Below, piece by piece: positions 1 to 59,581 of a DNA stretch of 59,581 nt. The stretch lies in contig JAABRE010000023.1 of NCBI GenBank assembly GCA_011391125.1, positions 1 through 59,581 of the forward strand, in the 5' to 3' direction. Made by a program: the position numbers and the translations under genes. The DNA is from Synechococcales cyanobacterium S06. GTDB lineage: Bacteria > Cyanobacteriota > Cyanobacteriia > Cyanobacteriales > JAABRE01. The notes under the pieces are model-generated. The model saw only the letters and a list, made by a program, of their open reading frames with translations. It was not told the origin of the DNA and ran no database searches. Positions within the stretch are counted from its first letter, which is position 1, and each line of letters starts with the position of its first letter.

Positions 1-88
1 ATATGTTAATTTAATTACTCGTTTTAACTGTTTTTTTGATGTAATTCACTTATTTTAATAGGAAATAAGGGCCAAAAATAAGTTTTCA

Positions 89-550
89 CTACATAAAATA
101 CACTACCGAATTTTCAAATAAAATATTGTCATTAGGATAACCATCACGAAACTTATTTTCCATGGCCTGATCTAAGTTAATCTCCGGATTTTTTGCTTCC
201 CAATAACCCAAATCTAAACCCACATCATCCTTAATAATTCCGTCTGGTCTTTTCTGATTTTTCTTTAAAGTTATAGTAATTCCAAATAAAAATTAAACAA
301 AAGTTTTTAGTTTGTTGTTGGACTTTAGTCCTAAGAAGCGCTAAAGCGCAACTACGAACCTATTTTTCAACTGTTTTAATCTTAATTGGAATCACTATAA
401 CTCAGCAACCACGGTAAAATTACGACGGGAACAATAGTTATTTAAAAGTGTTAAAAAAGTGACTTTGATTGATTGCTCTTTGTCATTACCACCACGTCTG
501 ATAATAGTTTCTATTTGTTTGTAATACTGGTTAATAAATAAGTAAGACAT
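89..550 (-). pseudogene. Broken N-terminal fragment of a restriction-modification enzyme (type ISP/IIG-like), split by a MITE
   Basis: Reading leftwards from an ATG at 550, the first 50 codons begin MSYLFINQYYKQIET and end NFTVVAEL, where a 128-bp repeat (272-399) interrupts the frame. Removing the repeat and one TA copy rejoins the frame as AEL-TLKKNQKRPDG, then DLGYWEAKNPE and a stop at 89-91. The PDG...YWEAK arrangement is the PD-(D/E)XK signature seen at the N-terminus of large adenine methyltransferase/nuclease fusions. Only about 100 codons survive, so the methyltransferase part is missing. Seen directly: the split frame and the motif. Inferred: the family. It is a dead gene, a decayed relative of the DNA-modification genes found later in the window. 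Confidence 0.65.
272..399 (-). mobile_element. MITE-A, copy 1 (128 bp including TA duplication)
   Basis: The segment has ends TATAGTAATTCCAA and TTGGAATCACTATA, which are near-perfect inverted repeats. Its reverse complement appears base for base at 55168-55295. Removing 124 bp and one TA restores the host reading frame, so the target duplication is TA, as used by IS630/Tc1-mariner elements. It carries no coding capacity. The centre holds hairpin sequence of the GCGCTTTAGCGC type that also occurs alone in this window. Confidence 0.85.
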
Positions 551-706
551 AAAATAATAAATGTAATTATCAAGTATTTGTTGATAATAGCATACTGACT
601 TAAAAATTGAGTCTAAATAAATAGGTCTAATTAAATATAAAGTTAGTAGTATATTTTGGATTTGCGATCAAATTATTAAATATACTACAAAAAAATCGTT
701 TTATAA

Positions 707-1177
707 TTAATTATTAACTGTTTTTTGAACGACTAAAACAGAACAATTAACATGATGAATGACATGATTACTAACACTTCCTAAGAAAAATTCCGCTATT
801 CCTGATAAACCCCTTCTACCTATAATTACTAAATCTACTTCCGAACTGCTGGCAATTTCGCGAACCCAACTACTAGGTTCACCTATTTTCCATAAATATT
901 CACATTTAATACCTTTTTCTTTTGCTTTTTCAGCATAGTTTTTTAACCAGTTTTCCACTGATTTAATTTCATCTTCTAAATGATCAGAAATGGAAAAATT
1001 TATTAATTCTTGGCCATAAATATTTCCGTAAGGTGCTGAATTACCCGTATCAACTGATAAACAATGAAATAATATTAAAGTTGTATTTTCTTGATCAGCT
1101 ATATTTAATGCTTGTTGAAAAATGTGATCACTATAATTAGATTTATCTAAGGCCACTAAAATTTTGGAGTAATTCAT
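707..1177 (-). CDS. Universal stress protein, single UspA domain
   Basis: A 156-residue protein of the UspA fold, which binds ATP in many members and is linked to stress survival. It begins MNYSKILVALDKSNYSD, the usual first beta strand with the VALD motif. It ends with the nucleotide-binding pattern GRRGLSGIAEFFLGSVSNHV (G-x2-G-x9-G-S). A longer frame starts 12 codons upstream, but those codons lie in heptamer-repeat sequence, so the internal Met at 1177 is preferred. It is transcribed in the same direction as the aminotransferase upstream. The precise role is unknown. Confidence 0.88.
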   Translation of the reverse strand: MNYSKILVALDKSNYSDHIFQQALNIADQENTTLILFHCLSVDTGNSAPYGNIYGQELINFSISDHLEDEIKSVENWLKNYAEKAKEKGIKCEYLWKIGEPSSWVREIASSSEVDLVIIGRRGLSGIAEFFLGSVSNHVIHHVNCSVLVVQKTVNN

Positions 1178-1247
1178 ATTAATAGTTAAAGGTTGATAGT
1201 TGATAATTAACAAAGGATTATTATTAATGATAATCCCTTGTTAATTG

Positions 1248-2411
1248 TTATAAAGACATCAAGAATTGTTCCAAGCGGTCCATACCTTTGTTAATCGTAT
1301 TTAAGTCAGTTGCGTAAGATAATCGGATACAATTATCGTCACCAAATGCAATACCAGGAATGACAGCAACTTGATAAGATTCTAACAGTTTTTCGCAAAA
1401 TTCTAGGGATTTTAAACCTGTTTGACTAATATCAATAAATACATAAAAAGCACCACTAGGTATGGAACAACTAACTTTTGGCATAGATTTTATTCTATCT
1501 ATAATCACCTTTCTTCTTTCGGTAAATGCTTGAAGCATCGTTGCAACACAGTCTTGGGAACTTTCCAACGCAGCGATCGCCCCATATTGAGCAAAAGTAC
1601 AAACATTGGAAGTAGCATGGCCTTGAATATTCGTCATGGCCTTGATGATAGGTACAGGACCAGCCATATAACCAACGCGCCAACCAGTCATGGAGTAACT
1701 TTTAGCAAACCCATTACTGATCAGGGTTTTAGCGAATATTTCTGGTCCACAGGCTGCTATGCTGAGGTGTTCAGCGCCATCATAGAGGATTTTCTCGTAA
1801 ATCTCATCGGAAACGACAAAAATATCAGCTTCGACGATAACTTCAGCTAAAGCTTTAATTTCGGCGGGAGAATACACCGAACCGGTAGGATTAGAAGGGG
1901 AATTAAGGACAAATAGCTTAGTTTTAGGCGTAATTGCCTGTTTTAGCTGTTCTGGGGTAATTTTATAGTCATTTTCTGCTGTTGTCGCTACAATAACCGG
2001 AGTTCCTTCGGCCAATCTTACCATTTCTGGATAACTCAACCAATAAGGTGCGGGAATAATCACCTCGTCTCCTGTTTCAATCAAGGCCATCATGAGGTTG
2101 TAGAGGGAATGTTTACCTCCGTTGGTGACCATGATATTTTCGGTTTTGTAGTCAAGATTGTTGTCAGTTTTCAACTTTTTGGCGATCGCCTCTTTCAATT
2201 TAGGTTCACCACTGGATGGACCATACTTAGTTTTACCTTGATCCAGAGCCAATTTGGCCGCTTCTTTGATATGATCGGGAGTATCGAAATCGGGTTCACC
2301 GGCACTAAAGCTACAGACATCAACACCTTCGGCTTTCATGGCTTTGGCCTTGGCCGCAATCGCCAAAGTTACCGAGGGAATCACATCACTTAATCGGGTT
2401 GCTAGTTTCAT
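1248..2411 (-). CDS. aspC: Pyridoxal-phosphate aminotransferase, aspartate aminotransferase type
   Basis: A 387-residue fold-type I aminotransferase. The PLP lysine is K237 in the segment [16 protein letters not shown]. The [10 protein letters not shown] segment and the YDSDEIYE-like [10 protein letters not shown] motif are also present. It most resembles subgroup I-beta aspartate aminotransferases, some of which also act on prephenate. The expected reaction is aspartate plus 2-oxoglutarate to oxaloacetate plus glutamate, in the cytosol. Length and start agree with the family. A second, more distant aminotransferase lies at 39486-40637. Substrate preference cannot be decided from sequence alone. 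Confidence 0.88.
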
Positions 2412-2586
2412 AAATTTATCAATAGTGAGTTAGTATTTTAGGTCACTTATTTAAGCCCATTTTACTGTAGTTATTGTAATAAAATATAGGGTCAAAGCGG
2501 AAAAAAAGTTTAAATTTAATGACAATTAACTAGGGATAATTAGCAATTAACAATGGAGAATTAATTTAATTTAATTATAGAAATGT

Positions 2587-2643
2587 AAAGGTTTGTTGTT
2601 GCGCTTTAGCGCTACCAGAGTGAGAGACACCACAACAAACCTT
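2587..2643. repeat. Palindromic repeat of the TTGTTGCGC family
   Basis: An imperfect hairpin with arms AAGGTTTGTTGT and ACAACAAACCTT and an inner GCGCTTTAGCGC palindrome. Related copies occur at 6810-6835, 29630-29650, 32107-32130, 35761-35845 and 39325-39398, and inside MITE-A. Confidence 0.7.
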
Positions 2644-2677
2644 GTTTATTTTTTGTGAGGTACTGAATTTTGGTAAC

Positions 2678-3448
2678 TTAACTAATACTGGTAAAATTTT
2701 CCAAGGTTAAAAGATTAATAAAACCTAAATTTTTTGCCCTTAAATGGGTTAGTTTTGTATTATAACCCCAAGTAGCTAAAGATAAATTAATTCCCTTTAA
2801 ATCTGCTTCTTGATGTACTCTTTCTAAAGGTTCAATTCTATCTTCAATAAAGGACATATTTTCAGGATTGGTGTTATTATCTTTTAATATTAATCGGAGG
2901 GTTTCAGGCTTTTTACGCTGACATTCTTTGCCAATAATTTGGTTTTCAGGTATTATGATAGCTTCCTGTTGTAAAATTTCTTTAATAAAACGTCCTTCTT
3001 TGGTACTAACAATATAAATGGTCATATTTTGGTTAATTAATTGGTTAATTTTTGCCTTAATTCCGGGGTAAAGTCGATGTAAAGATAACCAGTTATTGAC
3101 ATCAGTTTTAATCCAATTATCCCGAACTTGATCCACTTTTTGACCTAATAATTTGGGGTCTAAATTCTCAGTTTTAACAGTATTTTCTACGATTAAATGC
3201 CAATTTTCAAAGATGGATTGTTCGCTAATTCCTAAACTTAAACAACGTAATAAAAGGGGCATTTCCCAGCCAGTTTCAACCACGGGTCGTAAACGATAAA
3301 ATGGCTCTCTAAACTGCTCTATTTGTGCGCTATTTTCTGAGTGCCAAATTTCTTGATATGTTCGTTTACTTGTCTCAAAATATTCCAGTAAACCATCACA
3401 AATTACTCCGTCAAAATCCAAGGCCAAAATTTTCTTATTTGTGTTCAT
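2678..3448 (-). CDS. HAD-superfamily hydrolase
   Basis: A 256-residue protein with the HAD nucleophile motif ILALDFDGVICDG at residues 8-20. Motif II lies around IYIVSTKEG, followed by a conserved lysine in GKECQRKKPET, and the acidic motif is SFIEDRIEPL. This makes it a phosphatase or phosphoglycolate-phosphatase-like enzyme, soluble and cytosolic. The first DxD is intact, so activity is expected. It is divergent from gatB, which starts 100 bp away. The substrate is not known; annotation as a generic HAD hydrolase is safest. Confidence 0.82.
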   Translation of the reverse strand: MNTNKKILALDFDGVICDGLLEYFETSKRTYQEIWHSENSAQIEQFREPFYRLRPVVETGWEMPLLLRCLSLGISEQSIFENWHLIVENTVKTENLDPKLLGQKVDQVRDNWIKTDVNNWLSLHRLYPGIKAKINQLINQNMTIYIVSTKEGRFIKEILQQEAIIIPENQIIGKECQRKKPETLRLILKDNNTNPENMSFIEDRIEPLERVHQEADLKGINLSLATWGYNTKLTHLRAKNLGFINLLTLENFTSIS

Positions 3449-3548
3449 TTTTGTAGTTAATATCTTTTTCTTAGTTTACTATTTAACTACGATATCTGGT
3501 ATTTTAGATCTTATAATTAGGTAAATTATATTAACTTAAATTCAGCTT

Positions 3549-5039
3549 ATGACAACAACAGTAGCAACAAAAACTCAATACGAAGCCGTTATTGGTTTAG
3601 AAACCCATTGTCAATTGAACACAAACACTAAAATTTTCTGTAATTGTTCCACGGAATTTGACCCAGAACACCCGAATAGCAAAGTTTGCCCCATTTGTCT
3701 CGGTTATCCGGGGGTTTTACCTGTTCTTAATGAAAAGGTATTAGAAGCAGCCGTCAAAATGGGGTTGGCTCTGGAGGCGAAAATTGCTCCCTACAGTAAA
3801 TTTGACCGAAAACAGTATTTTTACCCCGATTTACCGAAAAATTACCAAGTTTCCCAGTTTGATCTCCCCATTGTAGAACATGGCCAGTTAGAAATCGAAC
3901 TTACGGATAAAAAAACTAAGGAAGTCACTCGCAAAAAAATTGGTGTCACCCGTCTTCACATGGAGGAGGATGCTGGTAAGTTAGTCCACGTGGGCAGCGA
4001 TCGCCTTTCGGGATCTACCCACTCCCTGGTCGATTTTAACCGTACTGGGGTCCCTTTGTTGGAAATTGTCTCTGAACCAGATATCAGAAGTGGTGAAGAG
4101 GCCGCTGAATACGCCTCGGAATTACGCCGTATTGTACGTTATTTGGGCGTTGGTGATGGTAATATGCAGGAAGGTTCATTGCGTTGTGATGTGAATATTT
4201 CTGTTAGACCCGTTGGTCAAGAACAATTCGGCACTAAAGTTGAGATAAAAAACATGAATTCCTTTAGTGCGATTCAAAAGGCGATCGATTATGAAATTGA
4301 GCGTCAAATTGAATGTTTGAAAACGGGTGAACCAATTTACCAAGAAACGCGACTGTGGGAAGAAGGGTCCCAATGTACCATCAGTATGCGTCTTAAAGAG
4401 GGTTCTAGCGATTATCGTTATTTCCCCGAACCTGATTTACCCCCCATGGAAGTAACAAAAGAACAATTAACACTGTGGAAATCGCAATTACCCGAACTTC
4501 CCGCCCAAAAACGAACTCGTTACGAGTCCGACTTAGGTTTATCGGCCTATGATGCACGGATCTTGACGGATGACAGGGATGTGGCCGAATATTTTGAAAG
4601 TGCGATCGCCACTGGTAGTAGCGCCAAACTGGTTGCAAATTGGGTCATGGGTGATATTGCAGCTTACCGCAATAAAAATAATATCAATATCAAAGATTTG
4701 GTTTTAACTCCGGCCAATTTAGCGGAATTAGTAAGTTTAATTGAGGATAATACCATTAGCGGAAAAATCGCCAAAGATATTTTACCCGAATTACTAATAA
4801 ATGGAGGTTCAGCAAAAGAATTAGTCGAGAAAAAAGGGTTAATTTCTATTTCTGATACGGGGGAATTGGAGAAAATAATTGAGGAAACTATCGCGAATCA
4901 TCCCAGTGAATTGGAAAAATATCGCAGTGGAAAAACCAATTTAAAAGGATTTTTTGTCGGTCAGGTGATGAAAAAAACCAACGGTCGTGCTGATCCTAAA
5001 TTAACCAACCAATTATTAACGGCCAAACTCGACGGTTAA
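3549..5039 (+). CDS. gatB: Asp-tRNA(Asn)/Glu-tRNA(Gln) amidotransferase subunit B
   Basis: A 496-residue GatB. The N-terminus reads YEAVIGLETHCQLNTNTKIF and is followed by the zinc-site and YFYPDLPKNYQ segments of the GatB kinase-like domain. The C-terminal YqeY-like tail ends GQVMKKTNGRADPKLTN. GatB phosphorylates misacylated Glu-tRNA(Gln), which the GatCAB complex then amidates, an essential step in cyanobacteria that lack GlnRS. Full length. The gene is alone here; gatA and gatC are not in the window. Confidence 0.96.
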   Translation: MTTTVATKTQYEAVIGLETHCQLNTNTKIFCNCSTEFDPEHPNSKVCPICLGYPGVLPVLNEKVLEAAVKMGLALEAKIAPYSKFDRKQYFYPDLPKNYQVSQFDLPIVEHGQLEIELTDKKTKEVTRKKIGVTRLHMEEDAGKLVHVGSDRLSGSTHSLVDFNRTGVPLLEIVSEPDIRSGEEAAEYASELRRIVRYLGVGDGNMQEGSLRCDVNISVRPVGQEQFGTKVEIKNMNSFSAIQKAIDYEIERQIECLKTGEPIYQETRLWEEGSQCTISMRLKEGSSDYRYFPEPDLPPMEVTKEQLTLWKSQLPELPAQKRTRYESDLGLSAYDARILTDDRDVAEYFESAIATGSSAKLVANWVMGDIAAYRNKNNINIKDLVLTPANLAELVSLIEDNTISGKIAKDILPELLINGGSAKELVEKKGLISISDTGELEKIIEETIANHPSELEKYRSGKTNLKGFFVGQVMKKTNGRADPKLTNQLLTAKLDG

Positions 5040-5046
5040 GATCAGG

Positions 5047-5071
5047 TAGGGGGTGTGTCTTGTACCCCCTA
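5047..5071 (+). terminator. Hairpin downstream of gatB
   Basis: The arms TAGGGGGT and ACCCCCTA are perfect complements around a 9-base loop, 8 bases after the gatB stop. No clear T-run follows, so it may stabilise the 3' end rather than act as a classic intrinsic terminator. Confidence 0.5.
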
Positions 5072-5080
5072 GTCACTAAA

Positions 5081-5298
5081 TAGGGTTTGCTGAATAAATG
5101 GCTGGTGAGGGCGAGTTGATAGTTGATAGTTGATAGTTGATAGTTTGACCGCGTCTTTTGACGAGCAAAAATCTTGATTAATCCCAGTAAATGTAAGGTT
5201 TTTTACTATTATTTGTTGAAATCCTTGCACTTAATTCAAGTCCAACCAACTTGAAAGTCTTGATCTACATAGCTTTCAGCTTTTTTCCGTAAACCCTA
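5081..5298 (+). mobile_element. MITE-B, copy 1 (218 bp)
   Basis: Starts TAGGGTTTGCTGAATAAA and ends CCGTAAACCCTA, forming imperfect terminal inverted repeats typical of IS-derived non-autonomous elements. A second copy lies at 58184-58394, with few substitutions and one fewer AGTTGAT heptamer inside. No open frame. It occupies most of the gap between gatB and the next gene. The rest of that gap (5301-5340) holds degenerate TAACTGT/TGATAACTG heptamers. Confidence 0.75.
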
Positions 5299-5427
5299 AA
5301 TAGTCAACTGATAACTGTTAACTGTTAACTGATAACTGTCGTTAAGTTTTATTAAACGAGTTAAAAGTAATCAGCATAAATAGCAGTATGCTAAGGGAGA
5401 TAATCGAGTAATAATTGTTTAATTAAG

Positions 5428-6279
5428 ATGCTAAAGAAGATTTTATTTGCCGGTTCGGGAAGTGGTCCATCTGAAGATTTGTTAAAAGTCCTTTTGGATT
5501 TACCGGCTGTACAAAGTGCCAACATTGATATACTCCACGTGGTCTCTCCCCAAGTTACCACCGAAGGAGTGACTGAAAAATGGGAAGAAGGCAATCAATT
5601 AGTTGCTCAAACCATGAAAAACTTAAACCTTGATCCGAGTAAAGTAACTACCATAGTTCGTCAAGGTGAGCCAAAGGATACTGTTTGTCAAGTGGCTGAT
5701 GAAACCAAAGCTGATTTAATTATCATGGGTTCACGGGGTTTAAAACGTTTAGAGGCAATTTTAGGAAACTCCGTTAGTCAGTATGTGTTTCAGTTGACTA
5801 ATCACCCGATGTTATTGGTTAAAGATGACATTTTTGTTAGGAAAATTAAGCGGGTGATGGTAGCATTGGATAAATCGCCAGCTTCGCAATATGCTTTAGA
5901 TTTAGCGATTTTCCTCTTGAGAGGATACCCCGGAGTGGAATTAATTTTAGCCCGTGTTAACCCTGATTTAAAACCGGAATTATTACCTTTATCGAAAACT
6001 GAAACCGAAAATAACCCGATTATTGCGGCTGCGATTAATAAAGCAAAAGTTCAAGGTATTAATTATCGTTGTGTGGTGACTGGTGGTAAACCCGCAGAAC
6101 AAATATGCAGCTTGGCGGAAGAATATAATGTAGATTTATTGATGATAGGTTCACCTGATCGTCGTCCGTCAGTAGCGAGAAGTTTACCAGATTTAGACAG
6201 ATTATTGGGAACATCTTTATCGGATTATGTCCGAGTTAATGCCAATTGTCCTGTGTTGTTAGCAAGAACAAACAGTTAA
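5428..6279 (+). CDS. Tandem universal stress protein (two UspA domains)
   Basis: A 283-residue protein made of two UspA units, about residues 1-142 and 145-283. The first unit has the ATP-site pattern GSRGLKRLEAILGNSVSQYV and ends MLLVKD. The second restarts at RVMVALDKSPASQ and ends with DLDRLLGTSLSDYVRV and CPVLLAR. The second unit lacks the tidy G-x2-G pattern (GSPDRRPS), so the two halves may differ in nucleotide binding. It is likely cytosolic and convergent with psbM. This is the second Usp gene in 6 kb. Confidence 0.88.
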   Translation: MLKKILFAGSGSGPSEDLLKVLLDLPAVQSANIDILHVVSPQVTTEGVTEKWEEGNQLVAQTMKNLNLDPSKVTTIVRQGEPKDTVCQVADETKADLIIMGSRGLKRLEAILGNSVSQYVFQLTNHPMLLVKDDIFVRKIKRVMVALDKSPASQYALDLAIFLLRGYPGVELILARVNPDLKPELLPLSKTETENNPIIAAAINKAKVQGINYRCVVTGGKPAEQICSLAEEYNVDLLMIGSPDRRPSVARSLPDLDRLLGTSLSDYVRVNANCPVLLARTNS

Positions 6280-6364
6280 CAGTTGATAATTAACAATTGA
6301 TAGTTAACAGTTGATAGTTAATCTAAAAAATAAAAACTACCAACTAAAAACTATCAACCATTGA

Positions 6365-6469
6365 TTAACTTTGGGCTTTGGAGGTTTGAATATACAGAAT
6401 TAATAAAAAGACTGTAGGAACAAGAACGAACAAAATAGTTGCTATAAAACCGAGATCATTAACCTGCAT
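6365..6469 (-). CDS. psbM: Photosystem II reaction centre protein M
   Basis: A 34-codon frame on the minus strand starting [15 protein letters not shown] and ending YIQTSKAQS. It has the PsbM pattern of a short lumenal N-terminus followed by one membrane helix containing [10 protein letters not shown]. PsbM sits at the PSII dimer interface in the thylakoid membrane. Start and stop are unambiguous (ATG at 6469, TAA at 6365-6367). The gene is below most ORF-length cut-offs. Neighbours are the convergent tandem Usp gene and a small membrane protein. Confidence 0.95.
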
Positions 6470-6562
6470 AAAAAATTACCTTCATTATCACAAGAAACAA
6501 CATTATTAGAATATCATTTAATCAGAAATAGGACACCAGGGATTAAGTTTTGCAAAGAAAGA

Positions 6563-6769
6563 TTAATCTTTGGGAAAACCAGAAATTAAACCACTTTCAA
6601 TCATTAAACCAATTCCGGCATTAATTACGATTAAACTGATTGTACCCCACCAGAACCAAGGATGGCCATTAATACGCTGTGTGATGGCTTCGCCAAATAA
6701 ACAGAGTCCCAGAGGAAACATTAAAACGCCAATTTGTGCTTTGATATACCAGACTAATTTTTTATTCAT
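6563..6769 (-). CDS. Small hypothetical membrane protein (68 aa)
   Basis: Sixty-eight residues with two hydrophobic stretches, about residues 13-27 (GVLMFPLGLCLFG) and 39-57 (WFWWGTISLIVINAGIGLM). They are joined by a short polar turn (TQRINGHP). No family name is recognised. A purine-rich GGAGAA lies just upstream of the ATG and supports the start. It lies on the same strand as psbM and the chemosensory genes, so it could be co-transcribed with psbM, but nothing in the sequence shows a functional link. Confidence 0.65.
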   Translation of the reverse strand: MNKKLVWYIKAQIGVLMFPLGLCLFGEAITQRINGHPWFWWGTISLIVINAGIGLMIESGLISGFPKD

Positions 6770-6853
6770 CGATTTCTCCTTTAAAGTCAGTTTTTTGTGG
6801 CAAACAATATGGGCTAAAGCGCAACAAAGAACCTGATCAGATTATTATAAATC

Positions 6854-9800
6854 TTATCTAGGATTTTTTTTCATTACTTCTTGCAATTTGTCCATAAATT
6901 CCTGTTGGGAATAGGGTTTGGTAAAGTAAGCAATTGCGCCTAATTCCTGGGCCAGTTTTTTGTGTTTTTCGCTGCTCCTGGAGGTTAAAATCACTACGGG
7001 AATTTTTGATAACACGGGATCTTGGGCAATATTACTCAACACCTCAAAACCGTTCATTCTTGGCATTTCTAGGTCACAGACAATTACGCCAACTTCAGGA
7101 TTTTTGCGTAATTGCTCTAACGCATCAAGTCCATCTTCGGCCTGACAGACTTGATAACCAGATTTTTCCAAAGTCATACTTAAGGTTTGACGAACACTGA
7201 TGGCATCATCCACAACTAAGACTTTGTTTAACTTGTCAGGAATATTTCGCCCTTGATTTGAGCTATTTTTTAACTGAGAAATTAAGGTAGATTCGGGATT
7301 TTCCTGATTTCCCCCTGGTAAAAGTCGCGTTGGGGTATAACTTCCTGATAAAAAGTTACCCTGTGTTAGCTGCGATGAATTATCTACCAAAACTGAACTA
7401 TCAATCACGAGAACTAAACTACCATCTCCCATTACTGTTGAACCACAGACGTATTCCGGAGGTGCGATCGCACTTCCCACCGGCCGAATGACCAACTCTT
7501 GTTCCCCGATAATTTCATCAACTTCCAAAGCCATGACTTCCTGTTGGGAACGAATCAACAATAAAGGTTTCATGGGAGCAGTTTCCCTGTCATAAATCAT
7601 CTGGTGGACAATGGGCCGGTTGTATCTGATTAAATCAGAAATATTGCGCACACCGATGATTTGGCGATCGCCTCCGGTATCCCAATGAAGGACTTTTTTG
7701 CCCTCGGTTTGTCGAACTTGATCTCTAAAGGGAAGGACAATTTTTTCAATTCTATCTAATAACAGAGCATAGATTGTTCCTTCAGCTTGCACTAACATTA
7801 ATTTAGCAGTAGTCATAGAAAATGGTATTTGTAAAATAAAGGCCGTTCCACCCTGGGGCGATGATTGAATATTCACTGAACCTTTGAGGGATTCGATTTG
7901 CGATCGCACGATGTCTAGGCCAACACCCCGTCCTGAAATTTCGCTCAACTGAGGTGCAGTGGAAAAACCGGACTGGAATAATAACTCGGTCAATTCTTCG
8001 CGACCCGAAACCTGACCTGTTCCTCCGGCCCAGGGATCATTGGGTAATAAGCCAGCATCCACTCCACGACGACGAATCTTGTCAAAATTCAACCCTTGGC
8101 CATCGTCTCTAACTTCAATTACCGCTTGACTACCTTGATTATAAGCACAAAGATGAATTAAACCCATTTCCGGTTTACCCCTTTGTTTTCGTTCGGCGGG
8201 TAATTCAATCCCGTGATCAAAAGCATTTCTGACCAACTGCAACAAAGGAGCATACAATTTTTCGGCGATCGCCTTATCGACTAATACCTCAGTCCCGGTA
8301 ACTTTCAACTCGACTAACTTGCCATAAACTTTGGCTAATTTTTCCACCATTTGAGTAAAACGACTTAAAAGAGTACCAATAGGTAACATTCTCGCTTCAA
8401 ACAAATCATCTCGAACATTAGCTAACAAACGCTGTTGTTTTTCCAAAGTTTGGGTTAATTCCTTAGTTAATAACTCAATTAACTCCGTTGTTTTTTCTAA
8501 TTGGACAGTTTCCTGTAAAGCAGAATGTAACTCAAGATGAAATTCCGTATATTGGTCTAATTCCAAAGCATCAAAACCGGCCAAAGCTAACTTTTGATTA
8601 AAATCGGGTTTCTCTAAAACCAAAGTATTTAGCGTGGAATCTCCATTAGTTTCACTCAATTTAGTCTGAGTTTTCCTAATCGACTGACTAATTCCCGCTA
8701 ATTCCGAAGCATCCCGTAATTTATTCAAAGTTTGCTGGTGTTTTTGCAAATTTACCAACAATTCTTGAGCAGCTTGCCTTATTTTTTCATCCTCTAAAGC
8801 TTGCCTATTCTGATTAATGAGTAATTCACCTGCAAGATAATTAAGACGTTCCAAACCCTGCACATCAACTCTTACATATTGACGGCTAAGATTGTTATCT
8901 TTTTGTCCTCTTTGTTCCGGTTTAAAGGCCTCATTGTCTGTTCTAAATTCGGGCTCTTTTTTCCGTTCTAAAGTAGTTTTTATTTCCGGGATTTTTTCCC
9001 CTTGAACCACCTGAATTTCCGCTATTTTTTCTATTTTTTGTTCTTGATTTGCGGTAACTAAAGATAAACTTTTTTCTTCTATGTTTGCTTCATCTTCTAG
9101 GCTAATTAAATCGTCATCACCTAAACTATCAAGACCCCAAATTGAATCTAAGAACTCTTCTTCATCCTCATTTTTTTGCTTAGTTGCTAACAAAAATTGC
9201 TCACATTTTGGCGCAAAAAACTGTTCTTTTTCTTCCGGGGAAACAGCTCTATTATTTTTATATTCCTGTCCCGCTTTTTTAATTAAGTTTTGCAGAAAGT
9301 TATTAATTTTTTCATTTTGGTTATTTACATATTTATTAACCGATGCTACCGCTGCAAAAACAGCCCATTTTCTGTACGATCTTAAACTGTTACTCTCATT
9401 TTTCTCCTCGATCGCATCTATAAAAAACTCTAACCAATCCCCAATATATTCGGTATTTTCTAACAAATTAGACTCAAATAATAAGCTTAATTTAAGTTCA
9501 TTAACTTCCCGATCTTTACCGTGATAAAACCAACCCAAAATATAATCAATTATTTGGCGATAAAACTGTATTTTCTCTGGCTTTTCCGACTTAGTAGCAA
9601 CCTCAGTAAACTTAGCTAATTCTAATTGCAAAGATTCTGGATATAACGCAGTTAAAAACTCAGAATTGAGGGAATTTTCGGGCTTATTTTCGGGCTTATT
9701 TTCGGGTTCATTTTCCTCTTCTACATCCCCAATTATTATCTCTCCTTGAGCCAATTTTTGTAACGCTATTGACGGTTTTCCCCCCTCAGTGCGATCGCCA

Positions 9801-10525
9801 TCTAAAACCAATTGGCGGCCTTTTTTGTAGTCAGCTAAAGCAACTTCTCCTATTTTCAACACATTGTCGGGGTGGGCATCCAAAGCGGCCAAAGTAGCTT
9901 GGGCGATCGACTGAAAACCGGGTAAATTCAAAGATTCGGCCAACCCGATAAAAACTTCCGACTCAGAATGGAGCACCTGGGTTAAGTCGTGTAAATCTCC
10001 CTTTTCCACACTACGGGAAATGGTCTCAATCCGTTGGCCCACACCCATTTCAAAGATCGATTTTGCCACATCAAAACCCAATTCCACCGAAGTGGGAATA
10101 TGAGCTTGATCGCCAAAACTATCTCCCAACTTATCCTGTAACTTAGCAAAAACGCTGGCCGAACGTTCTAAAACCTCATCTTCATTGATCCGATTGCCCG
10201 ACATTTCAGCTATCAGAGGAATGTATAAACATTCATAGGATTCCAACAATAAAGTCATCAACTCCTGATCAATGACAATATCCGGATTATACAACCCGCG
10301 AAAAATATCTTCGAGGGAATGGGCCACCTTTTTAATGGTATTTAGCTCAACGTTGGCTGCACCACCCTTGATCGTATGGGCAGCGCGCATAATACTATGA
10401 ATTTTCGCCGTGCTATAATCATCCTGTAAAGTCAGCAACTCCTGCTCAATCACTTGCAAAAGTTCCTGAGACTCAGTAATAAAATAATTATAGGCCTGCT
10501 GTCTAATCTCTGGATCGTCAATCAT
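6854..10525 (-). CDS. pixL: CheA-type hybrid histidine kinase of a phototaxis/pilus chemosensory system (PixL/PilL-like)
   Basis: 1223 residues. The N-terminal Hpt domain carries H50 in MRAAHTIKGGAANVE. A second Hpt-like region (about 150-250) lacks the histidine. A long acidic linker follows with repeated NKPE units. Then come a dimerisation region, the CheA ATPase domain (LVRNAFDHGIELP, DDGQGLNFDKI, SGRGVGLDIVRS), a CheW-like domain and a C-terminal receiver (VLVVDDAISVRQT, VIVCDLEMPRMNG, with KPYS). This order is that of Synechocystis PixL/PilL, which drives type IV pilus motility from a receptor signal. It is last in the pix cluster, separated from pixJ by a Uma2 gene. A heptamer array touches its start region. 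Confidence 0.9.
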   Translation of the reverse strand: MIDDPEIRQQAYNYFITESQELLQVIEQELLTLQDDYSTAKIHSIMRAAHTIKGGAANVELNTIKKVAHSLEDIFRGLYNPDIVIDQELMTLLLESYECLYIPLIAEMSGNRINEDEVLERSASVFAKLQDKLGDSFGDQAHIPTSVELGFDVAKSIFEMGVGQRIETISRSVEKGDLHDLTQVLHSESEVFIGLAESLNLPGFQSIAQATLAALDAHPDNVLKIGEVALADYKKGRQLVLDGDRTEGGKPSIALQKLAQGEIIIGDVEEENEPENKPENKPENSLNSEFLTALYPESLQLELAKFTEVATKSEKPEKIQFYRQIIDYILGWFYHGKDREVNELKLSLLFESNLLENTEYIGDWLEFFIDAIEEKNESNSLRSYRKWAVFAAVASVNKYVNNQNEKINNFLQNLIKKAGQEYKNNRAVSPEEKEQFFAPKCEQFLLATKQKNEDEEEFLDSIWGLDSLGDDDLISLEDEANIEEKSLSLVTANQEQKIEKIAEIQVVQGEKIPEIKTTLERKKEPEFRTDNEAFKPEQRGQKDNNLSRQYVRVDVQGLERLNYLAGELLINQNRQALEDEKIRQAAQELLVNLQKHQQTLNKLRDASELAGISQSIRKTQTKLSETNGDSTLNTLVLEKPDFNQKLALAGFDALELDQYTEFHLELHSALQETVQLEKTTELIELLTKELTQTLEKQQRLLANVRDDLFEARMLPIGTLLSRFTQMVEKLAKVYGKLVELKVTGTEVLVDKAIAEKLYAPLLQLVRNAFDHGIELPAERKQRGKPEMGLIHLCAYNQGSQAVIEVRDDGQGLNFDKIRRRGVDAGLLPNDPWAGGTGQVSGREELTELLFQSGFSTAPQLSEISGRGVGLDIVRSQIESLKGSVNIQSSPQGGTAFILQIPFSMTTAKLMLVQAEGTIYALLLDRIEKIVLPFRDQVRQTEGKKVLHWDTGGDRQIIGVRNISDLIRYNRPIVHQMIYDRETAPMKPLLLIRSQQEVMALEVDEIIGEQELVIRPVGSAIAPPEYVCGSTVMGDGSLVLVIDSSVLVDNSSQLTQGNFLSGSYTPTRLLPGGNQENPESTLISQLKNSSNQGRNIPDKLNKVLVVDDAISVRQTLSMTLEKSGYQVCQAEDGLDALEQLRKNPEVGVIVCDLEMPRMNGFEVLSNIAQDPVLSKIPVVILTSRSSEKHKKLAQELGAIAYFTKPYSQQEFMDKLQEVMKKNPR

Positions 10526-10531
10526 AATCTT

Positions 10532-10594
10532 TATCAGTTATCAGTTATCAGTTATCAGTTATCAGTTATCAGTTACCAGTTATCAATTACCAGT
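10532..10594. repeat. TATCAGT heptamer array upstream of pixL
   Basis: Six perfect TATCAGT units followed by three degenerate ones, beginning 7 bases before the pixL start codon. They therefore occupy the ribosome-binding region of pixL. This belongs to the heptanucleotide STRR class of cyanobacteria. Confidence 0.85.
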
Positions 10595-10641
10595 ATTTTT
10601 AGTTAAAAATAATTAATAAATTAATAATTATCAATTATTAA

Positions 10642-11301
10642 TTATTGGTCAGGATCGAGTCCTAAAGATCGCAATTTAGCCTCTAATTTATGGGCTCTTT
10701 CTTGAGCTTGTAAAGCAGCTTCTTGGGGTGTGGGGACTAGGATTTTTTCGATGGTAAAATAGCGTAATTTCTGCTCATAAACCCCCAAAAATAAACCCAA
10801 ACTTTCGCTCCACAAAAAGCCATTTTCATTAGCTAAAATTGGTTGATATTTCTCATTTTGTAAGCGAAAACCTGCGAACTCTAAATCTTCGGGATTAAAC
10901 CAAAAATATTCAGGAGTTCTAAAACTATTTTGATAAAGTTCTTTTTTCAAATTCCTATCGACAGAAGCCGTAGAATCTGATAATAATTCAATAATTAAAT
11001 CAGGATATTTCCCATTTTCTTCCCAAACTACCCAAGATTTACGAGGTTTTTTGTCTGTCTTTTTAACTAAGAAGAAATCAGGACCTCGAAAATCCCTATT
11101 TTTCAATTGTTGTTTGCTAAAATAAATCGTTAAATTAGCACCGATAAAATAGTCATTGCGATCGCGCCATAACCATTCTAAACAGGTAACTAATAACAGT
11201 AATTGTGCATAATGTTCGCTACTTCCCATGGGTGGTTCATCACTTTCTAATTGGGAAGCATCAGGCATTAATTCGGCGAATTGTTTAGCGGTAAAAACCA
11301 T
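10642..11301 (-). CDS. Uma2-family (DUF820) putative endonuclease
   Basis: About 219 residues of the Uma2/DUF820 family, a PD-(D/E)XK-fold group very abundant in cyanobacteria. Motifs seen: GPDFFLV (about residue 80), PDLIIELLSDST with the acidic residue and ELLS core, KKELYQNSFRTPEYFWFNPE, and the usual basic coiled tail AQERAHKLEAKLRSLG. The Met at 11301 (MVFTAKQFAELMPD) matches family N-termini better than the ORF start six codons upstream. It sits between pixJ and pixL on the same strand. No role in chemotaxis is known for this family, so it is probably a passenger. Confidence 0.8.
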   Translation of the reverse strand: MVFTAKQFAELMPDASQLESDEPPMGSSEHYAQLLLLVTCLEWLWRDRNDYFIGANLTIYFSKQQLKNRDFRGPDFFLVKKTDKKPRKSWVVWEENGKYPDLIIELLSDSTASVDRNLKKELYQNSFRTPEYFWFNPEDLEFAGFRLQNEKYQPILANENGFLWSESLGLFLGVYEQKLRYFTIEKILVPTPQEAALQAQERAHKLEAKLRSLGLDPDQ

Positions 11302-11325
11302 AAAATTGTTCCCTAACAAATTTTG

Positions 11326-11364
11326 CGTCTTTCTTTGCGCCTTTGCGCCTTTGCGTGAGAAATC
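11326..11364. repeat. GCGCAAAG-type repeat
   Basis: Reading on the minus strand, CTCACGCAAAG then AGGCGCAAAGGCGCAAAG. A closely matching copy lies at 48798-48828, just upstream of the first methyltransferase-nuclease gene. It lies in the leader of the Uma2 gene. Confidence 0.6.
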
Positions 11365-11463
11365 TTAACAATTTAACTACGAAGTAATAGGGTAATTAAT
11401 TATAGTAATTAGTATATTGTTTGGCAATCTAATTACTATTTAATTATCCCCAATTAGCAAATG

Positions 11464-14400
11464 TTAATTGACCTTAAATTGGCCGGCCGTTACCAACAAT
11501 TCTTGAGCAGTAGCCAACACCCTCTTGAAGGAAGCAGACATTTCCAAGGAATTTTCCGAACTTTGGTTAGAAATTTCCGCCACACCCTGCATAACTTCAG
11601 TTACCGATTGGGATTGTTCTTTTTGTCGCTGGGTTGCCTTGGTAATACCAACAACCAACTTACTAATTTCCGCCGTTGCTGCCACAATCTCATTCAAACT
11701 TTGACGAGTTTCATTAACTAAGTTTGTACCGTCAACTACTTGTTGAATACCTTGTTCCATAGCGTTCGCTACTTCCATGGTTTCCGCTTGGGTTTCTTGT
11801 ACTAATTTTTCAATTTCCGTGGTCGCAGCGGCGGATTGTTTAGACAGCGATCGCACTTCATCGGCCACCACCGCAAACCCCTTGCCATATTCCCCAGCGC
11901 GAGTTGCCTCGATCGCCGCATTGAACGCTAGTACATTAGTTTGAGTCGCCAAATTACTAATCAAACTAACCGCTTTCGAAATTTTATTGGCCGATTCACT
12001 CAAGCGTTTAATTTTCTTACTGGTTTGGGACACAGTATCACGAATAACTTGGATACCTTCCACCGTCCGGTTCATGGCATTATCACCCAGTTTAACGGTG
12101 TTATTGGCCTTTTGGACCGCATTTTCGACTAAAAGAGCATTTTCCGCCACTGCTTGGGTAGAGCGTCCCATTTGCTCAATTTTTTCCAAAGATTTACTAA
12201 TTTCCTGAAACTGATCCTGTGCCAACTTAGTCAGAGTCACCATGGATGTCTCACTATTCTGAGAAGTGGTGGCCACTTTTTGAGCGGATTCCTGCACTTG
12301 AATAATAATTTTGCGCAGAGATTGTAAAGTATTGTTATAGGAATCGGCCACCGTTCCTAATTCATCTTCCGTAATGGGAGCTCTTACCCTCAAATCACCG
12401 TCTAAAGCTGGTCTGACAGCCCTTAATAAATTAATTGCCCCCATTTGCAAAGATTCCTTGGCGTTTCTTTCTCTGTTTGCTAAGTCCGCCAATCTTTCCG
12501 ATTGGTCTTTAAGCTTAGTCACATAGGCTTCCTGTTGCAAAGCTAAGTTAAACTGAGAGGCAATTTGTTTCCCAAACAGTACCTCCTCATCAGTCCAATT
12601 GCGTGGTCCGCTACATTGGTGAATACACAAAAAGCCCCATAATGTTTCCTCCACCAACAATGGTACAATCAAATTAGCAATCACCTCAAAACTAGCCAAC
12701 TGATCGATGTGACATTGGGTCAGAGTCGAGGTATGAATATTGGGAATTGCTTGAATTACTCCACTACGGTATTTATCCACGTGTTCGGGGAATCTTTCAT
12801 CATAATAAATTCGCCCTTTGGAGGCAGAATAGCCCGCTTGTACGTCTTCAGCCACAAATTCTCCTTCCAAATAGGCAGTTTCCGGTTTAAAGCGGAATAC
12901 CGCCACGCGATCGCAATTTAACAGTAACCGAGTTTCCCGGGCTGTGGTCGTAAAAATGGTGTCTAATTCCAAAGATTCAAAAATGCGGGTACTAATTTTA
13001 GTAATAGTTTGCTCTTGTTTAGCCAATTGAGTCGATCTTTGACTTTCCGACTTAAATTGAAAAGCAAGACTAAACTGCATGGCGACTTTTTTCACCAATT
13101 CGATTTCACTTTCTTGCCATTCCCTGGGACCGTCACATTGATGAATGCAAAAAAGTCCCCATAACTGCTCATTAATAATCAAAGGAACATTTAAACTACC
13201 ACGGACTCCAAAAGGTGAGAGTAATTCCACGACACAATCGATCAAATCAGAATTGTTAATATCCGTAATCGCTCTGACTGTACCCTGTTTATATTTTTCC
13301 ACAAAAGGACCATAACAAGTATCATGGACTTTTGCTTTCATGGGTGAAGGGTAACGGGAATTTTGGTCCTCTCCGAGCAAACAACCATCATGGTAATTAT
13401 CGAGATACTGAAAGACACAGACGCGATCGCAATGAAGAATAGAACGAACTTCCCGCGCCGCAATTTGATAAAGATTGTGGAGAGTATCGGCCGAATATAA
13501 ACGATTAATAATCCGATTTAAAGCTTGTTCTTGGTTGGCCAATCGAGTGGTTTTCTCCGACTGTTCCTTTAACTGATAAGCTAAATTAAATTGCGCCGCA
13601 ATTTGCTGAACAAAACTAATTTCACTGTCTTGCCAAACCCGGGGACTATCACATTGATGAACGCAAATTAAACCCCATAACTGGTCATTAATTATCAAAG
13701 GAACATTTAAACTACCCTTCACTTCATAGCGAGAGAGTAAATCCACCACACAATTAATTAAATCGCCATTGCGAATATCTGTAATGGCGCGGAATGCACC
13801 CTGTTTATACTTTTCCACAAAAGGACCATAACAGGGGTCATGGACTTTTTCAGTCATGGGTGAAGGATAAACCGGATTTTGGTCCTCTCCCAACAAACAA
13901 CCATCGCGGTAATCATCGAGATAGTGGAAGATACAAACGCGATCGCTTTTCAACATCGCCCGAATTTCTTTAGCGGTGGTATGATATAAATCCTTCAAAT
14001 CATCCGCTGCAAAAAGGCGATTACTAACCCGATTAACAGCTTGTTCCTGTTCGGCCAACAAAGTTAATTTTTCACCTTGAATCTTAAGTTGGTCAAGGGT
14101 TTCCGCTTGTTGCAGTGCTAATCCCAGTTGTCCCGCAATTTGAATCACCCATTTGACTTCATAATCCTTCCAAGTCCGGGGTCCCAAATTCTGGTAACAA
14201 GCTAAAAAGCCCCACAATTTATTATGGTGGTAAATGGGCGCATGAACATAGGCTCGGGCTTCAAATTTTTCTAAAATTTCCAGATAACAATCGCTATAAC
14301 CCTCCTCATAAATATCATTAATCGCAAAAGCTTGGCGAGTGCGGAATCTTCCACCCTTATTATCTTGCAAATAGGTATCAGCAACCTTAACCTGATTACC

Positions 14401-15282
14401 ATTATTACTAGAAGTAGCCAAAGCTAAGCGAGTAATGGCATCACAATTACTAATATTATCAGTAAAAGCCTCACCTTCTTGCTCAGAAATCACCAAAGGA
14501 GTCCAATTTGTTCCCACGGATTCCACAATAAATTCACCGGTAAAATCAGGATTAAAACGATAAATTCCCACCCGATCTGTTTTTAACAAATTTCTCATTT
14601 CCTTGGTGGTTATTTTGAGAATTTTATCTAAATCAACGGAATCTCTAATCCTTTCAATAATCCCCGTTGCGGTTTCTTTTCCTTCGCTCAATTCCCGCAT
14701 TTGAGTTTTAAAGTCTGTCCGTTCAATCCCCAATAAAAGTTCACTTCTAACTTGATAAAGCAGGGTAATATCTAACTCCTCCCACTCCCGACTTTCCCGA
14801 CATTCTTGTAATACTAATAACCCCCAAACTTCGCCGTGATTAATAATAGGAATACTTAAACTTGTCTGGACTTGAAAATTCGCCAATAACTGCAATTGAT
14901 AAGGAGTTAATCCTTCATCTGTGGTATTAATAATTACCACTTCTTCCCGCAAATAATCTTCGGTACTATCAAAACCAAAAGTCGTAGCAGGTAAGGTTTC
15001 ACCATTAGCTGGAGTCCAACCTGTTGTCCTTGATTCTGCTAATACTACCCCGGTTTCTTCGGTTTTAAACTGATAGATTAAAACCCGATCGCAGTCCAAA
15101 GTTTCCCTGACTGCTTTGGTGGTATTTTTTAATAATTGTTCCCAAGTTTCTGCGTTTTGTAATTGTAAGGCGATCGCCCCCCATTTACGACGTAAATCAC
15201 GAAAAGGATTATCAGAAACTCCTTCTTCTTTAGCAATAGTATTGACTAATCTTTTTGGTACTCTTTGAGTTGATACTGTCAT
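11464..15282 (-). CDS. pixJ: Methyl-accepting chemotaxis protein with five GAF domains, PixJ/PtxD-like candidate photoreceptor
   Basis: 1272 residues without a clear transmembrane helix. GAF domains lie at about 45-185, 205-393, 425-570, 595-740 and 765-915. A HAMP-like segment covers 950-1000 and an MCP signalling domain 1005-1272 (hairpin tip region NLATQTNVLAFNAAIEATRAG). At the canonical bilin cysteine, GAF1 has Y128, GAF2 C332-Tyr, GAF3 C511-Val, GAF4 C683-Val and GAF5 C857-His. GAF3 and GAF4 also carry DPCY (C484) and DTCY (C656), resembling the second-cysteine DXCF motif. GAF5 (LTQCHIDQL) is the best cyanobacteriochrome candidate. In Synechocystis, PixJ steers positive phototaxis. Bilin binding here is inferred. 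Confidence 0.88.
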   Translation of the reverse strand: MTVSTQRVPKRLVNTIAKEEGVSDNPFRDLRRKWGAIALQLQNAETWEQLLKNTTKAVRETLDCDRVLIYQFKTEETGVVLAESRTTGWTPANGETLPATTFGFDSTEDYLREEVVIINTTDEGLTPYQLQLLANFQVQTSLSIPIINHGEVWGLLVLQECRESREWEELDITLLYQVRSELLLGIERTDFKTQMRELSEGKETATGIIERIRDSVDLDKILKITTKEMRNLLKTDRVGIYRFNPDFTGEFIVESVGTNWTPLVISEQEGEAFTDNISNCDAITRLALATSSNNGNQVKVADTYLQDNKGGRFRTRQAFAINDIYEEGYSDCYLEILEKFEARAYVHAPIYHHNKLWGFLACYQNLGPRTWKDYEVKWVIQIAGQLGLALQQAETLDQLKIQGEKLTLLAEQEQAVNRVSNRLFAADDLKDLYHTTAKEIRAMLKSDRVCIFHYLDDYRDGCLLGEDQNPVYPSPMTEKVHDPCYGPFVEKYKQGAFRAITDIRNGDLINCVVDLLSRYEVKGSLNVPLIINDQLWGLICVHQCDSPRVWQDSEISFVQQIAAQFNLAYQLKEQSEKTTRLANQEQALNRIINRLYSADTLHNLYQIAAREVRSILHCDRVCVFQYLDNYHDGCLLGEDQNSRYPSPMKAKVHDTCYGPFVEKYKQGTVRAITDINNSDLIDCVVELLSPFGVRGSLNVPLIINEQLWGLFCIHQCDGPREWQESEIELVKKVAMQFSLAFQFKSESQRSTQLAKQEQTITKISTRIFESLELDTIFTTTARETRLLLNCDRVAVFRFKPETAYLEGEFVAEDVQAGYSASKGRIYYDERFPEHVDKYRSGVIQAIPNIHTSTLTQCHIDQLASFEVIANLIVPLLVEETLWGFLCIHQCSGPRNWTDEEVLFGKQIASQFNLALQQEAYVTKLKDQSERLADLANRERNAKESLQMGAINLLRAVRPALDGDLRVRAPITEDELGTVADSYNNTLQSLRKIIIQVQESAQKVATTSQNSETSMVTLTKLAQDQFQEISKSLEKIEQMGRSTQAVAENALLVENAVQKANNTVKLGDNAMNRTVEGIQVIRDTVSQTSKKIKRLSESANKISKAVSLISNLATQTNVLAFNAAIEATRAGEYGKGFAVVADEVRSLSKQSAAATTEIEKLVQETQAETMEVANAMEQGIQQVVDGTNLVNETRQSLNEIVAATAEISKLVVGITKATQRQKEQSQSVTEVMQGVAEISNQSSENSLEMSASFKRVLATAQELLVTAGQFKVN

Positions 15283-15300
15283 CGCTATGACCTCTTAAAT

Positions 15301-15350
15301 AGTTGATAGTTGATAGTTGATAGTTGATAGTTGATAGTTGATAGTTGATA
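15301..15350. repeat. AGTTGAT heptamer array upstream of pixJ
   Basis: Seven perfect AGTTGAT units about 19 bases upstream of the pixJ start codon, between pixI and pixJ. Slippage would change the spacing or leader of the receptor gene. Confidence 0.9.
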
Positions 15351-15406
15351 GTTATTATCTTCTTACCTTGTTAAACTATACTTTCAATAGATGATGTTTG
15401 CTATTT

Positions 15407-15910
15407 TTAATAATTTCTTCTTTTCCAGAGGGAAGATTCCACAATGGCCACTGGATCAAAACTAATTAAAGTTTCCTGATTTTCGTCTAAAAAATAACCT
15501 GCTAAAAACGGTAATAATTGCCCCGGAAATAACCCCAGTGTCGGTGTTTTTATTTGTCTTAAATCGAGTAATTCAATATCAAGTAATTCTCTAATTAATA
15601 AACCTAAAGTTTTTTCTTGTACTTGAATTACCATGGCCATGTGAGTTGACACGGAATTTGAACTATTTGTTAAGGGGGGCATTCCTAACATATGTTCTAA
15701 ATCAACCCACCAAAGCATTTCCCCACGCCAATTATATAAACCAAGTACACATTCTGGTACTTCCGGAACAGGCAGAATTTCTTTTAAGGAAAACGGGAAT
15801 ACTTCAATAATCGATTCTAAAGGTATTCCCGCTACATCTTTTTCACCTAATTTAAAACTTAATAATTTTTGTTCTGATTGTAGCTGGGTCGGAGCTTTAA
15901 TTAAAGACAT
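15407..15910 (-). CDS. pixI: CheW-like adaptor, PixI
   Basis: A 167-residue single CheW domain. Motifs include LSFKLGEKDVAGIPLESIIEV, the typical GLYNWRGEMLWWVDLEHML segment (normally NxRGxxxPVxDL) and a C-terminal FDPVAIVESSLW. It couples receptor PixJ to kinase PixL in the cytosol. It lies second to last before pixJ, 31 bp after pixH. No missing regions. Confidence 0.88.
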   Translation of the reverse strand: MSLIKAPTQLQSEQKLLSFKLGEKDVAGIPLESIIEVFPFSLKEILPVPEVPECVLGLYNWRGEMLWWVDLEHMLGMPPLTNSSNSVSTHMAMVIQVQEKTLGLLIRELLDIELLDLRQIKTPTLGLFPGQLLPFLAGYFLDENQETLISFDPVAIVESSLWKRRNY

Positions 15911-15941
15911 TTTAATTAACCTTTACATAAGTTCATAAACC

Positions 15942-16301
15942 TTAAATTAGTTGACGCACTGTGCTGACCAACTCCGTTTGTGATACGGGCTTGGCTAAAT
16001 GGGCATCTGCGCCTAATTCTCTGCCCCACATTTGGTCAACGCTACTATTTTTGGTGGAACAAAGAATGATCGGTATTTTTTTTGTGGCTGAATTTTTCTT
16101 AAATTCCCGACACAATTCAAAACCACTTTGGCCAGGCAAAATAATATCTAAAATAATTACATCCGGTAATGTTTGAGCTATTTTTTGTTCTGCTTCTGGA
16201 CCACTTTTGGCCACAATGACATTAAAACCAGCATTTTGTAAATAACGGGTTGCGGTTTCTAAATCCGTCATACTATCTTCAACAATTAATACTGTAGCCA
16301 T
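15942..16301 (-). CDS. pixH: CheY-like response regulator, PixH
   Basis: A 119-residue stand-alone receiver: VLIVEDSMTD (acidic pair), phospho-acceptor Asp in VIILDIILPGQSG, the conserved Ser/Thr in CSTKN and the Lys in HLAKPVS. Start chosen at the second Met (MATVLIVEDS), because family members begin there. It is cytosolic and takes phosphate from PixL. It lies between pixG and pixI, as in the Synechocystis pix and pil clusters. Confidence 0.9.
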   Translation of the reverse strand: MATVLIVEDSMTDLETATRYLQNAGFNVIVAKSGPEAEQKIAQTLPDVIILDIILPGQSGFELCREFKKNSATKKIPIILCSTKNSSVDQMWGRELGADAHLAKPVSQTELVSTVRQLI

Positions 16302-16414
16302 AATCAATTTTTTTCCTATTAAGCAAAAATTTTTTACTGTGATTTTGTAATTAAGGCGAGATTAGATGATTGATAACCATCGTCTTAAGTTTAATTTAGC
16401 ATTGTTTAGTAATC

Positions 16415-17641
16415 TCAGTTAAGTTCGGCCTGATTCGATTCCGTATGTGTTGCTAAAACGTGTTTTTGAATCATCGCCAACACTTTCTCCGCTTCTACGG
16501 GTTTTCCCATAAAATCATTAGCCCCCACCATTTTAGCTCGCACTCGATCCACTAAACCATCATTACCCGTTAAAATAACCACTGGGGTATCAGCTAAAAT
16601 CGAGACGCGCCGAATTTGAGAGCATACTTCGTAACCATTGGCAACTGGCATGACTAAATCAAGGAACACTAAATCGGGCCTATGTTCTATTAAAGCGCCT
16701 AATGCCTGCACGGAGTCTTGTATACCCAGAAACCGATAACCAGCTTTGGTAATAATATGGTTTAATATTTGACAGATTTGAGGACTATCATCAATACAAG
16801 CGATTAAATAACCTTTTTTTCCGTCTGGTTTTTGGATTAAAGTTGTTTGATTAGTTTCTTGTAGAACGGGCAAAGCTAAATCGGGAACTTCGATTAAGTC
16901 AATAATTCCTTTTTTAATATAAGGAAGCAATGATTTTGTTAAAGGCAAAATTCCTTGTTTCATTTTTATTGACAAATCAAACAAGGTGAATTTACCATTA
17001 ATTAAGGTAACAAATGTTTTATAAATGCGCTCATTAATTCCCTTTTGTGCTTTTAATTCCTCTGGTTTTCTTAAAATGGGGGCTAAATTCGGGGAAACAT
17101 TCCTTAATCCGGCTTCATCCCACATTTGCCATTGTTTTTGCACTTTTTTTATTTGATGGGCAAATTTTTCCGCACTACTGATGGTAATGGGAGTGTCAAT
17201 TAATTCCTGTTCATTCCGAACACAAGCTAAGGATAAATCTGTTTGTGAACCTGTTTCTGCTTGTTGGATCATCTCAAAAAGTATTTCTTCTAAGGTATTA
17301 TCAACAATGCTAACTACGGTTTCGACTTCGATTTTTTTCCTTTTATGTAAAATATTAAGAACTTTATAGTCCCAATAATTCTGATTTAATTCACTAGCTC
17401 GAAAACGTAATTTATTAATATCAATGTCTTGACAATTATTAGTTAAATGTCGAAAATAACGTCGCACAGGATGAACTCCCCCCGTGGACCAAACCACTCG
17501 ACCTAAGAGAAAATAAAATATCCACGACTTGGATGGAGGATTTGTGATCTCTAATTTTCCTTTCAACCTTAGTTCATTACAGGTGTTAAATTCTGCTATG
17601 ATTTTATCTATATTACTTTGTTTTGTATCCACTGATTTCAT
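16415..17641 (-). CDS. pixG: PatA-family response regulator, PixG
   Basis: 408 residues: an N-terminal PATAN/DUF4388-type region (KGKLEITNPPSKSWIFYFLLGRVVW) of about 280 residues, then a receiver (LIACIDDSPQICQIL, phospho-Asp in LVFLDLVMPVANG, GKPVEAEKVLAMI). PatA-like regulators such as Synechocystis PixG act with the type IV pilus motor, and are the first gene of these clusters, as here. The region upstream of its start (17642-17780) is the likely promoter of the pix operon. Confidence 0.88.
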   Translation of the reverse strand: MKSVDTKQSNIDKIIAEFNTCNELRLKGKLEITNPPSKSWIFYFLLGRVVWSTGGVHPVRRYFRHLTNNCQDIDINKLRFRASELNQNYWDYKVLNILHKRKKIEVETVVSIVDNTLEEILFEMIQQAETGSQTDLSLACVRNEQELIDTPITISSAEKFAHQIKKVQKQWQMWDEAGLRNVSPNLAPILRKPEELKAQKGINERIYKTFVTLINGKFTLFDLSIKMKQGILPLTKSLLPYIKKGIIDLIEVPDLALPVLQETNQTTLIQKPDGKKGYLIACIDDSPQICQILNHIITKAGYRFLGIQDSVQALGALIEHRPDLVFLDLVMPVANGYEVCSQIRRVSILADTPVVILTGNDGLVDRVRAKMVGANDFMGKPVEAEKVLAMIQKHVLATHTESNQAELN

Positions 17642-17780
17642 TCATTAAAATTATGTGATAATTTTGTGACTTTGTTTTTTGATTAATGTTTTCTTAGTGA
17701 GAATAATTTTTATCAATTCGATCATATCATAATTACTTTATGGTTACTAGCTTCCTTCTAGGGAGATTGTAGTAACATTC

Positions 17781-17825
17781 GAAAAAAAAAACAGAATAAC
17801 CTATTATGATAGAGGCAATTCTGTT
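17781..17825 (-). terminator. Intrinsic terminator of lrtA
   Basis: On the minus strand, arms AACAGAAT and ATTCTGTT enclose a 20-base loop and are followed directly by a run of about ten T residues. It lies 40 bp beyond the lrtA/hpf stop. This is the cleanest rho-independent terminator in the window. Confidence 0.8.
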
Positions 17826-17864
17826 TCTTGGTGTTTTTGATTAGATTCCTAGTTTTTTGCTTAA

Positions 17865-18443
17865 CTAATCGTTGTTTTGACGTGGCTGAATTACCCCATA
17901 ACCGCCATGATTTCTAATGTAAATGACATTGATTTCACCGGTTGCAGAATTCTTGAACATATAAAAGTCATGGTCAACTAATTGCAGTTGTTCATAAGCT
18001 TCTTCAATGGTCAAAGGCAGCATTGCAAAATATTTCATTCTGACGCTTTCGGCGGGAAGTTCGGGTTCGCGATCGCCGATTAAATTCTCAACAATAGGCG
18101 TTTCAATGGCTAATTCTTCGATGTCGTCATGGTCATGATTCTTTCTTAAATGTTTTTCTTTATATTTGCGCAGTTGGCGGGCGATTTTATCGGAGACGAG
18201 GTCAATACTAGCGTACAAGTTTTCGCTGCCTTCTTGAGCTCTGATGACTGTACCATTAGCATAGACGGTCACTTCGGCTTTATGTTTATCGTTAATGCGA
18301 GCATTACGAGCTACAGATAAATGGACATCAACTTTCGTGGTGATATTTTGAAAGTGCTTGACTGCTTTTTCTACTTTCTCTTGAACGTAATCGTGAATTG
18401 ATTCGGTAACTGTAATATTATTTCCTTGGATTAAAAGTTTCAT
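17865..18443 (-). CDS. lrtA: Long-form ribosome hibernation promoting factor (light-repressed LrtA)
   Basis: 192 residues. The N-terminal HPF/YfiA domain (about 1-100) includes [22 protein letters not shown] and [18 protein letters not shown]. The C-terminal dimerisation domain (about 135-190) includes [19 protein letters not shown] and [17 protein letters not shown]. It binds the 30S subunit and pairs ribosomes into inactive 100S dimers. In cyanobacteria lrtA transcripts accumulate in the dark through a long leader, and a 538-bp gap upstream fits this. Terminator at 17781-17825. Confidence 0.93.
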
Positions 18444-18981
18444 AATAGATACTCCATGTTTTAATTTTTAGTGGTGGTGAAAAGCAAGCACGAAAGCGAA
18501 CTAATAATTTAGATTTTCTGTTCCTATGTAGCTCACTTAAGTTTTCATTAAGAGATGAAAACTTGCAAGATTTCTCAATCTCTGCTCTGCTGCGAAAATT
18601 TGACCGATTTTTTATAATACGATAAATTGGCTACTTATCTTGATCAAAGATAGGTTTCAATTACGAATCTTCTTGGTGATCTTTGTCTTTAATTGGCCAG
18701 TCCTTTTTCCTTTATTCATCTATGCTACCACTAAATGACTTATTTTTAGCTACCATTTGTTCTCTTTGACTCTGAGGTGATTTTGAAAAGCACTTTTGAG
18801 ATCGTTTTTCAAAATGTAGGGTTTCTTGGGTCTGATAAGCCGAGAATTTCGCTGATCCGATTGTCCTCCTTTTTTTCTCCTTACTTTTAGATTATCACTT
18901 TGTCTTCCTTAAAACATAATCTTGTAATTTCTCTTTATTTTCCTTTGCATTCCTTTACATTTCTCAATCTTGGCTTAATTT
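18444..18981. promoter_or_regulatory. Divergent control region of lrtA and lipB, with probable long lrtA leader
   Basis: No reading frame of note in 538 bp. Two partly similar AAGTTTTCATT/GATGAAAACTT segments near 18540-18560 form an inverted repeat (AAGTTTTCAT and ATGAAAACTT). Related TTTTGAAAAGC/TTTTTCAAAAT segments occur near 18780-18815. A long, stability-controlling leader is known for lrtA in Synechococcus 7002; its presence here is inferred from gap length. Both promoters are presumed to lie in this region. Confidence 0.45.
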
Positions 18982-19641
18982 ATGATAAATAATTCAAAAA
19001 GATCGGTTTTATTAGTTAATTTAGGATTAATACCTTATCTAAAGGCTTGGCAATTACAACAGCAATACCATCAGCAAAGGTTAGATAATCCGAATTTGCC
19101 CGATCTCTTGTTATTGTTGGAACATCCCCCTGTTTATACTTTGGGGCGTGGTTCAAGTCTCGATTTTGTTAAGTTTGCAGACGGTGATTCTCATGGGGAA
19201 ATCCATCGTATTGAACGCGGAGGTGAGGTGACTTATCATTGTCCCGGTCAGTTGGTCGCTTATCCAATTTTAAATTTACATTTCTATCAAACTGATCTCC
19301 ATTGGTATTTCAGACAGTTGGAAGAAGTCATTATTCGGGTGTTACGAAGTTTTGATTTACAAGGCGATCGCCTTTCTGGGTTAACGGGAGTTTGGCTAGA
19401 AGGTCACAAAGTGGCGGCCATGGGTATTTCGGTTCGTCGTTGGCTGACAATGCACGGTTTTTCCTTAAATGTTTGTCCTGATTTGACGGGTTTTAGCCAG
19501 ATTATTCCCTGTGGTATTCGCGATAAACCAGTCGGTAGTCTGGCTCAATTTATCCCCCATCTTACCGTGGCCGAAGTAAGAGAGGAGGTTATTCGTTGTT
19601 TTGCGGAAGTTTTTGAGGTAAATTTGGTTGACCATTTTTAA
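18982..19641 (+). CDS. lipB: Octanoyl-ACP:protein N-octanoyltransferase
   Basis: A 219-residue LipB that moves octanoate from acyl-ACP to lipoyl domains, the first step in making lipoate. Motifs: [13 protein letters not shown], the [17 protein letters not shown] signature, catalytic lysine in HKVAAMGI, and the nucleophilic cysteine in [10 protein letters not shown]. Full length. It converges on the cyclase gene with only 3 bp between stops. A separate lipoate-ligase-like gene lies at 47298-47987. Confidence 0.94.
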
Positions 19642-19644
19642 TGG

Positions 19645-20670
19645 TCAATTCCCCAAAGTGCTTTTTTTGAAATATCTGATTAAAAATAGTTCTAAACTAT
19701 CAAAAGTCGAGGCGTAGATCTGCTGTTCTTCTTCATAACCTTTTAAGGTGATGTGATAATTTTGGAAACATTGTTGCGCTGGTGGTATTTTCGCCAAAGA
19801 ATTATAGCTGGTTTCGCCAAAAACGAGATCTTTTCCTATTTCTTTGGTGGCCGATTCTAGTCGAAAGGCCGCATTGACTGTGTCTCCGATGGCGGTATAA
19901 TCAGGGCGATCGCCACTACCGGTATTACCCACCATTCCATAACCGGTATTCATCCCTGCTCCTATTTTTAAGCGGAAGGGAAGGGGATATTTGCTGCTTA
20001 ATTCTTGAGTCATCTGATTAAGTTCATGGAGTGCTTGAACTATTTTGAGTATTTCTTCTTTGCTAACTTCTTCTTCTTCTTCGGTATGAAACCACACGGC
20101 CATTAAAGCGTCACCAATATATTTATCAACCCAACTACCATGATTACGAATAATTTTACCCGCTTCACGAAACCAAGTACCAATTAAGGAGGACAGGACT
20201 GTCTCTTCCACGGAGCGAGTTAAAATGGTAAAGTCACGAATATCGACCACTAAAACGGTAATTAGACGACGAACATGAAGTATGGAGGTCATGCTATCGC
20301 GATGGCTATTTTGGCTACGGTGAACAATTTTGCTGTCGATTTCAGAAGCATAAAAAGTGATCTCACTTTCACCAATGGTAATTTGATCACCATCCTCTAA
20401 GGTCACAGGAATGCTGACTCTTTGTTTATTCAAAAATGTACCATTGCGACTTCCCAAATCGATTAGATAAAAACTACCTTTTTCGGTAATCTGTAACATG
20501 GCATGATTACGAGAAATCCAACGATCTGGAATGACGATATTATTATCTCTGGTTCTACCAATTGACCAATAATGTCTTCCCACCAAAGGAAGACGGAGAT
20601 TACCTTGATTATTGTGGATAATTAAATAAGGATTACTTGGCACTACGTCATTCCAGTTAACAATGAACAA
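19645..20670 (-). CDS. FHA domain-class III adenylate cyclase
   Basis: 341 residues. The N-terminal FHA domain (about 10-105) has YWSIGRTRDNNIVI, the RNHAMLQI core and GSRNGTFLN. A class III cyclase catalytic domain follows (about 130-325). Both metal aspartates (VVDIRDFT and YIGDALMAVW), the purine-selecting lysine in WVDKYIGD, and the Asn and Arg of IGDTVNAAFRLES are all present, so it should be active and make cAMP. FHA-cyclase fusions of this kind are common in cyanobacteria; cAMP controls motility in some. It lies near the pix cluster, but there is no direct link in sequence. Confidence 0.88.
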   Translation of the reverse strand: MFIVNWNDVVPSNPYLIIHNNQGNLRLPLVGRHYWSIGRTRDNNIVIPDRWISRNHAMLQITEKGSFYLIDLGSRNGTFLNKQRVSIPVTLEDGDQITIGESEITFYASEIDSKIVHRSQNSHRDSMTSILHVRRLITVLVVDIRDFTILTRSVEETVLSSLIGTWFREAGKIIRNHGSWVDKYIGDALMAVWFHTEEEEEVSKEEILKIVQALHELNQMTQELSSKYPLPFRLKIGAGMNTGYGMVGNTGSGDRPDYTAIGDTVNAAFRLESATKEIGKDLVFGETSYNSLAKIPPAQQCFQNYHITLKGYEEEQQIYASTFDSLELFLIRYFKKSTLGN

Positions 20671-20748
20671 TAAACAATGAACAATTTTAACTGTTCATTG
20701 TCAATAATAGCTTACCCTGACACGAGGGAATTTTCCTAGGGTAAAATT

Positions 20749-21444
20749 TTAAGACAGACAAGCAACTAACCAAAAAAGTCCATCCACTAAGATTGTACTT
20801 AAGACTGCTCCTCCGAAGGCGATCGCTTCGTATTGTTTTTTTTGTAAAGCAGTAAAACTAATCGCTAATAATAAATTTACCAATACTAAGGCCCAACTAA
20901 AACCCCAGATAGTTTGAACTTTAAGTAGGGCATTTTGTAAAATGGGGGTTGCGAGGGTGGGGTCAACTTGCATTAAGTCGCGCCAATCGGGGATGACATC
21001 GGTTATATAGAAGTATAAATCTGTGATCCCTGTACCCAATAATGAACCTAAATAAAAGCAGTTGCCGATTTTGCCCCAACCTTTATATAAACACCAACAT
21101 GCAAAGGGAAGGCCGATCGCCTCAACGGGTAAATGGAGGGTTGGTTCAAAACGTAGCCAACCCCAATAAATTGAGCCTGCTAACCAACTCCAACTAAAGC
21201 CGAATAATAAGTCACCCCAAATACGGGTTTTTTCACTGGTTAGATAGAGGTAAAAAGCTAAGGCCACCCAACCGATGGTCAAGATTAAACTTAACCAAGG
21301 TAAAATACGCACTAAAGGAGCTTGAAAAAATACGGGTACAGTGACGAGGAAAGCTGCACCCAGAAATACTAGCCAAGAGGTTCTCAATGGAGTCTCAATT
21401 ATGGCTGTGTTGGCTTTATAGTTGGTAAGGGAAGATAAGGTCAT
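20749..21444 (-). CDS. DUF3120-type integral membrane protein
   Basis: 231 residues with about six hydrophobic helices (for example around WLVFLGAAFLVTVPVFF, ILPWLSLILTIGWVALAFYL, WALVLVNLLLAISF, and the C-terminal ILVDGLFWLVA). A loop rich in aromatics lies near SWLAGSIYWGWLRFEP. It matches my memory of the cyanobacterial DUF3120 family, whose function is unknown. The start codon is well placed, and the gene is divergent from the accessory block that follows. Confidence 0.7.
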   Translation of the reverse strand: MTLSSLTNYKANTAIIETPLRTSWLVFLGAAFLVTVPVFFQAPLVRILPWLSLILTIGWVALAFYLYLTSEKTRIWGDLLFGFSWSWLAGSIYWGWLRFEPTLHLPVEAIGLPFACWCLYKGWGKIGNCFYLGSLLGTGITDLYFYITDVIPDWRDLMQVDPTLATPILQNALLKVQTIWGFSWALVLVNLLLAISFTALQKKQYEAIAFGGAVLSTILVDGLFWLVACLS

Positions 21445-21622
21445 GGTGAAGGTTATAATTGCGATAAATTTTTGTTACATTTTTTAACACATTTTCTAAT
21501 ATATCAAAACAAATACCCCTAGGGGGGAATTTCAAGAATAAAAAGAGGGAGCAATTATTGACGACTTTGTTTAATAAGTACCTAAGTAAAATTAATTGTG
21601 AAAAACCAGGTTTATTGTTGCC

Positions 21623-21688
21623 TGTAGGGGCGAACGGCCGTTCGCCCCTACAATATTATGTAGGAGTCAACGGCCGTTGCCCCCTACA
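21623..21688. repeat. Pair of CGGCCG palindromes
   Basis: A perfect 30-bp palindrome at 21623-21652 (TGTAGGGGCGAACGG and its complement), followed by an imperfect one at 21659-21688. A related GTAGGGGTGAACGGCCG palindrome sits at 39343-39370. These REP-like repeats fill the gap before the PLD-helicase gene. A 76-codon frame across them is not a gene. Confidence 0.8.
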
Positions 21689-21765
21689 GCAAAACAACGA
21701 GCTATCTACTTATAATTACTCAGATAGTCAATTAAAATCAGCATTTATGGTAAATAGTATAGTAT

Positions 21766-24700
21766 ATGTCAACAAAATTTTTTACTAATAGTGAAGAAAA
21801 TACCCTAATTAAAAAGTTTCAAGGGGTTTTTACTTATAATCCGAATTTGGTCTATTTTGATGCTTTAGTCGGTTATTTTAGAGCGTCAGGTTATTTTAGA
21901 ATTAGACCATTTTTAGACAAAATTCCCCAAATTAGAATCTTAGTAGGTATTAACGTTGACAAAATATTGGCTGAAACTCAAAAAATAGGGCTTGAATTCT
22001 TAAAAAATCAGGCCAAAGTAAAGGAAGATTTGATTAAAGAAATTCAAACAGATATCGCAGAAGCTAATTATGATCAAGAGACAGAAAAAGGTATTTTGCA
22101 ATTTATTGATGACATAATTAATCAGAAAATACAAGTAAAAGCACATCCGCAAAAAAAGCTCCATGCTAAGGTTTATATTTTACGACCTGAGCCATTTAAT
22201 GAACATACTCCAGCTACAGTAATCGCAGGTTCTTCTAATCTTACGGATGCTGGCCTTGGTGGGGGAAATTGTTATAATTATGAGTTTAATGTGCAGTTAA
22301 ATGAATATGCTGATGTCCAATTTGCTACCGCAGAATTTGAAAAACTTTGGGCAGAATCGATAGATTTATTACCTGTAGATATTAAGAAGATTAAGCAGCA
22401 AAGTTATTTGAATGCAGAAATCTCACCATTTGAATTATATCTAAAAATGTTAACGGAATATTTTGGAAATAGTCTTGATTATGATCCAGATTCCTTGGGT
22501 GATTTACCCGAAAATTTTAAAAAACTTTCTTATCAAGTTGATGCGGTAAATGAAGGTTTTAATATGCTGTTAAAACATAATGGTTTTATTTTAGCCGATG
22601 TGGTGGGATTGGGAAAAACGGTGATTGCAGCCATGGTTGCCAAAAAGTTTTTAAGGCAAAATGGTAGAGACAATACAAAAATATTGGTTGTTTATCCCCC
22701 TGCTGTAGAAAAAAACTGGAAAGAAACTTTTAAAAATTTTGAGCTTGATAAATATACTAAGTTTATTACTAATGGAAGTCTGGACAAAATCCTCACTAAC
22801 CATCAAAATTATTGGCTAAAAGAAGAGTATGATTTGGTTATTGCTGATGAAGCCCATAGGTTTAGAAATCATAAAACTGGTGCTTTTCAAAACTTACAAT
22901 TGATTTGTAAAAGTCCCCGGATTAATAATGGTTTAATTACAGGAAGACAAAAAAAAGTAATTTTAGTATCTGCTACTCCTTTAAATAATCGACCTGACGA
23001 CATTTTTTATCAAATACAAATGTTTCAGGATGCGAGACAGTCAACTCTTCCCATTACTAATTTGACGGCTTTTTTTAGTCCTTTAATGGAGCAGTATAAA
23101 AGTTTAAAACGCTTTAATGAATTAGATGTAAATAAACTTAGGGAAATTTATGGAAAAATTCGCCAAAATGTCATTGAACCGATTACTATTAGGAGAACCA
23201 GAAATGATCTGGAAAATATTACTGAGTATAAATTAGATTTGGCCAAACAAGAAATTAAATTTCCTCAAGTAAAACCACCTCAAAAAGTGGAATATTTAAT
23301 GGATGAACATCTGAATCAATTATTTCATAAAACTGTTTTTTATCTAACCGATGAAGATAAACTGAAATATAGTCGCTATCAGGTAATTGCGGGGTTAAAC
23401 CCTGAAATTCAAAGTAAGTATTATGAAAATGCAGAAACGGTTTCTAAATCCCTAGCATTTATTATGAAAACCCAATTAATTAAACGATTGGAAAGTAGTT
23501 TTTATGCTTTTAAAAAATCCCTAGGAAACTTTCAAAAAGCCACCGATCGCCTGATTACCATGTTTGAAAATGATCAAATATTTATTGCTCCTGATACCAA
23601 TGTCAATAAACTCTTAGATCAGGGTTGGAATGAGGATAAAATCGAGGAAGAAATCGAGAGATTAAGTGCAGAAAATCCTAAAAATCAAACGTTTAAACAA
23701 ACTGATTTTAAGCCTGATTTTATCGAAAATTTAAAGAAAGATTCTCAACTTTTAAAGGATTTAATTAATGGCTGGGAGGCGATCAAAAATGACCCCAAAT
23801 TAGAGGTATTTCTTGCTAAATTAAAGACCTTATTTCTTAATCCAAAAACGAATTTAGAAGGAAAATTGGTCATATTTTCTGAATCAAAAGATACTACTGA
23901 CTATTTATTTAACGCTTTAAAAGATAACGGTAGAAAAGATGTCTTAGTAGTTTCGAGTAAAAATAGAAATCAATTATATGAGACCATTGTTACTAATTTT
24001 GATGCTAACTGGAAAGAAGATCAACAGGTAAATAATTATAAGATAATTATTACCACGGAAGTGTTAGCAGAAGGGGTAAATTTGCATCGTTCTAATGTTA
24101 TTATTCATTATGATACACCTTGGAACTCAACTAAATTAATGCAAAGAATTGGGCGCGTTAATCGTATTGGTACAAAAGCCACGGCCATTTATAATTATGT
24201 TTTTTATCCTTCGGTACAAGGTGATTCACAAATTAAGTTAAATAAAACTGCTTTGATGAAAATTCAAGCTTTTCATACGGCTTTTGGAGAAGATAATCAA
24301 GTATTTTCAACGGCGGAAATTTTAGATGATGTCAAACTTTTTAGCGGAATTTATCGAGAGGAAGAAGACGAAAGATTAAAATTTCTTTACTTTTTACGCA
24401 ATTTCAAAAAAAGAAACAAAATTTGGTTTGATAAAATTAAGAAACTGCCGTTAAAATCGAGGACGGGGAGAAGTTCAAGCCAACTTAACAAACCCGATTT
24501 ACAAAATGGGACAATTGCTTTTTTAAAAACAGATAAAAAGTGGGAATTTTATTGGGTAGATAGTAATAATAATCTCCGAGAAATTACACCAGTTGAAGCA
24601 TTTAAAATATTTCAAGCTGATGAAAACGAAGCAAGTGTAGCCTTAATTTCTAATCATCATGAACAGGTAAATAAAGCGATGGAATATTTTGAAACTACAG

Positions 24701-25038
24701 AATATAAATTAGTTCAGTCTAAAACAGATCCAGAAGCATTAGGAGGTGTCGCACAAAATGCTAAAAAATTTCTTTCTGTTATTATTAACCATCCGAAAAT
24801 AACGGAACAACAAAGGGAGAAAATTAGTAAAATTATCCTTCTAATTGATATAGGAAAATATACCAATTTGCCTTCAGATATTGACAAATTGCAAAGGAAA
24901 AGATTAAACTTAGAGGTAGCAATTTTAGAAATTGATAAAATTTCTGAACGATATAATATTAATTTATCAGATGCACAAAAAGAGATTCAAGTCAAGCTTG
25001 AAAAACCCATATTAATTATTTCAGAATCTTTTGAATAG
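21766..25038 (+). CDS. Phospholipase D-like nuclease fused to SNF2-type helicase
   Basis: 1090 residues. An N-terminal PLD-like domain (about 1-210) contains one HKD-type site: KLHAKVYIL followed by GSSNLTDAGL. An SNF2/RapA helicase core (about 255-860) follows: Walker A in DVVGLGKTVIAA, DEAH box in LVIADEAHRFRNH, motif III VSATPLNN, and motifs V-VI in AEGVNLHRSN and QRIGRVNRIGT. A roughly 230-residue C-terminal region is unassigned. It is followed within 340 bp by a large adenine methyltransferase on the same strand, which suggests a restriction-like anti-phage role: helicase/nuclease plus modification subunit. Cleavage and substrate are inferred. Confidence 0.85.
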   Translation: MSTKFFTNSEENTLIKKFQGVFTYNPNLVYFDALVGYFRASGYFRIRPFLDKIPQIRILVGINVDKILAETQKIGLEFLKNQAKVKEDLIKEIQTDIAEANYDQETEKGILQFIDDIINQKIQVKAHPQKKLHAKVYILRPEPFNEHTPATVIAGSSNLTDAGLGGGNCYNYEFNVQLNEYADVQFATAEFEKLWAESIDLLPVDIKKIKQQSYLNAEISPFELYLKMLTEYFGNSLDYDPDSLGDLPENFKKLSYQVDAVNEGFNMLLKHNGFILADVVGLGKTVIAAMVAKKFLRQNGRDNTKILVVYPPAVEKNWKETFKNFELDKYTKFITNGSLDKILTNHQNYWLKEEYDLVIADEAHRFRNHKTGAFQNLQLICKSPRINNGLITGRQKKVILVSATPLNNRPDDIFYQIQMFQDARQSTLPITNLTAFFSPLMEQYKSLKRFNELDVNKLREIYGKIRQNVIEPITIRRTRNDLENITEYKLDLAKQEIKFPQVKPPQKVEYLMDEHLNQLFHKTVFYLTDEDKLKYSRYQVIAGLNPEIQSKYYENAETVSKSLAFIMKTQLIKRLESSFYAFKKSLGNFQKATDRLITMFENDQIFIAPDTNVNKLLDQGWNEDKIEEEIERLSAENPKNQTFKQTDFKPDFIENLKKDSQLLKDLINGWEAIKNDPKLEVFLAKLKTLFLNPKTNLEGKLVIFSESKDTTDYLFNALKDNGRKDVLVVSSKNRNQLYETIVTNFDANWKEDQQVNNYKIIITTEVLAEGVNLHRSNVIIHYDTPWNSTKLMQRIGRVNRIGTKATAIYNYVFYPSVQGDSQIKLNKTALMKIQAFHTAFGEDNQVFSTAEILDDVKLFSGIYREEEDERLKFLYFLRNFKKRNKIWFDKIKKLPLKSRTGRSSSQLNKPDLQNGTIAFLKTDKKWEFYWVDSNNNLREITPVEAFKIFQADENEASVALISNHHEQVNKAMEYFETTEYKLVQSKTDPEALGGVAQNAKKFLSVIINHPKITEQQREKISKIILLIDIGKYTNLPSDIDKLQRKRLNLEVAILEIDKISERYNINLSDAQKEIQVKLEKPILIISESFE

Positions 25039-25086
25039 GGCAAAAATTGGTTAAACTAGAAATACGGATCAAGGAGAAAAATAGCA

Positions 25087-25341
25087 ATGACTACTTTAGA
25101 AATGGCGATCGCCAAAATTAAAAAACTATCAACTGAACAGCGAAACGAAGTTATTAAATTTGTTGAATTTTTGGAATTTAAACTAGATAAAACTGATCAC
25201 AAAGAAAGAGAATTAGATGAGATTAATGAACAAACTTGGTTAACTGCGATCTCGACCAACCCTAGCTTTGCTTTTCTCAACGATCCAGAAGAAGATATTT
25301 ATACCCAAGAAGATGGCAAACCAGTTAACTATGAAAGGTAA
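25087..25341 (+). CDS. Small DUF2281/antitoxin-like protein
   Basis: 84 residues. The N-terminal helical part (MAIAKIKKLSTEQRNEVIKF, FVEFLEFKL) resembles the DUF2281 group. The tail (FLNDPEEDIYTQEDGKPVNY) resembles antitoxins that usually sit next to PemK/MazF-type toxins in cyanobacteria. A good ribosome site (AAGGAG) lies 8 bases upstream. No toxin gene follows; the next gene, 32 bp on, is the large methyltransferase. It is either an orphan antitoxin or a small accessory subunit of the helicase/methyltransferase pair. Confidence 0.65.
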   Translation: MTTLEMAIAKIKKLSTEQRNEVIKFVEFLEFKLDKTDHKERELDEINEQTWLTAISTNPSFAFLNDPEEDIYTQEDGKPVNYER

Positions 25342-25373
25342 AATGTTTATTCCCTATTTTAACTTAAAACATT

Positions 25374-28300
25374 ATGACACAATTACAAATTCAAGAACTA
25401 TTTAAACAGCGTTATAATCAGGCTAAATGGAAACAGTTTTTAGGCGAAACTTTTTACGATGCCAAATTATTCATTAAGCCCCAAGTCCTGACCGGATTTG
25501 ATAATCAAATAGCGGATCAGGTATTAAGATTAGGCGATATTTTTCTCAATGAAAATGGCATTGAACGACAAATTTCGGTGTATGAAGTAACACTTACCCA
25601 AGGGGTTATTTTAGAAAGAAATCGGGTAGGATTACGCAATTTATTACGCAAATATTGGCAAAATATTGACGGAGCTTTTATTGTTTATTATCATCCTGAA
25701 AGTACAAATTGGCGTTTTACTTATGTGTCAGAATTGACGGGTTATGATGCAGAAGGTGAGTTTATTGAGATTAAAACTGAACCGAAACGTTACACTTATG
25801 TATTAGGTGAAAATGAAAGTGTAAAAACTGCTGTTGAACGGTTTGAAACGATTATTAAAAAGGGAAAAAATCTCACTTTAGATGATGTCAAAGAAGCATT
25901 TTCTGTGGAGAAACTTGATCAAACTTTTTTTGCTCAATATAAGAAGCAATATGAGCAGTTTTGTCAATATATGGTTTCTCAAAAGGGAATTTTAGAAACT
26001 ATTTTTAATGGTAATGAAAAAGCAATTAGGGATTTTAATAAGAAGTTATTAGGCCGTATTGTCTTTTTATTTTTTATCCAAAAAAAGGGTTGGTTAGGTG
26101 TACAGAAAAACGAAAATTGGGGTGAAGGTGATTCAAATTTTTTAAGCAATCAATACAATAATTTTCCTCACAAGGAGCTTTTTTATCAAGATTTTTTAGC
26201 GGTGTTATTTTTTGATACTTTAAATACCACACGTAACCATGATTTAATCGAATTGGTTAAAAATAATCCCTGTCGAATCCCCTATTTAAACGGTGGTTTA
26301 TTCTCAGAAGATGATCAAAATCAGCGTAATTTAATTTTCCCTCCTCATTTATTTGAAAATTTATTTAACTTTTTTAATCAGTATAATTTTACTATTTATG
26401 AAGATGACCCCAATGATCATACTGTGGCAGTTGATCCAGAAATGTTAGGTCATATTTTTGAGAATTTACTCGAAGATAATAAGGATAAGGGAGCATATTA
26501 TACTCCTAAAGAAATTGTCCATTATATGTGTCAAGAAAGTTTAATTGAATATTTAACAACTTGGTTTGAAAATGAGGGTTATAATGTTATTGGTTATGCT
26601 AATTTAAGTAATGCTATTCAACCCGCTTTATTTCCCCTCAATGAGTTAAGAAAAGGTCAATTAGAGTTAGAAGTTGCTGTTAAATCTAATCAGAAACAAA
26701 TTGATCGCAGTTTAATTGAAAGGTTATTAAAAAAGACTTTAAATAATCAGGATCAGCAATTAATTTTACAATATTATGAGCAGTTTAATTTGGCTTTAGA
26801 TACTGTGAAAATATGCGATCCAGCGATCGGTTCGGGTGCTTTTCCCATGGGTTTATTGCATGAAATATTTACCGCTAAACAAACTTTACATACTTTTGAA
26901 TATGGTAATACTACTAATTTTAAGGCTTCGGAAATTAAGCTAAATATTATTCAAAATAGTATTTATGGTGTAGATATTGAAAAGGGTGCAGTGGATATTG
27001 CTAGATTACGGTTTTGGTTAAGTTTAATTGTGGATGAATCTGAACCGAAAGCATTACCTAATCTTGATTATAAAATTGTGGTTGGTAATAGTTTAGTGAG
27101 TAAATTAGGAGATGATATTATTGATATTGATTGGGAAATGAAGGGTAAAAAACAAACAAATTTACTCTATGATGTGTCAAAACCTGAAGCAATTTTAAAA
27201 CAAATTAGTGATCAACAAAAAGAGTTTTTTAATCCTGATAGTGATAAGAAAAAATTGGCCAGTGATATTCGTAATTTAAAGATTGACTTGTTAATTAGTC
27301 AATTGGAGTTAATGGTTAAAGAGAAAGGAATCGAAACTAAACCAACGGGTAAGGGTAAAACTTTAACTAAGCAAACTGAACTTTATTTACAAACAATGGG
27401 CTGGAAAAATACCATTTCTCAACTAAAAAAACTGAAAACTAAACCTAATTTACCCCTTAATTTTTTCGACTGGAAATTAGATTTTCCCGAGGTGATGAAT
27501 GAGGAAGTAACTAATAGGATTGGTTTTGATATTGTGATAGGAAATCCTCCTTATGTAAAAGAATATACGAACAAAGAAGTTTTTAATAAAATACCTTATT
27601 ATCAAGGGAAAATGGATCTATGGTATTCATTTGCTTGTGTTGGCATTGATTTACTTAAAAAACAAGGATTGCTTTCATTTATTGCTACTAATAATTGGGT
27701 GACAAATTCAGGTGCTTCTCTTATGAGAAATAAAGTATTAGAAGATTCAAAAATTATTAAATTAATTGATTTTGGTAGTTTTATGATTTTTGAAAATGCC
27801 TCTATTCAAACAATGATAATGTTCTTTAAAAATGAAAACAATATTGATAATTATAAATTTGAGTTAAAAAGAATTACATCAAAAAATGCTTTATTTTCTG
27901 ATGTTTTAGAACTTCTCAATTATATTAAAACTGAGAACAATGAGTTTATTTATCCTACAATTTATAAAAAAGAGCTATTTAATAAATCTTTAACATTTAG
28001 TAATAATCATTTTGAAAGTATTTTGAATAAAATAAAAGGAAAAACTAACTTTTTTTTAGATTCAAAAAAAGAAATTGCACAAGGGATTGTAATTCCACAA
28101 GATTATGTAAATAAAAAATCAAAAGAAATTTTAGGACTTGATTATAAAGTAGGTCAGGGAATATTTGTTTTGAGTGAAGATGAAAAACAATCAATGAATT
28201 TATTGAAAAATGAATTACAATTGATCAAGCCATATTATACAACGAATCAACTGCAAAAATGGTATGGTAATTCTAAAAACAATGAATGGATTATTTACAC

Positions 28301-28877
28301 TGATTCAATGTACAAAAAATTAGAAAATATTAAGCCATTTCCTAATCTAAAAAAACATCTTGATCAATTTCAAACAGTTATAACTTCTGATAATAAACCT
28401 TATGGTTTGCATCGAGCAAGAGAGGAAAGCTTTTTTATTGGTGAAAAGATTATTGCACTAAGAAAATGTGTTGGTGAACCAAAATTTACTTATACAGATT
28501 TTGATTGCCATGTTTCAGCAACATTTTATGTAATTAAGACAAATAGAATAAATTTAAAATATTTAACTGGTTTGCTTAACTCAAAAATGATTGCTTTTTG
28601 GTTAAAAAATAAAGGTAAAATGCAAGGAAATAACTATCAATTGGATAAAGAGCCTTTATTGGAAATTCCAATTTTTAATTATTGTAATCCTCAAATAATA
28701 GAAAACATTGTTAATGAAATTCTTACACTTAAATCTCAAGGAAAAGACACCACAAAATTAGAGCAACAAATAGATAATTTAGTTTATAAACTTTATGAAT
28801 TAAGTTATGAAGAAGTTAAAATAATTGATCCCGAATTTAGTTTAAGTGAAAAGGAATATGAGGAGATAAAAGTCTAA
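25374..28877 (+). CDS. Eco57I-type class I DNA adenine methyltransferase with C-terminal specificity region
   Basis: 1167 residues. The N-terminal region (about 1-360) has no obvious nuclease motif. The N6-adenine methyltransferase core holds motif X-like GAYYTPKEIVHYM, motif I DPAIGSGAFPMGLL and motif IV VIGNPPYVKEY. A TaqI-like C-terminal target-recognition region follows (about 950-1130, including ATFYVIKTNRINLKYLTGLLN). The NPPY motif marks N6-adenine methylation. With the PLD-SNF2 protein encoded just upstream it would form a two-subunit modification/restriction system. It shares its family with type IIG, type ISP and BREX PglX enzymes, but no other BREX or DISARM genes are seen. Confidence 0.87.
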   Translation: MTQLQIQELFKQRYNQAKWKQFLGETFYDAKLFIKPQVLTGFDNQIADQVLRLGDIFLNENGIERQISVYEVTLTQGVILERNRVGLRNLLRKYWQNIDGAFIVYYHPESTNWRFTYVSELTGYDAEGEFIEIKTEPKRYTYVLGENESVKTAVERFETIIKKGKNLTLDDVKEAFSVEKLDQTFFAQYKKQYEQFCQYMVSQKGILETIFNGNEKAIRDFNKKLLGRIVFLFFIQKKGWLGVQKNENWGEGDSNFLSNQYNNFPHKELFYQDFLAVLFFDTLNTTRNHDLIELVKNNPCRIPYLNGGLFSEDDQNQRNLIFPPHLFENLFNFFNQYNFTIYEDDPNDHTVAVDPEMLGHIFENLLEDNKDKGAYYTPKEIVHYMCQESLIEYLTTWFENEGYNVIGYANLSNAIQPALFPLNELRKGQLELEVAVKSNQKQIDRSLIERLLKKTLNNQDQQLILQYYEQFNLALDTVKICDPAIGSGAFPMGLLHEIFTAKQTLHTFEYGNTTNFKASEIKLNIIQNSIYGVDIEKGAVDIARLRFWLSLIVDESEPKALPNLDYKIVVGNSLVSKLGDDIIDIDWEMKGKKQTNLLYDVSKPEAILKQISDQQKEFFNPDSDKKKLASDIRNLKIDLLISQLELMVKEKGIETKPTGKGKTLTKQTELYLQTMGWKNTISQLKKLKTKPNLPLNFFDWKLDFPEVMNEEVTNRIGFDIVIGNPPYVKEYTNKEVFNKIPYYQGKMDLWYSFACVGIDLLKKQGLLSFIATNNWVTNSGASLMRNKVLEDSKIIKLIDFGSFMIFENASIQTMIMFFKNENNIDNYKFELKRITSKNALFSDVLELLNYIKTENNEFIYPTIYKKELFNKSLTFSNNHFESILNKIKGKTNFFLDSKKEIAQGIVIPQDYVNKKSKEILGLDYKVGQGIFVLSEDEKQSMNLLKNELQLIKPYYTTNQLQKWYGNSKNNEWIIYTDSMYKKLENIKPFPNLKKHLDQFQTVITSDNKPYGLHRAREESFFIGEKIIALRKCVGEPKFTYTDFDCHVSATFYVIKTNRINLKYLTGLLNSKMIAFWLKNKGKMQGNNYQLDKEPLLEIPIFNYCNPQIIENIVNEILTLKSQGKDTTKLEQQIDNLVYKLYELSYEEVKIIDPEFSLSEKEYEEIKV

Positions 28878-28878
28878 A

Positions 28879-29050
28879 CGGTGATTTTTTTGATTTGTGT
28901 GATTTTTTAGATTTACTGTAATCAAGAGAAAATAATCACACAAATCATAATAATCAGCCAAAATCATAGTTAAGATTTTTTAGATTTACTGTAATCAAGA
29001 GAAAATAATCACACAAATCATAACAATGATAGTAAAAAATCACAATAATC
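28879..29050. repeat. Palindromic, AATC-phased repeats upstream of the GxxExxY gene
   Basis: A 50-bp direct repeat (28901-28950 and 28974-29023) contains GATTTTTTAGATTTACTG and AATAATCACACAAATCA. Upstream, TGATTTGTGTGATTTTTT is the inverted counterpart, so the whole block is a large interrupted palindrome. AATC or its complement recurs roughly every 9-11 bases. A third related copy follows the gene at 29511-29575. Confidence 0.8.
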
Positions 29051-29108
29051 ATAGTCAGAGTTGTGTTTTAATTCTAGTAATTATTTAGTCAAACAAAGTA
29101 AAATAAAG

Positions 29109-29510
29109 ATGATCAACGAAAATTACAAATACTCCGAACTTACCTCAAAAATTATCGGCTGTGCTATGACTGTGCATAAAATATTGGGTAATGGTTTTCA
29201 AGAAGTGATTTATCAAAGAGCCTTAGCCATTGAAATGCAATTAGCAGGGATTTTCTTTGCCAGAGAATTTGAAATGCCTATTTTTTACAGAGAAGAAAGA
29301 ATAGGCACAAGGCAGGTTGATTTTTTTGTGGAAAACATAATATCAGTGGAATTAAAAGCCGTGATTAAATTAGAAAACGTCCATTTTGCCCAAGCAATTA
29401 ACTATTTAGAAGCATACAATCTGGAAATTGGATTACTAATAAATTTTGGTGAAACCAGTTTGAATTTCAAAATATTTACCAACAAAAAATATAAACCATC
29501 TAAATTATGA
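29109..29510 (+). CDS. GxxExxY family protein
   Basis: 133 residues from the internal Met at 29109 (MINENYKYSELTSKIIGCAM). The family signature is LGNGFQEVIYQRALAIE, followed by RQVDFFVENIISVELKAV, which resembles a PD-(D/E)XK nuclease core (D...ExK). The C-terminus has INYLEAYNLEIGLLINFG. The function of GxxExxY proteins is unproven; a nuclease-like fold is suspected. Family members commonly occur in repeat-rich settings, and here the gene lies between palindromic repeats that end close to both its ends. The longer frame start at 29061 lies inside repeat-like sequence and is disfavoured. Confidence 0.85.
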   Translation: MINENYKYSELTSKIIGCAMTVHKILGNGFQEVIYQRALAIEMQLAGIFFAREFEMPIFYREERIGTRQVDFFVENIISVELKAVIKLENVHFAQAINYLEAYNLEIGLLINFGETSLNFKIFTNKKYKPSKL

Positions 29511-29575
29511 TTTTTGTGATTTAGGGAAATCAAGAAAATCATAAAAATCACAATAATCACACAAATCATAGTCAA
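29511..29575. repeat. Third AATC-phased repeat, downstream of the GxxExxY gene
   Basis: Begins TGATTTTTGTGATTTAGGG and continues with AATCACAATAATCACACAAA and TCATAGTCAAGATTT, matching the ends of the upstream copies. With 28879-29050 it encloses the GxxExxY gene. The remaining gap to uppP (to 29744) holds a GGGTTAAC hairpin and a GCGCAACAACGAACC half-repeat. Confidence 0.75.
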
Positions 29576-29744
29576 GATTTTGGGTTAACGCAGTTAACCC
29601 CTACATTATCAAAAAATAATCATTTGCAAGATTTGCGCAACAACGAACCTTTATTCATTGATGTTTTATTTCTGATTACCTACTTAACGACTCTTAACTG
29701 GTAAATTAGATTAGTATTTTTTAAAATTTATAGTTGAAATTTAG

Positions 29745-30692
29745 ATGAAAAATATCGCTAAATGGTTAATTTGGGCTAGTTTAGGTTTAAGTTTAAGTTT
29801 AAGTGGTCTTGTCAGTGCAGCAGAAACTACCACAAATACAACAACATCACAGTTTAATCCTAATCCGTTTCAAGCCCTTATTTTAGGCATGGTTCAAGGT
29901 TTGACTGAATTTTTACCCATCAGTAGTTCTGCTCATTTGAAGGTTGTACCGGTAGTCTTGGGTTGGGGAGATCCGGGAGTGACTTTTACAGCAGTAATCC
30001 AATTGGGTAGTATTGGCGCAGTTTTGTGGTATTTTTGGGGTGATATTAGTAGTTTGACGGTTGGTATTATTAAGGCTTTTAAGTCATCAAATTATCAAGC
30101 TCAGGAGTTTAAAATTGGTTTGGGGATTGCGGTTGGTACTTTGCCCATTGTCTTTTTTGGCTTGTTATTGAAAGCTTTTGAACCGGTTTGGTATGATACG
30201 ACTTTAAGGAGTATGACGGCGATCGCCATTGCTTCAATTTTCATGTCAGGATTGTTGGCTTTAGCGGAATATTTAGGTAAGCAACAACGCAATTTTGACA
30301 ATTTAACCACTAAAGATGGTGTCTTGATGGGATTAGCGCAATCTTTAGCGTTAATTCCGGGGGTTTCGCGTTCTGGTTCGACCATAACTGCGGGTTTATT
30401 TATTAATTTAGAACGCGCAACTGCGGCTAGATTTTCGTTTTTGTTAGGCATTCCTTCCATTACATTAGCCGGTTTAGTGGAACTTAAGGACGTATTTAAA
30501 ACGGGTATAAATGGGGATGAAGTTGTCTCTTTAATAGCAGGAATTGTTTCAGCAGCTATTTTTTCTTATTTGGCGATCGCCTGGTTAATCGAGTATCTTA
30601 AAAAGCAAAATACTTGGGTTTTTGTCTGGTATAGATTAATTTTTGGTATGATGATTTTGGGAGGAGTATTTTTCGGTAAAATTAGCAATTAA
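29745..30692 (+). CDS. uppP: Undecaprenyl-diphosphatase
   Basis: A 315-residue BacA/UppP. It recycles undecaprenyl pyrophosphate for cell-wall synthesis in the cytoplasmic membrane. The two active-site motifs are visible: QGLTEFLPISSSAHL near residue 52, and LIPGVSRSGSTITAGL near residue 203. About eight membrane helices. The first 30 residues (KWLIWASLGLSLSLSGLVSAA) form an extra signal-like segment, common in cyanobacterial homologues and absent from the E. coli enzyme. Confidence 0.94.
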   Translation: MKNIAKWLIWASLGLSLSLSGLVSAAETTTNTTTSQFNPNPFQALILGMVQGLTEFLPISSSAHLKVVPVVLGWGDPGVTFTAVIQLGSIGAVLWYFWGDISSLTVGIIKAFKSSNYQAQEFKIGLGIAVGTLPIVFFGLLLKAFEPVWYDTTLRSMTAIAIASIFMSGLLALAEYLGKQQRNFDNLTTKDGVLMGLAQSLALIPGVSRSGSTITAGLFINLERATAARFSFLLGIPSITLAGLVELKDVFKTGINGDEVVSLIAGIVSAAIFSYLAIAWLIEYLKKQNTWVFVWYRLIFGMMILGGVFFGKISN

Positions 30693-30698
30693 TAGTTA

Positions 30699-30764
30699 AC
30701 TATCAACTATCAACTATCAACTATCAACTATTAACTATCAACTATCAACTATCAACTATCAACT
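30699..30764. repeat. ACTATCA heptamer array upstream of the TIGR03279 gene
   Basis: About nine ACTATCA units, one degenerate, ending 6 bases before the ATG at 30771. The array sits exactly where a ribosome-binding site would be, and starts 7 bases after the uppP stop. Confidence 0.9.
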
Positions 30765-30770
30765 AAAATT

Positions 30771-32105
30771 ATGAGTATTAAACCAGCGAAAATTAGTCAA
30801 GTAATTCCTGATAGTATTGCGGCCGAAATTGGCTTTGAAATTGGCGATGCGATCGTCTCCATTAATGGTAGTCAATTACGAGATTTAATCGACTATCAAT
30901 TTATGTGTGCTGATGAATTTTTGGAACTTGAGGTATTAGATAAAAAGGGGAAAATTCATCTTGTCGAAATAGAAAAAGATTACGATGATGATTTAGGTTT
31001 GGAGTTTGAAACTGCGCTTTTTGATGGTTTAATTCAGTGTAATAATAATTGTCCTTTCTGTTTTATTGACCAGCAACCTCCGGGTAAACGGAAAACTTTA
31101 TATTTAAAAGATGACGATTATCGGTTAAGTTTTCTCTATGGAAGTTACCTAACTTTAACTAATTTAAGTGACAAAGAATGGGATCGCATTGCAAAAATGC
31201 GCTTATCGCCACTGTATGTGTCCATACATTCCACTGAAACGGAAATTAGGTCAAAATTGTTAAAAAATCACCGCGCTGGTCTCATTTTAGAGCAGTTAAA
31301 ATGGTTTCAAAAAAATGACCTGCAAATTCACGCTCAAGTGGTGGTTTGTCCTGGAATTAATGATGGTATTCATCTGGAAAGAACGTTGTTAGATTTGGCG
31401 AAGTTTCATGAAGGTGATTTTCCAACGGTAGCTTCCGCAGCCGTTGTACCCGTAGGATTAACCCGTTTTCGACCTAACCTCGATGAGCTAACTCCTGTTA
31501 GTAAAAATAAAGCGAGGGAAGTTATTAAACAAGTTAAGCAACTTCAAGCTAATTTTACTCAAGAATTAGGCAGTAATTTTGCTTGGTTAGCTGATGAATG
31601 GTTTTTAATTGCCCAAGAAGATTTACCCCCCGAATCTCACTATGAAGATTACCCGCAAATTGGCAATGGTGTCGGTTCTATTCGCCAGTTTATTAAGCAG
31701 TTTCATGATACAGCCAATAACTTATTGCCGAATAGTTTAAATAAACCTAAAAAATTCACTTGGGTAGTAGGAAATGCGGTGGAATACGCTTTTCAAGAGT
31801 TAATAAATCGCTTAAATCAAGTGGAAAATTTGCAGGTTAGTTTAATTCCTTTAAATAGTAATTATTGGGGACAAGAAATTACGGTGACAGGTTTATTGAC
31901 GGGAGATGATTTAATCCAAGGTTTAAGCAATCACGATTTAGGAGAGGCAGTTTTATTACCCACTGTAATGTTAAAACATGGCGAATTATTATTTTTAGAT
32001 GATTTAACTGTTAGTGAGGTAGCTAAACAATTAAATACTAAAATTATCCCCGTAAATGGCATCGAAGAATTAATTAAAACCCTTATAATTGACATAGATG
32101 AATAA
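30771..32105 (+). CDS. TIGR03279-family radical-SAM-like iron-sulfur protein with PDZ and DUF512
   Basis: 444 residues. A PDZ-like N-terminus (KISQVIPDSIAAEIGFEIGD) precedes a radical-SAM-like Cys cluster, C90-x3-C94-x2-C97 (CNNNCPFCF), followed by IDQQPPGKRKTLYLKDDDYR. The C-terminal part has the DUF512 segments (EDYPQIGNGVGSIRQF and VTGLLTGDDLI). This family is widely kept in cyanobacteria, but its reaction is unknown. The cysteines and length look intact. Translation may be affected by the heptamer array just before the start. Confidence 0.88.
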   Translation: MSIKPAKISQVIPDSIAAEIGFEIGDAIVSINGSQLRDLIDYQFMCADEFLELEVLDKKGKIHLVEIEKDYDDDLGLEFETALFDGLIQCNNNCPFCFIDQQPPGKRKTLYLKDDDYRLSFLYGSYLTLTNLSDKEWDRIAKMRLSPLYVSIHSTETEIRSKLLKNHRAGLILEQLKWFQKNDLQIHAQVVVCPGINDGIHLERTLLDLAKFHEGDFPTVASAAVVPVGLTRFRPNLDELTPVSKNKAREVIKQVKQLQANFTQELGSNFAWLADEWFLIAQEDLPPESHYEDYPQIGNGVGSIRQFIKQFHDTANNLLPNSLNKPKKFTWVVGNAVEYAFQELINRLNQVENLQVSLIPLNSNYWGQEITVTGLLTGDDLIQGLSNHDLGEAVLLPTVMLKHGELLFLDDLTVSEVAKQLNTKIIPVNGIEELIKTLIIDIDE

Positions 32106-32373
32106 AAGTTCGTTATTGCGCTTTAGGGCTTCATGCTTGAATTGCCAAGTTAAATGATAATTTAACCTAACAGACTAATTAGAAATCTGATTTTCGTCAG
32201 TTGCTCGGTTTTTCGACAGGATACTTGGTTAAAACTCCGATTTCTGAGCCGTAGCAATTGGCTGGTAAAATGGTTATTACTTCTTACTTGTTAATTCTTA
32301 CTTGTTACTTCTTACTGAATTGACTTGTTTTAAGCTAAGATCACCGTAAAATACTAGATAAAAGATACTACTT

Positions 32374-33888
32374 ATGTTATTTATGCGTAATTTCTTGTTA
32401 ATCAAAGCTACTTTGCTGGGGGTTTTTTGTTATACCGGTATAATCAATGCTCAACCTTTGACAAATCCTCCCGCTAGACAGAATCCTCAAGTTGACAATC
32501 CCCTGATGAAGCCTTCGGATACAAAAACCCCTTCCACTTTACCAGAAAATATGAATCCTAGTCCAAATCCTTTGTTGTTTCCTACCCAAGTTGATGAGGT
32601 GAAAATCGATAATATTCAGGCCATCACTTTACAACAGTCGATCAATTTAGCTCAAAAAAACAACAAGGATTTAGAATTGGCCAGTTTGAATTTAGATAAA
32701 TCCCAGAAACAGTTAAGGGAAGCGATCGGGGCCGAATTTCCCACCCTGGCTGCTACTATGGACTTTAATCGCACAGATTCTGCTAGTTCCAAGTTATCCC
32801 TTCAACGTGCTGAACTACAGGGATCATCTTTACTGAATACTAGTTCAGCAAGCACCTCTTTTAATACGGGTGTGGAAGTAAATTATAATGTTTATACCGG
32901 TGGCCGTCGAAGTGCGCAAATTAAAGCCTCAGAAAAGCAGGTAGATTTTAATCAATTAGAAGTGGAAAGAATTGCTCAGGAAATTCGTTTAAATGTTAGC
33001 ACCGATTACTACAATTTACAGGGTGCTGATGCGGCCGTCAGGATTGAAGAGGCAGCCATTGATGATGCGAATCAAAGTTTACGGGATGCCCAATTACTCG
33101 AACGAGCCGGTTTAGGTACAAAATTTGATGTGTTACAAGCTCAAGTTGACTTGACTAATCGTGAACAACAGTTAGTGTTGGCGATTGCAACTCAGGTAAT
33201 TGCGCGACGACAATTAGTTGAAAGAATTGGCTTGGCTCAAAATGTTGAGGTATTTGCCGCAGATCCCATTGAAGTGGCTGCCGAATGGCAATTATCTTTA
33301 GAGGAGACCATTCTGTTAGCTTATAAAAATCGAGCTGAGTTGGAACAATTTTTGATTCAACGTGAAATTGAACAACAACAGCAAAAATCCGAAATTGCCG
33401 CCAATAAACCCCAAGTTAGTCTTTTTGCTAATTATGATGTCTTAGCCGTGGCCAATGACGAAGTAGGTCCTGCTGATGGTTTTGCTGTGGGAGCAAGAAT
33501 GCGTTGGAATTTCTTTGATGGCGGTACAGCCAAAGCTCGAGAGGACCAAAATAAGATAGATGAAAACATCGCTGAAGCTCGTTTTGGTCAACAACGTGAT
33601 CGAATTCGTTTTGAAGTTGAGGACGCTTACTACAAACTTCAGGGAAACCGAAAAAATATTGATACAGCAACTCAATCAGTGAATTTAGCGGAGGAAAGTT
33701 TAAGATTAGCTAGATTACGTTTTCAATCCGGTGTGGGTACTCAATCTGATGTTATTGATGCTCAAACCAAATTGACCAGTGCTCGTGGTGATCTTTTAAG
33801 GTCGGTTGTTGCCTATAATCGACAATTGGCGGCTTTAGAACGTTCTGTCAGTAATTTACCTGATAGTACCTTATTTGAAACCCCTTAA
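32374..33888 (+). CDS. TolC-family outer membrane efflux protein
   Basis: 504 residues. The signal peptide reads about FLLIKATLLGVFCYTGIINA, followed by a proline-rich region of about 50 residues (TNPPARQNPQVDNPLMKPSD). Two OEP repeats of long helices follow, with typical GAEFPTLAATMDFNR, NYNVYTGGRRSAQIKASEK and RWNFFDGGTAKA strands. It would form the outer-membrane channel of export pumps. An alternative start four codons in (MRNFLLIK) is possible. Immediately downstream lie 340 bp of simple repeats. Confidence 0.9.
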   Translation: MLFMRNFLLIKATLLGVFCYTGIINAQPLTNPPARQNPQVDNPLMKPSDTKTPSTLPENMNPSPNPLLFPTQVDEVKIDNIQAITLQQSINLAQKNNKDLELASLNLDKSQKQLREAIGAEFPTLAATMDFNRTDSASSKLSLQRAELQGSSLLNTSSASTSFNTGVEVNYNVYTGGRRSAQIKASEKQVDFNQLEVERIAQEIRLNVSTDYYNLQGADAAVRIEEAAIDDANQSLRDAQLLERAGLGTKFDVLQAQVDLTNREQQLVLAIATQVIARRQLVERIGLAQNVEVFAADPIEVAAEWQLSLEETILLAYKNRAELEQFLIQREIEQQQQKSEIAANKPQVSLFANYDVLAVANDEVGPADGFAVGARMRWNFFDGGTAKAREDQNKIDENIAEARFGQQRDRIRFEVEDAYYKLQGNRKNIDTATQSVNLAEESLRLARLRFQSGVGTQSDVIDAQTKLTSARGDLLRSVVAYNRQLAALERSVSNLPDSTLFETP

Positions 33889-33925
33889 ACAGCAGGGTGT
33901 TTTCATTCTCGGAGGTGAAAAAGGT

Positions 33926-34101
33926 TGGGACTGAGGGGAATGGGGGATTGGGGTATTGGGGTATTGGGGGATTGGGGGAATGGGGTATTGGGGTATTGGG
34001 GTATTGGGGGAATGGGGGAATGGGGGAATGGGGGAATGGGGGAATGGGGTATTGGGGTATTGGGGTATTGGGGTATTGGGGTATTGGGGTATTGGGGGAA
34101 C
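33926..34101 (+). repeat. G-rich octamer array (GGGGTATT / GGGGGAAT)
   Basis: About 20 tandem 8-base units of two variants arranged in blocks. The four-G tracts at fixed spacing on the plus strand are a strong G-quadruplex pattern. Frames across it translate as Gly-Trp-rich low complexity and are not genes. Confidence 0.92.
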
Positions 34102-34110
34102 GATATTCTT

Positions 34111-34254
34111 AACTCCCTAACTCCCTAACTCCCTAACTCCCTAACTCCCTAACTCCCTAACTCCCTAACTCCCTAACTCCCTAACTCCCTAACTCCCTAA
34201 CTCCCTAACTCCCTAACTCCCTAACTCCCTAACTCCCTAACTCCCTACCTCCCC
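34111..34254 (-). repeat. AACTCCCT octamer array
   Basis: Seventeen near-perfect AACTCCCT units, 9 bases after the G-rich array. On the minus strand this reads GGGAGTTA repeats, so the two arrays place G-tracts on opposite strands back to back. They lie between convergent tolC and ferredoxin genes. Confidence 0.95.
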
Positions 34255-34271
34255 AAATCCTTGTTTAACTG

Positions 34272-34568
34272 CTACGGTTTAGTGTTCACTGTAACTGGTC
34301 CATGGGCCAGAGTTTGACAAGCTAAACGATAATTCTCCGGTTTTTTCTTCAGTTTACGTTGCTCAAAATCCGTTTTTTCAGAAAGGTTTTCCATACCTGA
34401 GACAATTTCTACAATACAAGTACCGCATTGACCATAACCTCCGCAATTGATCAATTTGCCTCGCAGGGTATATAAATCAATACCATTTTGTAAGGCTTTT
34501 TCCCTTAAATTCGCCCCATCTGCGGCAATTACTTCTTTATTCTCTTTTACAAAGGTTATGTTGGCCAT
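34272..34568 (-). CDS. [2Fe-2S] ferredoxin-like protein
   Basis: A 98-residue protein with the plant-type ferredoxin cluster: a Cys in [17 protein letters not shown] (C-x5-C-x2-C) and the fourth Cys in [11 protein letters not shown]. It is a soluble electron carrier. Sequence outside the loop differs from photosynthetic PetF, so it is likely one of the minor ferredoxins. The GGAGGAG ribosome site directly before the ATG supports the start. Its stop lies 17 bp from the repeat array. Confidence 0.87.
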
Positions 34569-34787
34569 TACTCCTCCTTAAATTTCATGAATGTATTTCT
34601 ATATATTAAGCAATATTAAGCAAAAGATCAGGGTGACTAAATTGACAGTAAAAGCGAGCGCTAATATTTGAGATAATAGACAATTTGTAAAGTGATATTG
34701 CGAGTCTGTGAAAAATCCCTAAATATCTTTTACAACAAGATTAGAAGCTTGAAAGTAAAAAATAATTTCGTAATTTTGGGAATAGCT

Positions 34788-35093
34788 ATGAATAACGACG
34801 GACAAAAGTATCGCATGATTTGCACCTTGACCTTTGGTGATATTTACGGACAAATTATCGTTTGGTTAGGTGTCATTTTTCTCACTCTGGCCACCACTTT
34901 AGCCCTTTGGAGCAGCACTCGTCAAATTTATGCTTTAGCCACCGTGGGAATTGTATTAGTTTTGTCTTTACCTTTCCTTTTGTTTGCTTTCGTGACCACT
35001 TTGTTAAATCACATTGAATTTTTGCCCCTGGAAGATGATCTCAAAAGTCGTAAAGTAGAACCCGCCAAACGGACTGCTAGTCAAGTCAATTAA
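34788..35093 (+). CDS. Small cyanobacterial two-helix membrane protein (hypothetical)
   Basis: 101 residues from the Met at 34788 (MNNDGQKYRMICTLTFGDIY), chosen over an upstream frame start that adds an unlikely basic stretch. Two hydrophobic helices are visible (about 21-38, IIVWLGVIFLTLATTLAL, and 47-70, YALATVGIVLVLSLPFLLFA), then a polar tail. The regular composition suggests a conserved gene, but no name is recognised. A clear intrinsic terminator follows. Confidence 0.72.
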   Translation: MNNDGQKYRMICTLTFGDIYGQIIVWLGVIFLTLATTLALWSSTRQIYALATVGIVLVLSLPFLLFAFVTTLLNHIEFLPLEDDLKSRKVEPAKRTASQVN

Positions 35094-35100
35094 CCAAAAA

Positions 35101-35138
35101 ATAATTAACAATTAATAATTGTTAATTATTTTTTTTTA
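35101..35138 (+). terminator. Intrinsic terminator after the small membrane protein gene
   Basis: Perfect 12-bp arms ATAATTAACAAT and ATTGTTAATTAT around a TAAT loop, followed by eight or more T residues. The stem is AT-only, but the shape is canonical. Confidence 0.75.
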
Positions 35139-35278
35139 ACAAAAAATAAAAGGGAGAAAAACAGTTATTAAAAGATAAGTAAAAAGAGGGACTAAAAATA
35201 GTAAGCTAAAAATAAAGTGAGCCAAAATATTAAGTAATTTGAGCTATAATCATTTTAATAACTAATAACTAATAAACC

Positions 35279-35758
35279 ATGAACATTAGAATAGGTAACG
35301 GTTACGATATTCATAAATTGGTGGAAGGAAGACCTTTAATTTTAGGAGGAGTAGAAATTCCCCATCACTTGGGATTATTAGGTCATAGCGATGCTGACGT
35401 TTTAACCCATGCCATCATGGATGCCATGTTAGGAGCGTTAAGTTTAGGAGATATTGGCCATTATTTTCCACCTTCTGATGATCAATGGAAAGGTGCAAAT
35501 AGTTTAATTTTATTGGAACAAGTACATAATTTAATTAAGTCTAAAGGTTGGGAAATTGTTAACCTTGATTCGGTGATTGTTGCTGAAAAACCTAAGCTTA
35601 AACCCCATCTTTCTAAGATGATTGAAAAGTTAGCAATTACCTTAAATATTGAACCAGAAAAAATTAGTATTAAAGCTACTACTAACGAGCAATTAGGTCC
35701 CGTTGGTCGGGAAGAAGGTATTGCTAGTTATGCAGTAATTTTAGTTAAAAATAGTTAA
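35279..35758 (+). CDS. ispF: 2-C-methyl-D-erythritol 2,4-cyclodiphosphate synthase
   Basis: A 159-residue IspF of the MEP isoprenoid pathway. Zinc ligands are visible: D8 and H10 in GNGYDIHKL, and H42 in [12 protein letters not shown]. The family signature continues with [11 protein letters not shown] and the C-terminal [17 protein letters not shown]. It acts as a trimer in the cytosol and feeds carotenoid, quinone and phytol synthesis. Full length. Confidence 0.96.
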
Positions 35759-35760
35759 AT

Positions 35761-35845
35761 TGTTGGTTCGTTGTTGGGCTTCAGCCCAAATCTGCTCTTA
35801 GTTGGGCTTCAGCCCAATATTAGCGCTAAAGCGCAACAACGAACC
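35761..35845. repeat. Compound palindromic repeat of the TTGTTGCGC family
   Basis: Outer arms GTTGGTTCGTTGTTG and CAACAACGAACC enclose two GGGCTTCAGCCCAA hairpins and an AGCGCTAAAGCGC. It lies between convergent ispF and the YlqD gene and could also serve as a bidirectional 3' end. Confidence 0.75.
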
Positions 35846-35859
35846 GAGGACATTTTTTT

Positions 35860-36303
35860 CTAAATTTCGCCCCTAATATCTTCGACTATTCCATCCTTAA
35901 CTACTATTTCAAGATTAAGTTTCTGGATTAAATTATCGCCTTTTTCAATGCTAAAAAAGCTTTCCATTTGTCCTTGAGAAACTTCTTGATCTTGTTCTAA
36001 GGATTGCACTTGTTGTAATTGGGTTAATAATTGGTTTTTTTGCTGTAATAGTTCTCCTTTTTTCTGGTTAACTTGACCTTGAATGTTCTCAATTTGTTGA
36101 GTCACTTGGGGACCAGGTGGTTTGATACTTGTTTTTTGAATCTCAGAAATTGCCCTTTGTCCTTGTAAGTCAAGTGCTTGCAAATTGCCATCAAGTTGAT
36201 TGATTTGTCCTTGAAGTTGCTGTATTACTTCCTCTTTCCAGCGATCGGTTACAATTACCTTAATGTTGACTGGTCTTTTCAAGATTAATTTGCTAATGTC
36301 CAT
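35860..36303 (-). CDS. YlqD family protein
   Basis: 147 residues with the YlqD pattern: an N-terminal strand (ILKRPVNIKVIVTDRWKEEV), a long Gln-rich coiled coil (about 25-110) and a C-terminal beta strand region (NLEIVVKDGIVEDIRG). Function unknown. It follows the acyl-ACP synthetase gene by 13 bp on the same strand and is likely co-transcribed with it. Confidence 0.8.
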   Translation of the reverse strand: MDISKLILKRPVNIKVIVTDRWKEEVIQQLQGQINQLDGNLQALDLQGQRAISEIQKTSIKPPGPQVTQQIENIQGQVNQKKGELLQQKNQLLTQLQQVQSLEQDQEVSQGQMESFFSIEKGDNLIQKLNLEIVVKDGIVEDIRGEI

Positions 36304-36316
36304 CGGTCATTGTTCC

Positions 36317-38212
36317 TTAATTTTTAAACATCTCATTTATAATATCCTGATAACGTTGAGTGACAACAGGACGTTTAATTTTCATAGTTTGGGTCATTTG
36401 ACCATTATCTTGGGAAAATGGTTCTAAAATAAGGGTAATTGGACCAATACGGTCATCCTGACGATACCCCGGACGGTTTTTGACCTGTTGCGTTAATTCT
36501 TGACGGAATAAGCCCAAAATTGTCTTATTGTGATTGAGTTCCTCAATATTAAAAGAAAAATCTATCTTTTGTTCCGTTGCCCAAATTTGCAAGGCATCTA
36601 AATTCGGTACGATTAAAGCGCCAAGGGAACGTTGATCTTGACCCACGAGCATAATTTGATCAATATACCCACTTCTTAAACAAGCATCTTCAATGGGTTG
36701 TGGTTCAATATTTTCGCCATTGGTCAAAACGATGGTATCTTTTGCCCTACCAGTCAAGACCAAATCCTTACTAGGAGTTAGCCAACCTAAATCGCCACTA
36801 TCGAACCATCCTTCATTGTCAATAACTTTCCTTGTTGCTTCTGGTTTTTGGTAATAACCCTGCATCACCTGAGAACCTCGAATCAACACCAAACCAGTTT
36901 GTCCCTGGGGTAAAGTTTGTCTGGTTTCAGGATCAACGATTCTAATTTCAGTTTCGGGGAGGGGTTTTCCGGCCGTAAATCTCATATTATGGTCTAAAGT
37001 TCTCACATTAGTAACTGGAGCAGTTTCAGTAAGTCCATAACCCACTAAAATTGGTATATTAATTATTTCATAAAAGGTATCTAAATGACGCGCTAAAGAA
37101 CCTCCTCCACTGATTAAAGTTTTAATTTTTCCTCCGGTGGATTCCCGAATTTTTTGATAAACAATTTTGTCCCCTAAAAGATGAATCGGTGTTAATAAAA
37201 GTGCCTTAATTTTTGCTAAAAAAAGTTCACTACTTGACGCATTAAAGTTATCTAAACTTAACCTTTGTGAGATACGTTTAGCAACTATATATTTTTCTGA
37301 CCATTCTAAGCAAAAGTTAATTAATTTTTGCTTAGATTCTGGCTGACTTCTAAACTGTTTTTGTACTCCTTCATAAATAGATTCCCATAAACGAGGAACT
37401 CCCACCATATAAAAGGGTTTAAACTGTTTTAAATCATTTTTTACTGTCCTTAAACTGCTATAAATTTGTGTACAACCTTGGGATAATAAAAAGTATTCAC
37501 AACTACGCTCATAACAATGCCAAGTTGGTAAAAGACTAAGCACAATATCTCCTTTCTGAGGTTGTAAAATAACTCCTAAATTGTTAACTTGATGCAGTAA
37601 ATTGCCGTGGGATAACATCACCCCTTTAGGTTGACCTGTCGTTCCTGATGTGTAAATTAAAGTCGCTAAATCCCTCTTTTGAAACTGAGGAAATTCTAAG
37701 TCATACTGACTTCCAATGGTTAGTAAACTTTCAAAATTAACTATATTAACAGGACTATTTTCTGGTAATTGTTCATCGGAAAGTAAAACAATTAAACTGA
37801 GAGCATATTGATCAATTTCTGGTTTTAATTTCTTTAAAGTTTTTAAATTTTCAACGATTAAACAGAGACTATCACTGTCTTGTAAAATATATAATAATTC
37901 CTGTTTTTCTGCTTGAGATGATCTCACTGCATTGACACAACCAGCCATCATGCTGCCCTGATCTGCAATTAACCACCGGGGGGAATTATCAGCAAATAAC
38001 GCAACATTTTTGCCTTTGATTTCTAAAGCTTGCAAACCCGCCGCAAATTGTTGTATTTGTGTCAATAATTCGCTGTAAGTTAGCTTGATTTCGGGTTTAC
38101 TATTTGGGTCATATAAGGCGATGGTATCACTAAATTGTTGCGAGGCGATCGCCCAAATTTCAGGAAGAGAATTGATTTGAGTGTAGTCGATTAACTGGTT
38201 ATTGTTAGTCAT
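36317..38212 (-). CDS. aas: Long-chain acyl-ACP/acyl-CoA synthetase
   Basis: 631 residues of the AMP-forming ligase family. Motifs: the ATP loop LIYTSGTTGQPKGVMLSHGN, VGYGLTETAPV, the DSGDLGWL motif and the KDTIVLTNGENIEPQPIE hinge. In cyanobacteria the single member of this type recycles free fatty acids by ligating them to acyl carrier protein (Synechocystis slr1609 type), probably at the membrane. Length agrees. ACP rather than CoA preference is inferred from the lineage, not seen. Confidence 0.88.
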   Translation of the reverse strand: MTNNNQLIDYTQINSLPEIWAIASQQFSDTIALYDPNSKPEIKLTYSELLTQIQQFAAGLQALEIKGKNVALFADNSPRWLIADQGSMMAGCVNAVRSSQAEKQELLYILQDSDSLCLIVENLKTLKKLKPEIDQYALSLIVLLSDEQLPENSPVNIVNFESLLTIGSQYDLEFPQFQKRDLATLIYTSGTTGQPKGVMLSHGNLLHQVNNLGVILQPQKGDIVLSLLPTWHCYERSCEYFLLSQGCTQIYSSLRTVKNDLKQFKPFYMVGVPRLWESIYEGVQKQFRSQPESKQKLINFCLEWSEKYIVAKRISQRLSLDNFNASSSELFLAKIKALLLTPIHLLGDKIVYQKIRESTGGKIKTLISGGGSLARHLDTFYEIINIPILVGYGLTETAPVTNVRTLDHNMRFTAGKPLPETEIRIVDPETRQTLPQGQTGLVLIRGSQVMQGYYQKPEATRKVIDNEGWFDSGDLGWLTPSKDLVLTGRAKDTIVLTNGENIEPQPIEDACLRSGYIDQIMLVGQDQRSLGALIVPNLDALQIWATEQKIDFSFNIEELNHNKTILGLFRQELTQQVKNRPGYRQDDRIGPITLILEPFSQDNGQMTQTMKIKRPVVTQRYQDIINEMFKN

Positions 38213-38464
38213 AATTTTTGCTTAAAATTGAACTTATTAAATTTAAGATAATTGTATTTTTTGCATAATAGCTTAAAAATTGGACAGTTTTAATTCTGTC
38301 TATTTATTCTCTACTTAAGTAGATTTACGTAAATACACTGAAATATTTTTTTCAATTAAAAACTAAAAATATGCTTTCACCCTAAAAATATCAGTATATT
38401 TACAGTTATTTGTTTTTTTTTTCATTATATATTGGGAGAAAATTTAGTTCTTTAATTAGAGTTT

Positions 38465-39184
38465 ATGTTCAATTTCGCAATTTTGAAAAAAGTATCAGCA
38501 GTGGCGATCGGTGCAACCTTGATGACTTTGGGTGCGGGAAAAATGGCCTCCGCAGCTGTCATTACCCTTGATTTTGAAGGCTTACAAAACCTAGAAGCTG
38601 TAAACAATTTTTATGCTGGTGGTACAGGAGATATAGGTAGCAGTTCTGGCCAAGATTATGGCATTTCTTTTAGCTCCGACTCCCTAGCCGTCATAGATTC
38701 GGATGCTGGAGGATCTGGAAATTTTGCCAATGAACCGACTGCGGACACTATTTTGTTTTTTACAGCCAATAGTGCGATCATGAACGTAGCCAATGGTTTT
38801 ACTGATGGTTTTTCCTTCTTCTACAGTAGTTCTCAAACAACCAGCATTAATGTCTATGATGGTTTGAACAAAACAGGTAATATTCTCGCCAGTCTCTCCT
38901 TACCTGCTTTACCATTGGGAACAGTTGGCGGTGATCCCAATGGTACTTTTGACATTTGGGACAATATTGGGGTGAGTTTTACCGGTCTTGCTCGCTCTGT
39001 TGATTTTGGCGGTGTAGCAAATCAGGTTGGCTTTGATAATATTACCATTGGTTCTGCGGTTGCGGGTCTAACTGGTGGTGAACAAAGTTCCCAGTCAGTA
39101 CCGGAATCTTCTCCTGTGTTGGGATTGTTGGCCTTTGGTATGCTGGGTTTAGCAACACGGAAAACTAAATCAGCAATTAAGTAA
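38465..39184 (+). CDS. PEP-CTERM sorting domain protein, secreted
   Basis: 239 residues. An N-terminal signal peptide (KKVSAVAIGATLMTLGAGKM, then ASA) precedes a Gly/Ser-rich beta domain of about 170 residues. The C-terminal PEP-CTERM tripartite tail is VPESSPVLGLLAFGMLGLAT followed by RKTK. Such proteins are processed by an exosortase and exported, often with exopolysaccharide. No exosortase is in the window. The mature domain is not recognised. An inverted repeat follows the stop. Confidence 0.85.
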   Translation: MFNFAILKKVSAVAIGATLMTLGAGKMASAAVITLDFEGLQNLEAVNNFYAGGTGDIGSSSGQDYGISFSSDSLAVIDSDAGGSGNFANEPTADTILFFTANSAIMNVANGFTDGFSFFYSSSQTTSINVYDGLNKTGNILASLSLPALPLGTVGGDPNGTFDIWDNIGVSFTGLARSVDFGGVANQVGFDNITIGSAVAGLTGGEQSSQSVPESSPVLGLLAFGMLGLATRKTKSAIK

Positions 39185-39197
39185 GACAGACCCGACT

Positions 39198-39265
39198 CAG
39201 AAAGCCGATTTTTCACCAAATCTAAATGTTTATAAACCAAAAAACTCGTAAAAATTGGCTTTCTG
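39198..39265. terminator. Long inverted repeat after the PEP-CTERM gene
   Basis: Arms CAGAAAGCCGATTTTT and AAAAATTGGCTTTCTG pair with one wobble over 16 bp. They are separated by about 36 bases. It may serve as a transcription end; it also resembles the GAAATCCGATTTTT repeats seen elsewhere in the window. Confidence 0.5.
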
Positions 39266-39324
39266 ATTTAACTGTATTTAAGAAAATTGGTAAGTGACTG
39301 GTCAAAATTAATTAGATAAATGTA

Positions 39325-39480
39325 AAAGTCCGTTGTTGCGCGTAGGGGTGAACGGCCGTTCACCCCTACCAGTCCGAGAGGCGCAACAACGAACCTTCTT
39401 TTTAAATGGAAACTAGATCCTATTTTTAGTTGATATTTTGCCTCTTTCCCCCCCTCTCCCTTTGAGATGAGGGGTATTAC
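39325..39480. repeat. REP palindrome plus partial MITE-D copy
   Basis: 39325-39398 is a nested palindrome (TTGTTGCGC arms around a CGGCCG core). From about 39421, TTTTTAGTTGATATTTTGC and CCCTCTCCCTTTGAGATGAG match the left part of MITE-D at 52992-53045. This copy lacks the right end. Nothing coding. Confidence 0.6.
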
Positions 39481-39485
39481 CTTAA

Positions 39486-40637
39486 TTATCGGACAATTTC
39501 CCTTAATCCTGTGATTAATCGGTTAATTCCTTCGGTGGCTGTTTCTTGATTTAATGAGCCATAAGCTACCCTTAAATAACAGTCATTTTCCATCCCGAAA
39601 GTTGTCCCCGGAATGACCGCAATTTGATATTTTTCGATCAGTTTTTTGGCTAATTCAAAGGAGTTTAAATCTGTCTTAATTTTTAAGAAGAAATAAAACG
39701 CTCCTTCGGATTTACTTATTTGACAAATATGGTTGATTTGTTGTAAGGAATTTAACATAGTTTCCCGAACTTTAGTAATATCTTGTAAGTGTTTTTGGCA
39801 GTAATTTTTACCAGTTTGTAACGCTCCTAAAGCGGCATATTGGGAGATCACAGGAGCGCAAATTAAAATGGTATCCTGTATTTTTTTTACCGCCATTTCT
39901 AAATGTTGGGGAATTACCATGTAACCAATTCTCCAACTAGCAAAACCATAAGCTTTTGATAAACTAAATAGGGAAATGGTATGATTATTACTATTAGGAA
40001 AAGAAGCAGGTGAAATGTGTTTTACCTCATTATAAGTAAAGTATTCATAGGCTTCATCACTGATATGATAAAGGCTATTTTCTTGACAAAGCTTATTTAT
40101 CGCTAATAAATCGATTTCAGAATATACTACACCAGTGGGATTATTCGGTGAAATTGTCACGATCGCCCTTGTTTTTTCGGTAATAGCCTTAGTAATATCG
40201 GGTATATTAGGTTGATAATTTGCGTCAGTTTCGACGATAACGGGAGTACAATCAGCTAATCTAATCGCCATTTCATGGTTAAAATAATAGGGAGATAAAA
40301 TAATAATTTCCTCTCCGGGATTAGTAATAGCTAAAACCGCATTCATAAAGGCCATATTACTACCAGCCGTTACAAAAATAGAGTAATTACTATCAATAAT
40401 TATGCCATTATCTTGAGCTAACTTCTGCTTAATTTCTGCTAATAAAGGAGCAATTCCTTGCACAGATTGATATAAATTATTGCGAGAATTACTAACAAAT
40501 TCACTCAGTTTATTAAAACTTTCTGGAGGAGGGGGATAAGACACCACTCCTTGACCTAAAGAAATTGTCCCCGGATTATGTTTAATTAATTCACCAATCA
40601 CAGGAATTAACGGTAATTGTACAGAATTTGTGCGCAT
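39486..40637 (-). CDS. Pyridoxal-phosphate aminotransferase, class I/II
   Basis: A 383-residue fold-type I aminotransferase. The PLP lysine K228 lies in SLFSLSKAYGFASWRIGYM, with SPNNPTGVVYS and HISDEAYEYF also present. It is only distantly similar to the enzyme at 1248-2411, and has the short N-terminus typical of the MalY/aspartate-aminotransferase-like cyanobacterial group. Substrate unknown. It is divergent from the large hybrid kinase gene across 600 bp of repeats. Confidence 0.86.
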   Translation of the reverse strand: MRTNSVQLPLIPVIGELIKHNPGTISLGQGVVSYPPPPESFNKLSEFVSNSRNNLYQSVQGIAPLLAEIKQKLAQDNGIIIDSNYSIFVTAGSNMAFMNAVLAITNPGEEIIILSPYYFNHEMAIRLADCTPVIVETDANYQPNIPDITKAITEKTRAIVTISPNNPTGVVYSEIDLLAINKLCQENSLYHISDEAYEYFTYNEVKHISPASFPNSNNHTISLFSLSKAYGFASWRIGYMVIPQHLEMAVKKIQDTILICAPVISQYAALGALQTGKNYCQKHLQDITKVRETMLNSLQQINHICQISKSEGAFYFFLKIKTDLNSFELAKKLIEKYQIAVIPGTTFGMENDCYLRVAYGSLNQETATEGINRLITGLREIVR

Positions 40638-40690
40638 ATTTTTTAGCCCTCACCCGAATCTAGCATTTTCAGATCATCTATTTTTTGAAG

Positions 40691-40727
40691 TTTAGCAAAA
40701 AAAGGGAGTCTCCCCTTTTTTGCTAAA
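40691..40727. repeat. Long perfect-arm hairpin in the divergent gap
   Basis: Arms TTTAGCAAAAAAAGGGA and TCCCCTTTTTTGCTAAA pair with one offset base. It lies upstream of both flanking genes, so it is not a 3'-end terminator and is more likely a small repeat element. Confidence 0.6.
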
Positions 40728-40866
40728 ATGTAATTGCATCTTTACCAAAGCGATTGGGTATGAATGTATGAATGAGCGAACTTTCAAGGGGAGGATAGGT
40801 ACAAGACCTATCCCTACAAACTTATTCCTTATTCAATCCTCTTGATGACTTCCCCCCTTTAAAGGG

Positions 40867-41053
40867 GCAGGGCTGTTTCAAAGTAAAATTTGCTATTTTT
40901 GAACCCCTTGCCTAATATGAGTTTAAATACCTTTTTCCTAATACTTAAAAAACAGGTTTTAAATATTAGGAAATATGCTCCCCTCTCCCTTTGGGATGAG
41001 GGGTTGGGGGTGAGGGTCTTCAAATTTTGCTCTCGACTTTGAAACAGCCCTGC
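40867..41053. mobile_element. MITE-C (187 bp, 18-bp terminal inverted repeats)
   Basis: Ends GCAGGGCTGTTTCAAAGT and ACTTTGAAACAGCCCTGC are perfect inverted repeats. Flanking CTTTAAAG-like sequence on both sides may include the target duplication. Inside is a CTCCCTTTGGGATGAGGGG motif shared with MITE-D and 39449-39475. A 99-codon minus-strand frame across it is not a gene. Together with C-rich repeats at 40850-40866 and 41054-41085, it fills the gap 40638-41237. Confidence 0.75.
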
Positions 41054-41237
41054 TTTAAAGGGGGGGTAGGGGGGTACATCATTATTCATCCCATTGAAAG
41101 GGAGAGCAAATCTGAAACCTTTTTTTCTGGTTAAAGTAATAGATTGGCTAGAATTCACAAATAAAGAATTGTAAATAGTTAATAATTAGTTAAGAAAAAT
41201 GAGAAAATAGAATAGTAAAAGAAAAAAAGAAGTAATT

Positions 41238-44200
41238 ATGGAGTATAAAAATCAAGATTTATTTATTAATAAAAATGACCAAAATCTGGTTTTCACAGAT
41301 CAATCTTGGCATATTTTGCTGATTAGTCTTGATCCCCATCAATCTCTAACAATTTCAAATAAAATCAAAATCATTAAATTTGCCGACCAAAAAATTAATA
41401 TTCATTGTGTTAACTCACTGTTAGAAGCCAGAAAACTTCTTAATCAATTTACCGAAATAGCCTTAATTATTTTAAATTGGTCATCAGCAAAAAAACAAGC
41501 TTTTTGTGACTTTATCGAAAAATTACGACAAAATAATAGCTTAATTCGCCTCGTAATTTTAACAGATTCCTTAAATAAATTACCAGAATTACAACTAATT
41601 GATTATGATATTTCCTGGGAAAAAAATCATATTTTTTTAGAAAAAGTTAAACTAACTATTCTTCAAAACTTAAGACAATATCAATTAATCAAGGAGAATT
41701 TGCAACTAAAACAAGAGCAGAAAAAACTAAAAAAAATAGTTAATAAATATCAAAAAATAATCTTTAAAAATAATCCCCAAAATCGAACTCATCAAAAAAC
41801 AAAATTTTGCAAAAAAAATCGTACTCCTGACATTTCTCAAAATATTAATCAATATCAACATTTAGTAGAAAATATACCAGATTTAATTTATGCTTATTCT
41901 ACTGAAAAAGGAGGAATTTATTATTCACCAATAGTCGAAAATATCCTAGGATATTCTCCCGAATACTTATATAAAAATCCGGCAATTTGGTATAATTCCA
42001 TTCATCCCGATGATCAAGGAAAAGTTGACCAAGCAATTAGCAAATTACAATTCAATGAATATTTTGCCATTGAATATAGAATTAAAGATAAAAAAGGACA
42101 TTGGCATTGGTTTTATGATCGCTGTTTAAACATCAAAACTAAAGAAAATGAAATTATCATACAAGGCATAGCAACGGATATAACCTATCGAATAAATAGC
42201 GAAAACCAACTAAAAACCATTGTCGCTTATATTTCAGATACTATTATTTTAGTGGATAAACAGGGTATTATTCGTTATGCAAATCCCGCCGCTGCTAAAT
42301 TATTTCATAAACCAATATCTGAGTTATTAGATCATTATTTAGGTATCCCCATTATGGGGAATAAAACAGCAGAATTAAATATAATTCGTCCGGGTGGAGA
42401 AATGGGTTTTGGTGAAATGAATATCACCGAAATGGAATGGGAAGGACAACCAGTATATGTTCTTTCGATGCGGGATATTACCGCCAGAAAACAAGCCGAA
42501 AAAGCCCTTCAAGATAGTGAAGAAAGATTTAGACAATTAGCAGATAATATCCAAGAAGTCTTCTGGTTAATGTCAATTCAAACGGGGAAATTAATCTATC
42601 TAAGTCCCGCTTGTGAGAAACTTTTAGGATGGCCTAGAGAATTTTTGTATAAAGAACCATCATATTGGCATAATGCCGTATATGCAGAAGATCAAGAAAT
42701 TGTCAATTCCAGTTTAGCAAAACAGAAGCAAGGAAAACCAACTAATATAGAATATCGCATAATTAGGTCAGATAACCAAGTTAGATGGGTAAATGATCGA
42801 GCCTTTCCCATTAAAGATGAATATGGTGAAATTTATCGAGTTGCTGGTATCGCCGAAGATATTACCGCTAGAAAACAAGCACAAGAACAACTAAAAGCAA
42901 GGGAAAAACAATTAAGAGAAATCACGGCTCAAGTACCAGGAATAGTGTTACAATTTGGCATTACTAATAATAATGAATATCTCATTAATTTTATTAGTGA
43001 TGGTACACAACAAATTTATGAATTAACACCAGAAGAAATCAAAGAAAATCCTGAACAAATTTTTGGTTTAATCCTATTTGAGTATATTCCAACTATTAAA
43101 AAAACCCTGGAAAAATCCCGCCGACAATTAATCGATTTTGTCATGGAATATGAAATTTTTACCCCTTCTGGAATCAAAAAATGGGTTAGAGGTAATGCCG
43201 TGCCTCAAAAACAACCTGATGGTAGCGTTTTTTGGAATGGGGTAATGATGGATATTACCGAAGAAAAACTTAGAGAACAAGCATTACGAGAAAGCGCTTT
43301 GCGAGAAAGAACTATTAGTCAAATAATAGATAAAATGCGTTTAACCCTTGAATTAGACAGTATTTTTCAGACTACAACCACAGAATTATTACAAATTCTC
43401 AACTGTCATCGAGTTTGTGTTTATCGTTTTAATGACGATTGGAGTGGTCAATTTATCAGCGAAACTTTCACCGAAAATATCAGACCAATTATTGGTAATT
43501 TAGAAATTCAATTCTTTACCGATAGCCATTTACAAAATACAAAAGGAGGTAAATATGCAAATCATGAACACCTAGTAATTAATGATATTTATTTGACAAA
43601 TTATGACATTTGCTATTTGCAATTTTTAGAAGAAATTCAAACCAGAGCTTATTGTGTAATACCTGTGTTTGTGAGAAATAATCTTTGGGGATTATTAGGC
43701 GTTTATCACACATCTATTCGACAGTGGAAACAGGGAGAAATAAACTTATTAAACCAGATTGCTAATCATTTAGGAGTAGCAGCAGGTCAAGCACAATTAT
43801 TCCAGCAAATTCAACAACAATCATTAGAATTAAAAGTAGCCAAAGAACTAGCAGACAGCGCCAATCAAGCAAAAAGTGAATTTTTAGCGAATATGAGTCA
43901 TGAAATTCGCACTCCCATGAATGCAATTTTAGGTTTTTGCGAATTATTAAAAAGTTTAATTACGGAAAATCGCCCTTTATCTTACCTTGATTCCATCTCA
44001 AAAAGTGGACAAACTTTATTAGCATTAATTAATGATATTCTCGATCTTTCCAAAATTGAAGCTGGTAAATTGGAATTAAATTATGAACCCATAAACTTAC
44101 GACAATTAATTCAAGATATTCAACAAATATTCTCAGAAAAAGCCAAAGAAAAAGGCTTATTACTCTTTACAGAAATATCGGAAAATTTACCAGAATATAT

Positions 44201-45326
44201 CTATTTTGATGAAGTTCGTCTGCGACAAATTTTGTTTAATGTAGTGGGAAATGCCCTAAAATTTACCCAACAAGGCTATGTTAAAATCATCCTTAATTCT
44301 TTTTATTTGCCTAATCATAATAAGCTTTATTTAGAATTAAAAATAGAAGATACCGGAATCGGAATTGCTCAACAAGAACAAGAAAAAATATTTAATGCTT
44401 TTATCCAAAGTGAAGGACAAAGCACCCGTAAATATGGAGGTACAGGTTTAGGTTTAACCATTACAAAAAGACTAACTCAAATGTTAGGAGGTACAATTAG
44501 TTTAGAAAGTAAATTAGCTCAAGGAAGTACATTTAAATTAAGATTTCCTGAAGTTAATTTAGCGAAAACAACCGCAAAACAAGAAGAAACTATTAACCTT
44601 GATTTAGAATTAGCTCGCTTTTTACCCCTAAAAATATTAGTAGTAGATGATGTGAAATCTAACCGAGATTTATTATTAGGTTATTTTGAAAATAGTAAAC
44701 ATCATATTTTACTTGCAAAAGACGGCCAAGAAGCGATTAATATCGCTCGTCACTATCAACCAGACTTAATTTTATTAGACTTAAGAATGCCAATAATGGA
44801 TGGAAAAGAAGCCGCTCAATATTTAAAAAAACACCAAGAAACACAACATATTCCCATACTCATTTTATCCGCTTCTTCTGTTAAAAATAACCTAGAAATT
44901 GCACCGGAACTTTATGATGGTTTCCTTCATAAACCCGTGAGTCGAGCCGAATTATTTGCTAAAATGTATCAACTTAACTTATCCGTCATGGAAAATCACA
45001 AAAATTCTGAGCAAAAAACTTCAGAAAATTTAACTTTAACAAACCAAGAAAACCTAACCAAATTACCAGAATTAATTCAAAAAATAACCCAACTCGAAAC
45101 CGAAATTTTACCCAATTTACGCGAAACCATGAGAATGCGTGAGATTCGTAAATTGGCTTCCAATTTAGAAAATTTAAGTCAAGAATATAACTCCCCTTTA
45201 GTCACAAACTACACCCAAAAATTGTACCAACAATTAGAACAATTTGACTGGGATAATCTACCAAAAACCCTCGACAATTTCCCCCATCTCAAAAATTCTC
45301 TCTTAAAACTTCTTAATTCTAACTAA
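41238..45326 (+). CDS. Multi-PAS, GAF hybrid histidine kinase with receiver
   Basis: 1362 residues. An N-terminal degenerate receiver (about 24-150) has no phospho-aspartate. A basic linker follows, then PAS domains (about 205-315, 325-412, 425-545 and 558-675) and a GAF domain (about 700-850). HisKA has H888 in [18 protein letters not shown]. The HATPase has [15 protein letters not shown] and [10 protein letters not shown] receiver follows ([30 protein letters not shown]), then a helical tail of about 100 residues. The GAF domain has C792-Tyr at the bilin-cysteine position (YDICYLQFL), like GAF2 of pixJ. It appears soluble. The signal sensed is unknown. Confidence 0.88.
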
Positions 45327-45379
45327 CTATATAACCAAATAATAATCCTGTCATCGGGATAATCCTAAAAATCCTGATC

Positions 45380-46363
45380 CTAGCGAGAATTAATATTTTC
45401 AAACCAATTAACAGCAGCGATTAAAGCATCTTTAATTGAGGATTGGGGTAAACCTAATTCCCTGACAGCTTTACTAGCATCATAATACATTTTTTGTTGC
45501 GACATTTTCACACCATCAATAGCAACGGAAGGTTTTTTTCCAAATTTTGTCAACACAATTTCATCTAACCAAGCCACACCTAAAGGTAGCCAAACTGGTA
45601 CAGTTAAATTAGGCGCTTTTAAACCAGTAATTTCTGCTAATAAATCCAATAATTCTTTTAAGCTTAAATTTTGATGACCTAAAATATAACGATCGCCCAT
45701 TTTCCCTTTTTCTAAAGCTAACAAATGGCCAGCAGCAACATCGTTAACCGCAATAAAATTTAAGCCCGTATCCACATAAACAGGCATCTTTCCACTTAAA
45801 AACCTCACCATAATTTCCCCAGTAGGAGTCGGTTTCAGGTCAAAAGCACCGATGGGCGTACTTGGATTAACTATGACAATATCCTGACCCAAACTAACAG
45901 CTTTTCTTGCTTCTTGTTCCGCCAAAAACTTAGATTTTTTATAATCTCCGACTAACATGTCGATGGGACTTTGGTAACTTTCATTAACAATATTACCATT
46001 TTTGCCCACCCCGATTGCCGCCACCGAACTTGTATAGACAGTACGTTCAATCTTAGCCTTTCTCGCCGATTCTAAAACATTTCTCGTACCCAAAACATTA
46101 TTTTGATAGAGTAAATCCCGATCTTTTTGCCATAAAGAATAACTCGCGGCCACATGAAATAAAACCTGACAATCCCCCATCAAATTAGCTAAATTCGGGT
46201 CATTTAACTCACTTTCAACTATCTCTAAATCCAAATTTTGTAAATTATCTAACCTACTTTCCTTACGCACCAAGGCCTTGACCTCATAACCATGAGCCAG
46301 GAGCGATCGCACCACATTTGCGCCCACAAAACCAGTTCCCCCCGTCACAAATGCTTTTACCAC
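45380..46363 (-). CDS. hpnA: NAD-dependent epimerase/dehydratase, HpnA-like
   Basis: A 327-residue extended short-chain dehydrogenase. The dinucleotide motif is VTGGTGFVGANVVRSL, and the catalytic serine region (VYTSSVAAIGV) is followed by the YKKSKFLAE Tyr-x3-Lys. It resembles the hopanoid-associated sugar epimerase HpnA and dihydroflavonol-reductase-like proteins. Hopanoid genes are not in the window, so the pathway is an inference. Full length. Confidence 0.78.
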   Translation of the reverse strand: MVKAFVTGGTGFVGANVVRSLLAHGYEVKALVRKESRLDNLQNLDLEIVESELNDPNLANLMGDCQVLFHVAASYSLWQKDRDLLYQNNVLGTRNVLESARKAKIERTVYTSSVAAIGVGKNGNIVNESYQSPIDMLVGDYKKSKFLAEQEARKAVSLGQDIVIVNPSTPIGAFDLKPTPTGEIMVRFLSGKMPVYVDTGLNFIAVNDVAAGHLLALEKGKMGDRYILGHQNLSLKELLDLLAEITGLKAPNLTVPVWLPLGVAWLDEIVLTKFGKKPSVAIDGVKMSQQKMYYDASKAVRELGLPQSSIKDALIAAVNWFENINSR

Positions 46364-46389
46364 TCTTCACTCCTTATATAAGTTTTTTT

Positions 46390-46697
46390 TATGTGTTGAA
46401 AAAAAAAACGGCAAATTTTTGACTTTTTTGAACTTTTTTAAAACCCTCCAGAGGTCAATTTTAACACACACACCTACCCTATCTTAATTTAATTATAACC
46501 CATAATTACCCATTTATCTATTTTCGTTACAATTCTTTACAATCAATTGTAACGAATTGTAACGAAAGTGTAAAAAGCTTGCTAAATAGGTTATTATATA
46601 TGTAGGTTGGAAAAGGCGCGCGCTAAAATACGGGTTTTCAGAGGGTTAAAATTTCCGCCAAAAAGTGAAAAAAACAAAAATTTTTGTTCAACACATA
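46390..46697. repeat. Inverted-repeat-bounded gap with a 40-bp quasi-palindrome
   Basis: The 396-bp gap before apcD holds inverted arms ATGTGTTGAA (46390-46399) and TTCAACACAT (46688-46697), with further inner pairing such as AACCCTC/GAGGGTT. At its centre, 46525-46564 is a near-perfect palindrome with ends CGTTACAATT and AATTGTAACG. There is no convincing gene; the 73-codon plus-strand frame is low complexity. It may be a decayed mobile element or a protein-binding site. Confidence 0.5.
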
Positions 46698-46714
46698 AGT
46701 TTTTCTTATCTATT

Positions 46715-46737
46715 AAGACAGGCAAGCTGCCTGCCTT
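46715..46737 (-). terminator. Hairpin downstream of apcD
   Basis: On the minus strand, AAGGCAGGCA and TGCCTGTCTT pair around a GCT loop about 22 bases after the apcD stop. The T-run is weak. Confidence 0.5.
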
Positions 46738-46759
46738 ACTGCTAAAAACAGCAAATCAA

Positions 46760-47245
46760 CTAAGACATATATTGAACGATGAAATCAAAATAAGGTCCAG
46801 CAGCGGCCGCATCTTCGCTGTTAAGTAAGCCTAAAGAAACATCTTTTAAGCTGGAGATCGCTTCCACCATGCCCGTGACAGGAACATCAAGGGAGTTGTA
46901 CATATCCTTAACACCGATTAAGCCGATGTCTTCAATGAGGTCTTTGTCACCAGCAAGAACACCGTAGGTTACTAGGCGTAAATACCAACCGTAATCTCGT
47001 AAACATTGGGCGCGTTGACGTTGACCGTAGGCATTGCCACCGGGGGCAATAAAATCAGGACGTTTGCGCCACAGTTGTTTACTAGCTTGATCAACAATTT
47101 TCTTTTCATTATCGGCGAAAGTTTCCGCAATGCGAATACGTTGTACACCGGTTTTCATAAACTCGCTGATACCTTTGAGTTCACCACTACTGGGGTATCT
47201 CAACTCATCATCTGCTTTTAGGATAACTTGACTTACTACACTCAT
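46760..47245 (-). CDS. apcD: Allophycocyanin alpha-B subunit
   Basis: A 161-residue phycobiliprotein. The chromophore cysteine is C81 in [15 protein letters not shown], and the start is [20 protein letters not shown]. Length and sequence match ApcD rather than ApcA (for example [16 protein letters not shown] and the FIVQYMS end). ApcD is a terminal emitter of the phycobilisome core, passing energy mainly to photosystem I. It stands alone, as in most cyanobacteria, on the thylakoid surface. Confidence 0.95.
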
Positions 47246-47297
47246 GATATTGACTCAAATTTTATTAACACAATTTAGTTTATTATGAACGCTTTAA

Positions 47298-47987
47298 TTA
47301 ATGACACTCCATTAAAGAAGATAAAATTTTTTCCCATTCCGAGGAAGATAAAGGTTCAGTAACTAATTTTATCGCAAAACAGGCCTTTGCTGCGTCTTTA
47401 AGCGCCTCAATTACCTGATTTATTGGTATTTCCACGGCCGGAGTTGCCAAATCGCCAAATACCTTTGAATATAAGCTTGGATTACTATTGACCATCATGG
47501 AGCCATGTTGTAACAATACTTTACCTTTACGTTTTTGGGCGCTACCAATCAACTTATCACCTTGGGAAGTGACCAAATCTGCTCCCGTTGCGCTACTAAA
47601 GCAATTTGTGGAATTAATATAACTACCCGACTCCGCACCGTAGCTTAAATCAACCCCCAAAGAGCGCCAACCTTGAATTAAAAACTCACATAACCCTTGA
47701 TAAACCTGCCACCGTTTACCGGCATTTTGAGAAGTAACAATCATGTAGGTTAAATCCCCTTGGTGTAGAACAGCCCTTCCTCCCGTGGGCCGACGGACAA
47801 TTTGCAAAGGTTGACCTTGCCAACTTAACGTATTCCAGTGGTCGGGGTAGTCATGTTGATGATAACCCAGGGAAATAGCCGCCGGAGACCAAGTGTAAAA
47901 TCGTAAAATCGGGGGTTGGCGGCCTTGTTGATGTTCATTCCAAAGCCAAGCATCCATGGCCATTTGAACCATTCCGGAAGTTTCCAA
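47298..47987 (-). CDS. Biotin/lipoate A/B protein ligase family protein
   Basis: 229 residues from a TTG at 47987. Lipoyl/biotinyl ligase motifs: IVRRPTGGRAVLHQGDLTYM and the lysine loop KLIGSAQKRKGKVLLQHGS. Ten more in-frame codons upstream (ISDFWRYIPPL) look like the conserved family N-terminus, yet that extension has no ATG, GTG or TTG before a stop at 48027-48029. The true start may be an ATT at 48017, seven bases after GAGG. Alternatively, a one-base indel may link it to an ATG at 48030. It probably transfers lipoate or octanoate. It lies just after apcD on the other side of its promoter. Confidence 0.82.
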   Translation of the reverse strand: METSGMVQMAMDAWLWNEHQQGRQPPILRFYTWSPAAISLGYHQHDYPDHWNTLSWQGQPLQIVRRPTGGRAVLHQGDLTYMIVTSQNAGKRWQVYQGLCEFLIQGWRSLGVDLSYGAESGSYINSTNCFSSATGADLVTSQGDKLIGSAQKRKGKVLLQHGSMMVNSNPSLYSKVFGDLATPAVEIPINQVIEALKDAAKACFAIKLVTEPLSSSEWEKILSSLMECH

Positions 47988-48135
47988 AGGAGGAATATAG
48001 CGCCAAAAATCAGAAATAGTAACACCTCATCAAATTAAAGAATCTTCATTTAAAAATAATTTTAATTGTTAATTGGCGTTAGTTTTAATACCCTAGAAAG
48101 GTAAGAAAAATAACCATCTCAGGAGCTAAACAAAA

Positions 48136-48756
48136 ATGGTAACTAAATCCATAGTCGAAAACCGTGATTACACAATCATGATCGACAAAAGCGGCAGTAT
48201 GTATGAGTCAGATCAACTCAGTGGCAAAACCCGCTGGGAAGCGGCTAAAGAATCAACATTAGCCTTAGCTAAAGAATGCGAAAAAATAGATCCTGACGGC
48301 ATCACAGTTTACTTATTTTCCGGCCGTTTTAGACGCTATGATAACGTCACAGCCGATAAAGTAACCCAAATTTATGCCGAACATGACCCCATGGGGCGTA
48401 GTTATTTGGCAGAAGTCTTGCAAGATGCTTTAGACGACTATTTTCGCCGTAAAGCTGCCGGAGAAACCAAGGAAAATGGTGAGACTATCCTAGTTATAAC
48501 CGATGGCGAACCTGACGATCGCAAAGCCGTCATGCGGGTCATTATTGACGCAGCCAACAAAATTGATCGAGATGAGGAGTTGGCTATTTCCTTTATTCAG
48601 GCAGGTAGAAACAAAAAAGCTACTCAATTTTTAAAAGCATTAGATGATCAACTTCAGGAAGCAGGAGCAAAATTCGATATTGTTGACACTGTTACCATTG
48701 AAGAGATGGGAAATATGACCTTGGCGGAAGTTTTGCTTAACGCGATTATCGACTAA
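48136..48756 (+). CDS. VWA-domain protein with intact MIDAS
   Basis: 206 residues, a stand-alone von Willebrand A domain. The MIDAS DxSxS is in YTIMIDKSGSMYESD. The third-position Thr region is near HDPMGRSYLAEVLQDAL, and the second acidic motif is ILVITDGEPDD. It resembles TerY/TerF-type VWA proteins. A purine-rich AGGAG lies 11 bases before the ATG. It is cytosolic, with no signal peptide. It precedes the methyltransferase-nuclease gene on the same strand by 80 bp, so a functional link is possible but unproven. Confidence 0.85.
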   Translation: MVTKSIVENRDYTIMIDKSGSMYESDQLSGKTRWEAAKESTLALAKECEKIDPDGITVYLFSGRFRRYDNVTADKVTQIYAEHDPMGRSYLAEVLQDALDDYFRRKAAGETKENGETILVITDGEPDDRKAVMRVIIDAANKIDRDEELAISFIQAGRNKKATQFLKALDDQLQEAGAKFDIVDTVTIEEMGNMTLAEVLLNAIID

Positions 48757-48838
48757 AATATTAACATCCGATTTCTTTTTTGAAGTCGGAATGTTTTTTC
48801 TCACGCAAAGACGCAAAGGCGCAAAGGGGGTTATCGTG

Positions 48839-50326
48839 ATGAGTAATAGGTTATTTTATGGAGATAATTTGGAGGTTTTGCGACGTTATATTAAGGATGA
48901 ATCTGTGGATTTGTGTTACATAGATCCACCTTTTAATTCTAAGCGTAATTATAACCAAATTTATAATAATATTGGTCAAGAAGATAAGGCACAGGCCCAA
49001 GCTTTTGTTGATACTTGGACTTGGGATGATCGCGCTAATCAAGGTTTAGCGGAAATTCAGGAAAATTATTTAGGTCATTTTACGGCTAAAAGTATTGCTT
49101 TAATTAGTGGCTTAATTAATGTTTTAGGTAAGGATAGTTTGTTGGCCTATTTAGTGGGAATGACTTTAAGAATTGCTGAAATTCATCGCGTTTTAAAACC
49201 GACGGGGAGTTTTTATTTACATTGCGATCGTAATGCAAGTCATTATTTAAAGTTAGTTTTAGATACTATTTTTTGTTCCCAACGTGGTGAATTTAGAAAT
49301 GAAATAGTTTGGTGTTATCGCAAATGGAATATAAAACAACCTCAATTTCCTAGCAATCATGATACGATTTTTTTCTATACAAAATCCAGTAAAAATACTT
49401 TTAATACTCTTTATTTACCAAAGTCTAATAAGTCTTCTGGTAAGGGGAAAAAAATACAAAGTATTGTCGGAGAAGATGGTAAACGCAAGTCTATTTATTT
49501 AGATGAAGTTTCAGAAGGTACACCAACTCCCGATTGGTGGGAAATAAGTATTATTAATCCCATGGCCAAGGAAAGATTAGGTTATCCAACCCAAAAACCA
49601 GAGGCACTTTTAGAGCGTATTATTAAAGCTAGTTCTAATGAAAATGACGTTATTTTAGATGCTTTTTTGGGTGGAGGAACTACTCTTTCTATTGCACAAA
49701 GATTAAATAGACAATGGATAGGAATTGATATAACTTATCAGAGTATTGGCATAACTTTAAAACGTTTACAAGATAGTTTTGGTGAAGAAATCTTAGATAA
49801 AATTCAGTTAAGTGGTATTCCGAAAGATGTCGAAAGTGCGATCGCCCTTTCTCTGAAAAAAGATGACAGAACGCGCAAAGAATTTGAAACTTGGGCGGTT
49901 TTAACCTATTCTAATAATCGCGCTATTATTAATGATAAAAAAGGGAAAGATCAAGGAATAGATGGCCTTGCTTATTTTCAAGGAGAAAATAATGAGACAG
50001 AAAAGATTATTTTACAGGTAAAATCTGGTAAGGTTGGAGCTAAAGATATTCGCGATTTGCAAGGTGTTTTAACTTTAGAAAATGGGGCGATCGGAATTTT
50101 TATTACTCTACAACCTCCCACTAAAGATATGATAAAAACGGCGAAAAGTGCCGGTATTTATCAGAATAAATATATGAGTCAACCTGTTGACAAAATCCAA
50201 ATTATTACCATTGAGGAAATGTTAGAACAACAAAAAAGATTAGATATTAGAATGACTTTTGAAGTGTTAAAATCCGCTCCTCAACAACAGCAAATTAAAG
50301 CAGATCAAATGAGATTAGAACTGTAG
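48839..50326 (+). CDS. Beta-class DNA methyltransferase fused to an Mrr-like nuclease domain, copy 1
   Basis: 495 residues from the Met at 48839 (MSNRLFYGDNLEVLRRYI). Methyltransferase motif IV DPPF is in DLCYIDPPFNSKRNY. A variable target-recognition segment covers about residues 145-245, then motif X/I in YPTQKPEALLERII and DAFLGGGTTLS. The C-terminal nuclease has the PD-(D/E)XK pattern: ETWAVLTYSN, GKDQGIDGLAYF and ILQVKSGKVG. This is a type IIG-like single-chain restriction-modification enzyme. Copy 2 starts at 51142. Upstream codons in the longer frame come from a GCGCAAAG repeat and are excluded. Confidence 0.88.
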   Translation: MSNRLFYGDNLEVLRRYIKDESVDLCYIDPPFNSKRNYNQIYNNIGQEDKAQAQAFVDTWTWDDRANQGLAEIQENYLGHFTAKSIALISGLINVLGKDSLLAYLVGMTLRIAEIHRVLKPTGSFYLHCDRNASHYLKLVLDTIFCSQRGEFRNEIVWCYRKWNIKQPQFPSNHDTIFFYTKSSKNTFNTLYLPKSNKSSGKGKKIQSIVGEDGKRKSIYLDEVSEGTPTPDWWEISIINPMAKERLGYPTQKPEALLERIIKASSNENDVILDAFLGGGTTLSIAQRLNRQWIGIDITYQSIGITLKRLQDSFGEEILDKIQLSGIPKDVESAIALSLKKDDRTRKEFETWAVLTYSNNRAIINDKKGKDQGIDGLAYFQGENNETEKIILQVKSGKVGAKDIRDLQGVLTLENGAIGIFITLQPPTKDMIKTAKSAGIYQNKYMSQPVDKIQIITIEEMLEQQKRLDIRMTFEVLKSAPQQQQIKADQMRLEL

Positions 50327-50433
50327 GGATGTAAAGCTTGCACTCTAGTTGGTAGGGTGGGCAATTAATAATTAATTAGTAAAGAAGTATAACTTATGAT
50401 TAATTGCCTACCTTAGGAGAACATCTTTAATAA

Positions 50434-50697
50434 TTAAGAAAAAAACTTTTCATAATCATCATGACTACCAATCCAAATCCATGTCACAGTATCATCTTGA
50501 AAAATACCAATTGCTCGGTAATTTTTCGTAATTCTCACTGACCAAATATTTTCTTGACTATTAATACATTTAAAGTGTAAAGACGGATGAAATGGATTAT
50601 CTTTCCAGAAAATGTAAGTTTTTCTTGCTTTTTGTCTAATGACAGAATTAAGTTGTTGATAAGCATTCCAAAAAGAAGGTAAAGTGGCAGATTTCAT
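50434..50697 (-). CDS. RelE/ParE-type toxin
   Basis: 87 residues, RelE/ParE fold: FWNAYQQLNSVIRQKARKTY, then HPSLHFKCI, VRITKNYRAIG and IWIGSHDDYEKFF. This group includes mRNA interferases and gyrase inhibitors. Its start overlaps the antitoxin stop by 4 bp (50694-50697), the normal tight coupling. It lies between the two methyltransferase copies on the opposite strand. Confidence 0.83.
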   Translation of the reverse strand: MKSATLPSFWNAYQQLNSVIRQKARKTYIFWKDNPFHPSLHFKCINSQENIWSVRITKNYRAIGIFQDDTVTWIWIGSHDDYEKFFS

Positions 50698-50924
50698 AAC
50701 TGATTATAATCCATTGGTGTGGCTTTTCCTTCGGCTATTTCTTGTTTAGCCTGTTTAGCCATACTAATTAATTTATTTTGAGTTTTATTGACTAAACTTT
50801 TCCATTTCATCTCCTCTTGTAAAGTTTCAATATAATCAATTAAATGGTCAACTACCTGTTCTTGAAGGGAATCTGGTAAAGATTCCATCATTTTAGTAAC
50901 TGTGACAATCTTTTCTGATGACAT
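50694..50924 (-). CDS. Antitoxin partner of the RelE-type toxin
   Basis: 76 residues, all-helical and charged: MSSEKIVTVTKMMESLPDSL then VVDHLIDYIETLQEEMKW and the tail AKQAKQEIAEGKATPMDYNQ. It lies directly upstream of and overlaps the toxin. It should neutralise the toxin and repress the pair. The family is not named with certainty; the position gives the call. Confidence 0.78.
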   Translation of the reverse strand: MSSEKIVTVTKMMESLPDSLQEQVVDHLIDYIETLQEEMKWKSLVNKTQNKLISMAKQAKQEIAEGKATPMDYNQL

Positions 50925-51141
50925 CTGATTAATTTCTCTCGTTTTCGTTTATTCTTTTATTATAAACCTCGCACCACTTCACGTATCCCCAAGGAGATCG
51001 CCTCCTTTAACCGTTGGTTGTGGAGAATAGTTGCTAGGGTGTGTCACACAAATAATTTATAGTTATCAATTAGAGATTCTCAAATGTGACGCACCATACT
51101 GATATAATATGACCAATTCAAGTTAAGTGTCAAGGTGGGTT

Positions 51142-52623
51142 ATGAATAAGTTATTTTATGGAGATAATTTGGAGGTTTTGCGATGTTATATTAAGGATGA
51201 ATCTGTGGATTTGTGTTACATAGATCCACCTTTTAATTCTAAGCGTAATTATAACCAAATTTATAATAATATTGGTCAAGAAGATAAGGCACAGGCCCAA
51301 GCTTTTGTTGATACTTGGACTTGGGATGATCGCGCTAATCAAGGTTTAGCGGAAATTCAGGAAAATTATTTAGGTCATTTTACGGGTCAATCTATTGATT
51401 TAATTACCGGTTTAATTAAGGTTTTAAAAAAGGGTTCTTTGTTAGCTTATTTGGTGGGAATGACTTTAAGAATTGCGGAAATTCATCGCGTTTTAAAACC
51501 GACGGGAAGTTTCTATTTACATTGTGATCCCACTGCTTCACATTATTTAAAGTTAGTTTTAGATGCTATTTTTTGCTCTCAAGGAGGTGATTTTTTAAAT
51601 GAAATTGCCTGGTGTTATTCAGGAGGAGGACGACCAAAAACAGATTTTGCTAAAAAACACGATGTTATTTTTAGATATTCTAAAAGTCGAAATTATATTT
51701 TTAATTCTGATGATATTAGAGTAGAATATAATCTTGATCTTAGTAAATATAATTCCCCTAAAGCTTGGGGAATTCATAAAGGTACTCAAAAAATTTATCA
51801 GCCTAATCCTAATGGTAAAATTCCCGAAGATTGGTGGGTTATTAGTCCTATTAATTCTCAAGCAAAAGAACGTTTAGGTTATCCAACACAAAAACCCGAA
51901 GCACTTTTAGAACGTATTATTAAAGCTAGTTCTAATGAAAATGACGTTATTTTAGATGCTTTTTTGGGTGGAGGAACTACTCTTTCTATTGCACAAAGAT
52001 TGAAAAGACAATGGATAGGAATTGATCTAACTTATCAGAGTATTGGCATAACTTTAAAACGTTTACAAGATAGTTTTGGTGAAGAAATCTTAGATAAAAT
52101 TCAGTTAAGTGGTATTCCGAAAGATGTCGAAAGTGCGATCGCCCTTTCTCTGAAAAAAGATGACAGAACGCGCAAAGAATTTGAAACTTGGGCGGTTTTA
52201 ACCTATTCTAATAATCGCGCTATTATTAATGATAAAAAAGGGAAAGACCAAGGAATAGATGGACTAGCTTATTTTCAAGGAGAAAATAATGAGACAGAAA
52301 AAATAATATTACAAGTTAAATCTGGTAAGGTTGGAGCTAAAGATATTCGGGATTTGCAAGGTGTTTTAACTTTAGAAAATGGGGCGATCGGAATTTTTAT
52401 TACTCTACAACCTCCTACTAAAGATATGGTAAAAACGGCGAAAAGTGCCGGTATTTATCAGAATAAATATATGAGTCAATCTGTTGATAAAATCCAACTT
52501 ATTACCATTGAGGAAATGTTAGAACAGCAAAAAAGATTAGATATTAGAATGACTTTTGAAGTGTTAAAATCAGCCGAAAAACAACAGCAAATTAACGTAA
52601 ATCAAATGAAATTAGAACTTTAA
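51142..52623 (+). CDS. Beta-class DNA methyltransferase fused to an Mrr-like nuclease domain, copy 2
   Basis: 493 residues from the ATG at 51142 (MNKLFYGDNLEVLRCYIKDE). It is almost identical to copy 1 over the first 80 residues (DPPF motif) and from the YPTQKPEALLERII segment to the end (motif I, nuclease GIDG and LQVKSGK). The middle is different: from SQGGDFLNEIAWCYSGGGRP to IPEDWWVISPIN the target-recognition segment is unrelated to copy 1. It should therefore recognise a different DNA site with the same catalytic parts. Both copies appear intact. They arose by tandem duplication with exchange of the specificity segment. Confidence 0.88.
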   Translation: MNKLFYGDNLEVLRCYIKDESVDLCYIDPPFNSKRNYNQIYNNIGQEDKAQAQAFVDTWTWDDRANQGLAEIQENYLGHFTGQSIDLITGLIKVLKKGSLLAYLVGMTLRIAEIHRVLKPTGSFYLHCDPTASHYLKLVLDAIFCSQGGDFLNEIAWCYSGGGRPKTDFAKKHDVIFRYSKSRNYIFNSDDIRVEYNLDLSKYNSPKAWGIHKGTQKIYQPNPNGKIPEDWWVISPINSQAKERLGYPTQKPEALLERIIKASSNENDVILDAFLGGGTTLSIAQRLKRQWIGIDLTYQSIGITLKRLQDSFGEEILDKIQLSGIPKDVESAIALSLKKDDRTRKEFETWAVLTYSNNRAIINDKKGKDQGIDGLAYFQGENNETEKIILQVKSGKVGAKDIRDLQGVLTLENGAIGIFITLQPPTKDMVKTAKSAGIYQNKYMSQSVDKIQLITIEEMLEQQKRLDIRMTFEVLKSAEKQQQINVNQMKLEL

Positions 52624-52631
52624 ACCGTCTA

Positions 52632-52874
52632 TTAGGCAACTTCAAAAGATTGACCAATAGGAGTTAAATCTTCAGTTTCTTGGGTTTCTAATTTAACTTT
52701 AATTGACTCAAACTTTCTGATAATATCTACCTGATAATAACGCTCTCCACAATTTTGACAAACTAAAGCATTTACTTTTAATGTGGCAGTATTATTGCCA
52801 CCTTTAATGATTTCTGTTACTTTTTGTTCTAATAAAATTCCTTGACAAAATACACATTTATCCAGAGGAAGCAT
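52632..52874 (-). CDS. YgiT-type zinc finger protein (antitoxin-like)
   Basis: 80 residues with two CxxC pairs: KCVFCQGIL and VCQNCGERYYQ. It is the zinc-binding half typical of MqsA/YgiT antitoxins, lacking the HTH domain. Its usual partner in cyanobacteria is a DUF4258 toxin encoded just upstream, and remains of such a gene do lie at 52942-53322. The partner is broken, so this is now an orphan antitoxin. Its C-terminus is close to the copy 2 methyltransferase stop (8 bp). Confidence 0.85.
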   Translation of the reverse strand: MLPLDKCVFCQGILLEQKVTEIIKGGNNTATLKVNALVCQNCGERYYQVDIIRKFESIKVKLETQETEDLTPIGQSFEVA

Positions 52875-52941
52875 AATTATTAATCTCCTTATTATTAAAT
52901 ATTTATTTTGATAATTTTACTTAGGTTGTTTTAGTTATCTA

Positions 52942-53322
52942 TTATTTTAGATATACAGTAATTAATACAGCATAACCTGTATTTTCATATAGCATTTTTA
53001 GTTGATATTTTGCTTTTTTTTTCCCCCTCTCCCTTTGGGATGAGGGGGTTAGGGGGTGAGGGTATATAACACTTAATCAGAAAATGCTATAATATCCCCA
53101 AACACTATGAATTGGTTCACCTTTTTGATTATTGCCATAAATTAAACAACTAGCTCCTCTGTCATCATCTGGATAAGCTTCAATTATCTCTCCTTTAATT
53201 ACAGAAAAATTAATTTCATCTATTAATAGATTATCATTTTCAGCCTCTTCTTTAGCATGACGAGAAACAATGACACAATTATATTTAATTGCTAAAATAA
53301 TATCATTAATCTTAAATTTCTT
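52942..53322 (-). pseudogene. DUF4258 toxin gene interrupted by MITE-D and lacking a start codon
   Basis: The minus strand reads KFKINDIILAIKYNCVIVSR then HAKEEAENDN, GEIIEAYPDDDRGASCLIYG and PIHSVWGYY, then enters MITE-D and stops. Beyond the element the frame resumes with ENTGYAVLITVYLK and TAA at 52942. Deleting the element and one TA gives an uninterrupted DUF4258 C-terminus (WGYYENTGYAVLITVY). The 5' end has no in-frame ATG, GTG or TTG and runs into a hicA remnant. The toxin is dead twice over, next to its intact YgiT partner. Confidence 0.8.
52988..53091. mobile_element. MITE-D (104 bp including TA duplication)
   Basis: Perfect 11-bp ends TATAGCATTTT and AAAATGCTATA. The inside has a TTTAGTTGATATTTTGC segment and a C-rich motif CTCCCTTTGGGATGAGGGG. 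It is inserted in a DUF4258 gene; precise removal of 100 bp plus TA restores the frame, so the target site is TA as for MITE-A. A partial relative lies at about 39421-39480. Confidence 0.82.
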
Positions 53323-53356
53323 TAGGTGTAACTCTAGGTAATTTAGGTATTTTCAA
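53312..53356 (-). pseudogene. hicA remnant (14 codons)
   Basis: A TTG overlapping the end of hicB opens a frame reading KIPKLPRVTPKEI then TAA. This matches the usual first residues of HicA toxins next to a HicB of this kind. The rest of hicA is gone and the sequence continues as the DUF4258 remnant, so a deletion or recombination joined the two toxin genes. Confidence 0.55.
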
Positions 53357-53576
53357 CCTCAAATGTAGTAATTAAACGAGGAGATAAAGGAGGTAAGGTA
53401 AATTCCTCTACATATAATTCTGTTGCTTCTTTAAGGTTAGCTAAAGCAAGTTCCATGGTTTCTCCTTGACTTGCGACTCCTACTTCTGGACATTCAGCTA
53501 CATAAACATCATCTTCCCAATATAAAATAGCTGTTAAAGTTTTAGTTTTTTTGACATTTTTTGCTGTTACTATCAT
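53343..53576 (-). CDS. hicB: HicB-family antitoxin, orphan
   Basis: 77 residues, RNase H-like HicB fold: TAILYWEDDVYVAECPEVGV and QGETMELALANLKEATELYV, ending LITTFEVENT. The HicA partner normally follows directly; here only a 14-codon remnant does. It is divergent from an intact hicBA pair starting 71 bp away, so cross-talk with that pair is possible. Confidence 0.83.
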   Translation of the reverse strand: MIVTAKNVKKTKTLTAILYWEDDVYVAECPEVGVASQGETMELALANLKEATELYVEEFTLPPLSPRLITTFEVENT

Positions 53577-53646
53577 TATTTTAAATTTATTAAAATGAAC
53601 TGATTAGATTATAATATATTGAGAAAATTTAGATCGGTATAAAATT

Positions 53647-53853
53647 ATGAGACAAGTAATTATTTATCCTGGAGAAAATGGTTATTGGGTTGCTCAATGT
53701 CCGAGTTTACCTCCTTGTATTAGTCAAGGAAAAACTAGAGAAGAAGCGATCGCCAATATCCAAGAAGCTATTGAACTTTATTTAGAAATTCTTACAGAAG
53801 AAGGTCGTACAATTCCTGAAGATAAGGTTGAAACTATTTTATTAACTGTATGA
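53647..53853 (+). CDS. hicB: HicB-family antitoxin
   Basis: 68 residues: VIIYPGENGYWVAQCPSLPP and SQGKTREEAIANIQEAIELY. A partial RNase H-like HicB fold without an added HTH domain. Overlaps hicA by 4 bp (ATGA), showing coupled translation. Together they form a complete type II toxin-antitoxin pair. Confidence 0.88.
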   Translation: MRQVIIYPGENGYWVAQCPSLPPCISQGKTREEAIANIQEAIELYLEILTEEGRTIPEDKVETILLTV

Positions 53854-54074
53854 GTAAATTACCTTTAATTTCGGGAAAAGATTGCATAAAAGCACTCACG
53901 AAAATAGGTTTTTATGTGAGACGACAAAGAGGAAGTCATATTATTTTACGTCGAGAAGAACCTTTTGGAGAGTTAGTTATTCCCGCTCATAAAGAACTTG
54001 ATAAAGGAACTTTACGAGCTATCATTCGTCAAGCGGATTTAGAAGTAAATGAATTTATTAAACTATTAAAATAA
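53850..54074 (+). CDS. hicA: HicA-family mRNA interferase toxin
   Basis: 74 residues with the dsRBD-like HicA fold. The catalytic histidine is in RRQRGSHIILRRE, with ISGKDCIKALTKIGF before it and VIPAHKELDKGTLRAIIRQA after. It cleaves mRNA when free of HicB. Full length and apparently active. Confidence 0.9.
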   Translation: MSKLPLISGKDCIKALTKIGFYVRRQRGSHIILRREEPFGELVIPAHKELDKGTLRAIIRQADLEVNEFIKLLK

Positions 54075-54149
54075 TAGTTGATAGTCTTTAGCTTGAGAAA
54101 TCGGATTTATTCAAGAAATCTGATTTTTGAAAACCTTAAATTTAAAATT

Positions 54150-55172
54150 ATGAATACTAATTATTATCCGACAGATTCTTTAAAAAATGGTACATGGTTT
54201 AAACTAATTTGTGGGGCCAGTTTCCAACATTTACCCGCCATAAAAACCCTTGCTTTAGCTTATACTTTAGCTGGAGTAGATTGCCTTGATGTGGCTGCTG
54301 ATCCTGCGGTAATTACTGCTACAAAAGAAGGCATAAATTTAGCTGATTTATTTAAAAATGAAGCGCAAAAAAGGGGGTTTTTAGTATTAGGAAAACCCTT
54401 ATTAATGGTCAGTTTTAATGATGGTGAAGATCCCCATTTTCGGAAAGCTCAATTTGACCCGAATTTGTGTCCCCCTGAATGCGATCGCCCCTGTGAAAAT
54501 ATCTGTCCTGCTAACGCAATTAATCACTCTGGAGTCATCGAAAATCGTTGCTATGGTTGTGGTCGTTGTGTGCCTATTTGCCCTTTAAATTTAATTTACA
54601 CTCGGTCCTACGTTTCGACTCCTGAAACCATCGCTCCGTTAATTTTAAACCAGGGGATTGAGGCGATCGAAATTCATACCCAAGTCGGCCATGAAACCGA
54701 TTTTCAAAGATTATGGCAGAAAATTTCACCTTATACAAAATACCTCAAAGTTTTAGCCATTAGCTGTCAGGATGATCCCAAATTATTGGACTATTTACAC
54801 TTTTTAAAAGACTTGATTTTACCCCTTTCCTGTGAATTAGTTTGGCAAACTGACGGAAGACCCATGAGTGGCGATATTGGCCGCGGTACGACCAAAGCCG
54901 CAGTTAATTTGGCTCAAAAATTCATTAACGCCAAATTACCCGGAGCAATTCAGTTGGCCGGTGGTACAAATGAGCATACAGTCGCTAAACTAAAAACCAT
55001 GGGCATACGCAACGACATTGCTGGAATCGCCTACGGTAGTTATGCGCGTTCACTTTTAAATCCTATTATTGAACAACTAGAAAGCATGAATCAGCCACTA
55101 GAAGAAAACCCCGATTTACTTTGGCAAGCTGTAACAATTATTTCACCTTTAGTTAAACAAATTAAATTATAG
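54150..55172 (+). CDS. ldpA: Light-dependent period protein LdpA, iron-sulfur clock-input protein
   Basis: 340 residues from the Met at 54150 (MNTNYYPTDSLKNGTWFKLI). Earlier in-frame codons lie in a repeat. Two 4Fe-4S clusters are indicated by LCPPECDRPCENICPANAIN and NRCYGCGRCVPICPLN. The C-terminal part is the LdpA domain (RPMSGDIGRGTTKAA, QLAGGTNEHTV). In Synechococcus elongatus LdpA senses redox state and tunes circadian period with light. The last codons and the TAG stop are supplied by the end of MITE-A, and the preceding 68 bp are repeated at 56116. Confidence 0.9.
   Translation: MNTNYYPTDSLKNGTWFKLICGASFQHLPAIKTLALAYTLAGVDCLDVAADPAVITATKEGINLADLFKNEAQKRGFLVLGKPLLMVSFNDGEDPHFRKAQFDPNLCPPECDRPCENICPANAINHSGVIENRCYGCGRCVPICPLNLIYTRSYVSTPETIAPLILNQGIEAIEIHTQVGHETDFQRLWQKISPYTKYLKVLAISCQDDPKLLDYLHFLKDLILPLSCELVWQTDGRPMSGDIGRGTTKAAVNLAQKFINAKLPGAIQLAGGTNEHTVAKLKTMGIRNDIAGIAYGSYARSLLNPIIEQLESMNQPLEENPDLLWQAVTIISPLVKQIKL
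55099..55166 (+). repeat. 68-bp direct repeat, left copy (inside the ldpA 3' end)
   Basis: Starts TAGAAGAAAACCCCGATTTA and ends GTTAAACAAATTAAA. It is identical to 56116-56183. The two copies enclose MITE-A copy 2 and a toxin-antitoxin pair. Confidence 0.95.
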
Positions 55173-55295
55173 TGATTCCAATTAAGATTAAAACAGTTGA
55201 AAAATAGGTTCGTAGTTGCGCTTTAGCGCTTCTTAGGACTAAAGTCCAACAACAAACTAAAAACTTTTGTTTAATTTTTATTTGGAATTACTATA
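55168..55295 (+). mobile_element. MITE-A, copy 2 (128 bp including TA duplication)
   Basis: Identical, in reverse orientation, to 272-399. Inserted at a TA inside the ldpA termination codon region: before insertion the frame would have read ATT AAA TTA TGA. It now provides the ldpA stop codon TAG. Confidence 0.9.
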
Positions 55296-55354
55296 TGATG
55301 TTACCAATTAACAATTATACTAAATTAGGTATAATTAATTTCAAAAGGTGATGA

Positions 55355-55696
55355 CTGATAAAAGAATTTACAAAGATTGGTACATCAAAAAATGATTTAA
55401 CTTGTTTTCCAGAAGATGCTAAACGTAAAGCGGGTTTTCAATTAAGAATAGTTCAAAAAGGTGGACAACCAGATGATTTTAAGCAAATGTCGGTTATTGG
55501 TAAAGGTGTAAAAGAAATCAGAGTTTGGACAAAAAATACCTATCGTATTTTTTATGTTGCTGAATGTTCAGAGGCCATTTATGTGCTTCATGTTTTTGAG
55601 AAAAAAACCCAAAAAACCAATAAAAAAGATCTAGAATTAGGAAAAAAACGTTATCAACAAATGATTGAATTGAGAAAAGAACAGGAGTTTAACTAA
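55355..55696 (+). CDS. Phage Gp49/DUF891-like RelE-family toxin, apparent CTG start
   Basis: 113 residues if translation starts at CTG 55355: IKEFTKIGTSKNDLTCFPED, GFQLRIVQKGGQPDDFKQMS, VWTKNTYRIFYVAECSEAIY and LHVFEKKTQKTNKKDLELG. This is the Gp49-like HigB/RelE family, with the full expected length. No ATG, GTG or TTG precedes Met 45 in frame. AAGGTGA lies just before the CTG, so CTG initiation is plausible; otherwise only a 69-residue fragment from 55487 is made. Its stop overlaps the antitoxin ATG by one base. Confidence 0.75.
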   Translation: MIKEFTKIGTSKNDLTCFPEDAKRKAGFQLRIVQKGGQPDDFKQMSVIGKGVKEIRVWTKNTYRIFYVAECSEAIYVLHVFEKKTQKTNKKDLELGKKRYQQMIELRKEQEFN

Positions 55697-55992
55697 TGAT
55701 TATTGCTAACAATGTTAATGTTATTCGTGGCCATGATAATATTTTTGAAGATTTAGGTTTTGATAGTGCAGAAGCTCTGAATTTGAAAATTAGAGCTGAT
55801 TTAATGTTAGAATTGCGCTCCTTTATTTCCAGTCAAGGATGGACACAACAACAAGCAGCGAATTTTTTTCAAGAAACTCAACCCAGAATTAGTAATTTGA
55901 TGAAGGGTGACATTAATCGTTTTAGCATTGATAAATTGATAAATATGTTAGGGAAAACTGGCAAGCAAATTAAAGTAGAAATTAATAATTAA
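55696..55992 (+). CDS. Xre-family antitoxin (HTH)
   Basis: 98 residues with a helix-turn-helix: LMLELRSFISSQGWTQQQAA, NFFQETQPRISNLMKGDINR and FSIDKLINMLGKTGKQI. The COG5606-type antitoxin that follows Gp49-like toxins (toxin-first order, as in higBA). It should repress its own operon. Confidence 0.88.
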   Translation: MIIANNVNVIRGHDNIFEDLGFDSAEALNLKIRADLMLELRSFISSQGWTQQQAANFFQETQPRISNLMKGDINRFSIDKLINMLGKTGKQIKVEINN

Positions 55993-56049
55993 AGATAAGT
56001 ATTAAATTCAAAAGTCATGCTTTCAAAAAAAATTATTCCCCCTTTTGGC

Positions 56050-56065
56050 TAGGCTTTTAAGCCTA
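56050..56065. repeat. Small hairpin after the toxin-antitoxin pair
   Basis: Arms TAGGCTT and AAGCCTA around two bases, 58 bp after the antitoxin stop. The surrounding gap 55993-56334 otherwise holds the right copy of the 68-bp repeat and no gene. Confidence 0.5.
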
Positions 56066-56115
56066 CTTGATTGGCAACCCAAATAGTGGATAAATACCCA
56101 ATATTTTTCCTTCCT

Positions 56116-56183
56116 TAGAAGAAAACCCCGATTTACTTTGGCAAGCTGTAACAATTATTTCACCTTTAGTTAAACAAATTAAA
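56116..56183 (+). repeat. 68-bp direct repeat, right copy
   Basis: Matches 55099-55166 exactly. In frame it continues as IKAK and a TAA stop, a natural-looking ldpA C-terminus, so this may be the original gene end, displaced by insertion of the block at 55167-56115. Confidence 0.92.
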
Positions 56184-56334
56184 GCAAAATAAAAAAGGAA
56201 ATCAAAAATTAGGAATTATTAATGAGATCGCTTTTTAAATTGTTAAAATATAAGTGAGGGAAAAATTTTGCCTTATTTTGACATCACAAAAATCCCAAAG
56301 TGCGGCCCACAAACTTGGTAATAAAAAACATTTA

Positions 56335-58107
56335 ATGCAAGAAATTTTAATGCAAGAAAAAATACCCGCTCACCGAATCGAAATTACCGATGATCTCAAT
56401 CAACTACTTGAGATTTTGCCTCGCCAAATTAGAAGCCACATTGAACAACATCCAAAAAAAGACACCTTAATTGAGGTGGTTTTGGATTTGGGAAGATTAC
56501 CCGAAGCGAGATTTCCTAACGAAGAATCGTATTTGGGCGAAACCGTCGTCACTAAAGAGGATATCCAACATTGTGTTGACAGGGTGGGAATGTTTAGCGG
56601 TGACAATCGCGCCGGAATTGAGCGCACTTTACACCGTATTAGTGCGATGCGCAACCGTGCTGGGGAAATCATTGGCTTAACTTGTCGTATCGGTCGATCA
56701 GTCTTCGGTACAATTTTAATGATTCGGGAGTTGGTGGAAACAGGCAAGTCAATTTTACTTTTAGGCCGCCCCGGGGTGGGAAAAACGACTGCTTTACGGG
56801 AAATTGCGCGAGTTTTAGCCGATGATTTGCATAAACGGGTGGTTATCATTGATACATCTAATGAAATCGCCGGCGATGGCGATATTCCTCACCCAGCCAT
56901 CGGTAGAGCGCGCCGAATGCAGGTGGCTCGGCCCGAGTTGCAGCATCACGTCATGATTGAAGCTGTCGAAAATCATATGCCCGAAGTGATTGTAATTGAT
57001 GAAATCGGTACGGAATTGGAGGCTTTAGCGGCGAGAACCATTGCGGAAAGGGGCGTACAATTAGTTGGTACTGCCCACGGTAATCAAATTGAGAATCTGA
57101 TTAAAAATCCCACATTGTCGGATTTGGTGGGGGGCATTCAAGCAGTGACTTTGGGGGATGATGAAGCCCGTCGCAGAGGTTCTCAGAAGACTGTTTTAGA
57201 GCGGAAAGCTCCGCCTACTTTTGCGATCGCCGTGGAAATGTTGGAACGCCAAAAATGGGTGGTTCATGAAGATGTGGCCAGCACAGTTGATCAATTATTG
57301 CGAGGAAGAACACCCGTATTACAAATCAGAACCGTGAGCGATGATGGCACCGTCACGATTAGCGAAGAAGTACCAGATGAAGCCTTCTCCAGTACCTTGG
57401 CTAAAACCACGATCAGTGATTTACCCGATCGCCACAGTCCTTTTGGCGATCGCCCCTTTGGTTGGCGCGCGTCAGGGAAAATGACCCCTTTGGCCCATCC
57501 AGCGGCAAAAAACCGTGATTTTGAGCAAATGTTAGATAATTCGTGGTTTCAAGAAGAGGAGAAAACTGACAAAATTAGGACTCCCGGACCGAATGGGGAA
57601 GATTGGCCGGTGTATGTCTATCCTTACGGGGTAAGTCGCTCAAATTTAGAGCAGGTGATTCAATTATTGAAATTGCCCGTCGTTTTAACCAAGGATATTC
57701 ATCAAGCTGACGCAGTAGTCGCCTTGCGATCGCAGTTAAAAAATCACTCTAAATTAAGACAGATGGCTCACGGAGGCGAAATTCCCATACATCCGGTTAA
57801 ATCTAACACAATTTCCCACATTACCCGCACATTACGCCGTATTTTGGGTATGGATGACCCGAATACTCCCGAAGCAATTGACTTGAAATTGTTTACCAGA
57901 GGGGGAAATGATGATGAAATCGAAGCCTTAGAAGAAGCCCGCTTGGCTGTGGAACAGATTGTCATTCCCAAAGGGCAACCTGTGGAATTATTGCCACGTT
58001 CAGCAAAGGTGCGCAAAATGCAGCATGAATTAGTGGAGCATTATCGGTTAAATTCCGACAGTTTTGGCGATGAACCCAACCGCCGTTTGCGAATTTATCC
58101 CGCTTAA
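56335..58107 (+). CDS. ycf45: Ycf45-like AAA ATPase with R3H-type nucleic-acid-binding region
   Basis: About 590 residues from ATG 56335; a GTG at 56254 would add 27 residues and cannot be excluded. The N-terminal region (about 1-110) resembles the SpoIIIAA/Ycf45 start (DDLNQLLEILPRQIRSHIEQ). The ATPase core has Walker A in LLLGRPGVGKTTALREIA and Walker B in VIVIDEIGTELEAL. The C-terminal part includes VYVYPYGVSRSNLEQVIQ and an R3H-like basic end (VRKMQHELVEHYRLNS). Kept in cyanobacteria and some algal plastids; role unknown, possibly single-stranded nucleic acid handling. Confidence 0.87.
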   Translation: MQEILMQEKIPAHRIEITDDLNQLLEILPRQIRSHIEQHPKKDTLIEVVLDLGRLPEARFPNEESYLGETVVTKEDIQHCVDRVGMFSGDNRAGIERTLHRISAMRNRAGEIIGLTCRIGRSVFGTILMIRELVETGKSILLLGRPGVGKTTALREIARVLADDLHKRVVIIDTSNEIAGDGDIPHPAIGRARRMQVARPELQHHVMIEAVENHMPEVIVIDEIGTELEALAARTIAERGVQLVGTAHGNQIENLIKNPTLSDLVGGIQAVTLGDDEARRRGSQKTVLERKAPPTFAIAVEMLERQKWVVHEDVASTVDQLLRGRTPVLQIRTVSDDGTVTISEEVPDEAFSSTLAKTTISDLPDRHSPFGDRPFGWRASGKMTPLAHPAAKNRDFEQMLDNSWFQEEEKTDKIRTPGPNGEDWPVYVYPYGVSRSNLEQVIQLLKLPVVLTKDIHQADAVVALRSQLKNHSKLRQMAHGGEIPIHPVKSNTISHITRTLRRILGMDDPNTPEAIDLKLFTRGGNDDEIEALEEARLAVEQIVIPKGQPVELLPRSAKVRKMQHELVEHYRLNSDSFGDEPNRRLRIYPA

Positions 58108-58160
58108 ATCCTAGGGTGGGCATTGCCTACCCTACCAATAGACTTCTTGCACCAAGTCGC

Positions 58161-58582
58161 GGTAATAGGTAATAGGTAATAAGTAGGGTTTGCTGAATAA
58201 ATGGCTGGTGAGGGCGAGTTGATAGTTGATAGTTGATAGTTTGACCGCGTCTTTTGACGAGCAAAAATCTTGATTAATCCCAGTAAATGTAAGGTTTTTT
58301 ACTATTATTTGTTGACATCCTTGCACTTAATTCAAGTCCCACCAACTTGAAATTCTTGATCTACATGGCTTTGTGCTTTTTTCAGTAAACCCTAAGTAAT
58401 AGGTAATAGGTAATAGGTAATAGGTAATAGGTTTTTAGGTAATAGGTAATAGGTAATAGGTAATAGGTTTTTAGGTAATAGGTAGGAGGTAATAGGTAAT
58501 TAAGAATAACTATTAACTCACCTGCTTAAAATTTATTAATTGATAACTGATAACTGATAACTGATCACTGATCACTGATCAC
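58161..58582. repeat. GGTAATA and CTGATAA/CTGATCA heptamer arrays around MITE-B copy 2
   Basis: GGTAATA units flank the element on both sides (58161-58183 and 58398-58500, with two GTTTTTA interruptions). CTGATAA then CTGATCA units follow to 58582. This 619-bp gap between ycf45 and the coiled-coil gene holds no intact gene; the 64-codon minus frame inside the element is spurious. Confidence 0.85.
58184..58394 (+). mobile_element. MITE-B, copy 2 (211 bp)
   Basis: Same ends as copy 1 at 5081-5298 (TAGGGTTTGCTGAATAAA, and CAGTAAACCCTA). Internal differences are a few substitutions and three instead of four AGTTGAT units, which accounts exactly for the 7-bp length difference. It is inserted within a heptamer array. 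Confidence 0.75.
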
Positions 58583-58653
58583 TGGTATTTGAAAGGGGAA
58601 CCCTTACACCGCTTTTCTGGTCAAGAAATCCGATTTTTTAATGATTGCAAAAA

Positions 58654-58710
58654 CTAAGGATTAGGAATAAAACCAAAAAGCTTGGCCAACCCTCCTAAGA
58701 TTGCCAGAAT
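58654..58710 (-). pseudogene. Detached C-terminus of the coiled-coil protein (membrane helix)
   Basis: The minus strand reads ILAILGGLAKLFGFIPNP then TAG, a hydrophobic tail that matches the usual C-terminus of this coiled-coil family. It is cut off from the gene at 58754-59044 by the C-rich repeat at 58711-58753. Confidence 0.7.
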
Positions 58711-58753
58711 AAAATGATGTACCCCCCTACCCCCCCTTGAAAGGGGGGAAGTT
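58711..58753. repeat. C-rich repeat inserted in the coiled-coil gene
   Basis: Contains GATGTACCCCCCTACCCCCC and TTGAAAGGGGGGAAG. Related sequence lies at 41054-41090 (reverse orientation) and 59419-59460. Its 43-bp length causes a frameshift. Confidence 0.7.
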
Positions 58754-59044
58754 ACCAATCAAAACACCACGATTGATAAACTCTTGAAAACCTTGTCGTT
58801 TATCTAATCCATCAATCTTTTCTTCTAATCTTGCTTGACCAACTTCTAATTTATTCAAACGTTCATCAATTTTGTTAAAACGTTCATCAATTTTGTCAAA
58901 ACGCTGATCAATCTTTTCAAATTGCTGATCAATCTTTTCAAATTGCTGATCAATCTTTTCAAATTTTTCTTCAAATCTTCTTTCAAAATTAGAAAATTTT
59001 TGATCCAAATATTCTCTCAAATCCTGCTCAATTGTTACAGACAT
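58727..59044 (-). CDS. Coiled-coil protein, C-terminally truncated
   Basis: 105 residues. After MSVTIEQDLREYLDQKFSNF come seven-residue repeats of the type FEKIDQQ, FDKIDER and LNKLEVG forming a long coiled coil (about 12-85), then FINRGVLIG. The last residues (NFPPFKGG) are encoded by an inserted repeat. Family members known to me end in one membrane helix after the FxNRGxLI segment; that helix is now out of frame at 58654-58710. The present product is therefore probably not membrane-anchored. Function unknown. Confidence 0.75.
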   Translation of the reverse strand: MSVTIEQDLREYLDQKFSNFERRFEEKFEKIDQQFEKIDQQFEKIDQRFDKIDERFNKIDERLNKLEVGQARLEEKIDGLDKRQGFQEFINRGVLIGNFPPFKGG

Positions 59045-59581
59045 AAGGTAAACTCCTAAAATTATTATGTTTTGAAAAAAACAGGGAAGTTTTCAAATTA
59101 TTCCCCATTTTTTTCTTCATTTATCAGTAATACACAAAAGTGGTCATTTGTCAAGCAAACAAAAATCGGATTTATGGCCAAATTTCTCGCTAAAATCAGA
59201 AAATTAAGTCAAGAAATCCGATTTTTAAATCCCATTGTGAATTTTTGTAAAAATACTGATTTTTCAAATTAAATAATGTTGTAAAATCAAAATATAATTT
59301 TCAAAAAATAAATAGGGTTAAAATGTATGAATACCCCCGATAACAGCTACGAATTCATAGCACAATATCTGCCTAATGTCAAGTATTTGTTACAAAACTT
59401 AACAATAGAATTAGGACAATCCCCCCTAACCCCCCTTGATAAGGGGGGGACAGGATTTCCCCCCTTACTAAGCAGGGTGTTTTCATTCTCAAAATTTAAA
59501 CGAAAGAAAGAGCAAAACTTTTATCTTTATTAGCTCTTTTTTCGATTTTTAAACGATCAACATTATTAATTATTTGTCATC
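59045..59581. other. Right-edge region with repeats and a doubtful frame
   Basis: 59163-59228 holds inverted AAATCGGATTT/AGAAATCCGATTTTT repeats, a type seen also at 32189-32250, 48770-48790, 54100-54128 and 58624-58640. A frame at 59327-59533 begins MNTPDNSYEFIAQYLPNVKY but runs into the C-rich repeat CCCCTAACCCCCCTTGATAA after 31 codons. Its tail is repeat-derived, so it is at best a gene start cut off by a repeat insertion. I do not recognise the first 31 residues. Confidence 0.4.

Follow-up and report, generated by a model that had tools for sequence, protein, structure and literature searches.

The window analysed here, a stretch of 59,581 nucleotides, carries the clock gene ldpA, followed by ycf45, its neighbour in relatives as well by synteny. 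The two genes are separated by an insert of 949 bp that is bounded by two copies of a 68-bp sequence and contains a Gp49/HTH_37 toxin-antitoxin gene pair together with a MITE, here named MITE-A. The features of the locus and of comparable loci are given in Table 1.

Table 1. Features of the ldpA-ycf45 locus (positions in the window) and three comparable arrangements (positions in the contigs named).
Feature	Position	Strand	Basis or remark
ldpA, rebuilt	54150..55172	+	PF12617 E 5e-70; NF045992 equivalog above cut-off; sequence
Direct repeat copy 1, 68 bp, C-terminal codons of ldpA	55099..55166	+	repeat comparison
MITE-A, 128 bp including TA at each end, terminal inverted repeats TAGTRATTCCAA	55168..55295	+	genome copies, flanks
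Promoter-like TTAACA-16-TATAAT, overlapping the inverted repeat	55308..55335	+	11/12 matches
Inverted repeat ATTATAC-N8-GTATAAT, putative antitoxin operator	55314-55335	+	also in homolog L075
Gp49 (RelE/HigB-like) toxin gene	55351..55696	+	PF05973 E 2e-24; homologs start in frame
HTH_37 (Xre-type) antitoxin gene, intact	55696..55992	+	PF13744 E 8e-23
Right-end spacer of the insert, 123 bp, no recognised feature	55993..56115	.	no second genome copy
Direct repeat copy 2, 68 bp, displaced native ldpA end	56116..56183	+	repeat comparison
GCA AAA TAA, orphaned original ldpA last codons and stop (..QIKAK*)	56184..56192	+	sequence
ycf45, AAA ATPase with R3H domain, start codon uncertain	56254..58107	+	domain match; synteny
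gltS (glutamate synthase) 3' end, 76 bp, 92%, around DUF2442 and HicB-like genes	G000:C91:2623-5095
uma2 3' end through the stop codon, 104 bp, 89%, around MazE/MazF	G000:C80:115740-116644
FtsX-type gene 5' end, 75 bp, 96%, around CopG-like antitoxin and RRXRR/HNH (IscB-type) genes	G000:C78:53464-55740 (= L329:13464-15740)

The two repeat copies are identical at 68 of 68 positions, as the original prediction had stated, run in the same direction at a spacing of 1017 bp and occur nowhere else in the 4.81 Mb assembly (168 contigs), so that the genome holds exactly two. Once tandem repeats and methyltransferase paralogs are set aside, the window has no other exact direct repeat of at least 25 bp except a 50-bp repeat at 28901, the copies of which lie 73 bp apart, and chance origin is no issue.

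Read through copy 1, ldpA ends in AAA TTA TAG (..LVKQIKL*), with TTA TAG supplied by the edge of the insert and MITE; with the MITE removed the continuation becomes AAA TTA TGA and the protein would still end in ..QIKL*. Copy 2 continues into GCA AAA TAA, and since the resulting ..QIKAK* codons run directly into the upstream region of ycf45, copy 2 is most simply taken as the native end of the gene.

Within the insert, Gp49 and HTH_37 are adjacent in one operon, the toxin gene preceding the antitoxin gene and the antitoxin ATG overlapping the toxin stop (TAATG). This domain pair, gene order and overlap, together with a conserved upstream palindrome, are those of Gp49/HTH_37 (HigBA-like) type II systems; the locus departs from these systems in that its toxin gene carries a frameshift close to the 5' end. 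The domains and the MITE between the repeats had been recognised correctly, with the frameshift as the correction to be made to the pair. The Gp49 reading frame spans 55358-55696 and lacks ATG, GTG or TTG near its 5' end; close homologs begin MSDKPIYWIGTS with an in-frame ATG, and by comparison with them a 1-nt insertion has put the ATG at 55351 out of the Gp49 frame. In this frame no ATG occurs before 55487. The toxin is therefore probably inactive or poorly translated, although its loss is not certain because a weak in-frame CTG at 55355 might serve as a start. The palindrome that overlaps the promoter-like site is a likely antitoxin operator; eight promoter-like sites were found against 6.0 expected, so that the promoter match is weak by itself. 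No recombinase lies between the repeats, in agreement with the absence of an integrase noted earlier, and the Gp49 and HTH_37 genes and the MITE are all that was recognised there; the genome has no further copy of the pair. A hicB-hicA pair (53647-54074) lies directly upstream of ldpA, which hence has toxin-antitoxin pairs on both sides, and the minus strand at 52632-53576 carries an additional HicB-like ORF and a zinc-finger antitoxin-like ORF.

The genome contains at least 40 copies of MITE-A that are 100% identical, a count obtained by scoring 40 of 398 first-look candidates. It is short and non-coding, with inverted repeats, TA duplication and many near-identical copies, as in TA-target (IS630/Tc1-like) MITEs. 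The flanks were read for 30 copies and were found to have TA at both ends and to be otherwise varied. As the copies are identical, their flanks varied and TA present at both ends, MITE-A is young and mobile by ordinary TA-target transposition, and the identical copies represent a very recent transposition burst. At the ldpA locus it arrived later than the duplication, into a TA two bases from copy 1, and prior to this the insert measured about 823 bp. Its position at the junction is unremarkable given that the non-coding parts of the insert contain 21 TA dinucleotides. Capture of the pair by the MITE was rejected, as the other 29 copies with read flanks show ordinary TA sites, and is also unlikely because MITE-A sits at a single repeat edge here.

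Searching contigs with LdpA matched only distant cyanobacteria. An inspection of the ldpA-ycf45 junction for an empty site had been proposed, and the order yielded about 14 relatives, members of other families throughout and hence only distant, in which the two genes are adjacent and free of the Gp49 pair. Where both ends are readable, the ldpA stop codon and the conserved GRxPEARF motif of ycf45 are separated by 91-373 bp, with one genome, G022, as the exception: its junction (L058:1-4100) contains 2.6 kb of other genes, including an MNT-HEPN-like pair. This pair is unrelated and has no duplicated ends, and the idea that the ldpA-ycf45 junction is a hotspot for repeat-forming insertion was rejected.

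Flanking repeats were then counted at 41 loci, namely the window itself and 40 stretches, each of 10-20 kb, that surround close homologs of the pair, where repeats were accepted if they lay on the same strand, within 1.5 kb on both sides, and measured at least 30 bp at 85% identity or more. Such repeats flank 6 of the 41 homologous pairs and, of 382 pseudo-sites placed within these stretches, 2 (Fisher p 1.4e-5), or 5 of 35 pairs when the moaA loci are collapsed to one (p 6e-5); the repeat test was refined while the data were being viewed and these p-values are indicative only. Both control hits are one event, in which a HigB/HTH (HigBA) pair is flanked by 80 bp duplicated from the next gene, comprising its promoter and first codons. 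In a second Gp49 subfamily the enrichment is weaker (3/20 against 7/210 pseudo-sites), with some array or paralog effects, and among its control hits is a PIN/HTH pair enclosed by repeats of 110 bp. The gene for ribosomal protein L21, used as a control, gave flanking repeats at 0 of 25 usable loci. HicA loci were tried as a second test family and were not counted, as the repeats at 4-5 of about 25 usable loci were mostly dispersed repeats or array paralogs. In the L21 test, matches in stretches cut by a contig end are self-overlap artefacts. Some flanking repeats elsewhere, at L216 and several HicA loci, are likewise dispersed elements or paralog fragments.

No flanking repeat was detectable at the remaining 35 of the 41 pairs. 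The original prediction held that relatives with the same pair and no repeat would point to an unrelated local duplication; such pairs do exist, but their loci are different ones and the ldpA repeat derives from the target, so that insertion is not refuted. What they do indicate is that the repeat is not a part of the cassette.

Clean cases exist at an hsdM 3' end, an intergenic sequence and a moaA 3' end. In G330 the pair lies between hsdM and hsdS, and the duplicated part of the hsdM 3' end measures 66 bp (88% identity), the right copy retaining the overlap of the hsdM stop and hsdS start. In G132 the pair is enclosed by two copies of an intergenic sequence of 86 bp; the hsdM and the intergenic repeat each have only two copies in their genome. 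At seven loci, all from a single genus, the pair stands after moaA, and two of these loci have extra copies of the moaA 3' end downstream. In one of the moaA stretches (L232:443-2906) the moaA 3' end is present three times, with the Gp49 pair and two Uma2-like genes that resemble each other in between, an arrangement suggestive of tandem amplification of a unit. G246 is a weak case, since what flanks the pair there is a paralog fragment and a MITE-like element. The own genome was also surveyed for similar arrangements over 842 kb, and the gltS, uma2 and FtsX-type cases are included in Table 1; the uma2 repeats may share their history with paralogs. The duplicated length differs by event: 68 bp for ldpA, 66 bp for hsdM, 32-116 bp for moaA, 86 bp for the intergenic case, 76 bp for gltS and 104 bp for uma2. 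Identity between the repeats at the other loci is 86-96%, and the junctions of the related events have no shared core or insert ends. A separate toxin-antitoxin array was seen at L289:1135-2875, where a unit of about 100 bp recurs upstream of successive modules.

Since the kind of cassette stays the same across events that vary in target, repeat length and gene end, the duplicated sequence is part of the target and not of the cassette. The most probable reading, to which we assign a probability of roughly three in four, is that an acquired Gp49/HTH_37 cassette entered the last codons of ldpA and that the 68-bp target was copied on both sides. The cassette would have been gained horizontally, with ldpA and ycf45 both left usable, and the junction before insertion would have consisted of the 68 bp followed directly by GCAAAATAA. 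For the joining step, the likeliest route would be either a template switch or the filling-in of a break with a wide stagger: a strand would leave ldpA, copy or join the cassette and re-enter 68 bp upstream. Persistence would be restricted to events at gene ends, since duplication there keeps the gene whole. A single event of this kind, giving target-insert-target, suffices to explain the ldpA locus. The recombination-based capture of a toxin-antitoxin pair suggested at the outset is close to this reading. The other suggestion, that the block is the remains of a larger element, has been abandoned: nothing else lies between the repeats, and the genome has no second copy of the insert and no other occurrence of the 68 bp.

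Insertion with long target duplication was reportedly described by Nobusato et al. in 2000 for restriction-modification genes of Helicobacter. The process has been reviewed (PMC3874152, PMC1643837) and likewise involves a small addiction-type unit, long direct repeats of the target (about 100 bp, variable) and no transposon ends. At ldpA, direct repeats of the target bound the insert, and their length and sequence differ between events, which recur at several unrelated gene ends. The known cases come from comparisons of Helicobacter strains, whereas the empty site was seen here in distant relatives only, and the payload described in them is restriction-modification, whereas here it is a type II toxin-antitoxin pair in cyanobacteria. 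Because the payload is Gp49/HTH_37 and not a restriction-modification system, the ldpA insert is a variant of this kind of insertion and not a plain member. No report of long target duplication with a toxin-antitoxin payload was found in the open-access literature searched. A further parallel is offered by transposed genes of Arabidopsis, in which flanking direct repeats of more than 30 bp occur in 36% vs 2% and are often host sequence that the orthologous empty site contains as well (PMC2869330); these differ in being eukaryotic, in that the repeats are often brought from the parent locus and in that the payload is not addiction modules.

An identical target-insert-target structure would also result from a single crossover of the Campbell type, in which a circle from another strain, carrying the pair and the 3' end of ldpA, recombined homologously with ldpA. 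The tandem units of L232, each with a Uma2 gene and a moaA 3' end, fit recombination between such repeats, and a similar circle model has been proposed for the transposed Arabidopsis genes (PMC2869330). This scheme requires, however, that the cassette had already been joined to ldpA, and accounts for spread rather than origin; the genomes searched contain no donor, and we regard it as improbable here.

Somewhat less probable still is that the cassette was integrated at the ldpA 3' end by a recombinase of the tyrosine or serine type that either acted in trans or was lost afterwards, with the 68 bp as attL and attR. In tyrosine-recombinase integration of islands and phages the 3' end of the target is likewise rebuilt and the original end displaced, the repeat here occurs singly on each side, and a plasmid-like contig (L076) has a homologous pair beside a tyrosine recombinase. 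Against this, the 949-bp insert contains no recombinase, the 68-bp repeat is found nowhere else in the genome, and comparable events occur at unrelated targets with repeats of 32 to more than 100 bp, also at gene 5' ends, with no constant core and no common insert ends. The resemblance to integration at a gene 3' end that had been pointed out therefore holds as regards the rebuilt gene; the likeness to integrase-type events is not supported, as targets, lengths and ends vary. Least credible is that two unrelated events occurred, the pair arriving alone and a 68-bp copy of the ldpA end being added later upstream of ycf45 as repair filler: copy 2 can be read as a 68-bp templated insertion and IKL* and IKAK* are both plausible LdpA ends, but two hits at one junction are needed and the excess of repeats at toxin-antitoxin modules over control sites is left unexplained.

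If insertion with duplication of the target is correct, the direct repeats would permit, and indeed favour, precise and scar-free deletion of the insert through their recombination, and an active toxin-antitoxin pair would select against it. Because an active pair would counter-select such repeat-driven deletion, toxin-antitoxin modules may be the usual payload. The structure thus predicts precise loss of the insert and suppression of this loss by an active toxin; at ldpA the protection is probably gone, because the toxin is frameshifted. How chromosomal toxin-antitoxin systems spread without transposases or integrases is a long-standing open question, and the recurrence of the arrangement around other pairs suggests a recombinase-free route. 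More tentatively, long target duplication at gene ends may be a general recombinase-free mode of entry of toxin-antitoxin and other addiction or defence cassettes into cyanobacterial chromosomes, in which addiction would retain an insert that can be deleted scarlessly; we consider this possible, with the odds somewhat against it. Duplicated gene ends around small genes also provide a simple genome signature by which recent acquisitions can be recognised in one genome, with no need of a close relative, and the recurrent pattern deserves a proper survey.

Two other repeat features were observed in the window. Two paralogous DNA methyltransferase genes at 48850-52570, about 2.3 kb apart and sharing identical blocks of up to 220 bp, are a recent gene duplication, and a perfect octamer array at 34110-34250, in which TAACTCCC is repeated about 17 times, lies beside TGGGG-type repeats at 33947-34100.
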